64,000 nucleotides of DNA from Brachyspira murdochii DSM 12563. Its GTDB lineage: Bacteria; Spirochaetota; Brachyspiria; Brachyspirales; Brachyspiraceae. This document shows positions 1 through 64,000 of this stretch, in pieces (position 1 is the first letter of the stretch; each line of letters opens with the position of its first letter). Made by a program: the position numbers and the translations under genes. The notes beneath the pieces were generated by a model that saw only the letters and a list, made by a program, of their open reading frames with translations, was not told where the DNA came from and did no database searches. Where the stretch lies: assembly GCF_000092845.1 (NCBI RefSeq), contig NC_014150.1, forward strand, positions 744,001-808,000, read 5' to 3'.

Positions 1-452
1 ATTCAAAAACTCAGCCTGAAAATATGCCCGTAAGACTTGAGGCAGGTACTTTAAATAGTCATTCTATAGCAGGACTTAATGCTGCATTAAAGTTTATAGA
101 AGAAGAAGGCATAGAAAAAATAAGAAATCATGAAAGACAATTAGCAAAATATTTTTATGATGAGATAAAAAACATAGAAAATATAAAGTTTTACGGTAAT
201 TATAATACTGATAAAAGAACATCAATAGTATCTTTAAATATTTCAGATATTGATTCTGCTAAAATATCGGATATACTTTCCTCTGAATACAATATAGCTA
301 CTAGGTCTGGAGGACATTGTGCACCGCTTATGCATACTTCTCTTAATACTGTCAATCAGGGTATTGTGAGATTTAGTTTTTCTTATTTTAATACAATAGA
401 AGAAATAGAAAATGGTATTAATGCCATAAAAGAGATAAGCAGGCGTTTTTAA
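1..452 (+). CDS. Cysteine desulfurase family protein (class V aminotransferase), 3' part only
   Basis: The gene enters from the left edge; about 150 C-terminal codons remain, in the frame that runs through an internal ATG at 24. It is a PLP-dependent class V aminotransferase. RSGGHCAPLMH is the loop that carries the persulfide-forming Cys in SufS/NifS-type desulfurases, and EAGTLNSHSIAGL is the conserved return into the small domain. Short desulfurases with this pattern are known to sit beside DUF3343 and selenium-related genes, and the next gene, 53 bp downstream on the same strand, ends in a DUF3343 domain. Family is well supported; its being a sulfur or selenium donor to that carrier domain is inference. 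Confidence 0.85.
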   Translation, partial: SKTQPENMPVRLEAGTLNSHSIAGLNAALKFIEEEGIEKIRNHERQLAKYFYDEIKNIENIKFYGNYNTDKRTSIVSLNISDIDSAKISDILSSEYNIATRSGGHCAPLMHTSLNTVNQGIVRFSFSYFNTIEEIENGINAIKEISRRF

Positions 453-505
453 ACTTTTAATAAAAATATTAATAAATGATAAATAAAGTATAAAGGAAAA
501 ATAAA

Positions 506-1585
506 ATGTATTATATTGGCATAGATATAGGCTCAACTGCTTCAAAGGTAGCAGTTTTTGATGATGAAAAAAATGATTTGACAGAATTATTTATGATTCC
601 TACAGGCTGGTCTGGAGTAGAAGCGGCTTCAAAAATATTAGAAATTCTTAAAGAAAAAAATATAAATAAAGAAAACTCATATTTTACAGGTACAGGTTAT
701 GGAAGAGTAGCAATAGAATATGCAAATAAAACTGTAACTGAAATTACTTGTCATGCCAAAGGTGCTAATTTTTTATTCAATAATTTAAACGGAACTTTAA
801 TTGATATAGGCGGACAAGATACAAAAATAATAAGCATAAAGAATGGGAAAGTAGACAATTTTATTATGAATGATAAATGCTCTGCTGGTACTGGAAGATT
901 TATAGAATTAATGGCAAACTCTTTGGGCTGTTCTATACCTACTCTTCTTGAAGAGGCTCAAAAATGTAATGATACTGATGTTGTTATAAGCTCTATGTGT
1001 ACAGTATTTGCAGAAACGGAAGTTATAAGTCTTAAAGCTAGCGGAAAACAAAAAAATGAAATAGCATATGCAATAGTAAACTCTGTTGCAAATAAAGCAG
1101 CATCTCTTTGCGGAAAGTTTAAAGATGATACATACTTTCTTACTGGAGGATTATGTGTATTTGATTATTTAATAAAAACTTTAGAAAAAACATTAGGCGG
1201 AAAAGTTATTACAGACAGCAGAGGTCAATATGCAGGTGCTATAGGGGCTGCTATCATTGGTTTTGAAAAAAATGCATCTAATAAAAATAAAATAAAACAA
1301 AACTCTTCAAATACAGAAAGCAAAGAAAAAAAAGAAGAAATTAAAGACAAAAGATTAATAATAACTTTTAATACCACAACAGATGTTATGAGAGCTGAAA
1401 AATCATTTAAAAATATTATGGAAGAAACGAATGAGCTTCTTGGCAAAATAATATCAATACCTAGCGAAATATCAGCAGGATGCGGAATGTCTTGGGAAAG
1501 TGAAATATATTTAAAAGATAAATTAACTAATATATTAAAAGAAAATGATATAGAATACGACAATTTTTATGAAATATATAAATAG
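506..1585 (+). CDS. CoA-dehydratase activase (ASKHA ATPase) fused to a C-terminal DUF3343 domain
   Basis: Residues 1-252 are a BcrAD/BadFG/HgdC-type ATPase: phosphate loops GIDIGSTASKVAVFD (5-19) and LIDIGGQDTKII (98-109), FLTGG (211-215), and the two Cys that hold the dimer-bridging [4Fe-4S] cluster in NDKCSAGTG (Cys125) and SSMCTVFAE (Cys165). Such proteins inject electrons, driven by ATP, into 2-hydroxyacyl-CoA dehydratase-like enzymes. A Lys/Asn-rich linker (about 255-282) leads to a DUF3343 domain (283-359) with the Cys motif SAGCGMSW, a family annotated as putative Se/S carrier. It starts at the only sensible ATG, after AAAGGAAAAATAAA. It probably works with the preceding desulfurase; no dehydratase subunits are next to it, so the target is unknown. 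Confidence 0.85.
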   Translation: MYYIGIDIGSTASKVAVFDDEKNDLTELFMIPTGWSGVEAASKILEILKEKNINKENSYFTGTGYGRVAIEYANKTVTEITCHAKGANFLFNNLNGTLIDIGGQDTKIISIKNGKVDNFIMNDKCSAGTGRFIELMANSLGCSIPTLLEEAQKCNDTDVVISSMCTVFAETEVISLKASGKQKNEIAYAIVNSVANKAASLCGKFKDDTYFLTGGLCVFDYLIKTLEKTLGGKVITDSRGQYAGAIGAAIIGFEKNASNKNKIKQNSSNTESKEKKEEIKDKRLIITFNTTTDVMRAEKSFKNIMEETNELLGKIISIPSEISAGCGMSWESEIYLKDKLTNILKENDIEYDNFYEIYK

Positions 1586-1634
1586 TTTTTTATAATTAAT
1601 TATAACATACTCGTTTTATATATAATTATATTTC

Positions 1635-1746
1635 GTCAAAAATAAATTTTTTAATTTAAAATATTTGCAGGACTTTACAGTCATACCTCAGCAGCAGCTT
1701 CGGAAAAAAGTTGATAATTCTATACAAAGTGCATCAGTTGACAAAC
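1635..1746 (-). repeat. Short copy of an intergenic repeat (partner at 6440-6658)
   Basis: Read on the minus strand, both ends match the plus-strand segment at 6440-6658. Shared blocks include TTTGTCAACTGAT, the stretch ending in AGCTGCTGC, then ACTGTAAAGTC and an A/T-rich tail ending in TTTTTGA. This copy lacks about 107 bp from the middle of the other. The two copies are in inverted orientation and bracket mfd and a pseudogene. No coding frame is kept in either. Confidence 0.6.
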
Positions 1747-1782
1747 TTAAAAATTCTCAGTATTTATGCAATACAATTAAAA

Positions 1783-4700
1783 TTATTTATCTTTATTTAT
1801 TCTTATTACTTTAGGAGATTTACTTCTTCTAATATAAGTTCCTTTTTTACTGCTTTTATTATTTTTGAAATTAGCTTCTGTAATACTCATATTATTTTGA
1901 TTATTTTCATTTTTTATACCTTCATTATTTTCTATTTCATTAATTTTATCACTTTCTATTTCAAGTATAGTATTTTTAATTTTTTCTATTTTCCAATCAA
2001 GATCGTTTTCTTTTTCATGTATAACTGGTATTATTAATTGATTTAGATTATCTTTATCAAAATAAACTCCGGAATTTTTAGTATTTATAAGATTTATAAG
2101 TTTATTAGTATCTATTTTAGAATATTTATCAAGTTTCAAATATATATTATACTGACCTTCCATTACTGATAATACTCTTATTCTTTTTAATATTACTTTA
2201 AGTCTTGCTATATCAAAAATATCTTCTAATTCTTTCGGCAGTTTGCCGTATTTATCAATCATATAATCTTTAGCATGGTCAATATCTTCATTATCCTGAG
2301 AACGCATTATAAGTTTGTATGCTGATATTTTTTCTTTTGAATCAGATATATAGCAATCCGGTATAAATAGATTATGCTTTAAATCTATTACTGTATCAAA
2401 TGTAACTTCTTTTATTTCACCCTTATATTCATTTGTAGCCTCTTCAAGCATTTGAGTATAAAGTTCATAACCAACCTGATATATCATTCCAGACTGCTCC
2501 TTTCCTAATATGTTGCCTGCACCTCTAATTTCTAAATCACGCATAGCTATTTTAAAACCAGCTCCTAAATCTGTATGTTCTGATATAGCTTCCAATCTTT
2601 TATAAGCAACTTCTGTTAATGCCAAATCACTAGGATAAAACATATAAGCATAAGCCTCTCTGTCGCTTCTTCCTACACGTCCCCTTAACTGATAAAGCTC
2701 TGACAAACCTAATCTATTGGCATTATCTATTAATATAGTATTGGCATTTGGTATATCTATTCCGTTTTCTATTATTGTAGTTGAAACTAAAATATCATAT
2801 TTATGATTAATAAAATCTTCCATTATTTTTTCTAACTGATGCCCTGTCATTCTTCCATGTGCTACGCATATACGTGCTTTAGGACATAGTTTTTTTATCA
2901 TCAATGCGAATGATTCTATAGTATCTATTCTGTTATATAGATAAAATACCTGACCATCTCTTTTAAGTTCTCTTTCTATTGCATTTACAACTGCCTCTTC
3001 GCTGAACTCTGTTACAAAAGTTTTTACTGGTATTCTGTTTAGAGGAGGAGTTTCAATAATACTTATATCTCTTATTCCAGTTAAAGCCATATTTAATGTT
3101 CTAGGTATAGGAGTAGCTGAAAGTGTGAGAACATCTGTTTCTAATCTTAATCTTTTTAAAGCCTCTTTATGCTTAACTCCGAAACGCTGCTCTTCATCTA
3201 TAACTATAAGTCCTAGATTTTTAAACTCTATATCATTAGATAAAAGCATATGAGTGCCTACTACCAAATCACAGGAACCATTTTTTAATAATTCTTTATT
3301 TCTTTTAGCCTGTTTGCTTGTAACAAATCTGTTTAAAACTTCTATACGTATAGGAAAATCTTCAAACCTTTTTTTGGCATTGTTATAATGCTGCTGTGAA
3401 AGTATAGTAGTAGGACATAGTATGGCACATTGTTTACCAGCCATTATAGCTTTAAATACCGCTCTGAATGCCACCTCTGTTTTACCAAATCCCACATCTC
3501 CGCATACAAGCCTATCCATCATCTTGCCGCTTTCCATATCTTCTTTTATATCATTTATAGCCCTTAATTGATCGGCGGTTTCTTCATATTTGAATGAAGC
3601 TTCAAAATCGTCCTGCCACTGAGTATCAGCACCATAAACATTTCCATGTATATTAGATCTTATGGCATAAAGTTTTATCAATTCTCTTGCAGTAGCTAGT
3701 GCGTCTTCTCTTGCCTTACTCTTTATCTTATCCCAAGCACTTCCTCCAAGCTGAGTTAATTTAGGAGCTTCTCCATGACCAGATATATATTTCTGTACAA
3801 AGTTCATCTGCTCAACAGGTATATATAATTTATCACCCTTAGCATATTCTAAAGTTATATAGTCTTTTTCTTTTCCGTTGGATAATTTTCTTGTTAATCC
3901 TAAATACTTTCCTATACCATAATTTACATGCACAGCATAATCGCCTACATTCAAATCAACAAATGTTTCTATTAGATTTTTATTTACTTTAGGTATCTTT
4001 CTTACCTTTTTTCTTTTTCTTCCAAATACTTCCCAGTCTGCTATAAATATCGTTTTTATGCCGTCTTTTATAAATCCTGAAGAAGCTTGAGCTGTTATAA
4101 TATAAAAATTATTTTCATTTTTTGAATAGTCTTCTTTTTCTTCTGATATGTTTTCTTCTGATATATCATTTTTATCTTCTAAAATTATCTCTTTATGATT
4201 TTCTTCTTCAGTATTTTTTATTTCTTCTTTATTATTATCATTTTCTTTTTTATTAAAATCTTCTTTAAAATTTTCCTTAGTATTTTTTTCTTCCTCTGGT
4301 GCTATAATTATGGGCGACAAATCCTGCATTATTTTATAGAATCTTAAAGCCTGATCATAATGACCAGTAGAGAGAATTATTAAATAATCTTTTTTTCTGT
4401 ATTCTTTAACATAATCAAGAAAGTCTGTCAATCTTGATTTGAAAGAAACGCCTTCTAAAAAATTAAATTTGTATATATCAATGTCAGTTATAAAAGGAGA
4501 TATATTAATTGATTTTTTTACTATTTCATTAAAATAATCATTGTTAATATATAGTTTTTCAATATCTCCTATTAGAGAAAACATATTATCTATATCATTG
4601 AAATTTTCTCTTATAGTGTCAAGTATTGTTATTAATTTTGTTTTTAATTTTAGAGCATCATCTATAAATACATACCCGTAATCAAAATAATCAAATATAG

Positions 4701-5517
4701 TCTCTAAATTTGAATAAAACATTGGAAGAAGATTTTCACTTCCAGCAAAATATTTTCTCTTAATTATATTATCTTTAATTTCTTTCTCTGTACTATTTTT
4801 ATTTAAAAAAACTTCTACGTCCTCATCGCTGTAAACAACTTCACGTACTGGATAAATTATTATATTGTCAATACTTTTAAATGATCTTCCGTCTTCTATA
4901 TTAAATAACCTTATACTTTCAATCTCATCATCAAACATTTCTATTCTTATAGGATTATCATATTCTACAGAAAATATATCTACAATACTTCCTCTTACAG
5001 ATGCCGTACCTTTTTCAGCAACTTCTCTTTCTATAACATATCCTAAATCATATAATTTTAATCTTAAATTATCTAAATCTAGTTTATCGCCTATATGAAG
5101 CTCTATATAAAGTTTTTTAAGGTCTTCTCTGTTTGCTATTTTTCTAGTTATGGCGTTTATGGTTGTTATTATAATACAATGTTCTTTATTTATTAATCTG
5201 TATAAAATATTTATTCTCTCCTGAGCTATATCGGTTATAGGAGACATTTTTGTAAAAGGCACTGTATCATAATCCGGAAAATAATAATTAGGTATATTAT
5301 AAAAGTTTAATGACTGGCTTAGGAGCATTGCCTCGCTTTCATTTTCTTTTATTATTAAAATACTGTTTTTCTTAAAAAGTGATGCAAATAGTAATGCATC
5401 GCTTCCTCCTTTAAGCCCTGTAATACTTTTTATATTTTCTATATCAAAATTTAAATACTCTTCGCTTCTAGTAAATCTTTCTATTAATATATCTGATATG
5501 ATCTCGCCGCTGTACAT
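1783..5517 (-). CDS. mfd: Transcription-repair coupling factor Mfd
   Basis: Mfd displaces RNA polymerase stalled at DNA lesions and recruits UvrA. The 1244 residues show the family order: UvrB-like damage-recognition half, RNA-polymerase-interaction (CarD-like) domain at about 520-595 with VGDYAVHVNYGIGKYLG, translocase motor with Walker A GDVGFGKTEVA (near 679), DEEQ box (near 774), LSATPIPRTL and RGRVGRSDREAY, then the TRCF C-terminal domain (about 1040-1150). Two features are not standard: a Glu/Lys/Asn-rich insertion at about 409-472 between the N-terminal half and the CarD domain, and a charged tail of some 50 residues ending in basic RRSKSPK. Starts at ATG (MYSGEII). It is transcribed alone. 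Confidence 0.97.
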   Translation of the reverse strand: MYSGEIISDILIERFTRSEEYLNFDIENIKSITGLKGGSDALLFASLFKKNSILIIKENESEAMLLSQSLNFYNIPNYYFPDYDTVPFTKMSPITDIAQERINILYRLINKEHCIIITTINAITRKIANREDLKKLYIELHIGDKLDLDNLRLKLYDLGYVIEREVAEKGTASVRGSIVDIFSVEYDNPIRIEMFDDEIESIRLFNIEDGRSFKSIDNIIIYPVREVVYSDEDVEVFLNKNSTEKEIKDNIIKRKYFAGSENLLPMFYSNLETIFDYFDYGYVFIDDALKLKTKLITILDTIRENFNDIDNMFSLIGDIEKLYINNDYFNEIVKKSINISPFITDIDIYKFNFLEGVSFKSRLTDFLDYVKEYRKKDYLIILSTGHYDQALRFYKIMQDLSPIIIAPEEEKNTKENFKEDFNKKENDNNKEEIKNTEEENHKEIILEDKNDISEENISEEKEDYSKNENNFYIITAQASSGFIKDGIKTIFIADWEVFGRKRKKVRKIPKVNKNLIETFVDLNVGDYAVHVNYGIGKYLGLTRKLSNGKEKDYITLEYAKGDKLYIPVEQMNFVQKYISGHGEAPKLTQLGGSAWDKIKSKAREDALATARELIKLYAIRSNIHGNVYGADTQWQDDFEASFKYEETADQLRAINDIKEDMESGKMMDRLVCGDVGFGKTEVAFRAVFKAIMAGKQCAILCPTTILSQQHYNNAKKRFEDFPIRIEVLNRFVTSKQAKRNKELLKNGSCDLVVGTHMLLSNDIEFKNLGLIVIDEEQRFGVKHKEALKRLRLETDVLTLSATPIPRTLNMALTGIRDISIIETPPLNRIPVKTFVTEFSEEAVVNAIERELKRDGQVFYLYNRIDTIESFALMIKKLCPKARICVAHGRMTGHQLEKIMEDFINHKYDILVSTTIIENGIDIPNANTILIDNANRLGLSELYQLRGRVGRSDREAYAYMFYPSDLALTEVAYKRLEAISEHTDLGAGFKIAMRDLEIRGAGNILGKEQSGMIYQVGYELYTQMLEEATNEYKGEIKEVTFDTVIDLKHNLFIPDCYISDSKEKISAYKLIMRSQDNEDIDHAKDYMIDKYGKLPKELEDIFDIARLKVILKRIRVLSVMEGQYNIYLKLDKYSKIDTNKLINLINTKNSGVYFDKDNLNQLIIPVIHEKENDLDWKIEKIKNTILEIESDKINEIENNEGIKNENNQNNMSITEANFKNNKSSKKGTYIRRSKSPKVIRINKDK

Positions 5518-5631
5518 GATGCTTTTACCACTTATAAAAGGTATAAAATTATTTTCATATAAATATAAATAATATTCTATTAAATAGCAATAGCCTATAA
5601 TAAAAAGATTATATAAACTTTATTATTATTT

Positions 5632-6336
5632 TTATTCTATTTTTATACTATAAGTTATTTCCCACTCTTCAGCTATGTTATCGTTATTGTTATGATATTT
5701 TATAATTATATCTTGTGATTGTCATTTTTCTATGCTAAATTCATTAGGTGCACATGAAATTACAGAGATTGTAGTTTCTGCTATCAGAGCATTGGCCGTT
5801 TTTGTTATTTTAGCATATGCAAATATAAACTTTGAATATGTATCTATTGCTATCAGATATTGATTTAAATCTATAATAGCTTTTTCTCTATTTTTATAAA
5901 TAAGAACCTTTTCATTCTTTCTGATAAATTATATTGAGAATTAATATCTGCTAATGGGTTTTATAGCTGTATCTGAATATTTGTAAAGGACTTATAGATA
6001 CTTTCATTGGAAAGGTAACTTAATTTCCGTCATTAGATGCATCAAAATATTTTTCATTTTTACTCTCATCTCCATTCAGCCATACTATGCTGTAATTGGC
6101 ATAAAAAATTAAGTTCACTTTTAAAAACCAGTCTTTTATAATATTGATGTTATTAGGATTAAAAGGATCATTTTCAGGATTAACGTAATCTTCTTCTAAA
6201 TCTGAACTTGTTACAGTTTCTGTTTTAATATTAGAAAGTTTTTTATTATAATAGAATCTTTGGTTAAATTGATTATTGCATGAAACAAAAAATAATAATG
6301 ATAATAAAATGAGTGTTAATTCATATATTTTTTCAT
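5632..6336 (-). pseudogene. Decayed lipoprotein gene
   Basis: The 1.3 kb between mfd and the next gene holds a broken minus-strand gene. The start ATG at 6336 is followed after 6 codons by a stop. Inserting one base in the A-run restores a lipoprotein signal, MKKIYELTLILLSLL then FFVSC, and an Asn/Asp/Glu-rich mature part up to a stop at 6020-6022. After a scrambled stretch the frame resumes near 5930 with NEKVLIYKNREKAIIDL and runs to a TGA at 5722 and then to EEWEITYSIKIE and a TAA at 5632. At least two frameshifts and two stops make it non-functional. I do not recognise the original family. Confidence 0.6.
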
Positions 6337-6439
6337 AATGTTTTCCATATCAATTATTTTCTTTATTACTATAATTTTATATTTTATAGTAAGCAAATAA
6401 TATTGCGTTATGTAAAATATATTACTGGAACAATTTTAT

Positions 6440-6658
6440 TTTGTCAACTGATAGACTTTATATAGAATTATAAACTTTTTAGCCAAAGCTGCTGCCTACA
6501 CTTTTACAAATGTACGCAGATCAATATATATTGCAAAATGCGTTTTTTTATGTATGCTTTTTTTATACTACGCCATTCCTTTAGTCGAAGGAGAAACTGG
6601 GATGCGGAACTACTGTAAAGTCTGAAAATATTCAAAATTAAAAAAATTAATTTTTGAT
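6440..6658 (+). repeat. Long copy of the intergenic repeat found inverted at 1635-1746
   Basis: This segment shares its left about 55 bp and right about 50 bp with the reverse complement of 1635-1746 and has about 107 extra bases between them. The extra part is less AT-rich, with runs such as TTTAGTCGAAGGAGAAACTG, which stands out from the AT-rich surroundings. No open frame or terminal direct repeat is evident. It could be an intact member of a small non-autonomous element family, with the other copy an internal deletion. Confidence 0.55.
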
Positions 6659-6816
6659 AAACTATATTTGTTTAGGTATATGCTGAAATAATGCCGCTAT
6701 GTTAATAATAACTATAATTAATATAGCATCAAAAGTAAAATTTTTGTTTATATTTTATATAAATAATGTTTTAATATATTTTTATTAATGTCGAAAATTT
6801 TGACAAGAGGTATTTT

Positions 6817-7344
6817 ATGATAAGGCTATATAGTGTATCAATTTTTTTATTTTTAGTAACTGCCTGTGCTTCTAATGTTAAAGTAGCAGACGAAAATTAT
6901 AATAATGCTTGGATAAAAAAAGTCGGCGGTAAAAGTGTAATGGCACCAAACGGATATTTGTATACTTTTAAAGAAAATGGAAATGTTGAATACAAGATTA
7001 ATGGAATGGTAAGAGGAAGAGGAATATTTTTATATGCTGAAACTGCTACTAATGCATATTATTATGAAAAAATGCCTTTGAGCTATGTAGCTTATAGTGT
7101 AAGAGATTCTATACCAAATACCAATGTAAATATGTTTGTAGGTTTTATAGTTGATAATGATGGAAAAATCAAAATGACTTCAGGATATACTAAAGAATAT
7201 CAAAGCAGATTAGCTGATTGGAAAAAAAATAATTTAACTATATATAATACTTTACGCGAAGGCAGAGATATGTCGGGATATCCAATACCATATGTGGAAG
7301 AAGTTAATACTTTAAATTTAATAGAATTTGGTATATTAAGATAA
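6817..7344 (+). CDS. Small lipoprotein of unknown function
   Basis: A 175-residue protein with a short basic start, a hydrophobic stretch and the lipobox VTACAS, giving lipidation at Cys17. The mature part has alternating short strands (YLYTFKENGNVEYKINGM and similar) that suggest a beta-sandwich, and no domain I can name. The start ATG follows AAGAGGTATTTT, a good ribosome binding site. It stands alone, converging on the ankyrin-repeat gene, with a palindrome between the two stops. Export and lipidation are well supported; function is unknown. Confidence 0.75.
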   Translation: MIRLYSVSIFLFLVTACASNVKVADENYNNAWIKKVGGKSVMAPNGYLYTFKENGNVEYKINGMVRGRGIFLYAETATNAYYYEKMPLSYVAYSVRDSIPNTNVNMFVGFIVDNDGKIKMTSGYTKEYQSRLADWKKNNLTIYNTLREGRDMSGYPIPYVEEVNTLNLIEFGILR

Positions 7345-7470
7345 TATAATAATTAATATTTTATCAATTTCTATATTTTAATAAATGTACTATACAATTT
7401 TTTTGCTCTTATACTTAATAAAAGTGTTATCAATACTCTTTGAGAAAGTATAAATAAAAAATAAGCAGCT

Positions 7471-7505
7471 GTCCTAGATAAGCTAAAATTTAGGCTATCT
7501 AGTAC
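7471..7505. terminator. Palindrome between convergent genes, probable bidirectional terminator
   Basis: CTAGATA (7474-7480) pairs with TATCTAG (7496-7502), with a further CTAAA/TTTAG inside, in the gap between two convergent genes. There is no long T-run directly after it in either direction, so termination efficiency is uncertain. Confidence 0.45.
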
Positions 7506-7523
7506 ATACCAAAATTAAAAAAC

Positions 7524-9662
7524 TCACTTGCTGTATTTTTCAAATATGCTTTTTATTTCATCATCAAAGATTATTGACCACTTTATATATTCATTATTCA
7601 TAGATAAATCTGCTCCATTTTTTAGTAAAAGCTCAAATATGTAAGCATTTTTCTTTTTGGCTGCTATAACTAATGCAGTATTTCCTTCAGGGTCTGTCAT
7701 GTTAATATCAGCATTATTTTTTATAAAAAACTCTGCAAGTTTTACATGTTCTTTCTTAATAGCAGCCATTAGAGGAGTATATCCCTCTTTTCCTCTTTTA
7801 TTAATATCTGCATTATTATCTAATAATATTTTTGCAATTTTTCTCTTTTCAACAAGAGTTAAAGGCGTATCTCCAAAATCATCTTGAAAGTTAACATCTA
7901 TTCCTTTTGATATGTATTTTAATACTTTTTCAGTTTCTCCATATGAAACACTATTAAGAAATTTGGAGTTTCTCTTATATTCTTTATCATGATAACTTTT
8001 AAAAATGTTAAACATATCATAATTTTCATTTTTACTCGCATAATATAATGCTCTTCTTCCATAAACATCTCTTGCAAATACATCAGCTTTATTTTCTATT
8101 AAAATTTTTACTATATTAATATAATTATGCATAGCAGCAAGAATTAAAGCACTAGAACCTAATTTAGTTTGAATATTGATATCAGCATTATTTTCTATTA
8201 ATAAGTTTAATATTTTTTCAGCATTATAAGAAGCAGCACACATTAAAGGAGTAATGCCGTCATTATCCATAGCATTTACAGAGGCTCCTCTTTTTATAAA
8301 CTCTTCTGCTATATCAAAGTTATTGTCATTATTAGAAATATATTCTAAAGCTGTATTATTTAAATAATTTTTAAAATTAACATCAGCATTATGTTCTAAT
8401 AATATTTTTATTATTTCTTTATAATGACTGCGTGAAGCTAAAAGCAATGCATTAAATCCGAATTTCCCGTATACAGCATTATTAATATCAACTCCTTCAG
8501 AAATATATTTCAAAACATCATCTATTTTATTTTCAATAACTGCATATAAAAATTTTATTTCCTTAGATGAAGCATCTAATATTAATTTTACCATTTTCTC
8601 TTGATAAAGATTTTGATTATGTGCTATATCTAATGCAGTTTCTCCATAGTTATTTTTTAATGTCAAATCAGGATTATATTTCAAAAGAAGCTCAGCAAGC
8701 TCTATATTATGTCCATTTACACTATACATCAGAGGGGTTTCTTTTCTATTATCTGATAAATTAATATCAGCATTATGCTCTAACAATATTTTTGCTATAT
8801 CATAAGAACGATAATCACATGCAATTATCAAAGGAGTTCTGCCCCATTTATCTTGTACATTAGGACTTGCATTATATTCAAGTAAAGCTTTAACCATATC
8901 AATATTTCTACTTTCACATGCATATATTAAGGCGGTATTTTCTTCATCATTATTTTTTATTTCTGTATCAGCATTATTCTCTAATAAAGCTCTTACAAAA
9001 TCAGTTTTTCCAACATAAGAAGCCCATATTAATGCTGTAAAGCCTCTATTGTCCTTTGCGTTTATATCTGCTCCATACTCTAATAATATTTTTATTATTT
9101 CTCTGCTAGGTTTATTATTTTTCATTAAGGCATAATATATTAATGCCGTTTCTCCTTTTTGATTTTTATAATTAGGATCATAGCCGTTTTCAAGTAATAT
9201 TCTCACTATTTCAGCATGATTTCCGCTGCAGGCTATCATCAATGCAGTTAAATAATTATTTTCTAATGTAGTCTCTATATACATATCAGCTTTGTGTTCA
9301 AGAAGAATTTTAACTACATCGGCATTGCCATAAATACATGCATATATCAAAGCAGTATAATTATAATTGTTAGTTATATCTACAGAAGCATTATACTCTA
9401 ATAAAAGTTTTACTATATCAGCATTTCCTTTGTAAGAGGCAATCATTAAAGGAGTATATCCGTCTTTATTCTTAAAATCAATTTCAACATCTTTTTCTGA
9501 AGCAACATTTTTATTATTTTTATTTTCAATTAATATTTTTGCTACTGAAAATATATTTATATTTATATAATCATTTTTATTTAATAAATATTTTATATGC
9601 TGAATATTGCCGTCTTCTACAGCATTGAAAAATTCAATTTTTTCTTTATTTGTAAACATCAT
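7524..9662 (-). CDS. Ankyrin-repeat protein
   Basis: A 712-residue protein made almost wholly of ankyrin repeats; I count about 19 units with the consensus G-TALI-A---N-DIVKILLEHNADIN, such as DGYTPLMIASYKGNADIV and EGYTPLMAAIKKEHVKLA. Two units (near 380 and 560) have degenerate starts of the form KFLYAVIENKIDDVLKYI, suggesting that the array grew by duplicating blocks. There is no signal peptide or membrane segment, so a cytoplasmic protein-binding scaffold is likely. AGAGG lies 3 nt before the first of two adjacent ATGs (9662, 9659), so the second may be used. Brachyspira genomes are known to carry many ankyrin proteins; partners cannot be read from the sequence. Confidence 0.92.
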   Translation of the reverse strand: MMFTNKEKIEFFNAVEDGNIQHIKYLLNKNDYININIFSVAKILIENKNNKNVASEKDVEIDFKNKDGYTPLMIASYKGNADIVKLLLEYNASVDITNNYNYTALIYACIYGNADVVKILLEHKADMYIETTLENNYLTALMIACSGNHAEIVRILLENGYDPNYKNQKGETALIYYALMKNNKPSREIIKILLEYGADINAKDNRGFTALIWASYVGKTDFVRALLENNADTEIKNNDEENTALIYACESRNIDMVKALLEYNASPNVQDKWGRTPLIIACDYRSYDIAKILLEHNADINLSDNRKETPLMYSVNGHNIELAELLLKYNPDLTLKNNYGETALDIAHNQNLYQEKMVKLILDASSKEIKFLYAVIENKIDDVLKYISEGVDINNAVYGKFGFNALLLASRSHYKEIIKILLEHNADVNFKNYLNNTALEYISNNDNNFDIAEEFIKRGASVNAMDNDGITPLMCAASYNAEKILNLLIENNADINIQTKLGSSALILAAMHNYINIVKILIENKADVFARDVYGRRALYYASKNENYDMFNIFKSYHDKEYKRNSKFLNSVSYGETEKVLKYISKGIDVNFQDDFGDTPLTLVEKRKIAKILLDNNADINKRGKEGYTPLMAAIKKEHVKLAEFFIKNNADINMTDPEGNTALVIAAKKKNAYIFELLLKNGADLSMNNEYIKWSIIFDDEIKSIFEKYSK

Positions 9663-9953
9663 AAACCTCTAATATTTTTTATTTTATAAAGTATATCAAA
9701 AACTGTATAATTAATCAATCGAAAATTAAGATATGTTATATTGTGTAAATGTTTTAAAATAAATATTATAAATATTTTTATCAATTTTTTTACTTAAATA
9801 AATATAGCCCCAAAATTTTTATTAACTATAAGTATTTATTAATACAATTAAAATATGATAAAAAATAAATTATAGGCTGATAATTAACATAATATTAGAC
9901 TAATATTTTATATAAAGCTGAAGAAAAAAAATTTTATTTTTACAAAAAAAAAT

Positions 9954-9980
9954 TAATAATTAATAAGCACTAACCGATAA
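9954..9980 (+). promoter_or_regulatory. FliA (sigma-28)-type promoter of flaB
   Basis: TAAT (9954-9957), a 15-bp spacer and ACCGATAA (9973-9980) match the flagellar sigma-28 consensus TAAA-N15-GCCGATAA at 3 of 4 and 7 of 8 positions. It lies about 50 bp upstream of the flaB start, leaving a short leader with a strong GGAGG. The rest of the 9663-9953 gap is A/T-rich and shows nothing else I can name. Confidence 0.75.
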
Positions 9981-10031
9981 TAATTATGTGTTCAAGGAAG
10001 AATACATATAATTAATTCATGGAGGAACCAT

Positions 10032-10904
10032 ATGGTTATCAACAATAATATAAGTGCTATTAATGCACAACGCACTCTTAAATTTCGCCAAGTAGATTTA
10101 AGAAAAGACGCTGCTCAGATTTCTAGCGGTTTAAGAATCAACCAAGCAGGAGACGATGCTAGTGGATTAGCAGTATCTGAAAAAATGCGTACACAAATTC
10201 GTGGTTTACGCCAAGCTGAAAGAAATACTCAAGACGGTATATCTTTCATACAAACTACAGAAGGATACTTAGAAGAAACTACTAACATTCTTCAAAGAAT
10301 CCGTGAATTAGCTATACAAGCTGCTAACGGTATCTATACTGATGAAGACAGACTTTATGTACAAATCGAAGTTTCTCAATTAGTAGATGAAATCGATAGA
10401 GTTGCTTCACAAGCTCAATTCAATAAGCTTAACATGTTAACTGGTAGATTCGCTAGATCTACAGGTGAAAACACTCCTACAGCTTCTATGTGGTTGCATA
10501 TTGGTGCTAACATGGATGAAAGAAAACGTGTTTATATAGGTACTATGAACAGCCAAGCTCTTGGACTTAAAAACCCAGTAGGCCCAGCTACTAGTGCTAC
10601 ATTCATCAGTGTTTCTAGCCCTGCTAAAGCTAACTCTGTTATAGGTATGGTAGACGAAGCTCTTCTTAAAGTATTAAAACAAAGATCTGACTTAGGTGCT
10701 TATCAAAACAGATTAGAAATGACAGCTCAAGGCTTAATGGTTGGATATGAAAACATGCAGGCTTCTGAAAGCAGAATCCGTGATACAGATATGGCTGAAG
10801 CATCAGTTAAACTTGCTAAAGACCAAATTCTTAACCAAGCTAACTTGTCTATGCTTGCTCAAGCTAATCAGTTACCACAAGGTGCTCTTAGATTATTACA
10901 ATAA
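10032..10904 (+). CDS. flaB: Flagellar filament core protein FlaB
   Basis: FlaB subunits build the core of the spirochaetal periplasmic flagellum. The 290-residue length and sequence fit: conserved D0/D1 N-terminus [36 protein letters not shown], a short variable middle and the C-terminal coiled segment ending in [13 protein letters not shown]. There is no signal peptide, as expected for export by the flagellar type III apparatus. GGAGG at 10021 precedes ATG by 6 nt. Codon choice is visibly different from its neighbours, with more C-ending codons (ATC, AAC, TTC), as in a highly expressed gene. Monocistronic: sigma-28-type promoter upstream and a strong terminator downstream. Confidence 0.97.
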
Positions 10905-10939
10905 TTAATATTCAATTAGTTTTGTAATATTAACCATAT

Positions 10940-10980
10940 AAAGGGGAGACGCTCTTTAATGAGTGCCTCCCTTTTAATTT
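10940..10980. terminator. Rho-independent terminator of flaB
   Basis: AAGGGGAG-A-CGCTC, loop TTTAAT, GAG-TG-CCTCCCTT followed by TTAATTTTT. The strong G/C stem sits 36 bp after the flaB stop. It may also end the minus-strand operon that converges on it. Confidence 0.85.
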
Positions 10981-10996
10981 TTACTCTTAATTATTT

Positions 10997-11374
10997 CTAC
11001 GCATTAATAACCATATTAAACTGCTTTGATATCTCCTTTTTTATAACAGTTAAATACTGGGATACCGCAGACTGTGTTACATTGAGCATAACAGCTAATT
11101 CCTCCTGAGTTCTGCCTTCAGAAAAAAGCTTCATTATCTTTTTCTGCTTTGGGGTAAGTATTGCTATTATTAAATTTGATACCCTGCTGTACTCGCTTTC
11201 TGTGAGGGCATTTGAATAAAGGATATTATCCAAGTCATCATTTGTTAATACTGTTTCTCTGCTGTCTGTTCTATCAGAATTAACTTTTCTAGTACCCAAA
11301 CTCTTATTAATCTCTTTCAAAACATCATTACAAAGTTTTTTGCAGGTGTCATATTTAGGACATAAATTACACAT
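10997..11374 (-). CDS. Small HTH regulator with N-terminal Cys cluster (sigma region 4/LuxR-like)
   Basis: The C-terminal half of this 125-residue protein is a classic region-4-type helix-turn-helix: LTPKQKKIMKLFSEGRTQEE followed by LAVMLNVTQSAVSQYLTVIK. The N-terminus has a tight Cys cluster, CNLCPKYDTCKKLC, which could bind zinc or an Fe-S cluster; phage ArpU-like and small transcription regulators have comparable layouts, but I cannot assign a family. It follows the next upstream gene by 5 bp, with AGGAG over that gene's stop region, so the two are cotranscribed. A palindrome upstream of the pair is a candidate site for autoregulation. Confidence 0.7.
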   Translation of the reverse strand: MCNLCPKYDTCKKLCNDVLKEINKSLGTRKVNSDRTDSRETVLTNDDLDNILYSNALTESEYSRVSNLIIAILTPKQKKIMKLFSEGRTQEELAVMLNVTQSAVSQYLTVIKKEISKQFNMVINA

Positions 11375-11379
11375 TATTA

Positions 11380-11604
11380 TTAATACTCCTTTAATATATT
11401 TAATATGCTATCCAAAACCTCAGGTTTATAATTATAAATGTCAATATCATCTAATTTTTTTATAGCATTATTGATATCAACCCGCATTATAACCCACTCC
11501 TCCCAATTAGTTTTTTTATTGTAGAAATAATCATCCTCCCTTATATTATCTAATATGTTTTTTATTATTTTTTTGTAATAGATATTGCTTTGAAATTTTC
11601 TCAT
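11380..11604 (-). CDS. Small hypothetical protein, first gene of the HTH operon
   Basis: A 74-residue, charged, helix-prone protein (KNILDNIREDDYFYNKK, AIKKLDDIDIYNYK) without Cys, signal peptide or membrane segment. The start is supported by AAGGAG 7 nt before the ATG. It lies directly downstream of the 10-bp-arm palindrome at 11617-11642 and directly upstream of the HTH gene, so it may be a cofactor or antagonist of that regulator. No family recognised. Confidence 0.6.
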   Translation of the reverse strand: MRKFQSNIYYKKIIKNILDNIREDDYFYNKKTNWEEWVIMRVDINNAIKKLDDIDIYNYKPEVLDSILNILKEY

Positions 11605-11616
11605 TATTCAGCTCCT

Positions 11617-11642
11617 TATACAGTATTTTTCTATACTGTATA
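11617..11642. promoter_or_regulatory. Perfect inverted repeat upstream of the HTH operon, candidate operator
   Basis: TATACAGTAT (11617-11626), 6-nt spacer, ATACTGTATA (11633-11642). It ends directly before the AAGGAG of the 74-residue gene and would overlap the transcription start on the minus strand. Two-fold symmetry with 16-bp centre spacing is typical of dimeric HTH binding sites; no T-run follows, so it is not a terminator. Confidence 0.6.
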
Positions 11643-11997
11643 AGAATACTATATACACTAAATTTGATTTAATTACAAGTATCTATAATGTACTTTTATA
11701 CATTATTTTAAATTTATTATAATAAAATTTTAATGAATGATACATTTAATACAAAGCAATGTAATTGTAAATATATTTGTTTTAAAATCGCTAAATGATA
11801 TAAAGTATAAAAATTATAAATACGATATTTCATATATTGCACAATTAATTATTTCAATATATAAATATATACTATTTTTATTATCTAAAATATAGAATAG
11901 CCAACTCAACTAATAAATAAAATTAGTTTTGAAACAAAGCTAATATGTACTTTACTTTATATAGGAACAAAATGCAAAGAATTGGTATAATAAAAAA
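11643..11997. other. AT-rich non-coding stretch
   Basis: About 350 bp between the HTH operon's promoter region and the 3' end of the glycosyltransferase gene. It presumably holds the HTH promoter near its left end. I see no open frame, hairpin or repeat worth naming in the remainder. Confidence 0.5.
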
Positions 11998-13098
11998 TCA
12001 ACATAAACATTTTTCAAATTCGTCTAAAACAGTTTTAAAATCATTAATGCTGATATAAAAGTCAAAATCATTTACCTTATTATGGCTATTTTGATACACA
12101 TAATTTTTTTCATTATTTTCAATATACTCACAATATTTTCCGCCTATAGAATTAGTTATATATTTATATGTATCTTCAGGTCTTATATTAGGAACAATAC
12201 CAAGAATAGATATAGTTTCTTTTGAACAAACAAGATTTGTAAGCCCGCTTCCCAATATTGATATAATTTTATCAGCATTATAAAACATGCAAAACTGTTC
12301 TTGCAAAGAATATTCTTCAGGCGATATCATTTCATAACCTAATTTAGATAATACTTCCATAAGTTCATCTTCATTTAATATTCTTCTTGTTTTTACATTT
12401 TTTCTAGTTAGGTATATTTTTTTGGGGAATTTATTAATATCATAATTTTTTATTAATTCTTTGGATAATTCTCTATACTTATTCATAATCCATATGTCAG
12501 GATAATGCGTATCTTTACTGGGAAAAGATGATAAATATAAGTTCTCGCATAAAATTTCAGTTTGATCTGAAATATATATGATATTTTTTTTATCAATTCC
12601 AAATATCTCTAAAGTATCTTTATGGAATTTTGATTTACAACCATCACCCAATATAAATGCATCTATTTTATCAAAATAACCGCTGTCTTTCAATATAAAA
12701 AGTTTAGGCAAAGTTTCATGTATCCAATGTCCAAAACAAACATTCCATATAGACTGAAGACTAAATACATTTAAATTAGTTTTTTTCCTAAATCTTAATT
12801 TATAAAAAACAAATCTTCCTCCAAGTTCAGATTGTAAATTTAATATTCTATTAAAAGGCAATACTTCTTTTATTATCTTATTATCATTTGTAAAATAAAA
12901 ACCCCAGCTAGAATACACTTTAGCATCTTTTAGTTTACAAAGAAAATTATTAACATTTGAATTAGTATATTTTATAGGAATATATAAATCTTTTTTAATA
13001 TCATTGATAGAAACAGAACTATTCTCTAATTTTTTAACAACTTTCGCTCCTATCTTATTCCTTATTTTGCCATTTAATAGTTTATTTCCTAATCCCAT
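11998..13098 (-). CDS. GT61/DUF563-type glycosyltransferase
   Basis: A 366-residue protein with the marks of the DUF563 (glycosyltransferase 61) family: NVCFGHWIHETLPKL (about 115-130), the positively charged strand KIYLTRKNVKTRRILNEDEL, and the nucleotide-sugar side EEYSLQEQFCMFYNADKIIS followed by ILGSGLTNLVC, where the Gly-Ser-Gly-Leu replaces the usual G-A-G-L. No signal peptide or transmembrane helix, so it acts in the cytoplasm or at the inner membrane face. The ATG follows AGAGGGTT. It stands alone with its own promoter, away from any polysaccharide locus, so the acceptor (LOS, glycan or flagellin) is unknown. Confidence 0.8.
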   Translation of the reverse strand: MGLGNKLLNGKIRNKIGAKVVKKLENSSVSINDIKKDLYIPIKYTNSNVNNFLCKLKDAKVYSSWGFYFTNDNKIIKEVLPFNRILNLQSELGGRFVFYKLRFRKKTNLNVFSLQSIWNVCFGHWIHETLPKLFILKDSGYFDKIDAFILGDGCKSKFHKDTLEIFGIDKKNIIYISDQTEILCENLYLSSFPSKDTHYPDIWIMNKYRELSKELIKNYDINKFPKKIYLTRKNVKTRRILNEDELMEVLSKLGYEMISPEEYSLQEQFCMFYNADKIISILGSGLTNLVCSKETISILGIVPNIRPEDTYKYITNSIGGKYCEYIENNEKNYVYQNSHNKVNDFDFYISINDFKTVLDEFEKCLC

Positions 13099-13122
13099 AA
13101 TAACCCTCTAATTTATAAATTA

Positions 13123-13150
13123 ATTATACTACAATAAAATTTATAATCAA
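13123..13150 (-). promoter_or_regulatory. Promoter of the GT61 gene
   Basis: On the minus strand TTGATT (13145-13150), 16-bp spacer, TATAAT (13123-13128), 25 bp before the start codon. Its -35 box abuts the terminator of the upstream operon. Confidence 0.6.
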
Positions 13151-13190
13151 GAAAAAGGCTCACAAATTATTATAATCTGCAAGCCTTTCA
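13150..13190 (-). terminator. Terminator of the panD-like/activase operon
   Basis: On the minus strand AAAGGCT ... AGCCTTT (13182-13188 with 13154-13160) continues inward with G-U and A-U pairs into a long stem, then TTTTTC follows. It lies 32 bp after the activase stop. Confidence 0.75.
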
Positions 13191-13221
13191 TTATTTCTTA
13201 TTTTTTAAGCAACTATACTAA

Positions 13222-16200
13222 TTATTTAGCATAAGCACCTATTTCATCTTTTATAGTATCTTCTACCATAACACTGTTCATGCTGTCTTTAGCAGAACGT
13301 ACGAAGAACTCTAAACGGTTTATAGTATTAACTTCGCTAGCACCAGCATCCATATCCAAATAAAGAAGATTCAAATTAGGATATCTAGTTTTAAGTCTAG
13401 TTTCAATACCGCGTGCTATAATGTGATTAGCAATGCAGCCGAAAGGCTGTAAACAAAGTACATTATTAACACCCTCTTCAGCAAAAGTAGCTATTTCACC
13501 AGGTAAAAGCCAAGCCTCTCCGAATTGGTTAGTCATAGCAGTAACTTTAGCAGCATTTTCAGCTATTTGACGTATATGATGAGCAGGTCTGAAACCTTTG
13601 AACTTTGACATTATCTGATTAATAGAATATACCCTTACATCAATAACTTTTTCTGAAAGTTTAGAGCCGTAATAGCCTAAGAATGATACCTCTCTAGCAT
13701 GAGTTTCTTTGTTTACCTGTTCACTTATAACTTTCTGTACAAAGAAGTCAAATACAGGAGGAACTATTACCTCAACTCCCTTAGACATTAACCAATCGCA
13801 AACGTCCCCATTAGCAAAGTTATTATATTTTACATAAATCTCACCTACCAAACCAGCTTTAGGCATATCCAAATCATTAGTTTCAATAGCATTAAACTCA
13901 GCAACAGCTTGTTTTAATAATTTATCAGTAGGTTTAAGAGCAAAATCTTTAGGGTGTAAAGCTATATATTTATTAGCAAGTGCCAAAGCCTCTCCCTTTT
14001 TAACCTCACGAGCAGCAGTGTAGTAGTACATTGTAGATATAGCATCAGCATAAGGCATAGCTACAACACCTTCTTTCATCAAATCCATCTTTGATATTTC
14101 AAAACCGGGCTGATCATTAGCTACAGTAAGACCAACAGTTACTACTGGAACATCTGGATAACCTGCATTAATTAAACCTCTTTTTATAAGAGAAGCATAG
14201 TTACTAGCACGGCATTGTCCTCCAGTTTGAGTAATACCAGCAGCTATTTCATTAGGATCATACTGTCCGCTTTGAACTGCTCTTATAATATCACCAACTA
14301 CAATAGTAGCAGGATAACATATATCCTGATTGGCATATCTTAAACCTAATTCTACAGATTCTACATCAGGGTCTGGTAAGGCAATAGGTTCATATCCGCT
14401 TCTTTCCAAAAGAGTTTGTATCATGCCGTCATAGAATTGAGCAAATTTAGGAACAAGTATTTTTCTTTTATCATTTTTCTCATATCTTTTAATGATAGTT
14501 CTTTCAGGTTTTTCTTTAGGTATGAAATCGCCTTTCATTTTCATACTTTCTATCATAGAACGTATTCTTAATCTGATACTTCCAGGGCTTGAAATTTCAT
14601 CAACTTTTACTAAAGTAGGACTCTTACCATAAGCATTAAGTATAGATTTTATTTCATCAGAAGTAGTAGCATCTGGACCGCATCCGAAACTATTAATCTG
14701 AACAACCTCAAGTTTCATATCATTTTGCTTAGCAGCCCATAAAGCAGCTTTAAACATTTTATTAGGATAAGACCATTGAGTTAAAACTTGTACATCAGCA
14801 AGAGATTCATCTATATCAAGACCATCTTCCGTAAGTACATTGATACCAAATGAAGCAATAGTTTCAGGTATTTTATGGTTGATTAATGGGTCAATATGAT
14901 AAGGTCTGCTTACTATAAGTATAGTAGGTGTCTGAGTTTCTTTAGCATATTCTATTATTTTTTTGCCTTCAGCTTTTAATTCTTTTTTGATTCTCTCCTG
15001 CTCTTTTAAAGCCATTTTAAAAGCTCTGTCAAAATCTTTTTTATTTATTCCAAGCACTTTTACAAAATAAGCCTTACAGCCTTTATATAATAAATCTTCA
15101 TTCAAGAAAGAAATTGTTGGAGCATCAAAAGGTATACCATATTTAGTTAATGGGCTAATAGAACTATCTATTACATCTGGATATCCTGTTACTACAGGAC
15201 AGTTATAACTATTAAAACTTCCGTCATCTTCTGTTTTTTCAAGTACTACAGAAGGATAAAATATTCTGTCTACTTTAGATTCTATCAAATCATATATATG
15301 TCCATTAGCTATTTTAGCAGGGAAACATATATTATCACTCATAACAGTACCAGAACCTTTTTCAGCTATAGCCATACTAGAAGGTGAAGATAACTGTACT
15401 CTGTATCCGCATTCTACAAGTATAGTAGCCCAGAATGGGAAGTTTTGATACATATTAAGTACACGAGGTATACCAATAGTACCTTTTATTTCATCTGATG
15501 CTGGAGCTAAAGGTCTGTCAAAAAGAAGAGAAAGTTTTTTCTGAGTAATATCCATAGCATATTTCTTTTCGCCTGTACCCTTATTTGAGAATATTCTTTC
15601 ACATTTATTTCCAGTATAGAATGATTTACTATCTTTAAATTTTAATCTTGTAACTGTACAAAGGTTTTCGCAGCCTTTACAAATAAGCTGTTTTCTTTCA
15701 TAGTCATTAGCTTCCTGTAAATTATCCAAGCCTATAAATGTGGTATCTTCTTCTTTAGTATTATAAGTATCTAAAGCAAGCAATGCACAGCCATATGCTC
15801 CCATAAGCTCAGATATATCCGGACGAATAACTTTTTTATTTAAAAACTTTTCTACAGAACGAAGAACAGCAGAGTTTTTGAAAGTACCGCCCTGAACAAC
15901 TATATGATCTCCCAAAATAGAAGTGTCAGTGATTTTTAATACTTTAGTAAAACAGTTTAATGTAACACTTTTAGCAAGTCCTGCAGAAATATCGGCAACA
16001 GAAGAGCCTTCTCTTAAAGACTGTTTTACTTTACTGTTCATAAATACTGTACAGCGGCTTCCTAAATCACAAGGGCTTGCAGATTCGCAGGCAATATTGG
16101 CAAAATCAGCAACTTTATATCCCATTCCTCGTGCAAATGTTTCTATAAATGAACCGCAGCCTGAAGAACAAGCCTCATTAATTTCAATATTTTCTATAAT

Positions 16201-17526
16201 ACCGTCTTTAATAAATATAGCCTTCATATCCTGTCCGCCTATATCAAGTATGAAGCTCACATCTTTATCAAAAGCCTTAGCACCTCTGTAATGAGCCATA
16301 GTCTCTACTATACCCTCATCCATATTGAATGCTGCTTTTATCAAGTCCTCACCGTATCCTGTAACGGCAGTTCTTGCTATATTTATCTTAATATTTTTTT
16401 CATCTAATTCTTTTTTTATCTCTGTAAGACCTTCAGTAACAGCTCCTACTGGGTTACCGTTATTGTTTCTATAATGTCTTAAAACTACCTGTCCGTCTTC
16501 ATCTATGATAACGATTTTTGTAGTAGTAGAGCCTGAGTCTATACCTAAAAATGTATTTTTACCATTAACTGTAGAAACATCAGCAGATCTTACTTTATCT
16601 TTGCTATGCTCATCTTTCCAATCTTCATATTCTTCCTGACTTGTGAATAATGCTTCTCTTGTTTTAGAATTAGTTATTTTTACCTCTGCAGATATATTTT
16701 GAACTAATTTTGTAAAATCGGAAACTTTTATTATAGTTTGCTCTTCTATTTCTCCAAAAGCAGCACCTATTGCAGCAGTTAATTCTGGGTGTTCAACTGT
16801 GTACATATCCTCTTCAGTAGCATTTAAAAGTGATAAGAATGTTCTTCTTAATTCTGGGAGGAAAGTTAAAGGACCGCCTGTAAATAATATTTTTGGCTTT
16901 ATTTCAAAACCTTTAGCCAAAGTATTAACTGTTTGAACCGCTACAGCTTGGAATATACTTTTAGCAATATCTTCTTTTGGAATATCACGGCTTATAAGAG
17001 TTTGTACATCTGTTTTAGCAAATACTCCGCATCTGCTTGCCATAGGGTAAATAGAAGTTGATTTCTCTGCCAATGTAGAAAGCTCAGAAGGCTGAACATT
17101 AAGAAGTGTAGCCATTTGGTCTATAAAAGCTCCAGTACCGCCTGCACAGTTGCCATTCATTCTTATATCAGCTTTGAAATTGTCATCAAATACTATGATT
17201 TTGGCATCTTCTCCGCCTATGTCAATCAATGTTCTTCCATAAGGATAAATCTTTCTAATAGCAGTTGAAGAAGCAATTACCTCCTGTACAAAACTAATGC
17301 CAGTCTTTTCACATACCCCCATACCTGCAGTACCTGTCATAGATAAAGCAAGAGTTAAATCTCCATGCATAGTTTGAAGATTTTCTAGTATGGATAATAA
17401 TGTGTCTTTTATGTCGGCATTATGTCTTACATAAGTTTTGAATATCATATTATTTTTATCATCATATACAACCATTTTAGCAGTAGTTGACCCTATATCA
17501 ATACCCGCTTTGAAAATTTTTTCCAT
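13222..17526 (-). CDS. Giant acyl-CoA dehydratase activase-related protein (two ATPase domains + dehydratase-like half)
   Basis: This 1434-residue protein joins two HgdC-type ASKHA ATPases to a long dehydratase-like half. Domain 1 (about 5-270) has GIDIGSTTAKMVVYD, LIDIGGEDAKII, NGNCAGGTGAF and ASRCGVFAKTD. Domain 2 (about 323-590) has GIDSGSTTTKIVI, LDIGGQDMKAI, NEACSSGCGSF and GSRCTVFMNSK; each pair supplies the Cys for a bridging [4Fe-4S]. CKGCENLC (near 613) precedes a DUF2229 region (about 680-900), and the remainder resembles HgdB/double-cubane-cluster proteins, with Cys in NSFGCGP and ITQTGGQCRASNY. Family members are widespread in anaerobes; homologues of the last part carry [8Fe-9S] clusters and do ATP-driven low-potential reductions. 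The substrate is unknown. AGGAGAG precedes ATG; it is cotranscribed with the panD-like gene 28 bp upstream. Confidence 0.9.
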   Translation of the reverse strand: MEKIFKAGIDIGSTTAKMVVYDDKNNMIFKTYVRHNADIKDTLLSILENLQTMHGDLTLALSMTGTAGMGVCEKTGISFVQEVIASSTAIRKIYPYGRTLIDIGGEDAKIIVFDDNFKADIRMNGNCAGGTGAFIDQMATLLNVQPSELSTLAEKSTSIYPMASRCGVFAKTDVQTLISRDIPKEDIAKSIFQAVAVQTVNTLAKGFEIKPKILFTGGPLTFLPELRRTFLSLLNATEEDMYTVEHPELTAAIGAAFGEIEEQTIIKVSDFTKLVQNISAEVKITNSKTREALFTSQEEYEDWKDEHSKDKVRSADVSTVNGKNTFLGIDSGSTTTKIVIIDEDGQVVLRHYRNNNGNPVGAVTEGLTEIKKELDEKNIKINIARTAVTGYGEDLIKAAFNMDEGIVETMAHYRGAKAFDKDVSFILDIGGQDMKAIFIKDGIIENIEINEACSSGCGSFIETFARGMGYKVADFANIACESASPCDLGSRCTVFMNSKVKQSLREGSSVADISAGLAKSVTLNCFTKVLKITDTSILGDHIVVQGGTFKNSAVLRSVEKFLNKKVIRPDISELMGAYGCALLALDTYNTKEEDTTFIGLDNLQEANDYERKQLICKGCENLCTVTRLKFKDSKSFYTGNKCERIFSNKGTGEKKYAMDITQKKLSLLFDRPLAPASDEIKGTIGIPRVLNMYQNFPFWATILVECGYRVQLSSPSSMAIAEKGSGTVMSDNICFPAKIANGHIYDLIESKVDRIFYPSVVLEKTEDDGSFNSYNCPVVTGYPDVIDSSISPLTKYGIPFDAPTISFLNEDLLYKGCKAYFVKVLGINKKDFDRAFKMALKEQERIKKELKAEGKKIIEYAKETQTPTILIVSRPYHIDPLINHKIPETIASFGINVLTEDGLDIDESLADVQVLTQWSYPNKMFKAALWAAKQNDMKLEVVQINSFGCGPDATTSDEIKSILNAYGKSPTLVKVDEISSPGSIRLRIRSMIESMKMKGDFIPKEKPERTIIKRYEKNDKRKILVPKFAQFYDGMIQTLLERSGYEPIALPDPDVESVELGLRYANQDICYPATIVVGDIIRAVQSGQYDPNEIAAGITQTGGQCRASNYASLIKRGLINAGYPDVPVVTVGLTVANDQPGFEISKMDLMKEGVVAMPYADAISTMYYYTAAREVKKGEALALANKYIALHPKDFALKPTDKLLKQAVAEFNAIETNDLDMPKAGLVGEIYVKYNNFANGDVCDWLMSKGVEVIVPPVFDFFVQKVISEQVNKETHAREVSFLGYYGSKLSEKVIDVRVYSINQIMSKFKGFRPAHHIRQIAENAAKVTAMTNQFGEAWLLPGEIATFAEEGVNNVLCLQPFGCIANHIIARGIETRLKTRYPNLNLLYLDMDAGASEVNTINRLEFFVRSAKDSMNSVMVEDTIKDEIGAYAK

Positions 17527-17554
17527 AATATACTCTCCTAATATTAAGTTATTT

Positions 17555-17905
17555 TCAATCTATTATAAAATTTTTCATATTTACAAATATTACTTTAGTT
17601 TTAAAGTTATTTATACTGTCTTCGGCAATATGTCCGTAAGAAAGTATTATTATAGTATCATCTTTTTTGGCATAGTGAACATTATCTCCATTAATACCTA
17701 TAACACCTGTACCGCGTATCCCTTTAATTGCAACTGTTTCAAATCTTTCATCGTTACTTAAATTAATAACAGATACCCTGTCCCCTTCCAGTATATCTGA
17801 TTTATCCATCAGGGCTTCATCTATTGTTATTGAGTCTTTAAAATTTAAATCAGTTCTTGTTACTGTAAGTCTATGTATCTTAGACTTTATAACACTTCTC
17901 ATCAT
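17555..17905 (-). CDS. PanD-like protein (aspartate 1-decarboxylase family) with altered active site
   Basis: Starting at ATG 17905, the 116 residues align without gaps over the first 77 positions of E. coli PanD, which makes beta-alanine for pantothenate. Conserved are Lys9, His11, Ser25 (source of the pyruvoyl group), Arg54, Thr57, Asn72 and Gly73. Two key positions differ: Gly24 of the self-cleavage site is Asp (FKDS), and the proton donor Tyr58 is Val (RFETVAIK); the substrate-contacting Ala74-Ala75 are Asp-Asn. Upstream in-frame codons are excluded because they run into the promoter at 17961-17989. It precedes the giant activase by 28 bp. It may still process and decarboxylate, or have another role; I give no symbol for that reason. 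Confidence 0.75.
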   Translation of the reverse strand: MMRSVIKSKIHRLTVTRTDLNFKDSITIDEALMDKSDILEGDRVSVINLSNDERFETVAIKGIRGTGVIGINGDNVHYAKKDDTIIILSYGHIAEDSINNFKTKVIFVNMKNFIID

Positions 17906-17960
17906 AATGATACTAAATCCAAAAATCAATATTTTCTTATATATGTCTATTTTTACAAAT

Positions 17961-17989
17961 ATTTTACTTATATGACAAAAAAATGTCAA
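17961..17989 (-). promoter_or_regulatory. Promoter of the panD-like/activase operon
   Basis: On the minus strand TTGACA (17984-17989), 17-bp spacer, TAAAAT (17961-17966). Transcription would begin near 17954, giving a leader of about 50 nt before the ATG at 17905. Confidence 0.75.
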
Positions 17990-18083
17990 TATAATAATTG
18001 GAGATATTTATTAATAATAGTTATTATATACTATAACTATTATTAAATATATTATACATTTTATACATTTTTCAGCTTAATTA

Positions 18084-18908
18084 TCAAAATTGACTTATGA
18101 ATGCATTTATGAAATTTCCTCTTAAATCACCTTCAACAATAACATCCAAAGGAAAAACCCTTTTATTACCCAATCTATAATTAACATAATCATATTTTTC
18201 ATGTATTATTATTTCAATAAGATCTATTTTATTTGCAAACTCCTTGACAAATTCTCTTTCATCAACAGTATTCTCACCCCTTTTTGCTGCTGCCTTATTG
18301 CCTTGACTAATTATACTTCTTGCTGAATATTCTTTAATCTCATTATTCCAATATTCTATGTCAGAAAATATATTTCTAATAAAATTAACAGACTTTTCTT
18401 TATAGTATTCATCAGCATCGTCAAAAGCTATAAGCACTTTTATATTGTTAATCCAATCAAACTCTTTATCAAAAGAACCTACCATTCTGTTATACAAAAA
18501 ATCACCCAAAACTTCATCTTTATAGTAAATAGGCTCTAAATATTCCTTAAGCATAGGAGTTAAATCTTCATCTTTATAATTACTATCTATAATATCAGCA
18601 AGTAAAAACTCTGCTAACTCCTCACCCTGCTCTTTTTCATATCTTACCTTTAATTTTACAACAGACTCCCTTTTAAGAATTGATTTATAATAATCCATTT
18701 CTTTTTCATCTATTTTCATTCTAACAACTATTTTTTTATTTTTTTCTATGTAATTAGTCTCTATATCTTTATATGCAATACAGATAATAAGAACATTTAT
18801 TTTATTATCATCTTCAGTTTTTGCCCCTAAAAAGTCTGGAGAACCTATTATAAAAGCAGCATCTTTATATTCATCTCTAAATTCACTTTCTTTTTGTAAA
18901 TAAAACAT
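18084..18908 (-). CDS. DUF2262-domain protein
   Basis: A 274-residue soluble, acidic protein. The C-terminal half (about 128-274) has the layout of DUF2262: DEVLGDFLYNRMVGSFDKEF followed by DWINNIKV, then IEYWNNEIKEYSARSII, REFVKEFANKIDLIEIIIHE and the closing FPLDVIVEGDLRGNFINAFI. The N-terminal part forms a separate small alpha/beta domain of the kind usually found in front of DUF2262. The family has no settled function; members occur among candidate immunity and accessory proteins. It has its own promoter and no partner gene. Family call is by pattern only. Confidence 0.6.
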   Translation of the reverse strand: MFYLQKESEFRDEYKDAAFIIGSPDFLGAKTEDDNKINVLIICIAYKDIETNYIEKNKKIVVRMKIDEKEMDYYKSILKRESVVKLKVRYEKEQGEELAEFLLADIIDSNYKDEDLTPMLKEYLEPIYYKDEVLGDFLYNRMVGSFDKEFDWINNIKVLIAFDDADEYYKEKSVNFIRNIFSDIEYWNNEIKEYSARSIISQGNKAAAKRGENTVDEREFVKEFANKIDLIEIIIHEKYDYVNYRLGNKRVFPLDVIVEGDLRGNFINAFISQF

Positions 18909-18949
18909 AACTTAATCCTAATACAATAATTATTTGTAAATATTCCATT

Positions 18950-18978
18950 ATAATAATACAAATAATTATAATTGTCAA
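18950..18978 (-). promoter_or_regulatory. Promoter of the DUF2262 gene
   Basis: On the minus strand TTGACA (18973-18978), 17-bp spacer, TATTAT (18950-18955), about 42 bp before the start codon. Confidence 0.7.
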
Positions 18979-19159
18979 AATAAATATTTTATACAAAAAT
19001 AAATATTCATACAGTATACAAATAACAGATATAAGTTTATAGATTTTTTATGATTTACTTATTAATAAAATATACTTATAAAAATTTAATATACCTAAAA
19101 ATATATAATCTATCAAATTTTAATTATTTAGTAATATAATTAAAATTTATTCATACAAT

Positions 19160-19314
19160 ATGCCCGGTAACCAAAATGAAGAAAGATAGAGGCTTACAAA
19201 CTTAAAAATTTTCAGTATAACAAAAAATAGATTAATATACTTAGCGATTTATTTGTAAGATATATAATTGGTACTGAAGATGACAAGGATAAAAATATTG
19301 TCAATGCTATATAA
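19160..19314 (+). pseudogene. Remnant of a PD-(D/E)XK (Rpn-type) nuclease/putative transposase gene
   Basis: In the 580-bp gap before the Rieske gene a short broken frame begins with ATG at 19160 (MPGNQNEER, then a stop), continues with TNLKIFSITKNRL and, after a shift, ends in ILSDLFVRYIIGTEDDKDK and a stop at 19312. LSDLFVRYxxG is typical of the N-terminus of Rpn-family proteins, which are abundant in Brachyspira. Only about 50 codons are left and the catalytic part is gone. The rest of the gap (18979-19159 and 19315-19492) is AT-rich and featureless. Confidence 0.5.
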
Positions 19315-19492
19315 CATTAGTTTTGAGGCTTTATGAAACCTTAAAATAATTAATTCTTTAATTTAATTTTAAATATCTTATAAATAATTAACCTTTTTTG
19401 TTATCATTTTTTGTAAATCATCTTATAAAGTGTTTATTTATTAAAATAACAATATATAATTAGCAATATATAAAAAATACAAGGATACATCT

Positions 19493-20485
19493 ATGATATA
19501 TAATATGTGGTATGCAGTATTAGATTCAAGAGAAGTAAAAAAAAATAAACCTCTTTTTGCTAAGAGATTAAATAAAAATCTAGTATTTTGGAGAGATAAA
19601 AATAATAATATATGCTGTATAGATGATAAATGCTGTCATAGAGGAGCTTCATTATCTCATGGCAAGGTATGCGTAGATAATATAGCCTGTCCTTTTCATG
19701 GATTTCAGTTTGATAAAAGCGGGAAAACAGTAATAATTCCAGCTAATGGAAAAAATACAGAAGTTAATAAAAATTTTTTCGTTTCGGGATATGAAGTAAG
19801 AGATTTGTATGGATTTATTTGGTTTTGGTATGGAGATAAAGATAAAATTAATGATAAAATAATGTTTCCAGATGATTTGAGAGACAATAAATTCTCATAC
19901 TCTAGCATTAAAGATGAATGGAATAATCATTATACAAGATGCATAGAAAATCAGCTTGATGTAGTGCATGTAGCTTTTGTACATCATAACACTATAGGAA
20001 GAGGAAATAAAACTATTGTTAATGGGCCATTAGTAGAGTCAGATGAAGATAGTAATATATTAAAATTCTATGTAAATAATGTTACAGATAATGGACAAAA
20101 AGCCTTAAATGCCTCAGAAATGAAAAAAGAGGATTTTAAATATTTTTTATATTTTTATTTTCCAAATACTTGGCAGAATTACATATTTGAAAAGATGCGT
20201 ATATTCGGAGTATTTGCCCCTGTTGACGATGAAAATACTGTGATATATATGAGGTTCTATCAAAAAATATTAAATATTCCTTTTATAAAGAATATAATAA
20301 ACTTCATAGGCAAAAAATATTCAGATATTGTATTAAAACAAGATAAAAATGTAGTAAAAACTCAATCTAAAAAAGAATCTTATCTTGGTATGAAAGAAGA
20401 AAAATTAATACCGGGAGACAAACCTATAATAATGTATAGAAGCATAAGAGACAAGCTAAAAAATAAAAATAATCCTCTTATGTAA
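19493..20485 (+). CDS. Rieske-type non-haem iron oxygenase
   Basis: A 330-residue oxygenase alpha-subunit-like protein. The Rieske [2Fe-2S] ligands are Cys47-x-His49 in DKCCHRGASLSHG and Cys66-xx-His69 in ACPFHGFQFD. The mononuclear iron site follows as ENQLDVVHVAFVHH (Asp156, His159, His164). The C-terminal part contains a hydrophobic stretch like those of PaO/vanillate-demethylase-type enzymes. Such enzymes hydroxylate or demethylate ring substrates with O2 and need a reductase; none is encoded nearby. An O2-dependent enzyme is notable in an anaerobic spirochaete, and the gene may have been acquired. Start codon is ATG after AAGGATACATCT. Substrate unknown. Confidence 0.85.
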   Translation: MIYNMWYAVLDSREVKKNKPLFAKRLNKNLVFWRDKNNNICCIDDKCCHRGASLSHGKVCVDNIACPFHGFQFDKSGKTVIIPANGKNTEVNKNFFVSGYEVRDLYGFIWFWYGDKDKINDKIMFPDDLRDNKFSYSSIKDEWNNHYTRCIENQLDVVHVAFVHHNTIGRGNKTIVNGPLVESDEDSNILKFYVNNVTDNGQKALNASEMKKEDFKYFLYFYFPNTWQNYIFEKMRIFGVFAPVDDENTVIYMRFYQKILNIPFIKNIINFIGKKYSDIVLKQDKNVVKTQSKKESYLGMKEEKLIPGDKPIIMYRSIRDKLKNKNNPLM

Positions 20486-20523
20486 ATTTATAAACTTTAT
20501 ATAGAAGAAATTAAAAAAATTCG

Positions 20524-20552
20524 TTGACTAAAAATGAAAAATTTGTTAAAGT
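20524..20552 (+). promoter_or_regulatory. Promoter placing the transcription start on the STAS start codon
   Basis: TTGACT (20524-20529), 17-bp spacer, TAAAGT (20547-20552). The expected start point, 6-7 nt after the -10 box, falls on the ATG at 20559, so the transcript may be leaderless. Confidence 0.5.
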
Positions 20553-20558
20553 ATAGCA

Positions 20559-20936
20559 ATGATGGGTATTTCATTAGAAACTAGCTATTATTTAAAAGAT
20601 AATTCAGTTATTATTATTTCACTGTATAATAATATCTATGATGAGTTTTTGCCTCAATTAAAAGAGTTATTTTCTGAGTTTTTGATAAAAAATATTAACA
20701 ATGTCATATTAGATCTGTCAAAATGTCTTTTTATGGAAAAAGATATATGGGAATATTTTATCAATTTAAAAAAAGATTTAATTCATAAAAAAGGGGATTT
20801 GGTCATATCAGGAATATGCGGAATGGTAAAAAATGATTATAATTTAATGGAATTATCCCATTGTATAGAATCTTTTAATAATATAAATGATGCTTTCTAT
20901 AATTTTGGTATATTAACTGATATTAAATCAGCTTAA
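20559..20936 (+). CDS. STAS-domain protein (anti-sigma antagonist-like), phospho-Ser site absent
   Basis: A 125-residue single STAS domain: a strand NNVILDLSKCLFMEKDIWEY and the later GDLVISGICGMVKN correspond to the SpoIIAA fold. In SpoIIAA-type antagonists a Ser follows the LDLS strand and is phosphorylated; here the position holds MEKD with no Ser or Thr, so it is probably not switched by a SpoIIAB-type kinase. ATG ATG at 20559/20562 has no recognisable ribosome binding site, and the promoter lies directly in front. A second STAS gene in this window (32015-32338) keeps the Ser. Partners are unknown. Confidence 0.65.
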   Translation: MMGISLETSYYLKDNSVIIISLYNNIYDEFLPQLKELFSEFLIKNINNVILDLSKCLFMEKDIWEYFINLKKDLIHKKGDLVISGICGMVKNDYNLMELSHCIESFNNINDAFYNFGILTDIKSA

Positions 20937-20985
20937 TTTTATTTTTATACTTGAATTTTTCTTATTGTAGTATAATATATTAGAC

Positions 20986-21990
20986 ATGAAGATTATAAAA
21001 AATTTAATAACATTATCATTATTTTTCATAATATTTTTTATACTATATTTTGTTATATACTTTTTTAAAGTTTTAGATACAAACAATATATACCAAAATA
21101 TAAATGCTGATTTAATAAAAAATTTGATGGAGCATTATTTCTTTGCCATTACAATAGTAGCAGCAACTTCTGCTATGATAGTAATAGGCTCATTAAATAA
21201 ATTTGTAGGAAATGTTTCAGTAGTTATTACTATAATAGTGATAGCAGCTGTTGCTTCAATATACCCTGCCTATACAGTTATATTCAATAAAAATATAGAC
21301 TATTTAAGAAATGAACTTAATGATAAAAGTTCTTTGTTTATAGATGAAAACGGGAAGTTTTTAACAAAGGTTGATAATTATTTAATAAGGGTAGGATATA
21401 AATTACTAGATAATACATATAAAAATGCTATATTTATAGATAATACATCGCAAGGCAAGCTATACTTCAGTGATTATATTTATTTTACAGAAAAAGAAAT
21501 ATCATTGCATGAGGTTACAGAAATATCCGGTACAACTAAAACCTCAAAAACTTCTGCAGTATTTCCTAGAAATTCTTTAGACAATTATATATCGAATTTT
21601 GCAGCTGATGTAATATTTGGTTTTGAAGTATTCCCTATTATAACGGCAATGCTCAAAATTGTAACTTTAAGCAATATACCGCCTTATGCCATTATTATTT
21701 TATTTATTAATTTTGCGGTTATGTTTTTTTCTTTTTATATGCTTGGATTATCATTAAATTCAAGACAATTTATATATCATAATATACTAAATGCCTTTGT
21801 AATATATGCTGTAATAAAAATAATATTTGCAATCTCTATAGAACATTATAATCTATTGGAATTTGTGGTACGCAATATGAATTACTGGAATATGAATATA
21901 TATTTATTTTCAATATCATTGCTTATTATAGTAATATCATTAATCTTAAAAAGAATACTCAATAATGATAAAAAAACCGATACAAATTAA
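20986..21990 (+). CDS. Integral membrane protein of unknown function
   Basis: 334 residues with six likely transmembrane helices: three at the N-terminus (about 5-27, 45-65, 72-93), a soluble middle of about 130 residues containing DYIYFTEKEISLHEVTEI, and three near the C-terminus (about 228-250, 263-285, 300-322). The 3+soluble+3 layout recalls LptF/LptG permeases, but I see no motif that would confirm this. ATG lies close behind a TATAAT-containing stretch (20970s), so it may have its own promoter; it is followed by ribF after 21 bp. Confidence 0.7.
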   Translation: MKIIKNLITLSLFFIIFFILYFVIYFFKVLDTNNIYQNINADLIKNLMEHYFFAITIVAATSAMIVIGSLNKFVGNVSVVITIIVIAAVASIYPAYTVIFNKNIDYLRNELNDKSSLFIDENGKFLTKVDNYLIRVGYKLLDNTYKNAIFIDNTSQGKLYFSDYIYFTEKEISLHEVTEISGTTKTSKTSAVFPRNSLDNYISNFAADVIFGFEVFPIITAMLKIVTLSNIPPYAIIILFINFAVMFFSFYMLGLSLNSRQFIYHNILNAFVIYAVIKIIFAISIEHYNLLEFVVRNMNYWNMNIYLFSISLLIIVISLILKRILNNDKKTDTN

Positions 21991-22011
21991 GGATAAAAAA
22001 AGAATACTAAA

Positions 22012-22947
22012 ATGAATCACATTATCTATGATTTTTCTAAATTAGACTTAAAAAAAGACAGTATTGTAACAATAGGTAAATTCGACAGTGTACATAAAGG
22101 TCATCAGAAACTTATCAAATACACTGTAGAATACGCTAAAAAACATAACCTTGTGTCTATAGCAATAGTTATTAAAAAGAAAAATTTATCTATATATAAT
22201 ACAGAAGAAAATAATAGTTTTATAAAAGCTCTTGGTATTAATTATATAATTGTTATTGACTTTTTACCAGAATTTTATACAATGGAAGCTAAAGAGTTCT
22301 TTAACAAACTTATAGAATATTACCGCATGAAACATATTGCTGTAGGAGCAGATTTTGCATTCGGTAAAGACAGAATGGGAGATAGTGAATTTCTAAAAAA
22401 ATATTCCAAGGAATGCAGTATAGGAGTAAGTTTTATAAAATTTCTCAATTATAAAGGTGATAAAATATCAAGCTCCAATATACGCGAAGCTCTTTCCAAC
22501 GGAGACATGACAAGTGTTAATAGAATGCTTGGAAGAGAATATTCTATGAGCGGTTTAGTAGTTCATGGCAACGCTTTGGGCAGAAAAATAGGTTATCCTA
22601 CTGCTAATTTGGAAATACCTAAAACTATATTTATACCTAAAATGGGTGTATATAGTTCTACTGTAAAAATAGGCAATGGCGATACAATATATCATGCCCT
22701 AACCTTTATAGGTGTCAGCAATATTAATAAAGAACTTAGAGTAGAAAGCCATTTATTAGATTTTTCTAAAATGATATATGGTAAAAAGATTACTGTTGTT
22801 CTGCTCAAATATATAAGAGATAACATAAAAGTTAATTCTATAGATGAAGTAAAAAAATTATTAGAAAATGATGAAAAAAAGATAAGAAAATATTTCAAAA
22901 GGAGAACAAAACAATGTCTATCACTGCAGACGAAAAAGCAAAAATAA
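22012..22947 (+). CDS. ribF: Bifunctional riboflavin kinase/FAD synthetase RibF
   Basis: RibF turns riboflavin into FMN and FAD. The N-terminal adenylyltransferase has [14 protein letters not shown] (normally G-x-FDG-x-H-x-GH; here Gly is replaced by Ser) and [15 protein letters not shown]. The C-terminal kinase has [14 protein letters not shown] and [16 protein letters not shown]. Length 311 is normal. Its last 34 nt overlap rpsO in another frame, and the rpsO ribosome binding site AAAGGAG lies inside ribF, so translation of the two is probably coupled. The order ribF-rpsO-pnp is common, usually with truB in front; truB is not in this window. Confidence 0.95.
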
Positions 22948-23183
22948 TCAAAGAGTTTGGTAAAAATGAACATGATACAGGTTCTACAGAAGTACAAGTA
23001 GCACTTTTAACTAATCGTATAACTTATTTAAAAGGTCATTTTCAGACTCATACAAAAGATAATCACTCAAGAATGGGGCTTTTGAAAATGGTTGCTAAAA
23101 GAAGAAAACTTCTTAACTATTTAAGAAAAACTGATATAGAAGCCTATAAAAGTCTTATACAAAGATTAAAATTAAGAAAATAA
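22914..23183 (+). CDS. rpsO: 30S ribosomal protein S15
   Basis: S15 binds 16S rRNA early in 30S assembly. The 89 residues have the family's full length and the signature [20 protein letters not shown], the loop [20 protein letters not shown] and the ending [23 protein letters not shown] ([12 protein letters not shown]) follows AAAGGAGAACAAAACA. It starts inside ribF and is followed by pnp after 60 bp. Confidence 0.98.
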
Positions 23184-23243
23184 TTTAAAGCTAAAAAATT
23201 AAATGCCCCCTCTCGGTGTGTTTCGACTATAAAGGAGTAGAAT

Positions 23244-25394
23244 ATGGTCACAGTTAAGAGTGTTTTTTGCGGGGAGGAATTAATATTAGAAACAGGGCTT
23301 CTAGCCAAACAGGCTCATGGATCTGTAACTTTGCGATTAGGAAATACCACTATATTAGCAACTGTTGTAGCAGCTAAAGAGCCTAATTTGGAATCTGATT
23401 TCTTCCCTCTAACAGTTAATTATAATGAAAAATATTATGCAGGCGGTAAAATACCCGGCGGTTTCTTCAAAAGAGAAGCTAAACCTAGAGATAAAGAAAT
23501 ACTTATATCACGTATTATAGATAGACCTTTAAGACCTCTTTTTCCTGAAGGTTTTAGAAATGAGGTACAAATAATACCTACTGTTTTATCTGTAGATACT
23601 GATATGCCTACTGATGCTTTGGCTTTGATAGCTTCATCTGCAGCACTTACTATTTCTTGGATACCTTTTGGAGGACCAGTAGCTGCTGTTAGAATAGGAT
23701 ACAAAAATGGCGAATATATAATAAATCCTAAAAACAGCGAACTTCCTTCAAGTGAATTAGATATTATTGTAGCCGGAAGTAAAGATGCTATTTTAATGAT
23801 AGAAGGAGAAGCAAAAGAAGTTTCTGAAGAAGTATTCATCGGTGCCATAGAACTAGCTCATAAAGAAATGCAGAAATATATAGATATGCAAAATGAAATG
23901 GCTTCTCTTTGCGGCACTCAGAAAATAGAACAGGAACTATTTGAATATGATGCCGATTTAGTAAAAACAGTTACTGAATATGGAAGAGCTAAAATAGAAG
24001 CTGCTAACTATAACCCTGATAAAACTAAAAGAAACGAAAGCATGGATAATGCTTTTAATGAAATAGAAGAGTATATAAAAACTACAACTGATGATGAAAA
24101 ATTAATATCTCAGGTAAAAGGAATATGTCATACTATAGAAGAGGAAATAGTACGTGAGGCTATAGTAGAAAAATCTATGCGTCCGGACGGAAGAGCTTTA
24201 GATGAAATAAGACCTATAAGCACTATGATAAACTTAATTCCTAGAGTACATGGTTCTGCTCTTTTCACACGAGGTCAAACTCAGTGTTTATCTATAGTTA
24301 CATTGGGAAGTGAAAAAGATGCCCAATTAATGGACGATATATACGGCAAAGAAAATAAAACTTTTATGCTTCATTATAATTTCCCTCCTTTCTCTGTAGG
24401 GGAAGTAGGACGCTACGGAGCTCCCGGAAGAAGAGAAATTGGTCATGGTAACTTAGCAGAACGCTCATTTAATGCTGTACTTCCTTCTAAAGAAAAATTC
24501 CCATATACTGTAAGAGTTGTTGCTGAAATTTTAGAAAGTAATGGTTCTTCTTCAATGGCTACAATATGTGCTTCTACTATGTCTTTATTATCCGCTGGTG
24601 TACCTCTTAATGCAAGCGTTGCCGGTATTGCTATGGGACTTGCCACATACAAGGACGGATACAAAATACTTACTGACATACAGGGTGTAGAAGACCATTT
24701 AGGAGATATGGATTTTAAAGTGGCTGGAACACGTAAAGGTATAACAGCTTTCCAATTAGATATTAAACTTACTGGCATATCTGCTCAAATATTAAAAGAA
24801 GCATTAGAGCAGGCTAAAAAAGCTAGATATTTTATACTTGATATAATTGATTCTACAATATCAAATGCCGGAGAAATATCAGATTTTGCCCCTAAATATA
24901 AAACTATGGAAGTTAATCCAGAAAAAATTAGAGTATTAATAGGTCCCGGAGGAAAAAATATAAAATCCATAATAGAAGAAACTGGAAGCGATGTGGATAT
25001 ACAAGACAGCGGAATAGTTAATATATTTGCCCCCGATACTCCTACCCTTGATAAAACCATAAAACTTATTAATTCTTATGTCAAAGATCCAGAAATCGGA
25101 GAAGTATATGACGGAGTTGTAAAAGATATCAAAGATTTCGGAGCTTTTATAGAAATACTTCCGGGAGTTGAGGGACTCTGTCATATATCTGAATTAGCAT
25201 ATAAGCATGTTATGAATGTTGAAGAAGTTTTAAAAATAGGTGATGAAGTAAAAGTAAAAATTATAGATATAAAAGGCGGAAAATATTCTCTAAGCAGAAG
25301 AGCTTTGCTTGAAAAACCTGCTGATTATGTAGAAGAAGATCATGCAAGAAAAGAAAGAAAGCATGACAAACATGACAGAAAAAAAAGATTTTAA
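23244..25394 (+). CDS. pnp: Polyribonucleotide nucleotidyltransferase (PNPase)
   Basis: PNPase degrades RNA 3' to 5' with phosphate. The 716 residues contain two RNase PH domains (about 5-145 and 310-540) joined by the helical linker, the active-site Asp pair in EDHLGDMDFKVAG, a KH domain with GPGGKNIKSIIEETG (about 570-580) and an S1 domain (VYDGVVKDIKDFGAFIEILP, about 615-690). The tail is rich in His, Lys and Arg. RBS AAAGGAG lies 6 nt before ATG. The 60-bp gap from rpsO contains a C-run and GGTGTG segment but no convincing long stem, so I do not claim an RNase III autoregulation site. Confidence 0.97.
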   Translation: MVTVKSVFCGEELILETGLLAKQAHGSVTLRLGNTTILATVVAAKEPNLESDFFPLTVNYNEKYYAGGKIPGGFFKREAKPRDKEILISRIIDRPLRPLFPEGFRNEVQIIPTVLSVDTDMPTDALALIASSAALTISWIPFGGPVAAVRIGYKNGEYIINPKNSELPSSELDIIVAGSKDAILMIEGEAKEVSEEVFIGAIELAHKEMQKYIDMQNEMASLCGTQKIEQELFEYDADLVKTVTEYGRAKIEAANYNPDKTKRNESMDNAFNEIEEYIKTTTDDEKLISQVKGICHTIEEEIVREAIVEKSMRPDGRALDEIRPISTMINLIPRVHGSALFTRGQTQCLSIVTLGSEKDAQLMDDIYGKENKTFMLHYNFPPFSVGEVGRYGAPGRREIGHGNLAERSFNAVLPSKEKFPYTVRVVAEILESNGSSSMATICASTMSLLSAGVPLNASVAGIAMGLATYKDGYKILTDIQGVEDHLGDMDFKVAGTRKGITAFQLDIKLTGISAQILKEALEQAKKARYFILDIIDSTISNAGEISDFAPKYKTMEVNPEKIRVLIGPGGKNIKSIIEETGSDVDIQDSGIVNIFAPDTPTLDKTIKLINSYVKDPEIGEVYDGVVKDIKDFGAFIEILPGVEGLCHISELAYKHVMNVEEVLKIGDEVKVKIIDIKGGKYSLSRRALLEKPADYVEEDHARKERKHDKHDRKKRF

Positions 25395-25411
25395 TAATTT
25401 TTAATTGATAA

Positions 25412-25446
25412 TTAAGACCGTTATTTTTTATGACGGTCTTTTTTAT
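25412..25446 (+). terminator. Terminator of the ribF-rpsO-pnp operon
   Basis: AAGACCGT, A/T-rich loop, ACGGTCTT, then TTTTAT, 20 bp after the pnp stop. Confidence 0.85.
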
Positions 25447-25718
25447 GTTTTTGTATATACTATATAATCAAATTTTTACAAAAATAAATTGTTTAAATAG
25501 AAAATATTTATATCACACAAATTATTTTATAATAGCAGAGAGTAATATGTACATCTTGATAAATTTTAGCATAAAACTAGATTAACTTTATTTTTATACA
25601 AAAAAGTTTATTATACCATAATAAAAACAAAATATTATTATTTATAAGCATACTATAATCAATCAAAGTCAGTGTGCATAATTAAATGTACACATTTCAA
25701 ACATTCAAATAAATATCT

Positions 25719-25883
25719 CTAAAATACTCCTTTCAAATCCTCAATATATTCTTTTACGTAATCTTCATCATTTTCAGAATATATAATTATTTTATCTAAT
25801 AAATTTCTTCCTTTTAATTCTTCATAGTCAACATAAGAAATAAATTTACAAAAATCATCACAACGATTTGGATAATACTCCTA
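25719..25883 (-). pseudogene. 3' fragment of an unidentified gene
   Basis: The 700-bp gap between pnp and the DUF1318-like gene contains one coding-like remnant. On the minus strand about 54 codons read YPNRCDDFCKFISYVDYEEL then KGRNLLDKIIIYSENDEDYV and end with EYIEDLKGVF and TAG at 25719. No start codon or upstream frame is preserved; further upstream (to about 26000) short pieces such as NVKAAEQFDF appear in other frames. The residual protein resembles no family I can name. The remaining sequence of the gap is AT-rich and unremarkable. Confidence 0.4.
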
Positions 25884-26148
25884 CTGCCAAAATAAATATT
25901 TGTATGTTAAAAATCAAATTGTTCAGCTGCTTTTACATTAATGACTATATGGCTTTTATATCGTCTTCAAAATTAAAATAGTATAATAGACTAAATCTGT
26001 TTATTTTTCACAGAATTTGCATAATGATTTTTTATTCAAAAAAATTCTTTAACATTATTATCATCAACATATTTAAATTAAGGCATATTATAAAATATTT
26101 AATGCTCATTTTTTACTCATAACACTTTATGTATAAAAATAATTTTTA

Positions 26149-26763
26149 TTATGTAGAGCTGTCTTCATTAGTGTAAATGCTCCAAGTATTATCCGGAAGC
26201 TGATAATAACTATTTTCTATAAGTTTTTGTATATTTCTTCTGTATAGAGCAGTTTCTACTTCTTTGATATTTGCCATAGTAAGTTTTGGATCTGAAAGTA
26301 TTAAATATTCGGCTATAGTTCTTCTGTCGGTATTTTCTTTTTCCATTATCTCTTTTATATATTTTACTCTCTCTTCACTGTATACAGTTTTTGGTTTTGA
26401 AACATCAAAGGCTATATAAGACAAATATCCGCCGTTATTTTCTCCTATATAATAATTAGTTTTATAGAGATTTATTTCATCTTGATTGAACATACTTCTT
26501 ATGAGGGCTTCTTTATATTCTATTGCAAGTTCATCAGAAACATTTGTACTCACCATAATAAGATTCAAATCCTCATCGCTTGAGAGAGTAGATATTTGAT
26601 AAGCACTCTCGTCTATCTGTCTGTATCTTCCCAAAACCTGAGCCTCTATCAAAGTTTTACCTCCAAGTACACGCATCTCAGGCTCCTGAACTAATATAAG
26701 TTTAGAACAGCTTGTAAAAACCATCACAACAAAAGAAATAAATATTATACTATAAACTTTCAT
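26149..26763 (-). CDS. DUF1318/YdbL-like lipoprotein
   Basis: 204 residues with signal peptide and lipobox VFTSCS (Cys19). The mature N-terminus, EPEMRVLGGKTLIEAQVLGR, resembles the start of the spirochaetal DUF1318 lipoproteins, and the C-terminal part (ILSDPKLTMANIKEVETALY followed by RRNIQKLIENSYYQ) fits that family's small helical domain. In E. coli the DUF1318 protein YdbL is encoded with the AsmA-like YdbH and lipoprotein YnbE, which bridge the envelope for lipid transport. Here the gene lies 19 bp downstream of a YdbH-sized AsmA-like gene, so the same kind of role is a reasonable inference. Family assignment is moderate. Confidence 0.6.
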   Translation of the reverse strand: MKVYSIIFISFVVMVFTSCSKLILVQEPEMRVLGGKTLIEAQVLGRYRQIDESAYQISTLSSDEDLNLIMVSTNVSDELAIEYKEALIRSMFNQDEINLYKTNYYIGENNGGYLSYIAFDVSKPKTVYSEERVKYIKEIMEKENTDRRTIAEYLILSDPKLTMANIKEVETALYRRNIQKLIENSYYQLPDNTWSIYTNEDSST

Positions 26764-26782
26764 CTTCTCTACTCCCTATAAA

Positions 26783-29700
26783 TTAATTACCTTCTAAATA
26801 TGATATTACATCAGAAAACGGCATAGGCTCAAGACCGAATTTATCACCTTCAAATGCTATTAACTGCTGCTTCTGCTGACTCTCTTTATCTAAATTTTGA
26901 TCTCTGAAATAGAATGTAGTAAATACCTTATTTGCAGATATACTAAACTCTACCGAATTAGGATCATACCCAAACTGTACTATATTTTCTACAGTAGATA
27001 TACCCGGGTTCATAGGACGTATCATCTCTATTAAGAATTTGGAAAACTCTGTAGACATCTTACTTATACCCACAAAAAATGTAGTAGGTCTTATATTATT
27101 TAAAGGACTTACTCCCACACCTGCAATATCGGCTGTAAGATTAACAAGTAATTTTTCATCATTAATTTTTTCTCTGTTTTCAGGTGCAAGCAAATATTTG
27201 AAGTTTATATCACTTGCCAAAACACGCATATCATATTTAATACTGCTTGTATCAAAACTTCCCAAATCTACATTAAGCCAAGGCAAATGTATAGCACCTC
27301 TTCTAGGGGCTGTATTATTAGATATAGAAGCTAAAAATAAATTGTCATCAAATTTTTCTCCGCCTATATAAAGAGAAGATTTTAAATCCTGAATGGTAAG
27401 TCCATGACCTTGTATCTTAACAAATGAAGAAAAATCTCTTATTCTTATACTGTCATCTACAAAAGGAGGAATTTTTAAATATACTCTCAACTGCTCAAAA
27501 AATAAATTAGGCACTTGAGTAATAAGAGGAGTATATCTTGCTGCTGTTGCCTCAGGCTCATTTTCTGTAGGGGTTAAATCAAAATGATAGTCTATATTAG
27601 AAGTTAAGCCCTTTAATACTATTGACATTTTATCTGGAGAATCCATATTGGCAAAGAATTTATCAGTTTTAAAAATACCGTCAGCAATATTTCTTTTTAA
27701 ATTACCTTTTACATTAAATAATCCTCCTATCTCTATACCGAAAGGAAGATATAAACTGTCTGTATCAAGTCCCACTTCATAATTCAAATCAGAATTTTTT
27801 ATTACAGGTGTAAAATACCCGTCTGCATATACTTTTAATTTGTTAGTAGGGCTTTGTAAATTAAACTCTCTTATATCAACGTATAAATTCTCACCAAAAT
27901 TGACATCGGCATCTATTTTCATAGTAACGTCTTGAAGTTTGTACTGTTTTTCTGTGGCATAAAATGTACTGAAATTTGTAACTGTAACAAAAGTATCTTC
28001 TAATGACAAATCATACCCCAAAGAACTAGTCATTTTTAAATCATCTTCAAAAGGAAGACTATCCAATGCTTCTGCAAACTTTGTAGAAAGCCAGTTTTTC
28101 ATAGCATAAGGAGCTATTCTAAATGTAGATATATTAACAAAACCTCCCTCTAATCCCATGCCTTTTAAATCAAGATTAGACCTAAAATTAAGAAAATTAT
28201 CCAAATCTAAATTAAGAGCAGAAACATTTATTTTCTGTGTAAGCAAATCAGCATTCGCAAGTACATTAACTTTAGCAGTAGCAGTAGATGAAACTTCTCC
28301 AGATAAGTTATAAGAAAAGTTATTTATAATTCCATTAACTGAAGCATTTATATCATTTATCATCTTTCCAAAGACATTAACATCTAAATTTAAAGAGCCT
28401 CTAGCAAGTCCTCCAGAAAAATTAGCTATAGGAAGAGATTTTACTGTTATGTTAACATCAGTAGGATCATCAAATTTTACAGCTCCGTTTACTATAATAT
28501 CTGAATTAATATATTTAGTTGATATATTATCTATATAAAGCACAGTATCGCTTTTTTTATTAGGATCGCTTATAGCAGAAGCAACTCCTAAAGCACCGTC
28601 TAAAGATGATAAAACCCTAAACGATATGTCTGTATTATTTACTCTGTATATTTTTAATGCAGTTACCTTATCTATAGTTGTATTATGTTCAAGTTTTATA
28701 TCTTCTCTTGTTATATTATCAGGACTAAATCTGAAACCCAATTTTGTTTTTGAATTTAGATTATCTACAGAAATAGTATCTCCCATAGAAAGTTTTATTT
28801 TATCCAAAGATATATTTATAGTATTGGTTAAATCATTTATAGTACCTATAGTTTTATCAGCATCAACATTAACCATTCCTCCTACATTTATACCCAAATC
28901 AGGAACAATCATAGGAACTAAAGTATTAACTTTATCTAAATTTATCCTAGCATATAATGTGTCCAAATTAACACCTATATTGCTTGAAAATATTTGATTG
29001 GCTGATGCTATAACCTTTAATATCTCATCATTTAAAAGTTCTGATGAAAGATTTTCTAAATATACACTTTGAGTTTTTACATTATATCTTGCAAATAAAT
29101 GGGCAGATGCCTGAATATCATCTCTTTTTTTTCCGTTATAAGTAAAATTAGGCTCATCTATTTCAAAATCAAATCTTATTATTATTTCATCTTCACTAAA
29201 GCCTTCTTCTTTTTTAGGGTATGATATATCCAAATTAAATAAAGGATTATCATTAAATAAAATACTGCTGTCATTATACGCCAAACTACTACTTATAAAA
29301 CTTTTTAAATAAATATCTTTCAAAACTTCAGGGGCATTAACTCCCATAACCTGAGACAATGAAAATCTTTTGCTATGTAAATCCAAATGAAGATTATAAT
29401 TACTTAAACTCGCTATTAATCCGTTATTAGGTTCGTTAGTTAAAAATGATTTGCTGTCAGCTTTAAAAGCAAGATTATTTATTCTTATATTTTCTATATT
29501 AGCTTTTAATTTGAGAAAATCTAATTTGCTCATATCAAAAGGCTCTTTATTGGTATCTTCTATTTTTGGTTCTGAAGGCGGCAGGTCTGGAAGATTCCAA
29601 TTACCGCTTTCATCTGTAAACATATACACATACAAATTATCAATACTAAACTCTTTTATATGAAGTTTTAATAAGAACAAAGAAAATAATGAGAATCTTA

Positions 29701-30043
29701 ATCTTAAATTATCTATTTTTATATTTTCTTCATTATTAAAATTAGATGAATTATAAAGTACAACATCGCTAAGCTCTATTTTAGGAAAAAGCAAAGCGTA
29801 ATTAAAATCGCCTATTTCTAATTTTCTATCTGTAGAAGAATAAACTATATCCTCAATAAGATTCTTTACTCTTTCATTATTAAAATATATTCTAGCCCCT
29901 ATAACACCGACAATAAGTATAATAAGAATTATTAAAGGTATATATCTTTTTTTGAACTTTCTTTTTTTCTTCTTATTATCATCAGAATCATTTTCAGGCA
30001 AAACTTCAGATTTTTCTTTCTTCTTAAAAAAATTTTTTATCAT
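26783..30043 (-). CDS. AsmA-family envelope protein (YdbH/TamB-like lipid-transfer candidate)
   Basis: About 1086 residues from the ATG at 30043 (MIKNFFKKKE). A very basic cytoplasmic start with a KKKKRKFKKR run is followed by one transmembrane helix (IPLIILIILIVGVIGARIYF) and then AsmA N-terminal sequence (DRKLEIGDFNYALLFPKIEL). The rest is a long series of beta-strand repeats, as in the bridge-like AsmA proteins that carry phospholipids across the periplasm. An upstream TTG in the same frame is rejected as start because nothing like a ribosome binding site precedes it. Followed after 19 bp by the DUF1318-like lipoprotein, and preceded by a PPC-domain lipoprotein 100 bp upstream. Confidence 0.8.
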   Translation of the reverse strand: MIKNFFKKKEKSEVLPENDSDDNKKKKRKFKKRYIPLIILIILIVGVIGARIYFNNERVKNLIEDIVYSSTDRKLEIGDFNYALLFPKIELSDVVLYNSSNFNNEENIKIDNLRLRFSLFSLFLLKLHIKEFSIDNLYVYMFTDESGNWNLPDLPPSEPKIEDTNKEPFDMSKLDFLKLKANIENIRINNLAFKADSKSFLTNEPNNGLIASLSNYNLHLDLHSKRFSLSQVMGVNAPEVLKDIYLKSFISSSLAYNDSSILFNDNPLFNLDISYPKKEEGFSEDEIIIRFDFEIDEPNFTYNGKKRDDIQASAHLFARYNVKTQSVYLENLSSELLNDEILKVIASANQIFSSNIGVNLDTLYARINLDKVNTLVPMIVPDLGINVGGMVNVDADKTIGTINDLTNTINISLDKIKLSMGDTISVDNLNSKTKLGFRFSPDNITREDIKLEHNTTIDKVTALKIYRVNNTDISFRVLSSLDGALGVASAISDPNKKSDTVLYIDNISTKYINSDIIVNGAVKFDDPTDVNITVKSLPIANFSGGLARGSLNLDVNVFGKMINDINASVNGIINNFSYNLSGEVSSTATAKVNVLANADLLTQKINVSALNLDLDNFLNFRSNLDLKGMGLEGGFVNISTFRIAPYAMKNWLSTKFAEALDSLPFEDDLKMTSSLGYDLSLEDTFVTVTNFSTFYATEKQYKLQDVTMKIDADVNFGENLYVDIREFNLQSPTNKLKVYADGYFTPVIKNSDLNYEVGLDTDSLYLPFGIEIGGLFNVKGNLKRNIADGIFKTDKFFANMDSPDKMSIVLKGLTSNIDYHFDLTPTENEPEATAARYTPLITQVPNLFFEQLRVYLKIPPFVDDSIRIRDFSSFVKIQGHGLTIQDLKSSLYIGGEKFDDNLFLASISNNTAPRRGAIHLPWLNVDLGSFDTSSIKYDMRVLASDINFKYLLAPENREKINDEKLLVNLTADIAGVGVSPLNNIRPTTFFVGISKMSTEFSKFLIEMIRPMNPGISTVENIVQFGYDPNSVEFSISANKVFTTFYFRDQNLDKESQQKQQLIAFEGDKFGLEPMPFSDVISYLEGN

Positions 30044-30142
30044 ATAAAAACCATCTTTTAAATAAAATTTTACATGTATATAAAACAAATTTACACTTAT
30101 AAAGTAGTATATTACATAATATATTCTTTATCAATACCTAAA

Positions 30143-31726
30143 TTAATTTTCATAATAATATTCACTATTATTATATTCATTAGTCTCAATATAATTGTTG
30201 GTTTTTTCTTCGCTGCTGTAATAGTAATAATCTGAATTATAATCTTCAGGTCTTATTATTATAACATTATTAGTATTATTAAAATTACTTTCAAGATTCT
30301 CTTCAAACTGCTCTTCTGTAACATTATTTTCATAATAATTATTGCTGTAATTATAATAATCAGTTTCATAAGCATTTGTATTATTATATAAGTCATCATA
30401 ATATCCGTAATTATAATCGCCGCTTATCTCATTAGAAATGCTCATACTAAACTCATAATTTCTAGCCTTTGAAGAGCCTTTAATCCATTTTTCTTTAGTT
30501 AAATCTCTTTCAAATATAAGATAATACCTTCCCTGAGACAAACTTATAATCTGTTCATCATCTGTCTGAGGCATAGAAGCTATTTTACCCAAAGTATCAT
30601 TTGAAATACTTATATTGATAGCCTGAGAATCTATAAGAAAATATGAAAGTTTTACACTTGATTTTATAGGTACACTGAAATTATAATAATCTCTGTCATA
30701 TGAATAGTCAATCGCCCCTTTATAAGTTTGATTAAACTCTATAGTCTGTGCTTCTGAGGGTTTATTATTAGGTTCATGCTCTGTATATTTATCGAATGGT
30801 TTTGCTATAATGCTTACTCTATATGGTATATTTATAACGGCATTTGTAGCTGCCAATATAAAATAATATGACATATAAGGATATAGTATTAATTTATCAA
30901 CTGTTTCACCGTCTCCAGTATTATTAATATCTTTCATTGTTATCCAGTTTCCTTTTTGATCATAAAGCCTTATACTAGCATCAATGGCTGGAACGCCTGA
31001 AAGCTCTATAGAAATAGAATATGTATTAAATGAACTATTTGTTATTTTATAAGCGTCTATCTCCATATTTTTTAAATCACCTGTTTTTAGAGTAGGGTTA
31101 AAAGTCTGGCTGTAATATCCGTCTATAGTATAAAGTCGGTTGTCGCTATTAACATCTATAATCTGTGCTGATGAAATTTTATCATTAGGCTCTTTTTCAT
31201 CAGTTTCTTTATAATCTCTTTTTTCTACTATCAAAGTATAATCAATATTTTCTTTTACTGTCTCTTTAGGAGATACAGATATATAATATTTATTTTCTTC
31301 ATTATTTTGAGAGTAAGGAAGATATATATCTCTCATGACTTGATAGGAATATATATTTTCATTTGTTTCAGAAGAAGTATTTGTAATACTTCCTTCATTA
31401 GTAGTATTTTCATTAAGATAATTAATTTCTTCTGGTTCATTTATTATTTTTATAATATTAGTATTATAATCATACAGCGTCATAATAACTGGAGAGTATG
31501 TAGAATTAGATATATAAAAATTAGCTGTTTTTGTATTATCATCTATAGTAAAGTAATAATAATCAGTATTAAGTCCTTCAATCTGCCCTATAATTCCATC
31601 TTTATTTATTTTTTGAGCACTGTCAAAAGACTTATTATTATAAGATTTTTTTTCAAGCTTATATTTCTGAGCATTGCACGAAAAAAGAATAAATAATAAT
31701 ATTATAACAGCAGTAACATTTCTCAT
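30143..31726 (-). CDS. Lipoprotein with pre-peptidase C-terminal (PPC)-like repeats and Tyr/Asn-rich tail
   Basis: 527 residues with signal peptide and lipobox ILFSCN (Cys17). At least two, probably three PPC-like beta-sandwich units are marked by DEKEPNDKISSAQII and EHEPNNKPSEAQTIEF plus DYSYDRDYYNFSVP; an N-terminal unit (SFDSAQKINKDGIIG) looks divergent. After about residue 430 the protein becomes a low-complexity Tyr/Asn/Glu tail (YYDDLYNNTNAYETDYYNY and similar). PPC domains often sit on secreted enzymes, but no catalytic domain is present here. It is probably an envelope-anchored surface or periplasmic protein. AGGTATGATATAAA precedes ATG. Confidence 0.75.
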   Translation of the reverse strand: MRNVTAVIILLFILFSCNAQKYKLEKKSYNNKSFDSAQKINKDGIIGQIEGLNTDYYYFTIDDNTKTANFYISNSTYSPVIMTLYDYNTNIIKIINEPEEINYLNENTTNEGSITNTSSETNENIYSYQVMRDIYLPYSQNNEENKYYISVSPKETVKENIDYTLIVEKRDYKETDEKEPNDKISSAQIIDVNSDNRLYTIDGYYSQTFNPTLKTGDLKNMEIDAYKITNSSFNTYSISIELSGVPAIDASIRLYDQKGNWITMKDINNTGDGETVDKLILYPYMSYYFILAATNAVINIPYRVSIIAKPFDKYTEHEPNNKPSEAQTIEFNQTYKGAIDYSYDRDYYNFSVPIKSSVKLSYFLIDSQAINISISNDTLGKIASMPQTDDEQIISLSQGRYYLIFERDLTKEKWIKGSSKARNYEFSMSISNEISGDYNYGYYDDLYNNTNAYETDYYNYSNNYYENNVTEEQFEENLESNFNNTNNVIIIRPEDYNSDYYYYSSEEKTNNYIETNEYNNSEYYYEN

Positions 31727-31833
31727 TTTATATCATACCTCATTATTAATGAACTATAAAATCATTATACATTATTATGTAATAAAAAGATACCAATATA
31801 AATAAAAAGATGTTAAAAAAATAATATTTGCTA

Positions 31834-31862
31834 TTGACATTTTTTTGTATGCATGCTATTAT
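31834..31862 (+). promoter_or_regulatory. Promoter of tRNA-Tyr
   Basis: TTGACA (31834-31839), 17-bp spacer, TATTAT (31857-31862). The start point would fall near 31869, about 18 nt before the mature tRNA. Confidence 0.8.
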
Positions 31863-31886
31863 TCTTTTACGTTTTCAAATTAATAT

Positions 31887-31969
31887 GGGTAGGTGGCCGA
31901 GCAGTCAATGGCAGCAGACTGTAAATCTGCCGACGTGAGTCTACGGGGGTGCGAATCCCTCCCTGCCCA
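31887..31969 (+). tRNA. tRNA-Tyr (anticodon GUA)
   Basis: Class II tRNA of 83 nt with long variable arm. Acceptor GGGTAGG/CCTGCCC with discriminator A; anticodon stem GCAGA/TCTGC around CTGTAAA, so GUA reads Tyr codons. CCA is not encoded. The T loop reads TGCGAAT, so position 55 is G instead of U, and the D loop GAGCAGTCAAT has A at position 18 instead of G. A STAS gene follows after 45 bp and may be read from the same promoter. Confidence 0.95.
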
Positions 31970-32014
31970 CATTCTTTTTATGAATACTTTTCTTAAATTA
32001 AAGAGGTCTTAATT

Positions 32015-32338
32015 TTGGCTATAGAATTTAACAACGAATATATATCTATAGTTATGGAAGCTAATCTTTCAGCTCCTGAAGAAATTAAACAGTTCGTTGA
32101 AGACTCAGAAGAAGCCTGCAATATTAGAATGCCTTTAGTTGTTCTTGATATGAAAAATGTTAAAGAAATAAACAGTGCTGGAATAGCTAAAATGCTTAAA
32201 TTATACAAAAGTCTTCAGTCTCTAAAAGTTAAGCTATTTATGACTAATGTAGATGAAGCTATATCGCCTACTCTTAAAAGCCTAATGATATTTAGTTTAA
32301 TCAAATACTTTGAAAATCCTAAAGATTTTACCCTATAA
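32015..32338 (+). CDS. Anti-sigma factor antagonist (STAS, SpoIIAA-like)
   Basis: A 107-residue STAS protein. PLVVLDMKNVKEINSAGIAK contains the phosphorylatable Ser in the NSAG loop, as in SpoIIAA/RsbV, so regulation by a serine kinase/anti-sigma factor is likely. No kinase or phosphatase gene is near. The start is TTG at 32015, supported by AAGAGG 8 nt upstream; no ATG is available at the right place. It lies 45 bp after tRNA-Tyr without a separate obvious promoter. Confidence 0.85.
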   Translation: MAIEFNNEYISIVMEANLSAPEEIKQFVEDSEEACNIRMPLVVLDMKNVKEINSAGIAKMLKLYKSLQSLKVKLFMTNVDEAISPTLKSLMIFSLIKYFENPKDFTL

Positions 32339-32424
32339 ATTAAATAATATTTCTTAGTTAAAAATAGATTTTAATAATCTACTTGTTTCAAAATTTATAA
32401 ATTTTTAATTTAATATTTTTAAGT

Positions 32425-32550
32425 TGGTGTTTCGCAAAAAACAACTTATTTTGCCGACACTCTGCGTGCCGTAGGCAAAGCACCTACTTGGTGGACGCTG
32501 TCCGAAGTGGTGTGGCACAGGCGAAGCCCACATTCGATAAAGACCGTATG
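32425..32550. repeat. GC-rich intergenic element, candidate dispersed repeat
   Basis: In the 335-bp gap after the STAS gene a block of about 100 bp is far richer in G and C than its surroundings. It holds a GTAGG-CAAAGCA-CCTAC hairpin and related words such as GCGTGCC, GGTGGACGC and GTGTGGCACAGGCGAAGCCCA, which look like variants of one another. No frame is open through it. I believe similar blocks recur in Brachyspira genomes, but that is from memory and is not shown here. Flanking sequence (TTTTTAATTTAATATTTT) resembles the ends of the repeat at 1635-1746. Confidence 0.45.
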
Positions 32551-32674
32551 TTTATATACTATAATAATAATTTATACAACATATAAAAAATTGTTTTTAT
32601 GATTGATAAATTGTTAAATTTTTATATATAATCTTGTCAAGTAATTTTGAAACAAGTTTATTAAATAAATTTAA

Positions 32675-33667
32675 TCAATAAAATTTAAACATTGCTCTAT
32701 TAAGAATAGAACTCTTATTTTTTATCCCTAAATTATCAATACCAAGTATACTAAGAAGCAAATGCCTCACATTATTTATTTTGTTTCTATTAAAATTACC
32801 CGCACAAGTAGCACAATAAACATATAAATTATTTAATCTTTTGGTCTTTAATTTTTCTATAAATCCAGAAGCTATTTCTTTTTCATTAACTATAGCACAG
32901 CCTCCTAATCCGCAGCAATTAATATCATTTATATCTTTTATAACTATATCACCATCTATAATATTTAACATAGAGTTCTTTATATGTTTTGTTTTTTTAT
33001 CAGGGCAAGGTATGAATAAATTAATTTCCTCATCAAGATTTAAATGGAATTTTAAACCAAGCTCATTAAGTTTTTCATATATGCTTATAATTCTAATACT
33101 ATTTATCCTAGGACTTAAAAAATAATAACAGTTAGGACATAATGTTACTATCTCTTTTATTCCATATGAAATCATTCTATCTTCAAGTTTTTTAATAATA
33201 ATCTCTTCATCTATTCCAAGTTCAGCTATAGGTTTACCGCAGCAGTCAAATACAGAACCTATATTATATTCTTCTTTAAACTTCTTTAATATATATCTCA
33301 AAGCATCTGGATAAAATGATGAAAAATTACAGCCTGAAAATATTACAGATTCGCTTATAACATTTTTATAATTTTTAAAAATATAATCAGTTTTTTCAAG
33401 CATAAGAAATTTATATTTTTTCTCTATTTCTTTTTTATTTTTTATATCAGAGTTTATTTTATTTATCCTCATACACATAGATATTTTATTTCCGTCTATA
33501 TCCTTAGGACAAACTATATTACAGTCATTGCATAAAAAACAGTTATAAGCTAAATCTTCTCTTCTTGAAAACGCTTCCAAATCTATATTGTACTTAGTTA
33601 AAAAACTGCATTTCTTCACGCATTTATTGCAGTGTATGCAGTCTTTTACATTATCAGGCATATGCAT
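32675..33667 (-). CDS. Ferredoxin-type/CCG-domain Fe-S oxidoreductase
   Basis: 330 residues. Two [4Fe-4S] motifs at the N-terminus, CIHCNKCVKKC and CFLCNDCNIVCP, are followed by two CCG-type domains: SGCNFSSFYPDA with VFDCCGKPIAELG, and CPNCYYFLSPR with NCCGLGGCAIVNE. The layout matches GlpC/HdrB-like electron-transfer subunits. GGAG lies 7 nt before ATG. It is the last gene of a tight minus-strand operon with two selenodomain-associated transferases (10 bp after the preceding stop), which links it to that cluster rather than to glycerol or heterodisulfide metabolism. Confidence 0.85.
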   Translation of the reverse strand: MHMPDNVKDCIHCNKCVKKCSFLTKYNIDLEAFSRREDLAYNCFLCNDCNIVCPKDIDGNKISMCMRINKINSDIKNKKEIEKKYKFLMLEKTDYIFKNYKNVISESVIFSGCNFSSFYPDALRYILKKFKEEYNIGSVFDCCGKPIAELGIDEEIIIKKLEDRMISYGIKEIVTLCPNCYYFLSPRINSIRIISIYEKLNELGLKFHLNLDEEINLFIPCPDKKTKHIKNSMLNIIDGDIVIKDINDINCCGLGGCAIVNEKEIASGFIEKLKTKRLNNLYVYCATCAGNFNRNKINNVRHLLLSILGIDNLGIKNKSSILNRAMFKFY

Positions 33668-33677
33668 AAAAAACTCC

Positions 33678-34358
33678 TCACTTCATATTATTATATATAT
33701 CTGCTATTTTTTCTATATCATAACCTTTCCTAAACATATGCTGAAGTTTCTGCATACAGATAATAGTTTTTATAATACCATTTTTCTCAAAACGTCTGGA
33801 AGAAGATATTATATAAGAATCAATATATTTGATTGGATAAAGTTTTTTTAATTTTATAGATAATTGATAATCTTCCATAAGTGCTATATCATCAAACATT
33901 CCTATACTCATAAATAACTCTTTTTCTATAAATATTCCCTGATCACCGAATGCAATATTTCTAAGTTTTACTCTCAAATTAGAAAAAAATCCGCATATAC
34001 GCATTAATATTTTATTACTGTCAAATTTTATTTTTAAACATCCTGTTTTATTACCGTTTTTAATAAACTTCTCTATTTTTATTATAACGTCTTTTTCTAT
34101 AATGCTGTCGGCATGCAGAAATAAAAGTATATTATGTTTACTCTCTAAAGCTCCCCTATTTAACTGTTTAGCCCTTCCTTTTTCACAATGTACTACTTTA
34201 TAATTACTCATTTCTTTTATTATATTCAAAGTTTTATCTCTGCTTCCTCCATCAGAAAATATAACTTCAAAATCACCTTCCAAAACTTTTAAATCATTTA
34301 TTAGTCTCTCTATTATATTCTCTTCATTTAAGATTGGTATTATTATAGATACTGACAT
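33678..34358 (-). CDS. Family 2 glycosyltransferase of the rSAM/selenodomain (arsenosugar)-associated type (TIGR04283-like)
   Basis: 226 residues of GT-A fold: SVSIIIPILNEENIIERLIN at the start, VIFSDGGSRDKTLNI with the first Asp, LFLHADSIIEKD as the D-x-D-like metal site, then IAFGDQGIFIEKELFMSIG and the base IALMEDYQLSIKLKKLY. Length and pattern fit the short TIGR04283 family, known from clusters with radical SAM/selenodomain proteins and proposed in arsenosugar biosynthesis. It begins directly after the stop of its TIGR04282-like partner. Family call is from pattern; the sugar and acceptor are unknown. Confidence 0.85.
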   Translation of the reverse strand: MSVSIIIPILNEENIIERLINDLKVLEGDFEVIFSDGGSRDKTLNIIKEMSNYKVVHCEKGRAKQLNRGALESKHNILLFLHADSIIEKDVIIKIEKFIKNGNKTGCLKIKFDSNKILMRICGFFSNLRVKLRNIAFGDQGIFIEKELFMSIGMFDDIALMEDYQLSIKLKKLYPIKYIDSYIISSSRRFEKNGIIKTIICMQKLQHMFRKGYDIEKIADIYNNMK

Positions 34359-35018
34359 TTATAAAAGTCCAATATTTTTTAAAAAATTTCCAGTATTTTC
34401 TAAAAACACATCTCCATTATTTATTCTCTCACTTAAAGAAAGTAAATCCTCATACTCATCAATATCATGCTTTTTTTCTATAACTGAATATTTAAAATTA
34501 TTTTTTTCTATAAATAATAAAATGTCTTTCAAAATACCGCTGTCTGCTCTCAATATAATATCATTGTATTTATTCATACCCACAAGATAATATCCGCCGT
34601 CAAAACTCTCACCAAATACAAAATCATTATTGCTAAGTATATTAAATGCATTTATGATGTTTTCTTTAGTTATCTCTGGTATATCAGCACCAATTAAAAC
34701 GCATTTATCATATCCTAAAGATAATACATCTTTAATAGAATTGTATATTTTTTCATTAAGAGTATTACCTTTTTGTTTAATATACTCAACATCATTATTA
34801 AATATTTCTTTTAAGATATTAAAATCACCTTCTGGATTATATGATACTATAATATCGATATCATATCCTTTTAATTCTATCATTTCTTTATATATATCTT
34901 TTAAAAAACATTTATGAATATCGGCACATTCATCTGGAGTTAATTTTGTCTGAAGCCTTGTTTTTGTTTTTCCAGCCATTGGTATTCTAGTAAATATTAT
35001 AAAGGCATTTGATTTCAT
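34359..35018 (-). CDS. GT-A-fold nucleotidyl/glycosyltransferase, rSAM/selenodomain-associated (DUF2064, TIGR04282-like)
   Basis: 219 residues. FTRIPMAGKTKTRLQTKLTP is the family's nucleotide-binding start (K-x-G-x-x-KTRL), LIGADIPEITKENIINAF supplies the metal-binding Asp, and FGESFDGGYYLVGMNKY is the typical substrate strand. DUF2064 proteins of this kind are found next to the TIGR04283 transferases, as here. Zero spacing on both sides (its start abuts the stop of the upstream membrane protein, its stop abuts the next start) shows a polycistronic message. Confidence 0.88.
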   Translation of the reverse strand: MKSNAFIIFTRIPMAGKTKTRLQTKLTPDECADIHKCFLKDIYKEMIELKGYDIDIIVSYNPEGDFNILKEIFNNDVEYIKQKGNTLNEKIYNSIKDVLSLGYDKCVLIGADIPEITKENIINAFNILSNNDFVFGESFDGGYYLVGMNKYNDIILRADSGILKDILLFIEKNNFKYSVIEKKHDIDEYEDLLSLSERINNGDVFLENTGNFLKNIGLL

Positions 35019-35423
35019 TTAGTGATTACCTTTATCTATTGATTTTTTAGAACATATTAAAATAAGTCCTCCAAGAATAAATACTAGCAGAATAATATTT
35101 ATACTATTAAGGTTTAATAATTTAGCAGCATGCAAACCATCTCTTATAATAGAAGCAGGAATATATGCAGCACCTTTAGGAGACAATATTATTAGAGTAA
35201 TTACCAAGAATAATATAAGATTAATAGATGAAAATATTTTAAAATTTTTAAAAATGTTTTTCTTGCTGCTTGCAAATAAGAATATAATAAAAAACAAAGC
35301 CCATACAATAAAAAAACATAAACCTACATTAACTCTCATCTCAAGCCATACATTTTTAAACATAATAAAAGCAATTATCATAGCCCATAAGAAAGTATTA
35401 TAAAGTATAATAAAATATTTCAC
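35019..35423 (-). CDS. Small four-helix membrane protein
   Basis: 134 residues with four predicted transmembrane helices (about 3-22, 34-52, 64-83 and 107-124) and a periplasmic-side loop AAYIPASIIRDGLHAAKLLN between the last two. No recognised family. It sits between the YdjY-type lipoprotein (20 bp upstream) and the DUF2064 transferase (0 bp), so it likely serves the same process, for example as a membrane anchor. Confidence 0.7.
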   Translation of the reverse strand: MKYFIILYNTFLWAMIIAFIMFKNVWLEMRVNVGLCFFIVWALFFIIFLFASSKKNIFKNFKIFSSINLILFLVITLIILSPKGAAYIPASIIRDGLHAAKLLNLNSINIILLVFILGGLILICSKKSIDKGNH

Positions 35424-35443
35424 CTATCAATCCTTTCAATTTT

Positions 35444-36139
35444 TTAATTATTGTTTTCAGCTATTCTAAAAATAACAGACACTCTTGTTCCATCTGGCGG
35501 AAGTACATCTTCTCTGCCGTATCTTCCTATTTTTTTTACTTCAACAGCACCAGTCTCATAAGCAGCATCGCTTGTAATACCAACTGCACAGCTGTCAAGA
35601 CATAGTATGCAGCCTGTTCTTTTAGCTTTAGCGGCCTCAAAATTTCCGCCGAATCTAATATCCATAGGTCTTTCTTCATCTGATCTTATTATATCTGAAA
35701 AAGGAATTTCTTTACCCAAACCGTCCCAAGTAACAAATACATCTAATTTCTGACCATCTACTGTTTTTTCTAATTTCATATCTTCCATAGTAAGATTGTT
35801 TCCAGCTACTGCACCTATATCTATTAATGCCTGATAAAATTCTCTCTCATCTGACAAACCTCTCAAAACAGATTTATCTCCATTAGCACCTCTGTCAAAC
35901 ACTATACCATGCCTTGTAGGACTGTTGAAATATTTTGCATTTACTTCGGCAGGAATAATAACCTCTTTTTTCTCAATATCAATAACAACAGGTTCAGCTC
36001 CTTCATCTCTAAGTATTACGCTTCCCATAGAGTTAGTAAGTTCTGCACTGCTTACTGATGATGACGCTTGTTTATTTCCGCATGATGATAACATAAACGA
36101 GGATAATAAACACAACATAATAATAATTTTTTTGTTCAT
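35444..36139 (-). CDS. YdjY-domain lipoprotein
   Basis: 231 residues with signal peptide and lipobox LSSCGN (Cys20). VIIPAEVNAKYFNSPTRHGI, followed later by EREFYQALIDIGAVAGNNL, matches the YdjY pattern (nucleation strand, then the helix with the aLl-iGa motif). A later CILCLDSCAVG gives three close Cys, unusual for YdjY and possibly redox- or metal-binding. First gene of the operon that continues with the membrane protein, two transferases and the Fe-S protein. YdjY proteins have no proven function; co-occurrence with selenodomain-associated genes is known to me for this type of cluster. Confidence 0.75.
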   Translation of the reverse strand: MNKKIIIMLCLLSSFMLSSCGNKQASSSVSSAELTNSMGSVILRDEGAEPVVIDIEKKEVIIPAEVNAKYFNSPTRHGIVFDRGANGDKSVLRGLSDEREFYQALIDIGAVAGNNLTMEDMKLEKTVDGQKLDVFVTWDGLGKEIPFSDIIRSDEERPMDIRFGGNFEAAKAKRTGCILCLDSCAVGITSDAAYETGAVEVKKIGRYGREDVLPPDGTRVSVIFRIAENNN

Positions 36140-36179
36140 ACATTACTCCTTTTTAATAAAATTAAAATATTTAGCATAA

Positions 36180-36209
36180 AGTCTCTGAATGTATACATAT
36201 TCAGAGACT
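36180..36209. terminator. Perfect 11-bp hairpin between the TVP38 genes and the YdjY operon
   Basis: AGTCTCTGAAT (36180-36190), 8-nt loop, ATTCAGAGACT (36199-36209). On the minus strand only CTTTATG follows, so it may be a weak terminator that lets part of the TVP38 transcript continue into the YdjY operon. Confidence 0.55.
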
Positions 36210-36265
36210 AAATATTTTCATATCATTAGTATATTAAAAAATCACTACACAAAACTCCATATACT

Positions 36266-36943
36266 CTAAACAGATTTATCATTAATATATTTTCTCTTTA
36301 AAAATAATGATAATACAAGCACAAATATTAAAATAATACCTGCAATCAAAAAATATAAATATCTATTATTCTCAGAAACCGCACCTACAGAAGCTATAGT
36401 AAAAAAAGATATACCCGGAAGCATAAATAAAAATGTATATAGTGAATATTGTAGAAAACTTATATCCGTTATACCATAAGCAAAATTCTGTATATTGTAT
36501 GGAAATAAAGGTACTAACCTTGTAATCATCAAAAGGATCATGGCATTTTTATTTCCTTCCTCAAATAAAAGTTTATTTAAATATTTATTTTTCTCTACCA
36601 ATGGCTTTATAGTATCTTTTAAGAAAAACCTAGCTATTAAAAAAGAAATTACAGCAGCCAAAGTAGCAGAAAAAGAACATAATATTATACCAAGTACAGG
36701 ACCAAACAGCAATCCAGAAAATAAAGCAAATGTTATACCGGGCAAAGCTAATACAGAACTTCCTATAGCTGTTACTATAATATATATAATAGAAGCCTTA
36801 ACTATATTATCTCCAAGTATATTTCTAAAATCTTCCAAATTATGTATTTTGTCATGCAGTTTATAATGATGATTTAATATAATAACAGCTATAACTGCTG
36901 CCAAAAATATAATAAGTTTTATATATTTAGTTTTTAACTTCAT
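36266..36943 (-). CDS. TVP38/TMEM64 family membrane protein (second copy)
   Basis: About 225 residues with five to six hydrophobic helices and the SNARE-associated-domain core: LALPGITFALFSGLLFGPVL, a basic re-entrant part, and MITRLVPLFPYNIQNFAYGI then TDISFLQY. DedA/TVP38 proteins act in lipid scrambling or transport. I prefer the ATG at 36943 to an upstream TTG; even so it overlaps the preceding TVP38 gene by 17 bp, so they are translationally linked. This pair often accompanies selenodomain-associated transferases. Confidence 0.88.
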   Translation of the reverse strand: MKLKTKYIKLIIFLAAVIAVIILNHHYKLHDKIHNLEDFRNILGDNIVKASIIYIIVTAIGSSVLALPGITFALFSGLLFGPVLGIILCSFSATLAAVISFLIARFFLKDTIKPLVEKNKYLNKLLFEEGNKNAMILLMITRLVPLFPYNIQNFAYGITDISFLQYSLYTFLFMLPGISFFTIASVGAVSENNRYLYFLIAGIILIFVLVLSLFLKRKYINDKSV

Positions 36944-37682
36944 TATTATTTTCAACTTTATCTTCAGCTTTTTGAGTTTTATCTTTTTTATTTTTATATA
37001 TCTGTCTTAATAAAATTATAAATGCAGATAATGCAAACAATATTAAAAGTCCAGTAACAAATAGTTTGGCACCTCCTGTAAGCATGCCGCCTACATATGA
37101 ATATACTATTGTAGCAGGAAGCTGTCCTATTCCAGTGGCTATAAAAAAACTTAAAAAATTCATTGGTGTCAATCCTGCAGCATAGCTTACTATATCAAAA
37201 GATATAAAAGGAAGAAGCCTAGCTATAAGTACACTTTGTTTTCCATATTTTTCAAAAAATTCATCTATTTGTTTTAATCCAGTCTTGCTTGTAAGTTTTT
37301 CAACAAAATCTCTTCCTAATATTCTTGCTATATAAAAACATACTGCCGCTCCCGCCATAGCACTAGACCAAGATAATAATGCCCCAGCCTTCCAGCCGAA
37401 TAAATTAGCATTTGCAAATGTGAGTAAAAATGCAGGCAAGGGGGCTATTACAGATTGAAGTACCATAAGTATAAATGAAACTGCCATAGCATAATGCCCG
37501 TAAGAGGCTACAAATTCCTTTACCACATTAAAATCACCAGATGCAAACATTTTAAATATAGTATTAAGATTACTATTTACTTCTGGTATAAAAAAATAGG
37601 AAAGTACTGCAAGCAAAATTATTAATATCAAAATTACTTTTTTTATTATTGATTTTTTATTTGAAACATTTGACTGTTCCAT
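36927..37682 (-). CDS. TVP38/TMEM64 family membrane protein (first copy)
   Basis: 251 residues, paralogous to the next gene: PLPAFLLTFANANLFGWKAG (near 90), YIARILGRDFVEKLTSKTG, and the family hallmark LIARLLPFISFDIVSYAAGL followed by TPMNFLSFF. Five to six membrane helices, plus a charged C-terminal tail rich in Lys/Glu/Asn. ATG follows TAGGAGTTTATTTT. Expected in the inner membrane, with lipid or lipid-linked substrate transport the likely role. Confidence 0.9.
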   Translation of the reverse strand: MEQSNVSNKKSIIKKVILILIILLAVLSYFFIPEVNSNLNTIFKMFASGDFNVVKEFVASYGHYAMAVSFILMVLQSVIAPLPAFLLTFANANLFGWKAGALLSWSSAMAGAAVCFYIARILGRDFVEKLTSKTGLKQIDEFFEKYGKQSVLIARLLPFISFDIVSYAAGLTPMNFLSFFIATGIGQLPATIVYSYVGGMLTGGAKLFVTGLLILFALSAFIILLRQIYKNKKDKTQKAEDKVENNNEVKN

Positions 37683-37920
37683 AAAATAAACTCCTAAAAA
37701 TGATAGAATAATTTTTATTAAAGCCGCACGGACTAATAATTTTTATTTAAGAGGGAATTTATGATTGTTAAAAAACATACAAAATAGTACTTTTTTTAAT
37801 AAAAGAATAAACATAAGAAAAATCCAGTAAAGTTACTTTATAAGAATGATAACAAAAATAATAAAAATATCAAGTATAAAGCTATTATATATAGCTATAT
37901 GTATAATTTTTTACAAACTA

Positions 37921-37949
37921 TTGACATTTTACTGTCTAAATTATATTAT
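37921..37949 (+). promoter_or_regulatory. Promoter of the ECF transporter operon
   Basis: TTGACA (37921-37926), 17-bp spacer, TATTAT (37944-37949), 240 bp upstream of the S-component start. The preceding 37683-37920 region is AT-rich with no feature I can name. Confidence 0.8.
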
Positions 37950-37984
37950 TAAAATATAACTTTCAAAAAATAATAATAATTAAA

Positions 37985-38160
37985 GGTATTAATTTTATTA
38001 TGAATATTTTATCATCATCACAAAATATGCATTTCAAGAATCAATACCACTTTCCTCAGATAATCTAAATACTGCAGGCAGGCTGTCTGTAAAACATCGA
38101 TATTCTTTTCTTATTTTAATAATATAACAAATATAATTGATTAATTTTTTTTAATCAGTT
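37985..38160 (+). promoter_or_regulatory. Structured 5' leader of the ECF operon, candidate riboswitch or attenuator
   Basis: The leader of about 230 nt contains nested pairing: GGTATT (37985-37990) with AATACC (38043-38048), enclosing ATATTTT/AAAATAT around an 11-nt loop. Then comes a G/C-richer block with CAGGC/GTCTG (about 38076-38090), and near its end TGATTAA-TTTTTT-TTAATCA (38138-38157), just before the ribosome binding site. It matches no riboswitch consensus I can recall. Structure is read by eye and function is inferred from the long leader before a transporter. Confidence 0.4.
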
Positions 38161-38189
38161 AATAATAAAAAACTAAAAGGATTTAAACA

Positions 38190-38807
38190 ATGAAAACAAA
38201 AGCGTATTCATTAACTTTTTGTGCTATAGGCGTAGCATTAAACATAGTGCTTTCATTCATAGCAAAACACTTAAGTATCCCATTTGTATTTTTTGATGTA
38301 ATGGGTACAGTATTAAGCGGTGCAGTACTAGGACCATTATACGGAGCAATTACTGGATTTGTTACCAATCTAATTACTTCTATGGTTAATAATCCTGCAG
38401 AACTGCCTTATGCTATTGTCAATATGATGATAGGTATAATAACAGGATTTATTTCTATTAAATTCGGATTCAAACTTCCTACAGCTATAATAACAGGTGT
38501 AATACTCGCTGTTGCAGCTCCATTAGTAGGAACTCCTATAACAGTAATATTATACGGCGGATTAGCTGGAGGAACTATGGATATTATGACTGGATTCTTA
38601 ATTCAAAGCGGTCAGAAAATATTTACTTCTGCATTTATACCTAGAATAATATCTAATATCATAGACAAGCCTTTATCTTGTATAATAGCATATATTATAA
38701 TTTTAAGAATGCCTAGCTCTCTTCTCTCTAAAATAACTACAAATAAAAAATTATTAGCTCAAAAAAATGCTGCTTCTTCAAAAGATGAGGATATAGATAA
38801 TGAATAG
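38190..38807 (+). CDS. ECF transporter S component (CD3073-like)
   Basis: 205 residues, six membrane helices of the ECF substrate-binding fold: FCAIGVALNIVLSFIAKHL, FDVMGTVLSGAVLGPLYGAI, TGFVTNLITSMV and so on, then a charged cytoplasmic tail. S components bind a vitamin or similar molecule and dock on the EcfAA'T module, all of which is encoded downstream. Sequence type and gene order (a TudS-like desulfidase next) fit the CD3073 family, whose substrate is not known; a sulfur-containing base is an attractive guess. AAAAGGATTTAAACA precedes the ATG; the end overlaps the next gene by 8 bp. Confidence 0.85.
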   Translation: MKTKAYSLTFCAIGVALNIVLSFIAKHLSIPFVFFDVMGTVLSGAVLGPLYGAITGFVTNLITSMVNNPAELPYAIVNMMIGIITGFISIKFGFKLPTAIITGVILAVAAPLVGTPITVILYGGLAGGTMDIMTGFLIQSGQKIFTSAFIPRIISNIIDKPLSCIIAYIIILRMPSSLLSKITTNKKLLAQKNAASSKDEDIDNE

Positions 38808-39318
38808 GTCAAAAAAATTGGCTGTATTATCGCATTGCATATTAAATCAAAATGCTGTTGTCAAAGGAGAATACAAGAATATGAATGTATTTTTTTCATT
38901 TGTACAAAAGCTATTTGAAAATAATATAGGAATACTTCAGCTTCCATGCCCTGAAACAGAATGTTACGGATTAAAAAGATGGGGACATGTAAAAGAACAA
39001 TTCAATAACTCCGGATATAAAAAATATGCTAGAGAAACTCTAAATTCATTTGTGAATACTCTTAAAGAATATATTGACAATGGATATGAAATAATAGGAA
39101 TATACGGAATAGCTGGAAGTCCTAGCTGCGGAGTTAATCTTACATGTTCTGCTGACTGGGAAGGAGAAGTTGGACTTTATAAAGATAAAGAAGATATTAC
39201 ATCAAGAGTAAAAATGATAAATGAAAGCGGTATATTTATGGAAATGTTTAAATCTATACTAAAAGAAAATAATATAAATATACCTTTTTATGATGTTGAT
39301 GATTATTTAAAAAAATAG
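38800..39318 (+). CDS. TudS-related putative desulfidase (DUF523/CD3072-like)
   Basis: 172 residues. Conserved Cys in the positions expected for the TudS/DUF523 cluster: LSHCILNQNAVVKG near the start, LPCPETECYGLKRWG, and YGIAGSPSCGVNLTC. TudS proteins carry a [4Fe-4S] cluster and remove sulfur from thiouracil. Here the gene overlaps the S-component gene by 8 bp and is followed by the rest of the transporter, so transport and desulfurisation of one thiolated compound is a coherent hypothesis. Which compound cannot be read from the sequence. Confidence 0.8.
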   Translation: MNRSKKLAVLSHCILNQNAVVKGEYKNMNVFFSFVQKLFENNIGILQLPCPETECYGLKRWGHVKEQFNNSGYKKYARETLNSFVNTLKEYIDNGYEIIGIYGIAGSPSCGVNLTCSADWEGEVGLYKDKEDITSRVKMINESGIFMEMFKSILKENNINIPFYDVDDYLKK

Positions 39319-39338
39319 ATTTTTTATTAACAAAAATA

Positions 39339-39380
39339 TATTGGGGTTTTATTATTAAAGCCCTAATATTAATTTTTTAT
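39339..39380 (+). terminator. Hairpin with T-run inside the ECF operon
   Basis: TATT-G-GGG-T-TTTA, short loop, then TAAA-G-CCC-T-AATA and TTAATTTTTT, between the desulfidase stop and the ATPase genes. It probably reduces transcription of the energising module relative to the first two genes. Confidence 0.65.
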
Positions 39381-39397
39381 TTATTAGGAAATTTATA

Positions 39398-40231
39398 ATG
39401 AGTAAAGCTGTAGAGTTTAAAAATGTATGTTTTTCATATATTCAAGATGATAATGAAAACTACTTTCTTAACAATATTAATCTCTCTATTGATGAAAACA
39501 GTTATTTAGCACTTATTGGAAAAAATGGAAGCGGAAAATCTACATTAATAAAACTTATGTTTGGAATAGAAAAAGCAAATAAAGGCGAAATAAAAATATT
39601 TGATATGAATATAAATGAAAAGGCATACGAAATATATAAAATAGCAAGCCTAGTTTTTCAAAATCCTGATGATCAAATAGTAGCAGACACTATAGAACTT
39701 GATATTGCTTTTACTATGGAAAATTATTCTATACCAAGCAAAGAAATGCATAAAAGAATAGATGAAGTACTTGAAATAGTGGAACTTTCAAATAAAAGAA
39801 AAGATAAAGTACATTCATTATCAGGAGGAGAAAAACAAAGACTATGTATAGCTTCATCTTTGGTATTAAATCCTAAAATACTTGTATTAGATGAACCTAC
39901 ATCTATGCTTGATGCTGAAAATAGAATGAAAGTAATTGAAGTATTAAATAAAATACATTCAATGGGTACTACTATAATTATAGTAACTCATCATATTAAT
40001 GAAATAGAGCATTGCAATGAGGTTGTATTTATGGATAATGGAAGTGTATCTTTTAAAGGCTCTTCAGATGAATTTGTAAGGGCTTTAATAAAAAATGATG
40101 AGTTTCATAAGCTGAATATGCCTATTAATTTTAAGTTGGCTTATGAATTATATAAAAATAAAAATGTATTAATAGATAAAGATATTTTTAACTATAAAAA
40201 GGTTTGTGAAAGTTTATGGAAATATGTTTAA
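39398..40231 (+). CDS. ECF transporter ATPase EcfA1
   Basis: 277-residue ABC ATPase: Walker A GKNGSGKSTLIKLM, Q-loop FQNPDDQIVADT, signature HSLSGGEKQRL, Walker B ILVLDEPTSMLD and switch His in IVTHHINEIE. The NPDDQ after the Q-loop is typical for ECF ATPases of the EcfA type. GGAAATTTATA precedes ATG. It overlaps the second ATPase gene by 16 bp, ensuring equal amounts of both. Confidence 0.93.
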   Translation: MSKAVEFKNVCFSYIQDDNENYFLNNINLSIDENSYLALIGKNGSGKSTLIKLMFGIEKANKGEIKIFDMNINEKAYEIYKIASLVFQNPDDQIVADTIELDIAFTMENYSIPSKEMHKRIDEVLEIVELSNKRKDKVHSLSGGEKQRLCIASSLVLNPKILVLDEPTSMLDAENRMKVIEVLNKIHSMGTTIIIVTHHINEIEHCNEVVFMDNGSVSFKGSSDEFVRALIKNDEFHKLNMPINFKLAYELYKNKNVLIDKDIFNYKKVCESLWKYV

Positions 40232-41049
40232 AAAACTTAAATGCAGGATACATAATAAGCAAAAAAGAAAAAAAACTAATAACTGAAAATTTAAATGCAG
40301 TATTTGAAAGCGGAAAATTTCATTTTTTGGCAGGAGTATCTGGAAGCGGAAAATCTACACTTCTTGAAACTATATGCCTGCTTATAAAAAAAATATCAGG
40401 CGAAATATTATTTGATAATAAGAATATAGAAGATAAAAATAATCTAAAAGAGTTTAGACAATCATCTGGAATAATGCTTCAGTACACAGAAAAACAATTT
40501 TTTAATAATACAGTAAGAGAAGAAATAACATTTAATCTAAAAAGACAAAAACTTGATAATAAAGAAATTAATAAAAAATTAAAAGAAACTTTGGAAATAT
40601 TAAATATTGATAAAAAAATATTAAAAGCCTCCCCATTTGAAATAAGCGGCGGACAGAAAAGAACAATAGCACTAGCCTCTATAATAATAACTTCTCCAAA
40701 AATATTATTTTTAGATGAACCTACAGCAGGACTTGACTTTGAAAGTAAAAGCACATTCATGAATACTATAAAAAATTTAAATAAAACTTCTAATATTACT
40801 ATTATACAGTCATCTCATATACTAGATGATATAATAGAATACGGCGATTATGTTTTTATTATTAATAAAAATAAAAAATATATTCAAGGAAAGCCTAAAG
40901 ATTTATTATTTTCAAAAGATATACTTAAAGAATATAATCTAATAGAACCTGAAATTTTCTTATATATGGAAGAGCTTAAAAAATTAGGAATGAATAATAT
41001 TGATAATATATCAAATGCTTATGAATTAATACAAAAATTATTTTATTAA
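40216..41049 (+). CDS. ECF transporter ATPase EcfA2
   Basis: 277-residue ABC ATPase paired with EcfA1: Walker A GVSGSGKSTLLETI, Q-loop MLQYTEKQFFN (with the E-x-Q-F of EcfA' proteins), signature EISGGQKRTIALA, Walker B ILFLDEPTAGLD and switch region IIQSSHILDDI. The Ser-Ser-His arrangement of the switch is normal. Starts 16 bp inside the previous gene and is followed by EcfT after 12 bp. Confidence 0.92.
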   Translation: MEICLKNLNAGYIISKKEKKLITENLNAVFESGKFHFLAGVSGSGKSTLLETICLLIKKISGEILFDNKNIEDKNNLKEFRQSSGIMLQYTEKQFFNNTVREEITFNLKRQKLDNKEINKKLKETLEILNIDKKILKASPFEISGGQKRTIALASIIITSPKILFLDEPTAGLDFESKSTFMNTIKNLNKTSNITIIQSSHILDDIIEYGDYVFIINKNKKYIQGKPKDLLFSKDILKEYNLIEPEIFLYMEELKKLGMNNIDNISNAYELIQKLFY

Positions 41050-41061
41050 AAGAGTATTATT

Positions 41062-41802
41062 ATGACAAAAAGATTTGACCCAAGAACTATTTTTTTATCC
41101 ACATTATTTTTAGCTGTATCATTAGTAGTAATGAATAAAATAAATCAAACTATATTCTGTGCTTTAGCTATAATTTTGCATGTACTTCTTATAGGAATAA
41201 ATATTAAAAATATTATAAAAATATTTATAGCATCTATATGGCTTTTACTTTCAATTATATTAATTAATTATTTTTTGATAGGAAGAAATATAGATTATAT
41301 AGCAAATACAGCTTTCAGATTATTTGGAATTATAATACTTGCAGCAGCAGTTCTATCATCTATGGATATAATGGATATAGGCTTTGCCATAGAAAAAATA
41401 TTTTATCCTTTGAAATATATAAAAATACCAATAGAAAGCATAAGCATTATAATAGCATTATCATTAAAGTTTATACCATTAATAAAAGATGAAGCTTTAA
41501 GAATAAGAAAAGCTCAAAAAGCAAGGGGACTTGATTATCAATTAATGCCCATAGGAGAGAAAATAACTAATTCAGCCAATCTTTTTATACCAATAGTAAT
41601 TTTGGCAATACAGTCATCAGTAAAAACAGCCGTTGCTATGGAAGTGAGAGGATACAGTGCTCCTTGTGACAAGACAAGATTATATGAATCATTTATCAAA
41701 GTAAAAGACATTTTATATATATCATTTAGCATTTTATTTTTAATATTTATTATTTTAGTGAGGCTTAATATAATAAAAATACTAGATAATATCAAACTAT
41801 AA
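41062..41802 (+). CDS. ECF transporter T component EcfT
   Basis: 246 residues with about six membrane helices (for example FLSTLFLAVSLVVM, IFIASIWLLLSIILI, AFRLFGIIILAAAVL). The two coupling motifs that contact the ATPases are RKAQKARGLDYQL and VAMEVRGYSAPCDKTR (Ala-Arg-Gly and Val-Arg-Gly). It completes the ECF module; the operon ends in a strong bidirectional terminator. Confidence 0.92.
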   Translation: MTKRFDPRTIFLSTLFLAVSLVVMNKINQTIFCALAIILHVLLIGINIKNIIKIFIASIWLLLSIILINYFLIGRNIDYIANTAFRLFGIIILAAAVLSSMDIMDIGFAIEKIFYPLKYIKIPIESISIIIALSLKFIPLIKDEALRIRKAQKARGLDYQLMPIGEKITNSANLFIPIVILAIQSSVKTAVAMEVRGYSAPCDKTRLYESFIKVKDILYISFSILFLIFIILVRLNIIKILDNIKL

Positions 41803-41807
41803 TAAAA

Positions 41808-41838
41808 AATAAAGGGCTTAAAAAAGCCCTTTATTTAT
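41808..41838. terminator. Bidirectional terminator between EcfT and the TPR operon
   Basis: AATAAAGGGCTT (41808-41819), 4-nt loop, AAGCCCTTTATT (41824-41835): a perfect 12-bp stem with A-run before and T-run after, between two convergent transcription units. Confidence 0.9.
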
Positions 41839-41853
41839 ATTTTATATTATTAA

Positions 41854-44061
41854 TTATATCTTCCAATTAGGGAAACGCTTAATAACAGCAGAAATTATAT
41901 CAGTTTTATAATGCTGCTCTAAATTAACCAGCTTTTGGAACTCACTAAATATAATTTTCACATCATCTTCAGATTCATTTTCTATAAACTTGAGTAAATA
42001 AGCCTTATCAAATACCAAATCATATACCACTTTCAAAAGTTTTCTAGCCTGAGCAGATGTTTCTTTTTTATCAACCATTTTAGAGAGATGAGGTATAATG
42101 CTAAGAAGTCCTATCATAAGAGAGTTTTTATTTATTTTAATATCCCCCTCTATATCATCATAATACTCACCGTCAAGTATCTTCTGAGCAAAATATACAA
42201 ATGCCTCTGGATATTCTCTATAATGAAGAAATATATCATCAATAGTCTTAGCAAGCATATCAACTTTACCGTCAGCAAATAATTTATTTACTATAAGATA
42301 ATTATTTTTTACTTGAGAAGAATAAAGCATTTTTAATATAATATTATAATAATCATCTCTTCTTCCGTCCCAAATAGCTTTTATAAACTTCTCCCTGTAG
42401 TTTGAAGAAGGAAGAACCTCATAAATATGAGTATAATCATCAATATCTTTCACTATATCAGAAAGCATAGGTATATCTTTATCAACTGATGACTGACTTC
42501 TCAAATATATTGTACTCACTATTCTCTCATCATTATGAGATTTTTTATCTTTAGAAATATTAACAAAATAATCATTCATCTCCCTAGCCTCATCTGAGTT
42601 CAAATTAGGAGTATAATTTAAATATTCCATATATATCTGATATCTTTCAAAGAAATTATCAGTTTTATTGAACTTAGACAAACACTCAGCATCATAAGTT
42701 TCAGCTTCTTCATTATAAAGGAAAGTATTTTTATCAAACTTAACAGTAGTAGAAGCCCTTACAGATTTTTTAGCACTTTCAAGCCATTTAGTATAAGAAG
42801 CCTCTGGAACTACTACAGCTGGTTTTGAAGTCAATTCCTGTTTTAAATCTTTAGTTGTAATAGTTTTTTTATATTTTAAAATAATAGTTAAAAGCTCTGT
42901 AGGATTTTCCTCTGCTATTTTTTTTATCTCATTAAGTTTGTATGCCTTATAAACATTAATATCATCAGCAGGAAGCGTAGTAAGAGACTGTATAGCCATA
43001 TCAAATGTCATCTTTCTTACTTCTTCCTGAGATACAAATTTTATCATCAAAAAGTTTATATCTATAGCTTTAATTTTACCTACCCCGAAGTTTCTATGAA
43101 TAACATATTTATCAACATCGTATTGTATATATTTTTCAAATATTTCTATACAATCTTTAGGCTTCTTATTTACATTTGCTATAGATGATATTTCTTCTAT
43201 TTTTTCAAAAAGTGTATGATTAGGATACAATTTTTTATAAACATCTATAAGTCTATGTCTGAAAAATTTAGCCTTTCTATTATTCTGAGCTACTATATCC
43301 TGCTCATAATTAAGCAAATTTTTTATAGTTTTCAAAGCATCGCTGTATCTGTTATTTTCAAAATAGTAGAAAAATATTATTTTCCACACATCTATCATTA
43401 TATTAGAATCAACTAATGCTTTTAATGCATTTTCATGTTTAAGCAAATAATTATAATTATCAGGTTCATACTGAAGAACTTTTTTTATATCGCTTTCGGC
43501 ATTATCTCTCTCTCTTAAAAGATTTCTTTCAAAAGCTATTTTGTAATAATGCACAGCACTCTTTATATCGCCTGCTGCTTCTTTAGTATGTGCTATTTTT
43601 TCAGGAAGTTCTGGGTTTGAAACATCAAAACGTATAAGTCTTTCCCATATTTCTAAAGCCTCAGCTTCCCTATTTGTACTTTGATAATAGCTGGCTAAAT
43701 ATCTTAAAGCATAATCGCTTTCATAATATTCATCTAATATTTTCTGTGCTATAAACTCAACAATATTCCATTTCTTAGCATTTTTAAAAATACCCAAAAG
43801 TTTATCCAAACTCATGTCAGAATAATTTGAAATTTTTAAATTTAAAAGCCCGTTTGCATATAACGCAGATATATGATTAGGATTTTTATCTAATTGCAGT
43901 TTAGCAGTCTCTATAGCAGCATTAATATCATCAGTATCATTTATTTCATTAATTACAGCAGCCAAATCAAAAAAATATTTAGTTGTATAATTAAGTAATG
44001 GTTTTCTAGTAAATGTTTCTTCTGAAAATATATTTTCCAATTTTTGTAGAGCTTCTGACAT
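41854..44061 (-). CDS. TPR protein resembling the N-terminal half of the giant spirochaete GreA, without the GreA domain
   Basis: 735 residues. The first half is TPR-like helices (YALRYLASYYQSTNREAEAL, EAAGDIKSAVHYYKIAF). The middle has a short beta-rich segment HRNFGVGKIKAIDINFLMIK followed by MTFDMAIQSLTTLPADDINV, which recalls the 'GvG.I...d...i.F....h.m..d.A...L..L' block before the GreA domain in the roughly 900-residue GreA proteins of Borrelia and Treponema. The protein ends at KRFPNWKI, about where that GreA domain would start. If right, a separate greA must exist elsewhere. The 4-bp gap to the preceding TPR gene indicates cotranscription. Homology is from memory and moderate. Confidence 0.6.
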   Translation of the reverse strand: MSEALQKLENIFSEETFTRKPLLNYTTKYFFDLAAVINEINDTDDINAAIETAKLQLDKNPNHISALYANGLLNLKISNYSDMSLDKLLGIFKNAKKWNIVEFIAQKILDEYYESDYALRYLASYYQSTNREAEALEIWERLIRFDVSNPELPEKIAHTKEAAGDIKSAVHYYKIAFERNLLRERDNAESDIKKVLQYEPDNYNYLLKHENALKALVDSNIMIDVWKIIFFYYFENNRYSDALKTIKNLLNYEQDIVAQNNRKAKFFRHRLIDVYKKLYPNHTLFEKIEEISSIANVNKKPKDCIEIFEKYIQYDVDKYVIHRNFGVGKIKAIDINFLMIKFVSQEEVRKMTFDMAIQSLTTLPADDINVYKAYKLNEIKKIAEENPTELLTIILKYKKTITTKDLKQELTSKPAVVVPEASYTKWLESAKKSVRASTTVKFDKNTFLYNEEAETYDAECLSKFNKTDNFFERYQIYMEYLNYTPNLNSDEAREMNDYFVNISKDKKSHNDERIVSTIYLRSQSSVDKDIPMLSDIVKDIDDYTHIYEVLPSSNYREKFIKAIWDGRRDDYYNIILKMLYSSQVKNNYLIVNKLFADGKVDMLAKTIDDIFLHYREYPEAFVYFAQKILDGEYYDDIEGDIKINKNSLMIGLLSIIPHLSKMVDKKETSAQARKLLKVVYDLVFDKAYLLKFIENESEDDVKIIFSEFQKLVNLEQHYKTDIISAVIKRFPNWKI

Positions 44062-44065
44062 ATTA

Positions 44066-45046
44066 TCACTCCTTATCTAATATTTTTATGTAGTATTGCA
44101 GCAAATCCTTATCTATCATAGCCATCTTCCTGCCCCATACCTTAACTTCTTCAATATCAGAATCATTTTGACGCATAATAAGATATGTTGTTAAAAACGC
44201 ATAAGAAGCTAAAAGTTTAGGTGCTGCTGCCTCTCTCAATTTTAATTTTCTATAGTCAGCTTCAAGCCTAGATATCTTTTTCCTAAGTTCAAATTCTTCT
44301 TTTTCACTTAAAGGTCTTTTCACATCCAGTATATTCATAAGCTCGCCGTAGGCACTCATCCAAAGTATGATCTCCTCCTGACTATTATTATGAATGCCTC
44401 TTTTTATTATTATATCTCTTATTTCTCTTACTACTTCAATGCTTATATTTTCAAACTCTATACTTAAAGGATCATAAAATAAAGCCTCTCTTATATATAA
44501 TTTGCATTTCTTTTCATCGCCTAGTATATCATAAATCATAGCAATAAAACTAAGAGTCTTTGAATTATAAGGCTCTATTGTATTTAAATATTCATAAGAT
44601 TTTAATGCCCTAGAATAATCCTTTAACTCTATAAAAGCATTTGAAAGTAAATGTAACTCCTCCGTGCCTTCAATATCATCAGTGCTTTTCTGCATTATTA
44701 AGTCTATTGTTTTATTATAAACATAATAATGTATAGCATTAACCGCCATAAGACTCTCATCGTAAGATTTAGTATGTATGAATATACTAAACTTCTTGTA
44801 TGTAGAATCTAAAAGTCTGCAATACTCTATACAATTTCTCTCTACGATTTTAAACTTATCAAGCCTATTAATCCAAAATTTCACACAGGATATATTCTCA
44901 TATAGATTAACACATTCAAAGTCCATAGACATAATCTTATCAAAATCTTCCATAGACTCCTCAAATAATCCGTTTTTTAATTTACTTTCTATAACATTAA
45001 AAATATCCTTAACAGACTCCTTCCTAGAAAATAATTCTTCTTCCAT
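44066..45046 (-). CDS. TPR protein, partner of the GreA-N-like protein
   Basis: 326 residues, all helical, soluble. A TPR core is seen at about 128-195 (LHLLSNAFIELKDYSRALKS, LSFIAMIYDILGDEKKCKL) followed by a coiled-coil-prone part with KKISRLEADYRKLKLREAA. No enzyme motif. It is the first gene of a two-gene operon behind a consensus promoter, 4 bp before the larger TPR gene, so the two probably form a complex. Confidence 0.7.
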   Translation of the reverse strand: MEEELFSRKESVKDIFNVIESKLKNGLFEESMEDFDKIMSMDFECVNLYENISCVKFWINRLDKFKIVERNCIEYCRLLDSTYKKFSIFIHTKSYDESLMAVNAIHYYVYNKTIDLIMQKSTDDIEGTEELHLLSNAFIELKDYSRALKSYEYLNTIEPYNSKTLSFIAMIYDILGDEKKCKLYIREALFYDPLSIEFENISIEVVREIRDIIIKRGIHNNSQEEIILWMSAYGELMNILDVKRPLSEKEEFELRKKISRLEADYRKLKLREAAAPKLLASYAFLTTYLIMRQNDSDIEEVKVWGRKMAMIDKDLLQYYIKILDKE

Positions 45047-45112
45047 TATATTTTATATAAACTACTCCCTTAAAGTTAAAAAACGTACAGAGATATATAC
45101 GTATATTTATAT

Positions 45113-45141
45113 AATATAATCAAATAAGGCTAAATTGTCAA
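45113..45141 (-). promoter_or_regulatory. Promoter of the TPR operon
   Basis: On the minus strand TTGACA (45136-45141), 17-bp spacer, TATATT (45113-45118), about 65 bp before the start codon at 45046. Confidence 0.75.
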
Positions 45142-45222
45142 GTAAAAATAATACCTGCATATTTCAAAATAATAAAAAATATATTAAAAAAACTATAATT
45201 ATTTTTATACTATGATAATTTA

Positions 45223-46464
45223 CTAAATATCAGTGTTACTATATGCAATTTCCCCAGATTTAAAAACAATACTGCATAAATTATTATCCAAAGTATAGAG
45301 TAAGAAGTTTAATTTTTTGGTATTCCATATAATAATATCAGCCTTTTTACCAACTTCAATAGTACCTATCTCTTTTCCTCTGTTAATAGCACATGCGGCA
45401 TTAATTGTAGAAGCATTTAATATTTCTTCAGGCTTTAATCTATATATTAAATATGCTAATTTCATAATAAACTGCATATTAAAACAAGTACTTGAACCGG
45501 GGTTATAATCAGAAGCTATAGCAATAGGTATACCCTTTTCTACCATATATCTAGCCCTAGCATAAGGCATTCCTAAATAAAAAGAAGCATTCGGAAGAAG
45601 TACCGCTATTACACCTTGTTTTTTTATAACATCCATACATCTGTCATCAGCCATTATCAAATGCTCAGCACTTACAGCCTTAAATCTCGCTGCCAAATAA
45701 GAACCTCCGCTAGTTTCAAGCTGATCCGAATGTATTTTAAGTTTTAAATTATGCTTTCTGGCAGCATCTAAAATATTATGACTCTCCTCCATATTAAGTC
45801 CGCAGTTCTCACAAAATACATCGCAGAACTCTGCAAGTCCAAGCTTTACAATCTTTGGTATCATTTCATTGCATATTAAATTAACATATCCGGCTCTGTC
45901 ATTTTTATATTCATCAGGCACAACATGCCCTCCCATAAACGTAGAAACTATATCTATTTTATGGTTTTCATTTAATTTCTTCATAACATTTAATATCTTT
46001 ATCTCATCTTTAACTGTTAAACCATAACCGCTTTTACCTTCAACAGTAGTAGTTCCATATTTTATCATACTGTCAAGTATTGGAACTGATTTTTTATAAA
46101 GTGCATTTTCTGTCTGAAGTCTTGTATCTTTTACAGTAGACAATATACCATATCCAGCCTTTATTATATCAGAATATCCCATATGACCTGTAACTATATC
46201 ATACATCTCATCTTCACGGCTTCCTCCGTATACAAAATGAGTATGACAATCTACTAAACCAGATGTAGCTAAAGCACCATTGGCATTAATAGTTTTTCTA
46301 GCCTTTTCATTAGGAGTTTCTCCTATATATTCTATAATACCGTTTTTTATACCTATGCAAATATTATTATATACTTTTACTTTTCCCTGATTTTTACCGT
46401 ATAATGGACTGCTGCCTTCAGCAGTTACTAATGTTCCTATATTTTTTATAATGATATCTAACAT
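45223..46464 (-). CDS. hutI: Imidazolonepropionase HutI
   Basis: HutI opens imidazolone-5-propionate to formiminoglutamate in histidine breakdown. The 413 residues carry the amidohydrolase metal sites: VDCHTHFVYGGSREDE, the family-specific KSGYGLTVKDE, GGHVVPDEYK, KIHSDQLETSGG, SAEHLIMAD and ASDYNPGSSTC. Length is normal. No hutH, hutU or formiminoglutamate enzyme is next to it; instead an unrelated-looking minus-strand gene series lies upstream (permease, PHP, kinase-like), separated by 60 bp. Confidence 0.95.
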   Translation of the reverse strand: MLDIIIKNIGTLVTAEGSSPLYGKNQGKVKVYNNICIGIKNGIIEYIGETPNEKARKTINANGALATSGLVDCHTHFVYGGSREDEMYDIVTGHMGYSDIIKAGYGILSTVKDTRLQTENALYKKSVPILDSMIKYGTTTVEGKSGYGLTVKDEIKILNVMKKLNENHKIDIVSTFMGGHVVPDEYKNDRAGYVNLICNEMIPKIVKLGLAEFCDVFCENCGLNMEESHNILDAARKHNLKLKIHSDQLETSGGSYLAARFKAVSAEHLIMADDRCMDVIKKQGVIAVLLPNASFYLGMPYARARYMVEKGIPIAIASDYNPGSSTCFNMQFIMKLAYLIYRLKPEEILNASTINAACAINRGKEIGTIEVGKKADIIIWNTKKLNFLLYTLDNNLCSIVFKSGEIAYSNTDI

Positions 46465-46524
46465 ATATAATTACCGCCATACTAATAGTATAATAATAAT
46501 TATAACATAAAACAACATTAAAAG

Positions 46525-47325
46525 TTATATATTAACAGAAAAATGGTATAAGTTATAAGAAGTTATCAAAATTATTATTAGTAATATTATCATAAATAAT
46601 TTATTTACTATATTAGAATCTATTTTCTTATTTATAAATCTGCCCAATACTCCTCCTAATATACCGCCTGCTATCATTACAATCAAAAAATGTAAATTAA
46701 CTTTAGAAGCCTCATTATTTGCTATACTTATAAATACACTTGATATTTGAGAAAAAAGTATTATATACAAAGAATTTTGAGCTGCAGATTTTGAATCCAT
46801 ACTGAAGAAAAAATACAAAAATGCTATATTAAAAGGTCCTCCGCCAATACCCAAAAATGATGATAAAAATCCAAGAACAAGCCCTATAATAATACATAAA
46901 AATATATTTTGTACATGCAAAGACTTTACTTTTTTATCTCCCATATTTTTTATAGTAAAAATAAATGTGAGTATAGTTAATAGTATTAAAACAGCTGACT
47001 GAAAAACTCCCGCAATATTTTCGCTTTGAAAAAAGATAATAACATAAGAAAATGACATCTTACCAAGTATTCCGCCAAGCACACCGCCCAAAGCAAGAGG
47101 AGTAGCTATTTTTCCGTTTACAAGACTGTCCCTTTTTATCTTTGAAACTATAAAAGTATACAAACTCATAGAAAGCACTGTACAGGAAGATAAAAAACTT
47201 ATTTTACTTACCTCCATAATACTTAAAGAATCAAGCACAGGCTTTATTATAACACCGCCGCCTATTCCGCAAATAGCTCCTATAGAGGAAGCAAGTAAAC
47301 TTACAATCAAAAAAAAGACTATCAT
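46525..47325 (-). CDS. TauE/SafE family permease
   Basis: 266 residues with seven to eight membrane helices and the duplicated motif of the family: SIGAICGIGGGVIIKPVL near the start and SSFLGIGGGPFNIAFLYFFF in the second half. These proteins are thought to move sulfite, sulfoacetate or related anions. Its start overlaps the stop of the PHP gene by 4 bp (ATGA), so they are cotranscribed; the substrate cannot be told. Confidence 0.88.
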   Translation of the reverse strand: MIVFFLIVSLLASSIGAICGIGGGVIIKPVLDSLSIMEVSKISFLSSCTVLSMSLYTFIVSKIKRDSLVNGKIATPLALGGVLGGILGKMSFSYVIIFFQSENIAGVFQSAVLILLTILTFIFTIKNMGDKKVKSLHVQNIFLCIIIGLVLGFLSSFLGIGGGPFNIAFLYFFFSMDSKSAAQNSLYIILFSQISSVFISIANNEASKVNLHFLIVMIAGGILGGVLGRFINKKIDSNIVNKLFMIILLIIILITSYNLYHFSVNI

Positions 47326-48029
47326 TTTTCTATATTAAGATATTCCATCAATCTGTCATAATCGGTATTGAGTATAAGATTCTCTGGAAAATCAATAGAT
47401 TCAAGCATATCTACTGCATCTTTATGGTCTCCCACTTTATACATAGAATGAGCATCAGAAGTTACTATAATATTTGTTTCATATTTTTTGCAGGCAAGTG
47501 CTACTTCTCTGCATATAGGATAACTTCCTTTTCTGACATTAAAAGATGATGAATTAATTTCTATTAATTTATTATATTCTTTGCATAGTTTTACTATATA
47601 TTCAATATCAAACTCAAATTTCGGATTGCCTACATGACCCAAACAATCAATATCTTTATTTTTTATCACTTCAGCATATCCATTAGTATGCTCACTCTTG
47701 TTGATAGGCTGAATAGCATCTTCATGATAAGAAGCTATAACAAAATCCAAATAATTTAATACGCTAGCACTTAAATCTACTTTCCCACTATAATCTATTA
47801 TATTGGCCTCGCATCCCCTTAATAATCTTACACCATTTATATAATTAGGTAAATTATGCATAGCCTTAAAATGAACAGATTTAGCCCCATCACTTGAAGC
47901 AGGACCATGATCTGTAATAGCTAAAGCCAAAAATCCCTTTTCTTTAGCCGATTGCAGCATTTCATTAACTGTACTGTATGCATGCTCGCTTACTATTGTA
48001 TGGGTATGTAAATCAGCTATTATTTTCAT
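47322..48029 (-). CDS. PHP-domain phosphatase/hydrolase (YcdX-like)
   Basis: 235 residues with PHP metal-binding motifs: ADLHTHTIVSEHAYS, AITDHGPASSD, RGCEANIIDYSG, IASYHEDAI, LGHVGNP and TSDAHSMYKVGDH. The set with three-metal His/Asp/Glu ligands matches YcdX-type phosphoesterases. It is soluble and cytoplasmic. Flanked by the kinase-like gene (10 bp upstream) and the TauE/SafE gene (4-bp overlap). Confidence 0.92.
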   Translation of the reverse strand: MKIIADLHTHTIVSEHAYSTVNEMLQSAKEKGFLALAITDHGPASSDGAKSVHFKAMHNLPNYINGVRLLRGCEANIIDYSGKVDLSASVLNYLDFVIASYHEDAIQPINKSEHTNGYAEVIKNKDIDCLGHVGNPKFEFDIEYIVKLCKEYNKLIEINSSSFNVRKGSYPICREVALACKKYETNIIVTSDAHSMYKVGDHKDAVDMLESIDFPENLILNTDYDRLMEYLNIEK

Positions 48030-48039
48030 AATAATATAC

Positions 48040-48663
48040 CTATCTGTCTAATCTGAATTTGGCTATTTTTTCTATTAATTCCACAGTATTATCAATGCCT
48101 ATAAAATCGCTGTTAAAGCAGGCATGATAATTTCTTGCATCTCCCCAAACTTTTCCAGTATAATAATTATAATGTTTGGATCTTAATTTATCTCTTTCTT
48201 TTAAGATTTTTTCTATATTAGCACTGTCTAGTTTATAATCATTAACAGCACGCTTGATTTTGCTTTGCATATCTGAATAAATAAATATATTAATACAGTT
48301 ATCCATTCCTTCTAATACATGATTAGCACATCTTCCAACTATAACACATGAATGTTTGGAAGCTACTTCTTTAATAACATTACTTTGAGCAAAAAACATA
48401 GTATCTTGAAGAGATTCGCCGTTTCCAAATACCATATTTCCAGCATAAGAGCCTGATATAGCAAAATTAAATAATGAAGCACCTGTCAATTTCTGTTCAT
48501 TTTCTTTAATATATTCCGGAGAAAATCCTGTTTTATCCGATGCCATCTCTATTATAGCCTTATCATAAAAAGGTATATCCAGTTTTTTAGCAACCATCTC
48601 ACCGATATATCTTCCGCCGCTTCCGAATTCTCTGCTTATAGTTATAACAATATTTTTACTCAT
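48040..48663 (-). CDS. Cytidylate kinase-like protein
   Basis: About 207 residues from ATG 48663 (MSKNIVITISREFGSGG). That start is chosen because GAGGGG lies 7 nt in front of it, while an ATG seven codons upstream has none. The P-loop-like REFGSGGRYIGEMVAKKL and the later VIVGRCANHVLEGMDN fit the Cmk-like family PF13189, which differs from true CMP kinase. The substrate is unknown. First gene of the series with the PHP and permease genes. Confidence 0.85.
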   Translation of the reverse strand: MSKNIVITISREFGSGGRYIGEMVAKKLDIPFYDKAIIEMASDKTGFSPEYIKENEQKLTGASLFNFAISGSYAGNMVFGNGESLQDTMFFAQSNVIKEVASKHSCVIVGRCANHVLEGMDNCINIFIYSDMQSKIKRAVNDYKLDSANIEKILKERDKLRSKHYNYYTGKVWGDARNYHACFNSDFIGIDNTVELIEKIAKFRLDR

Positions 48664-48789
48664 AATAGACCCCTCACTTATCATTTCCTATTTATATAAT
48701 AGTTTAGCAATATTAAATATATTTGTCAAATTAAAATGATATCAATTTTAAGAATATATAAAAAACAGTATATCCTTAACAGGTATTTA

Positions 48790-49590
48790 TTAAAAAAAGT
48801 CGGAGAAAGTTTTTTCTCTGGCATTTTCATCTTTCATTACGCCTATATCATACAAATATCTAGTAACAGCTAATGAAAAACCACCCTTTATAGGAGTTTT
48901 TGGATAAAGTATTATAATAGGTGTTCTTTTTTGAACTGATATCATAACCTTTTCTTCATCAAAAAGTACAGGACCTAAAAGAACCAAATTAATATCAAGA
49001 GAAAACTTAGCCGTTACTTTCTTAACTTCTCTATATAAATTTATAGCCCAGTCTATATTTTTTACTTTATTAACTATCAAATACATTTTATCAGTCATAT
49101 TATTAACATATATCATCTTCATAAGTCTGTAAAGATCAGTTAAAGCTGTAATTTCTGGGTTTGCTACTAGTATAATATCATCAGACATCTCATAAAAACG
49201 CATCATAGGCTGAGTAATACCTGCAGCATAATCTATTATAACATAGTCATAATCATTTGCTAAAACTTTTAAATCTTTAGCAAGATTTGACAAATTAAAA
49301 TCATTTTCAAACTGAACAAATCTTTGTATATTAACACCAGCACTAATAACATCAATACCATATTCACTTCTTATAACACAGTCTTTTAATGTTAAAGTAC
49401 CTTCAAAATATTCTTGTAATTTAGATTGCGGCTTGACATGAAGTAATATAAATACATTAGAACAGTTAATATCTATATCAAATACTAAAACTTTATATCC
49501 TCTTGAGGCTAATTCTGCAGAAAAATTAACTGAACATAAAGTTTTTCCTGCACCGCCTTTACCGCTAGAAAAAGATATTATTCTTCCCAT
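48790..49590 (-). CDS. ParA/MinD-family ATPase (FlhG-like)
   Basis: 266 residues. Deviant Walker A SSGKGGAGKTLCSVNFSAEL, Walker A' VLVFDIDINCSN (Asp-x-Asp) and switch II YDYVIIDYAAGITQPMMRF. The closest general layout is FlhG/YlxH and other MinD-like proteins that place polar or surface structures. An internal DYAAG replaces the usual D-x-P-A-G or D-T-P-P. No C-terminal amphipathic membrane-targeting helix is obvious. It starts 1 bp after the stop of a small HEAT-like gene, which makes a two-protein module likely. Confidence 0.85.
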   Translation of the reverse strand: MGRIISFSSGKGGAGKTLCSVNFSAELASRGYKVLVFDIDINCSNVFILLHVKPQSKLQEYFEGTLTLKDCVIRSEYGIDVISAGVNIQRFVQFENDFNLSNLAKDLKVLANDYDYVIIDYAAGITQPMMRFYEMSDDIILVANPEITALTDLYRLMKMIYVNNMTDKMYLIVNKVKNIDWAINLYREVKKVTAKFSLDINLVLLGPVLFDEEKVMISVQKRTPIIILYPKTPIKGGFSLAVTRYLYDIGVMKDENAREKTFSDFF

Positions 49591-49591
49591 A

Positions 49592-49786
49592 TTATTGTCC
49601 TGTATACAATTTTAATACCTGAGCCACTTTAAGTCTGACATTTTCGTCCCAATCTAATATATGCGGCTTCAATGCTTTAATTACAGATATTTTATCGGAA
49701 TTTTCTACATTTTTTGCCAACTCTTCAAGAGCCTCAAGTCTTTTTTCTACCTCTTCGCTTTCTAAAAGTGCAAAAATTTCTTTCAT
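49592..49786 (-). CDS. Small HEAT-repeat-like protein
   Basis: 64 residues from ATG 49786, which is preceded by AAGGAAG (an upstream in-frame start at 49816 lies without one). EEVEKRLEALEELAKNVENS and VIKALKPHILDWDENVRLKV form about one and a half HEAT-type helical repeats. It is coupled to the following ParA-like gene by a 1-bp gap. A small adaptor for that ATPase is the natural guess. Confidence 0.75.
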   Translation of the reverse strand: MKEIFALLESEEVEKRLEALEELAKNVENSDKISVIKALKPHILDWDENVRLKVAQVLKLYTGQ

Positions 49787-49842
49787 AGTTTCTTCCTTAA
49801 GATTAAAAAGAATCAAATAAACAATACTCTGATTATTAGATA

Positions 49843-49870
49843 ATTATACATCATAAAATATTTTTGTCAA
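49843..49870 (-). promoter_or_regulatory. Promoter of the HEAT-like/ParA operon
   Basis: On the minus strand TTGACA (49865-49870), 16-bp spacer, TATAAT (49843-49848): both boxes perfect. About 57 bp before the start at 49786. Confidence 0.8.
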
Positions 49871-49894
49871 AATATAAAGATTATTTAATTTTAA

Positions 49895-49920
49895 TTAAAA
49901 AATATGCTAAAAATAGCATG
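49895..49920 (-). terminator. Terminator of the radical SAM gene
   Basis: On the minus strand ATGCTA, short loop, TAGCAT followed by ATTTTTTAATT, just after the stop of the radical SAM gene. Confidence 0.75.
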
Positions 49921-49922
49921 AA

Positions 49923-50885
49923 CTACATTTGAAATGGTTTTTCTCTAGTAAAATCCGGCAAATAATTTTCAGAACTCTCCATCTCCTGAACCAATAAATT
50001 TTCAAAACCCAAATCAAGTGCATAATCTACTACATCATCATACTCTTTTTTGTATAATTTTCTGTTTATATTATCAAAATTTAAAGCCTTAAATTGCGGA
50101 TTATACTGAGACATTAAAGATATAGTGCTTTTTAAAAATCCTCTCTCCTTTAACTCTATTAATACATCATAAGAATCAGATTCATTATTTGGAAGTATCA
50201 AATGTCTTATTATAATGCCTCTCTCAGCAATACCATTATCATTAACGATTAAATCTCCAACCTGACTTTTCATTATTTCTATTGCATTAATAGCGACATT
50301 AAAATAATTTTCAGCCCTAGAATACTTTATAGCCTTATCATCAAAAACATATTTTAAATCAGGCAAATATATATCAACTATGCCGTCTAAACAATCAAGT
50401 AACTCTTTAGTATCATACCCATTTGTATTATATACTATAGGAAGATTAAGACCCTTCTCTAAAGCAATCTTTAAACCTTTAAGAACTGGATATATAACAT
50501 GCGTAGCACTTACCAAATTTATATTTAAAGCTCCCTCTCTTTCTAAACTCAAAAAATAATCGGATAATGTTTCTATATTAACAGAATCGCCTACTCCATC
50601 ATTACTTATCTGATAATTCTGACAAAATACACAGTTCAAATTACAGCTTGAAAAAAATACTGTTCCGCTTCCTTTATCTCCTACAAGCATAGGCTCTTCA
50701 CCGAGATGGAGTGTGTGTGAAGCAACCTTTATATGATGAGTATCTTCAAAAATTTTGCATCTTCCTATCTTATCTTCATTACGATTTATACCGCATATAT
50801 GTCCGCAGCATACACAACTGTCATATAGTGCCTTTGCCTTATCTATTGCTGCACCTATATTTTTTAAATGCTTTTCATTATACAT
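49923..50885 (-). CDS. Radical SAM protein of the PflX type (COG1313-like)
   Basis: 320 residues. The radical SAM cluster is FFSSCNLNCVFCQNYQIS (C-x3-C-x2-C). An N-terminal Cys group, DSCVCCGHICGINR and GRCKIF, precedes it as in PflX-type proteins, and DIYLPDLKYVFDDKAIKYSR is the family's characteristic later motif. These relatives of pyruvate formate-lyase activase have no well-defined substrate. Stands alone with its own terminator; starts at ATG 50885. Confidence 0.88.
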   Translation of the reverse strand: MYNEKHLKNIGAAIDKAKALYDSCVCCGHICGINRNEDKIGRCKIFEDTHHIKVASHTLHLGEEPMLVGDKGSGTVFFSSCNLNCVFCQNYQISNDGVGDSVNIETLSDYFLSLEREGALNINLVSATHVIYPVLKGLKIALEKGLNLPIVYNTNGYDTKELLDCLDGIVDIYLPDLKYVFDDKAIKYSRAENYFNVAINAIEIMKSQVGDLIVNDNGIAERGIIIRHLILPNNESDSYDVLIELKERGFLKSTISLMSQYNPQFKALNFDNINRKLYKKEYDDVVDYALDLGFENLLVQEMESSENYLPDFTREKPFQM

Positions 50886-50944
50886 ATATTCATCTCACTG
50901 CTAATTAATATACTTATTCCAAAACTATTTTTATAATTTTTAAT

Positions 50945-51061
50945 ATGCTATTTAATTTCAATGCTGCTATTTTCCTTACTAAGCCGGAAGAAAAAAGAAC
51001 TGCATTTTTACAAATACTAAATAACTATAAACCTCAAAAATTATATGCTGATATGTTTTGA
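50945..51061 (+). pseudogene. Possible 3' fragment of a displaced gene
   Basis: A 38-codon plus-strand frame in the gap between two minus-strand genes reads MLFNFNAAIFLTKPEEKR, then TAFLQILNNYKPQKLYADMF and a stop. The composition looks like the C-terminal end of a larger protein, not random AT-rich sequence, but no ribosome binding site precedes it. No family recognised. Confidence 0.35.
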
Positions 51062-51068
51062 AGTAATT

Positions 51069-51995
51069 CTATTTAATCAAATTAGAATACTCATATGCAA
51101 TATTAGCAGCTAATCTGCAATTATTATAAACCAACTCTTTATTAGCTTTCAAGCTCTTATTTTCAGTTACACTATGAAGTTTGGCAAGTATAAAAGGAGT
51201 TACATCCTTTCCTGATATTTTTTTATCTTTAGCCTCTTTTACAGTATCATCTATTATTTTATTAATATAATCTTTGTCCATTTCATATTCTTCAGGTATA
51301 GGATTGCATACCAATACCCCTCCTTCTAAACCTAAAGACCATTTTGTATTAAGAATATTAGCTATATCTTTGGCAGTATCTACTTTGTAATCTACTTGAT
51401 AACCGCTGTCTCTAGTATAAAATGCAGGAAATTTATCTGTTTTATACCCAAGCACTGGAACACCGAAAGTTTCAAGATATTCTATAGTAAGTGCCAAATC
51501 CAGTATAGATTTTGCCCCAGCACATACAACAGCAACATTTGTCTTACTTAATTCCTGTAAATCTGCCGATATATCAAAAGTATCCTGAGCATATCTATGA
51601 ACACCGCCTATACCTCCTGTAGCAAAAACCTTTATGCCTGCAAGAGAAGCTCCTATCATAGTAGTTGTTACAGTAGTAGCACCATCTTTTTTCAAAGCCA
51701 GCATGGCTGCTAAATCTCTTCTGCTTGATTTTGCTATACTGCTGTTAGAGCCCATATACTCAAGTTCTTCTTTATTTAATCCAACTTTTATTTTACCTTT
51801 TATAATGGCTATTGTGGCAGGAACTGCATTATTATCACGTATATTTTTTTCAGAGTTTAAAGCACTTTCGACATTTTCCGGATAAGGCATGCCATGCGAT
51901 ATTATAGTGCTTTCTAATGCAACAACTGCCCTCTTTTCATATAATGCCTCTTTTACCTCTTCGCTAATATCTAAAAATTCATTTAAATTATTCAT
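51069..51995 (-). CDS. psuG: Pseudouridine-5'-phosphate glycosidase PsuG
   Basis: PsuG splits pseudouridine 5'-phosphate into uracil and ribose 5-phosphate. The 308 residues from ATG 51995 have the family marks VALESTIISHGMPYPENVES, KSSRRDLAAMLALKKDGATT, VFATGGIGGVHRYAQDTFDI, SADLQELSKT and VCAGAKSILDLALTIEYLET, with normal length. AAAGGGG precedes the start. It follows psuK by 23 bp; both belong to the operon ybaB-recR-psuK-psuG. Confidence 0.95.
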   Translation of the reverse strand: MNNLNEFLDISEEVKEALYEKRAVVALESTIISHGMPYPENVESALNSEKNIRDNNAVPATIAIIKGKIKVGLNKEELEYMGSNSSIAKSSRRDLAAMLALKKDGATTVTTTMIGASLAGIKVFATGGIGGVHRYAQDTFDISADLQELSKTNVAVVCAGAKSILDLALTIEYLETFGVPVLGYKTDKFPAFYTRDSGYQVDYKVDTAKDIANILNTKWSLGLEGGVLVCNPIPEEYEMDKDYINKIIDDTVKEAKDKKISGKDVTPFILAKLHSVTENKSLKANKELVYNNCRLAANIAYEYSNLIK

Positions 51996-52018
51996 CAAAT
52001 ACCCCTTTATCTTAATAA

Positions 52019-52966
52019 TTAATTTTTAAAACTTGTACCAAATATATCTTTTATTCTTTTTTCTGCTATATTCAAACTTATATTATCATTAACAGTATAT
52101 TCACTCTCTAATGCCAGCAATGACATAACGGCAGCAAATTTTACCTTATAATCTAAACTGTAATTGTGAAATATAGAATAAGTAATACCAGCCATAAAAG
52201 CATCTCCAGCTCCAGAAGTATTAACGATATTTATTTTAGGCACTCCTAAATGATATGCTTTGTAATCTTCGTTTGTACCGTAACATATCCCTAAAGCTCC
52301 GAATGTTATATATATCTCCTTAACTCCTTTGTCCAAAAATATTTTTACAGCTTCTTTACCTTCATCTATAGTATTTATATCTCTGTCAAGCAGAAATGAT
52401 GCTTCATTTGAATTAATTTTTAAAGCATAAATATGATTTTCAATCCCCTTTATATGCTCTGCCTTTTTTACTGATACTGCATCGCTTATCAATTTTTTAT
52501 TAGGAAAATTATTTATTAAATACTCAAATATATTCCTTCCCATAACAGCATCTATGGTGATTAATTTTGCATTCGCTATTGTTTCATGAATACTCTCTAA
52601 ATATTTAATATCAATATTTTTATCAAGGGAATCCATATCTGATACTGCTATCTCCATATCTTTATCATTATTCATAATGGCTATATATGAAGTAGAGCTT
52701 CCTTTTCTTACAATATATGAAGTGTCTATACCCAATGACTTTATATTATCAAAAAGAATATCTCCAAAAATATCATTTCCAATGGAAGTAACAAATTTTA
52801 TATTTTTAAGCCCAATATTTGATAAATTATTAACAATATTTCTTTCAACTCCGCCTGCACATACATTTATCTTACCTGGATTGGATTCTTTTAAAAGTAT
52901 TCTTCCTTTAGAAAATCCCTGTATATCAATATTTGAACCGCCAATAGATAATATATAATCTTCCAT
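52019..52966 (-). CDS. psuK: Pseudouridine kinase (PfkB family)
   Basis: 315 residues of ribokinase fold: the N-terminal signature ILSIGGSNIDIQGF, the Gly-rich GGVERNIVNNLSNIGLK and the C-terminal PfkB signature VNTSGAGDAFMAGITYS with the catalytic Asp. The neighbouring psuG makes phosphorylation of pseudouridine the likely reaction. It begins 10 bp after the recR stop, with AAGGGC as ribosome binding site. Confidence 0.9.
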   Translation of the reverse strand: MEDYILSIGGSNIDIQGFSKGRILLKESNPGKINVCAGGVERNIVNNLSNIGLKNIKFVTSIGNDIFGDILFDNIKSLGIDTSYIVRKGSSTSYIAIMNNDKDMEIAVSDMDSLDKNIDIKYLESIHETIANAKLITIDAVMGRNIFEYLINNFPNKKLISDAVSVKKAEHIKGIENHIYALKINSNEASFLLDRDINTIDEGKEAVKIFLDKGVKEIYITFGALGICYGTNEDYKAYHLGVPKINIVNTSGAGDAFMAGITYSIFHNYSLDYKVKFAAVMSLLALESEYTVNDNISLNIAEKRIKDIFGTSFKN

Positions 52967-52976
52967 TTTAATGCCC

Positions 52977-53588
52977 TTAACTCATTTCTACCCTGTCTAA
53001 AATACTTCTTGCAAGAGACCTAGAATCGGCATTTTCTATATCACTTGACAAAGATATTCCATAAGTAATTCTTGTTACTCTGCCTGTATAATTATTATCT
53101 TTTAATAATTTGAATATATATCCTGCTGTAGTATCCGCTTCTAATGAGGCACTGAAAGCTATCATTATTTCATCAATATTTTCAGTATTAACTCTCTCAA
53201 TAAGCTCTTTTATCCTTATATCACTTATACCTATACCTTTAAGAGGTGCTATAAGACCGCCTAATACATGATACACTCCGTTATACTCTTCTGTTTTTTC
53301 TATTGCAAGCATATCTGGATAAGTCTCTACAACACATATTTTATTATGCTCTCTTTTATCATTAGAACATATATAACAAATATCATTATCACTCAAACTA
53401 TAACATTTACTGCATAATTTTATATTGTCATGGAGAGTATATAATGTATCAGCAAACTCTTTTAAATACTCTTCATCACAGTCAAATAAATATAAAGCAA
53501 GACGCATAGCAGTTCTGCCGCCTATTCCCGGAAGCCTTGATATAATCTGAGTAAGTTTATCCAATGACTGTATATTATTCAAATTCAT
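52977..53588 (-). CDS. recR: Recombination protein RecR
   Basis: RecR loads RecA at gaps with RecO/RecF. The 203 residues show the HhH LPGIGGRTAMRLALYL, the Cys4 zinc finger CSKCYSLSDNDICYIC, and the Toprim stretch ICVVETYPDMLAIEKT with YHVLGGLIAPLKGI. Full length. Its ATG shares a base with the ybaB stop (TAATG), the classical ybaB-recR arrangement; dnaX is not in front of it here. Confidence 0.97.
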   Translation of the reverse strand: MNLNNIQSLDKLTQIISRLPGIGGRTAMRLALYLFDCDEEYLKEFADTLYTLHDNIKLCSKCYSLSDNDICYICSNDKREHNKICVVETYPDMLAIEKTEEYNGVYHVLGGLIAPLKGIGISDIRIKELIERVNTENIDEIMIAFSASLEADTTAGYIFKLLKDNNYTGRVTRITYGISLSSDIENADSRSLARSILDRVEMS

Positions 53589-54034
53589 TATTCCTTATTA
53601 TTATTTTCATCATCTTTATCATTCATCTTGTTCATCATATCATTCATTTTTGAAATCATATCTGGTGTTATTGAATCCAAAGATATATTTAATTTACCGT
53701 CTTTATATTCTACAGATGTCATTTTGCTAATATCATTAAACATTTGACTCATATCTCCCCAATTCATATTAAAAGGATTAGCATGTTTAGGTTTTTCTTC
53801 TGAATTATTATTAGCTTCTTCATTATTGCTGCTATTATCTAACTTTTTATTTAATTCTTTTACTTTATGAAAAGCTTCATTAATACTTGAAACTATCATC
53901 TCTTCCAATAATTCTTTTTGATCTTTTGAAAGAAGGCTATCATCTATATTAAAATTAGACATCTTGTATGACTTGTCCATATTAAAAGAAACTAAATTTC
54001 CAGCTGAACTGTATTTTATAGTATTTTCAGACAT
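53588..54034 (-). CDS. YbaB/EbfC-family DNA-binding protein with C-terminal extension
   Basis: 148 residues. The first part fits YbaB/EbfC: SAGNLVSFNMDKSYKMSNFN followed by DQKELLEEMIVSSINEAFHK, the dimerising helix. The Asn/Glu-rich continuation (SSNNEEANNNSEEK) and the Met/Asp/Asn-rich tail are longer than in the usual 100-residue family members, and the typical N-terminal Met-rich helix is missing. Position directly before recR supports the call. EbfC proteins bind DNA as dimers. Confidence 0.75.
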   Translation of the reverse strand: MSENTIKYSSAGNLVSFNMDKSYKMSNFNIDDSLLSKDQKELLEEMIVSSINEAFHKVKELNKKLDNSSNNEEANNNSEEKPKHANPFNMNWGDMSQMFNDISKMTSVEYKDGKLNISLDSITPDMISKMNDMMNKMNDKDDENNNKE

Positions 54035-54212
54035 AAGTTTTACTCCGCAAAAATAAAATTATTACTATAATATATATTCTTTTTAATAATTTATCAATAA
54101 AAATTAAATATAGTGCTTATTGCTAATTAATTATTATTTTATAATTTAATGCTCAAATCAATTTATAACAAATATTAGTATTTAATCATTATAAATAAGT
54201 ATATTACCAAAT

Positions 54213-54240
54213 TTGACTTTTTTAGTTTATAATATATCAT
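54213..54240 (+). promoter_or_regulatory. Promoter of the CsgG-like operon
   Basis: TTGACT (54213-54218), 16-bp spacer, TATCAT (54235-54240), about 46 bp before the start at 54287. Confidence 0.6.
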
Positions 54241-54286
54241 CATTAAAGAGGTTTAAAAAAATTGTATTAAAAGGTCTGCATTTTAA

Positions 54287-55759
54287 ATGAAAAATATTAT
54301 ATTTACACTATTTTTCCTTATATTTTCATTTACATTATTTCCCCAGCAAATGAATAGAGAAATAGGCAAAACTTATACTAAAGAAAATATTGCCGTTTTT
54401 GAAATAGAAGATAGCTCAAGCAGATATTCTCAAGGCTTAGGCAAACAGCTTACAGCGTTAATAGAAGATTCATTAACCAAAATGAATAGATTTAATATTG
54501 TAGACAGAAAAAATTTAGATAAATACCTAAAAGAAATGGAACTTCAATTAACAGGCATAACAGAAAGTCAGGTTATTGAAGTGGGAAAGATATATGGTTA
54601 TTCAAAAGCTGTAAAAGGAAATATAGTAAATGCTGATGTAAGTTATAACTATGACAGTGATACTGGAAGCGGAAGCCTATACGGACAAGTAGAAATGGTG
54701 CTTCAGATAGTGGATGTAGAAACTACTAAAATTATGTATTCTTCAAAACTTCAAGGAATAAGCTACTACTCTACTACTTCATATCCTTCATATTCTTTAA
54801 GACAAACGGCTATTAATGATGCCTGCAATGATTTGGCTGCTAAAGTAGAAGATAAGATGAGAGAGATATTTAAGATAACATTAACTATATCTGATATTAT
54901 AGGAAAAGATGTTATCATACTTGCCGGGAGAAATCAGGGTATTGATGCTAAAACTAGATTTAAAGTATATTCAAAAAAAGATGATATAACTTTACCTTCT
55001 GGAAATGTTATAAAAGGCGGATATGATTATAAAGGAACTTTAAGAGTAAAAGAGCTAGGAAGTGATTATTCAGTACTAAAAATATCGAGAGGAAGAAATA
55101 TACAGGCTGGTGATATTGCAAGAGAAACTATTATAGGAGACTTTATAGCTGGTATATCATTAAATTATGCTTCATATAATATTAAATCTTTTAACACTAC
55201 ATATGAAAGTACAGTAAGACCAAATAATGGAAAATTAAAAATTTCATTAAATGAAAATAAATATGCTTTGGGGCTTCATCTAAAAATCGGATATAATGGT
55301 ATTAGATTTTCTCCAAATATCAGCCTTGGATTATTATTCGGTGATTTTTTTAAGTCTAGTTATGCTGTAGATACTAGATTTAATTTTGATATTAATATAA
55401 ATTTATATCAGGAAGTTTTAAGATTGGTTATTACGCCGTATGTTGGTATGGGTATATCTTTTACTACTATAGGAGAAGTATACGGAGGAAATTATTTTAT
55501 AGACAACTATACTTATCTTAAAAATGGTGCTAAAATAGATTCAAGAGATATTATGTTTGGTATAGGGGCTATAGCTTCAATACAATATAATATTACCGAT
55601 ACTATAGGGGTTAATTTAGGCGTTGGATACAGATTTTACACCAATCCTATAAATTTAGGTATATTCAGCGATAAAACAGAAGTTGCTTTGCCTGAAAAAA
55701 TTAAAACAGTTAATCTTACGGGATTAGAATTTACACTAGGAGCATATTTGTTACTATAA
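54287..55759 (+). CDS. CsgG/LpoB-like domain fused to a C-terminal outer-membrane beta-barrel
   Basis: 490 residues with a signal peptide (about 1-20, ending FTLFPQQ, no lipobox). Residues 30-195 resemble the CsgG/DUF799-type periplasmic fold: NIAVFEIEDSSSRYSQGLGK, DSLTKMNRFNIVDRKNLDKY and ESQVIEVGKIYGYSKAVKGN. After a short SH3-like middle (ILAGRNQGIDAKTRFKVY), the last about 200 residues alternate strands with aromatic ends (ALGLHLKIGYNGIRFSPN ... TGLEFTLGAYLLL), as in an outer-membrane barrel. Combining the two in one chain is unusual. It shares TAATG with the next gene. Confidence 0.7.
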   Translation: MKNIIFTLFFLIFSFTLFPQQMNREIGKTYTKENIAVFEIEDSSSRYSQGLGKQLTALIEDSLTKMNRFNIVDRKNLDKYLKEMELQLTGITESQVIEVGKIYGYSKAVKGNIVNADVSYNYDSDTGSGSLYGQVEMVLQIVDVETTKIMYSSKLQGISYYSTTSYPSYSLRQTAINDACNDLAAKVEDKMREIFKITLTISDIIGKDVIILAGRNQGIDAKTRFKVYSKKDDITLPSGNVIKGGYDYKGTLRVKELGSDYSVLKISRGRNIQAGDIARETIIGDFIAGISLNYASYNIKSFNTTYESTVRPNNGKLKISLNENKYALGLHLKIGYNGIRFSPNISLGLLFGDFFKSSYAVDTRFNFDININLYQEVLRLVITPYVGMGISFTTIGEVYGGNYFIDNYTYLKNGAKIDSRDIMFGIGAIASIQYNITDTIGVNLGVGYRFYTNPINLGIFSDKTEVALPEKIKTVNLTGLEFTLGAYLLL

Positions 55760-56355
55760 TGGAAATAAAGATTATCACTATACTGCTTATTATTTCAAAC
55801 ACATTCTTCGGAGCTTTCTATTTTTCTGACATTTCAAAGGAATATAATACCAATGATAATACAGCAAAAAAAGAAATAACTGAAACTAATGAAGAGTTAA
55901 AGTCCGAATATAATATTGATACCAACAGTATTAATTCTGTATTCACAATGGAAGGAAATAATATTATAAATCAAAAAGGAGTAAACAGCTCTCCTGTTAT
56001 GATGGAAAATACTTATAAAAGCAATCCTTTCAGATATACAGAAGTTACATTTATACTTACAGCATTTTTCTCGTATACATATGCAACATATTTGGTATTC
56101 GGATTAGATTCTTTAGAAACTGCCAATGTCGTCCCTTCTACCACTGGAAGAAACAGATACAAAAGTTTATGGATATCAGCTACAATATTTGAAATAACAG
56201 CTGCGGTGTTCTGCGGGGCTGCAGTTGCTTATGACAGCTATCAAAGGGTTTACGGCAAAAAGAAAAATGAGGGATTTAGTTTTAACTTTGTGCCTTATTA
56301 TGAACCTTTCTATAAAGATGCAGGATTTGTATTTTCTTTAAGTCACCCTTTATAA
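55759..56355 (+). CDS. Membrane protein cotranscribed with the CsgG-like gene
   Basis: 198 residues. An N-terminal hydrophobic segment (ITILLIISNTFFGAFYF) may be a signal peptide or anchor; a polar Asn/Thr-rich stretch follows, then two helices (YTEVTFILTAFFSYTYATYL and ISATIFEITAAVFCGAAVAY). The end FVPYYEPFYKDAGFVFSLSH resembles the closing strands of small outer-membrane proteins of Brachyspira. No named family. Translationally coupled to the preceding gene; its last 13 bp overlap the convergent DivIC-like gene. Confidence 0.65.
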   Translation: MEIKIITILLIISNTFFGAFYFSDISKEYNTNDNTAKKEITETNEELKSEYNIDTNSINSVFTMEGNNIINQKGVNSSPVMMENTYKSNPFRYTEVTFILTAFFSYTYATYLVFGLDSLETANVVPSTTGRNRYKSLWISATIFEITAAVFCGAAVAYDSYQRVYGKKKNEGFSFNFVPYYEPFYKDAGFVFSLSHPL

Positions 56356-56837
56356 AAAACAGCTTTTTTTCTTTTGAGTTTTGGAAGTATATTTTTATTT
56401 AAAAGTATCAGATAAAATATAAAGCATAATACAATCATTAATGCCAGTATTAAAGCACCTTTTATATTAATATAATTGTCATTATCATATGATTTTTTGC
56501 TGTTATTATCTGAAACAGAGGAATCTGATGTATTTTCTTCATCTTTTATTATCTTTATGATTTTTTCATTTTTAGTGCCGTCTAAATAACCGAAAGTTTT
56601 TGCATATGATAAAATATACTCTCTGTCTGTTTTTAATCTAACTATATTATTAGAAATTTGGCTTTTTCTTCTATTGAGTTCTTCTACTTTCTCTTTCTTA
56701 TTCTCTATGAGAGTTTTTTGATTGTCTAATGTAAGAAAACCTTTAGAACTAAAAACAAATACATATACCGTAAAAGCAATACCTGCTAATATGATACAAT
56801 AAAATATTTTAGAACTTATTCTTACATTAAAATACAT
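56343..56837 (-). CDS. DivIC/FtsB-like septum-formation protein
   Basis: 164 residues: one N-terminal membrane helix (YCIILAGIAFTVYVFVF), a coiled coil (KKEKVEELNRRKSQISNNIV), and the short conserved part RLKTDREYILSYAKTFGYL typical of FtsB/DivIC. An additional C-terminal membrane helix (GALILALMIVLCFIFYLILL) after a Ser/Asn/Asp-rich linker is not standard, so both ends are membrane-bound. It is transcribed alone; 13-bp tail overlap with the plus-strand gene. Confidence 0.75.
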   Translation of the reverse strand: MYFNVRISSKIFYCIILAGIAFTVYVFVFSSKGFLTLDNQKTLIENKKEKVEELNRRKSQISNNIVRLKTDREYILSYAKTFGYLDGTKNEKIIKIIKDEENTSDSSVSDNNSKKSYDNDNYINIKGALILALMIVLCFIFYLILLNKNILPKLKRKKAVFYKG

Positions 56838-57103
56838 AGACTATAACCTTATTAAGATACAAATTATTATCGGGAAGTAATCTATTAAAATTAATACAGT
56901 TTTTATAGAATATATTATAATAATGTATATATATACAATATTATAATATATTAAAATACAGTTTTACATATAACTTATATCTTAAATAAAAAATTTATGT
57001 AATACAAATATTTTTAATAACTTTATTATATAATTTCAAATATTTATATTGAGCTTTTATTATTATAAAATATAATAACATTATTAACTAAAGGACTAAA
57101 AAA

Positions 57104-58474
57104 ATGAACATTCTAGTTATAAACGGAAGCCCTAAAGGCAATAACAGCATAACTTTACAAACTTTATTATTCTTAGAAAAAGTATTTACAGAACATAAAT
57201 TTTTATTTTTAAACGTTGGGCAAAAAATAAAATATTATGAAAAAAACTTTAACGAGATAAAAGAAGAACTTGAAAAAACAGATGTAATTATTTTTTCCTA
57301 TCCTGTATACACTTTTTTAGTACCATATCAGCTGCATAGATTTATAGAATTACTAAAAGAAAATAATATTAATATAAAGAACAAATTTGCAACGCAGTTT
57401 TCTACTTCAAAGCATTTTTATGATATTACAGCACATAAATTTATAGAAGAAAATTGTTTAGATTTAGGACTAAAATATATACGAGGGCTTTCTGCTGATA
57501 TGGAAGACCTTATGAAAAAAGAAGGTCAGGAAGATGCGGTAAACTTTTTTAATTATTTAATTTTTTGTATAAATAATAATCTAAATTACATAAATGCATC
57601 AAATAAAGCATATACAAAAGAAAAAATTATATATAATAGAAAATATACTAACAATTCAAAAGAAAAAGATACTTCAAAAGATGTTTTAATACTAACTAAC
57701 TGTGCTAAAAATGATGAAAGTTTAAGAAATATGATTGAAGATTTTAAAATAATATTTCCTTATAAAACTAGAGAAATAAATATAAGAGAATACAATTTTC
57801 ATGGGGGCTGTCTTGGCTGTTTCGGCTGTGCTATTACTGGCAAATGTGTTTATAAAGACGGATTCGATGATTTTTTAAGAAACGAAATACAGAAGGCTGA
57901 TTCTATTATATATGCTTTTACAATAGAAAATCATTATACACATTCGAGTTTTAAAATTTATGATGACCGGCAATTCTGCAATGGACATAGAACTGTTACA
58001 GAAGGTATGCCTATAGGATATATAATAAGCGGAGATTATGAAAGAGAATATAATTTGCAGACACTTATAGAATCACGCTCTGAAGTTGGAGGTAATTTTC
58101 TCACTCATATTGTATATGATTATAATGATGATGCCTGCAATGAACTTTCAAAGTTATCATCTATAATGAAATATGCTATGGATAATAAATGCACTCGTCC
58201 TAAAAACTTTTATGGTGTTGGCGGCATGAAAATATTTAGAGATTTAATATACATAATGCAGGGACTTATGAAAGAAGATCATAAATACTATAAAAAACAT
58301 CATATTTATGATTTCCCTCAAAAACAAAGAATGAAAATGCTTCAGATGAAATTAGTAGGAGCTTTAATATCAATTCCTTCTATGCAAAAGAAAATGAAAA
58401 ATAAAATGAATGAATATATTTTAATGCCGTATAAAAAAGTAATAGATAATGCTAATATGAAAAATATTAAATAA
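57104..58474 (+). CDS. Tandem flavodoxin-fold NAD(P)H-dependent oxidoreductase
   Basis: 456 residues with two flavodoxin-like halves. Domain 1 (1-190) begins MNILVINGSPKGNNSITLQT with YPVYTFLVPYQLHRFIELL. Domain 2 (about 203-456) begins DVLILTNCAKNDESLRNMI and holds a Cys group, FHGGCLGCFGCAITGKCVYK, as in iron-sulfur flavoproteins and related NADPH-dependent FMN reductases. Two such domains in one chain point to an internal FMN relay. AAAGGACTAAAAAAA precedes ATG; a strong terminator follows. Physiological partner unknown. Confidence 0.8.
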   Translation: MNILVINGSPKGNNSITLQTLLFLEKVFTEHKFLFLNVGQKIKYYEKNFNEIKEELEKTDVIIFSYPVYTFLVPYQLHRFIELLKENNINIKNKFATQFSTSKHFYDITAHKFIEENCLDLGLKYIRGLSADMEDLMKKEGQEDAVNFFNYLIFCINNNLNYINASNKAYTKEKIIYNRKYTNNSKEKDTSKDVLILTNCAKNDESLRNMIEDFKIIFPYKTREINIREYNFHGGCLGCFGCAITGKCVYKDGFDDFLRNEIQKADSIIYAFTIENHYTHSSFKIYDDRQFCNGHRTVTEGMPIGYIISGDYEREYNLQTLIESRSEVGGNFLTHIVYDYNDDACNELSKLSSIMKYAMDNKCTRPKNFYGVGGMKIFRDLIYIMQGLMKEDHKYYKKHHIYDFPQKQRMKMLQMKLVGALISIPSMQKKMKNKMNEYILMPYKKVIDNANMKNIK

Positions 58475-58494
58475 TATAAAAATATCTATAATTA

Positions 58495-58542
58495 ATAGAA
58501 GTTAATAGATAAAAATAATATTCTATTAACTTCTATATTTTT
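58495..58542. terminator. Terminator between two convergent redox genes
   Basis: A 15-bp perfect stem (58495-58509 with 58522-58536; ATAGAAGTTAATAGA is one arm) followed by ATTTTTTAA. It likely works for both the plus-strand flavodoxin gene and the minus-strand NAD(P)-binding gene. Confidence 0.85.
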
Positions 58543-58551
58543 TAATAATTA

Positions 58552-59187
58552 TTATTTAGAGCAAAATGTTATTTGCTGATTTAAATATTTTTTATTTTGT
58601 ATCTCATCAACAAAAGCTATAGCATAATCAGCATAACTTATAGCACTTTCACCTTTAGAATTAAAAAGTAATTCATTATGTCCTATATTATATTGTCCTG
58701 TTTTTTCTCCGTCAGCTTGGAAATCAGCAGAAGGAGATATATACGTCCATAAAACATCTTTTTTACTTTTTAATATATCAAATGCCTTAATAGAACTTAC
58801 AGCTACACCCATAAAAATATCTGGAAAATCAGGAGTATCTTTTAATATCATAGTATGCTCTTTGTTTACATATAAACTTGAAGCACCTCCTATTACCATC
58901 AATCTAATATTGGTATTGGCTAGTATTTTACATAAATGCTCCATAACTAATGAATGCTTATCAAGTTCTTTTTCCTCCCACACTCCGAATGCACTTACTA
59001 CAGTATCGAATTCTTTCAAATCATCTTTTGTCAAATCGAATAAATCTTTTTCTATAACTTTTGCTTTTGAATTATTTATTTTTGTTTTATCTCTTACTAT
59101 GGCTGTAACATCCAGCCCTCTTTCTAATGCCTCATTCATGATTAATTTTCCGGCTCTTCCGTTTGCTGCTATTATTGCAATTTTCAT
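58552..59187 (-). CDS. NAD(P)-binding oxidoreductase (NmrA/atypical SDR type)
   Basis: 211 residues with the Rossmann start KIAIIAANGRAGKLIMNEAL (G-x-x-G-x-x-G is AANGRAG here), FDTVVSAFGVWEEKE, LMVIGGASSLYVNKEH and VLWTYISPSADF, the pattern of YwnB/NmrA-like proteins related to quinone-type or redox-sensing dehydrogenases. AAAGGAGAATTAAA precedes ATG. Its promoter (-35 TTGACA, -10 TATTAT) is covered by the same pair of 21-bp operators as the sirtuin operon, so the two units are expected to be co-regulated. Confidence 0.85.
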   Translation of the reverse strand: MKIAIIAANGRAGKLIMNEALERGLDVTAIVRDKTKINNSKAKVIEKDLFDLTKDDLKEFDTVVSAFGVWEEKELDKHSLVMEHLCKILANTNIRLMVIGGASSLYVNKEHTMILKDTPDFPDIFMGVAVSSIKAFDILKSKKDVLWTYISPSADFQADGEKTGQYNIGHNELLFNSKGESAISYADYAIAFVDEIQNKKYLNQQITFCSK

Positions 59188-59231
59188 TTTAATTCTCCTT
59201 TTTATGTAAAATATTTTCTTTAATTAAAGAG

Positions 59232-59292
59232 TTGTAATAGCTATTATTACAATAATAATAACATGTTTTAGTTGTAATGTCAAGTATTACAA
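59232..59292 (-). promoter_or_regulatory. Promoter with two palindromic operators, upstream of the NAD(P)-binding gene
   Basis: Minus-strand promoter TTGACA (59278-59283), 17-bp spacer, TATTAT (59255-59260). A 21-bp palindrome, TTGTAAT-N7-ATTACAA at 59272-59292, covers the -35 box; a second, TTGTAATA-N5-TATTACAA at 59232-59252, covers the start point near 59248. The two centres are 40 bp apart. The first overlaps the sirtuin stop codon. The same arrangement recurs at 60945-61002. Confidence 0.8.
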
Positions 59293-60143
59293 CTAATTTT
59301 TTTAACTTTTATATATTCTAATACTTTAGATATATCATCATTTATACATATAGAGCGTTCTTTCAAATTATCAGGTGCATATGAATCATTCAAATTTACA
59401 GATGCATAAATAGAGTTTTCATTTTTTAAAGCCATATCCCAAAAAGAATATTTTATTATAGCAGGTGTATTATAACCTACCCCTAATTCTAAAAATAATA
59501 TATTTTTATTTTCTGCTTCATCTAAGAATTTTTTATATCTATCCATAGAATTATACCAATTATCATCTTGCACAAAAGTATTATCGCATCTTAAATTCAT
59601 TGTCATATTTTTACCGCAATGAGGACATTTTGGTATAAGTTCTTTTGATATTTTTAAATCTTTTCTTGACTTTACCATCTCTCTTATTTGTTTTTCATTA
59701 TAAAAAGTTTCTTGTCGGCATGGAACAGAGCATTGAAAAAGAGAATAGTCTCCCTGAACTTTGAATAATTTTTCTTTATCAAATTTTGCCTCTTCAAATC
59801 TTCCGTCAACATTAGTAGTAATAACAAAATAATTTTTATTTTTTATTATTTCTAATAGGTTTAAATGAGTTTCATCTGCTGGTATATCGTATCTATTAAC
59901 ATATACAAAAAGAGAAAAATATCCCCAAAAATCTTCTAAAGTAGGATACTTATAAAATCCTGCACTATACATATCAGTTAAACCGTATCTATCTTTATAT
60001 TCACTGAAATATTTATTGAATCTCTCTCCGTCATAAGGAAATCCAGCAGAAACAGAAAGTCCTGCTCCTGCACCTATTAATATATAATCTGATTTTTCTA
60101 TACTTGATTTTAATTTTTTTATTAATTCTAATTTATCATTCAT
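59280..60143 (-). CDS. Class M sirtuin (SirTM-type), probable protein ADP-ribosyltransferase
   Basis: 287 residues of sirtuin fold: NAD loop GAGAGLSVSAGFPYDGERF (24-42), TTNVDGRFE (109-117) and Zn Cys pairs 138/142 and 173/176 (CPHC). The catalytic His of ordinary deacetylases is Gln here (Gln130 in VQGDYSLFQC), and ELGVGYNTPAIIKYSFWDM is the SirTM version of the later motif. SirTM enzymes of pathogens ADP-ribosylate a GcvH-like protein after lipoylation, and macrodomain partners remove the modification. Those lipoyl partners are not in this window. Upstream, 15 bp away, is the macrodomain gene; both share the operator-bearing promoter at 60945-61002. Confidence 0.9.
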   Translation of the reverse strand: MNDKLELIKKLKSSIEKSDYILIGAGAGLSVSAGFPYDGERFNKYFSEYKDRYGLTDMYSAGFYKYPTLEDFWGYFSLFVYVNRYDIPADETHLNLLEIIKNKNYFVITTNVDGRFEEAKFDKEKLFKVQGDYSLFQCSVPCRQETFYNEKQIREMVKSRKDLKISKELIPKCPHCGKNMTMNLRCDNTFVQDDNWYNSMDRYKKFLDEAENKNILFLELGVGYNTPAIIKYSFWDMALKNENSIYASVNLNDSYAPDNLKERSICINDDISKVLEYIKVKKISCNT

Positions 60144-60158
60144 TCGTAATTCTCCTAA

Positions 60159-60932
60159 TTATTTTAAAATATCATAATAAAGTTCATAATCCAAATCTTT
60201 AAATACATTAAATACTATCTTTATATCATATTTACTATTATTCAAAAAATCTTTTACAGCATTTACCGCTATCTGAGAAGCCTCTTTATTTGGAAACTTA
60301 AACTCTCCTGTAGATATACAGCAAAATGCTATGCTTTTTATATTATTCTCTTTTGCAGTTTCTAAGCATGATTTATAACAATTATATAAAAGCTCCTCAT
60401 CTTTTTTTGAAACACTGTTCTGTATTATAGGTCCTACTGTGTGAAGTATATATCTGCTTGGTAAATTGAATGCTTTAGTTATTATACATTGACCACTATC
60501 CTCAGTTTTTCCTTTCATTATATTATTTAGGCATAATCTTAATCTAGTACCAGAAGCACTATGTATGGCATTATCTATGCATTTATGAAGAGGAATAAAA
60601 CAGCCAAGCATAGAAGAATTAGCTGCATTAACTACAGCATCTATATTTAATGTTGTTATATCTCCCTGCCATAAATATAAATTATCTCTTATAGGTTTTA
60701 TATCTTCTATATTTGTTATTATTTTCTTTTTTAATCTATCCTGTAAATATTCATCTTCTATTTTAAGATACTCTTCGCTTATACCATTAGGAAGTCTTAT
60801 ATTCATTAAATATCTGAAGTAGTTATAGGCTACTTCTTCATTATTCTCTTTTAATGCTTTTTCTAATTCTATATCATATTTATAATTACCTTCTTTAATA
60901 AGATAATCTATTAAAAATAATAATTTATTCAT
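60159..60932 (-). CDS. Zinc-type macrodomain protein, protein-ADP-ribose hydrolase
   Basis: 257 residues. An N-terminal helical region (1-75) precedes the macrodomain: WQGDITTLNIDAVVNAANSS (88-107), then GCFIPLHKCIDNAIH (110-124) with the Cys/His set that binds zinc in this subfamily, and CCISTGEFKFPNKEASQIAV (204-223). Members partnered with SirTM sirtuins reverse ADP-ribosylation. AAGGAGAGAGT precedes ATG; it is the first gene of the operon, with the sirtuin 15 bp downstream. I call the function with good confidence because both sequence type and gene pairing agree. Confidence 0.9.
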   Translation of the reverse strand: MNKLLFLIDYLIKEGNYKYDIELEKALKENNEEVAYNYFRYLMNIRLPNGISEEYLKIEDEYLQDRLKKKIITNIEDIKPIRDNLYLWQGDITTLNIDAVVNAANSSMLGCFIPLHKCIDNAIHSASGTRLRLCLNNIMKGKTEDSGQCIITKAFNLPSRYILHTVGPIIQNSVSKKDEELLYNCYKSCLETAKENNIKSIAFCCISTGEFKFPNKEASQIAVNAVKDFLNNSKYDIKIVFNVFKDLDYELYYDILK

Positions 60933-60944
60933 ACTCTCTCCTTG

Positions 60945-61002
60945 TTGTAAATTTCAATATTACAATAGTACTATACTATAATTGTAATGTCAAGTATTAC
61001 AA
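60945..61002 (-). promoter_or_regulatory. Promoter with two palindromic operators, upstream of the macrodomain-sirtuin operon
   Basis: Minus-strand TTGACA (60988-60993), 17-bp spacer, TACTAT (60965-60970). The palindrome TTGTAAT-N7-ATTACAA at 60982-61002, identical base for base to the one at 59272-59292, covers the -35 box. A less perfect copy, TTGTAA-N9-TTACAA at 60945-60965, covers the start point near 60958. Centre spacing is 37 bp. A leader of about 26 nt leads to the macrodomain start. Confidence 0.85.
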
Positions 61003-61139
61003 TAAGGTTTTAATTTTTTTATTCAGTTTTGACATATTGCATCTAAGTACTCATCAATTTCTTAAAATATGACATATGTATATCATAATTTAATAGAGTA
61101 TATTCATTTAATTCCCAAAATTATTATATTTATTAATTT

Positions 61140-61535
61140 CTAATTGGATTTTTCTAAAGTTAATTCACTATTACAAAAGTCATAAATTTTTTGTGCCCGC
61201 AATTGTATGTACTTTAAACTACTCCATCTATCTATACCAAGATGAAAAAACTGGTCTATAAACTCTCTTAATATGCTTCTTATTATATAGCAGCTATTTT
61301 GATATTTTCTTTTTCTAAGAGCATTTTTAGTCTACAATATTTATTATAGACTTCTATTACTTTATTAATCATCTTTTTTCTTTTTAACTTTATATAGTCC
61401 TTTTATTCTAATTTCTTCTTCCAATAATAATATGTTCTAATACTAATATTAAATTTTAAAGCCTGTACTCTTTTATTTTTAGCTTTATTAATAATTAATA
61501 ATATCTTTTTTATAATTTGTATTATATTGTTTCAT
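61140..61535 (-). pseudogene. Remnant of a transposase-type gene (HTH N-terminus)
   Basis: On the minus strand ATG at 61535 begins MKQYNTNYKKDIINY and meets a stop; the next frame continues INKAKNKRVQALKFNISIRT and YYYWKKKLE, the helix-turn-helix beginning typical of OrfA/IS630-like transposases. Further pieces (MINKVIEVYNKYCRLKMLLE, DRWSSLKYIQLRAQKIYDF) appear in shifted frames down to a stop at 61140. Several frameshifts and stops make it dead. An inverted repeat just upstream may be its former regulatory or end sequence. Confidence 0.5.
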
Positions 61536-61585
61536 AGGTATTCCTTTTTGTTTATTTGTGGTAATTTAAATTATAAGGAATACCT
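61536..61585. repeat. 11-bp perfect inverted repeat at the start of the transposase remnant
   Basis: AGGTATTCCTT (61536-61546), 28-nt spacer, AAGGAATACCT (61575-61585), immediately upstream of the remnant's ATG on the minus strand. It could be a transposase autorepression site or part of an end of the element. Confidence 0.5.
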
Positions 61586-61726
61586 TCTTTTTTTTAAACT
61601 AAAAGTGTGCAATATCTATGGCTCTTAAACAATAATTATAACGATTACTTCTTGCAGTCTTTTGCAAAATATGATATCCTGTTTAATTATTTTTTAATTA
61701 ATTATTTTTTATTGGAAAACAGAAAG

Positions 61727-63037
61727 ATGAAAAACATAAATCAAGCTTTGGATTATATATATTCCTTTATGGGAAAAAAAACACTTCATAAAAACAATCT
61801 TAATCATATAAATAATGTAAAAGAAATATTAAAACTATTAGGATATAAACAAGTATTTAAAGTAATACATATAACAGGTACAAAGGGTAAGGGATCCGCA
61901 ACTCTTACATTATCAAAAATGCTTTCTTCTTTAGGATATAGAACCGGATCATTTATATCGCCTCATATAGTAAGTGAGAGAGAGAGAATATCTATAAATG
62001 AAAACTGGATTAGTGAAGAAGATTTTATTAATATTACATTAAAGATAAAAAACATTATAGAGAGTGATGAGATATACAATAATATAACAGTATTTGAAAT
62101 TTTTACTATAATGGGACTATATTATTTTTATATAAATGCAGTTGATTATGCATGCATAGAAGTAGGTATAGGAGGAAAATTAGACTGTACTAATATAGTA
62201 GATTCATCTGTAAGTATTTTAACTTCTATATCATATGACCATATGGAGATATTAGGATACACCATAGAAGAGATAACGGCTCAAAAGGCTGGAATAATAA
62301 AACCAAACACTTCTGTTGTATCAGCATTTCAGGAAGAAGATTCTATAAAAATGATAAGAGATATATCAAAAGAAAATAATTGTAATTTATATGTTTTTAA
62401 AGAAGATTTTTCTGCCAATATTACATTAAACAGCAATGAAAAACTAGAGTTTATTTATAGAGAAAAAGATAAAGAATATATTTTTTCAACTACGCTTCTC
62501 GGGGAACATCAGGCAGAAAATATATCACTTTCTTTTAAGGCATTGAATATACTTCTTAAAGCTGATAATAACTATAACGAAAAAAATATTAATAAAGCAA
62601 TTAATTCCTTGAAAGATTTTCATATAAATGCACGCCTTACATTTATGCATAGAAATCCAGATATAATAGTGGACGGTGCTCATAATGCTAAATCATTAGA
62701 AAGAGTATTAAATACAATATATAAATGGTATGATGATATAATAATACTATTTGCTCCTCTAAGCCAAAAAGATATAAAAAACATGAGTGATATATTAAAA
62801 CGATATGATTCAGAAATAATATTAAGCTCTCCAGATAATATTGCATATAAAGAAACTGACAGCTCTAAAACTTATCAATATTTAAAAGATAAACCTAATG
62901 TAAAGCATATAGCAAATTTTCATGATGCTATTGATAATATAAAATCAATTAATAAAAGTAATAAACCAGTACTTGTAATAGGTTCATTATATGCCGCAAG
63001 TGAATTTATTAATTTATATAAAAATAGGGACATATAA
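61727..63037 (+). CDS. folC: Folylpolyglutamate synthase/dihydrofolate synthase FolC
   Basis: 436 residues from ATG 61727 (MKNINQALDYIYSFMGKK). It adds Glu to (dihydro)folate. Motifs: P-loop ITGTKGKGSATLTLSKML, SFISPHIVSERERISINENW, the Mur-ligase-like GIGGKLDCTNIVD, SISYDHMEILGYTIEEITAQ then KAGIIKP, LLGEHQAENISLSFKAL and DIIVDGAHNAKSLERV. The frame stays open 40 codons further upstream, but those codons are Tyr/Phe/Asn-rich AT noise and would enter the insertion remnant; AGAAAG lies just before the chosen ATG. The gene is monocistronic. Confidence 0.95.
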   Translation: MKNINQALDYIYSFMGKKTLHKNNLNHINNVKEILKLLGYKQVFKVIHITGTKGKGSATLTLSKMLSSLGYRTGSFISPHIVSERERISINENWISEEDFINITLKIKNIIESDEIYNNITVFEIFTIMGLYYFYINAVDYACIEVGIGGKLDCTNIVDSSVSILTSISYDHMEILGYTIEEITAQKAGIIKPNTSVVSAFQEEDSIKMIRDISKENNCNLYVFKEDFSANITLNSNEKLEFIYREKDKEYIFSTTLLGEHQAENISLSFKALNILLKADNNYNEKNINKAINSLKDFHINARLTFMHRNPDIIVDGAHNAKSLERVLNTIYKWYDDIIILFAPLSQKDIKNMSDILKRYDSEIILSSPDNIAYKETDSSKTYQYLKDKPNVKHIANFHDAIDNIKSINKSNKPVLVIGSLYAASEFINLYKNRDI

Positions 63038-63127
63038 AAATATATTGTGTATTTTATAAAACTTTTAGGTATATATAAATAAAATAATAAATAAATATTA
63101 AATTAAATGCAATAAAATTTATAAATC

Positions 63128-63820
63128 CTATCTTTTGATTCTATTTCTAATGTCATAATAATCACTCTTTTTACCAAATTCTATAATAGGTAAATGTACA
63201 CCTATTTGAGCACCTATATCAACAGAAGCTAATTTTCCGATATATTTATATCCTTCACCTAATGAGGCCAAATTATTCTTTATCTGTATGGTTGGTATGT
63301 CAAAATTAGCATAGAATGATAAACTTACTAAAAAGAAATTTACACCAGTATAAAGTTTTACATAAGGTATAACTAGATTATTAAATCTTGATGATAAAGC
63401 CTTGTAATCTAATAATGTATAATTGTTTCCTCTCGAATATTTACCAGATAATGGAAATTTTACGCCTCCTCCTATACCTATTTGGAATATTGAAGGACGC
63501 CATTCAAGACTAAGTCCTGTAATAATACTATCAAATTCATGTATGAATTCTTGAAATTGAAATGTATCTCTATACCAGCCGAAATCTGCTCCTAATACTA
63601 TATAATGTAATTTGTCTATTGTAAAATATATTGACGGCTGAAATATAACGCCTACTTCAAATGCAGATTCTGCCTGTTCTGTTAAATAGTCCGATATAAT
63701 ACCAGTTTGATAAAAACTAGGACGGCTTCCAGCTAATGGAACATACAAACTCATTACGAAACTATGTGAATATGCTAATGCTGATGTCATTATAAATATT
63801 AGTATAATACTTTTTTTCAT
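63128..63820 (-). CDS. Outer-membrane beta-barrel protein, paralogue family member
   Basis: 230 residues with a signal peptide (about 1-18, ending SALAYSHS) and a series of amphipathic strands with aromatic residues (SFVMSLYVPLAGSRPSFYQT, IGIGGGVKFPLSGK, LYTGVNFFLVSLSFYANFDI). The C-terminal strand ASVDIGAQIGVHLPIIEFGK is repeated nearly unchanged in the truncated gene at the right edge, showing a tandem family, as known for variable surface proteins in Brachyspira. No known domain. AAGGGAAAAAT precedes ATG. Confidence 0.75.
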   Translation of the reverse strand: MKKSIILIFIMTSALAYSHSFVMSLYVPLAGSRPSFYQTGIISDYLTEQAESAFEVGVIFQPSIYFTIDKLHYIVLGADFGWYRDTFQFQEFIHEFDSIITGLSLEWRPSIFQIGIGGGVKFPLSGKYSRGNNYTLLDYKALSSRFNNLVIPYVKLYTGVNFFLVSLSFYANFDIPTIQIKNNLASLGEGYKYIGKLASVDIGAQIGVHLPIIEFGKKSDYYDIRNRIKR

Positions 63821-63927
63821 ATTTTTCCCTTAAAACTAAAAAACTAATATAATTTAGAATATTTCTTTAAATGCTATAAAACTTTTTCAATTAATATAAT
63901 TTATCTAGTAAATAGTCAAATTATATA

Positions 63928-64000
63928 TTATATTCCATTATCTCCAAATTCAAATATATCTAAATGTAAACCTATTTGAGCCCCTATATCAACAGAAGCT
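63928..64000 (-). CDS. Outer-membrane protein paralogue, C-terminal end only
   Basis: The last 24 codons of a minus-strand gene that continues beyond the right edge: ASVDIGAQIGLHLDIFEFGD, then NGI and TAA at 63928-63930. It is a clear paralogue of the preceding gene, with a slightly different tail. Nucleotide identity is high in this stretch (the 3' parts match closely at 63176-63230), which suggests recent duplication or gene conversion. Confidence 0.75.
   Translation of the reverse strand, partial: ASVDIGAQIGLHLDIFEFGDNGI

Follow-up and report, generated by a model that had tools for sequence, protein, structure and literature searches.

Aspartate 1-decarboxylase (PanD) is cleaved to its pyruvoyl form at Gly24-Ser25, and 13 strictly conserved residues have been listed for the enzyme (PMC3314653). 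In E. coli, this cleavage needs Thr57 but neither Tyr58 nor Tyr22, and it is blocked in T57V (PMC3975893). Tyr58 has been put forward as the proton donor (Saldanha 2001, as cited in PMC3314653), and the title of a Corynebacterium study, as cited in PMC10743139, names it as significant for self-cleavage. The E. coli mutants G24S, S25T and T57V (PDB entries 1pqf, 1pqh and 4azd) are unbroken chains in their solved structures. In PanC of M. tuberculosis, Lys160 and Arg198 contact the phosphates of ATP, and K160A is about 1000-fold less active (PMC5772511). The open-access literature searched held no earlier report of a PanD pseudoenzyme, and nothing on pantothenate or PanD in Brachyspira that bears on the protein described here.

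The window, 64,000 nucleotides from the complete 3.24-Mb genome of Brachyspira murdochii, encodes a full-length homologue and true descendant of PanD (Table 1). Pfam Asp_decarbox (PF02261) spans it end to end (positions 1-114 of 115; E = 1.4e-35; 122.1 bits at a cut-off of 25), and the NCBIfam panD equivalog TIGR00223 scores it at 107.0 bits, with a cut-off of 106. The same model gives 54-104 bits for seven other PanDs of the family, all below the cut-off, and 171 bits for the single outgroup protein scored. An AlphaFold model of the B. murdochii protein (pLDDT 96.8) matches PanD entries of the PDB in Foldseek at TM 0.92-0.96, with an rmsd of about 1.1 for most top matches; it reproduces the double-psi barrel of the E. 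coli precursors at a TM of about 0.95. The solved structures nearest to the model are uncleaved PanD precursors and mutants. No second, canonical PanD was found in the complete B. murdochii genome.

Table 1. Features at the panD locus (positions in the window) and panC of the same genome (positions on contig C1)
Feature	Position	Strand	Remarks
Acyl-CoA dehydratase activase-type protein, 1434 aa	13222..17526	-	two BcrAD_BadFG domains and DUF2229; 28 bp downstream of panD
PanD homologue, active site eroded	17555..17905	-	116 aa, ATG to stop
Val58 codon	17732..17734	-	equivalent to Tyr58, the proposed proton donor; from translation
Asp24-Ser25 codons	17831..17836	-	equivalent to Gly24-Ser25, where canonical PanD is cleaved; from translation
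Promoter-like TTGACA-17-TAAAAT upstream of panD	17989-17961	-	consensus match only
DUF7021/DUF2262 protein, upstream of panD	18084..18908	-	adjoins panD in many, not all, Brachyspira
B. murdochii panC	C1:2241512-2242318	-	same genome

Ungapped HMMER alignments to the solved enzymes of E. coli (1ppy) and M. tuberculosis (2c45) bear out the residues given in an earlier note on this DNA: Asp stands before Ser25, Val at position 58 and Asp-Asn at 74-75, and Lys9, Ser25, Arg54, Thr57 and Asn72 are kept. Like canonical PanD, the protein thus has the residue of activation (Thr57) and the substrate residues Lys9 and Arg54, and H11 and G73 are retained as well. Unlike canonical PanD, it is without Gly24, Tyr22, Tyr58, Ala74 and Ala75, having F22, D24, V58, D74, N75 and V76 at the altered positions; Gly52 and Gly82 are further replaced by Asp. 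It has neither the Gly24-Ser25 cleavage motif nor the Tyr58 proton donor, and retains eight of the 13 published residues, as against 11-13 in canonical PanDs (n = 37).

We compared residues across 64 sequences: 24 full-length Brachyspira PanDs, three from sister genera and 37 canonical PanDs. The canonical set comprises 35 proteins taken from genomes of other spirochaetes plus those of E. coli and B. subtilis; the E. coli PanD sequence used matches the solved chain over the alignment obtained, and an E. coli sequence also served as the PanC reference. All 37 have Gly24, Ser25, Thr57 and Tyr58. None of the 24 Brachyspira proteins has Gly24 (Asp in 23, Asn in one) or Tyr58 (Glu, Val, Ile, Phe or Asp instead), so that the loss of these two residues can be put down neither to chance nor to sequencing error. 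The losses of Gly24, Tyr58, Ala74 and Ala75 are fixed in the genus, which answers the proposal of the earlier note that fixation be checked. Lys9, Ser25, Arg54, Asn72 and Gly73 never vary among the 24, which share 39 invariant positions of 112 overall, and position 57 is Thr in 17 (B. murdochii among them) and Ala in seven. The number of key residues left is 5-8 of 13 within Brachyspira and 2, 2 and 6 of 13 in the three sister-genus proteins, two of which have Thr25 in place of Ser25 and two of which have lost Thr57. The most divergent of these three is still predicted to adopt the PanD fold (pLDDT 92.5).

Near-identical panD genes among named relatives are those of Brachyspira. A protein search of a species-genome collection returned close relatives from Brachyspira only, plus one Dehalococcoidia match, a PanD relative 37% identical on a metagenome contig (L111, 146-400).

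Apart from PanD itself, the enzymes of the pathway are missing or eroded. PanB was found in none of 29 family genomes, and most other sampled spirochaetes have it. The PanE C-terminal domain was found in none of the 14 family genomes searched for it; as it is also missing from one outgroup genome with panB, its absence alone is weak evidence. CoaX kinase is present in all 14. PanC is encoded in 17 of 26 Brachyspira genomes, including B. murdochii, and missing from seven of at least 98% completeness; such absence calls depend on the assemblies, that of B. murdochii being complete. In all 13 Brachyspira PanCs examined (L124-L129, L131-L137), the Lys of GEKDxQQ and the Arg of SSRN, the counterparts of Lys160 and Arg198 in M. 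tuberculosis, are gone, while HxGH is retained (its first His is Asn in one) and so is the substrate Gln in all but one. PanCs of other spirochaetes keep these motif residues, with the exception of one very divergent protein (G052). PanC resembles PanD in that it, too, is an eroded enzyme of pantothenate synthesis retained under purifying selection; it differs in being another enzyme, and one lost outright in several Brachyspira that keep PanD. With no PanB, no PanE domain and a PanC that is eroded or absent, PanD would stand outside any normal pantothenate pathway, and an ordinary role in pantothenate synthesis appears excluded by gene content; PanB, PanE and PanC do not occur together in the B. 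murdochii genome, whose PanC has neither the catalytic Lys nor the ATP-contacting Arg. Since these genes are gone or eroded, Brachyspira species most likely import pantothenate and should be auxotrophs for it, and panD and panC annotations overstate vitamin B5 synthesis in these animal gut bacteria.

The altered protein is maintained. For panD, pairwise omega ranges from 0.02 to 0.17, and within the Ala57 clade, which has no panC, from 0.02 to 0.11; the values are similar to those of the neighbouring activase gene (0.03-0.10), with 0.07-0.22 for panC and 0.10-0.24 for the neighbouring DUF2262 gene. Purifying selection acts on panD, and the low omega indicates that it is selected as a protein. 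The gene is present in all well-assembled genomes of the family, in three genera, including the seven with Ala57, and no frameshifts or stops were found in it. In one Brachyspira (G012) it is split over two contigs, and in the fragmented, 88% complete assembly G006 no panD was detected. These observations leave little room for a relic of the lost pathway that is drifting to loss: the other pathway enzymes are missing or eroded and active-site residues differ among species, as a relic would have it, but no pair compared has an omega anywhere near 1, the clade without panC included, the gene is kept intact across three genera and even the most divergent member gives a confident model, so that we regard this explanation as very improbable.

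The family's natural Asp/Asn24, the Thr25 of sister genera and Ala57 recall the E. coli mutants G24S, S25T and T57V, with the difference that these are laboratory mutants of one enzyme and the family's changes are natural, combined and conserved. Given the mutants and the E. coli residue data, self-cleavage of B. murdochii PanD is doubtful, and it would be unlikely in the Ala57 species and in the Thr25 proteins of sister genera. One premise behind the earlier note's reading is weakened by the E. coli data: as Tyr58 is dispensable for cleavage there (PMC3975893), its loss touches catalysis more than processing. Normal decarboxylation of aspartate by the B. murdochii protein is, from its residues, unlikely.

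We therefore lean, with some reservation, towards a descendant of PanD that no longer takes part in pantothenate synthesis and survives as a pseudoenzyme with the PanD fold, staying uncleaved and serving a non-canonical binding role. The chain would mostly remain uncleaved because Asp or Asn replaces Gly24 and because Thr57 is gone as well in seven Brachyspira and in two of three sister genomes. Instead of decarboxylating aspartate, the retained pocket (Lys9, Arg54, Asn72, Gly73) would then bind either a partner protein or a small acid. Such an uncleaved pseudoenzyme is favoured by the missing Thr57 in the seven Brachyspira and the missing Ser25 in two genomes of sister genera. Against it, a pure scaffold need not keep Ser25, Lys9, Arg54, Asn72 and Gly73 invariant, though 39 positions are invariant anyway, and 17 of the 24 Brachyspira proteins have Thr57. 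Nor is the erosion clearly directed at the active site: where other PanDs are conserved, residues of the active site have not changed significantly more often than the remaining ones (Fisher tests at four conservation thresholds, p at least 0.7), and targeted erosion was rejected on this result. If true, the protein would represent a natural, family-wide PanD pseudoenzyme, and the graded natural series of residues could test which of them pyruvoyl formation needs.

A repurposed pyruvoyl enzyme is the alternative that survives best, although we consider it unlikely. Here, species with Thr57 would cleave Asp24-Ser25, and the pyruvoyl group would take a different substrate or follow a different route, given the altered Tyr58 donor and Ala74-Ala75 contacts. 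The invariance of Lys9, Ser25, Arg54, Asn72 and Gly73 speaks for such an enzyme, and the E. coli requirement for Thr57 alone among Thr57, Tyr58 and Tyr22 agrees with it; the uncleaved G24S structure and the retention of the protein with Ala57 in seven Brachyspira genomes count against it. It also draws on an apparent coupling to panC: within Brachyspira, all Ala57 PanDs come from genomes without panC and all Thr57 PanDs from genomes with it, save one 86% complete assembly. However, when changes are counted on a tree of a single gene, pnp, whose support within Brachyspira is modest, the Thr57-panC association comes down to one independent contrast within Brachyspira and two across the family, of which one runs the other way in most pairings, and sister genus g2 has panC alongside PanDs with Leu57 or Ala57. 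The idea that Thr57 is retained because PanC needs beta-alanine was rejected (sign test p = 1 on these few independent contrasts of the pnp tree). A repurposed PanD might work together with the altered PanC, but that the two jointly serve a new reaction or a regulatory complex, Thr57 surviving only in genomes that retain PanC, seems to us improbable.

A weakened aspartate decarboxylase that supplies beta-alanine to PanC, with pantoate being scavenged, is likewise improbable. The B. murdochii protein lies just above the equivalog cut-off, keeps Lys9, Ser25, Arg54 and Thr57, and shares its genome with panC. All seven scored relatives fall below that cut-off, however, the proposed proton donor (Saldanha 2001, as cited in PMC3314653) is gone genus-wide, Brachyspira PanC is without the Lys whose replacement by Ala is so costly in M. 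tuberculosis (PMC5772511), and PanB and the PanE domain are both absent. The earlier note saw in the protein either a dead scaffold or a pyruvoyl enzyme put to new use; this view is supported in part, in that the changes are fixed and under selection and the ordinary role appears excluded, and both options keep some probability. In the gut spirochaete Brachyspira, PanD probably now serves something other than beta-alanine synthesis.

Unlike canonical PanD, which the B. murdochii protein further departs from by the absence of panB and panE from its genome, the gene is paired with a giant activase gene and not with pan genes. Cotranscription of the two, as claimed in the earlier note, is plausible: they lie 28 bp apart on the same strand, no terminator-like site was found, and a promoter-like site precedes panD. 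The activase follows panD directly in every panD-bearing Brachyspira except G010, and also in sister genus g2. The pairing is old and probably an operon, and PanD is probably co-expressed with the activase in most species. The pair is conserved but not obligatory: G010 has no activase and keeps panD as an isolated gene, and in genome G027, from another genus, panD immediately precedes dnaA and the activase is elsewhere. The pairing is therefore no functional necessity; a dedicated activase partner was rejected as a role for PanD on these two genomes, and the role of PanD would be independent of the activase gene.

Two loci are of note in this connection. In the reduced 2.0-Mb genome of G010 (L040, 4784-7116), panB, panC and the activase are lost and panD is isolated. 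In sister genus g3, the eroded panD is followed after 6 bp by dnaA, both on one strand (L057, 6010-6375 and 4633-6003, minus).

Brachyspira is regarded as an anaerobic genus. The window also encodes, at 19493-20485 on the plus strand, an oxygenase-type enzyme, namely a Rieske [2Fe-2S] protein whose C-terminal domain is that of a vanillate O-demethylase oxygenase.
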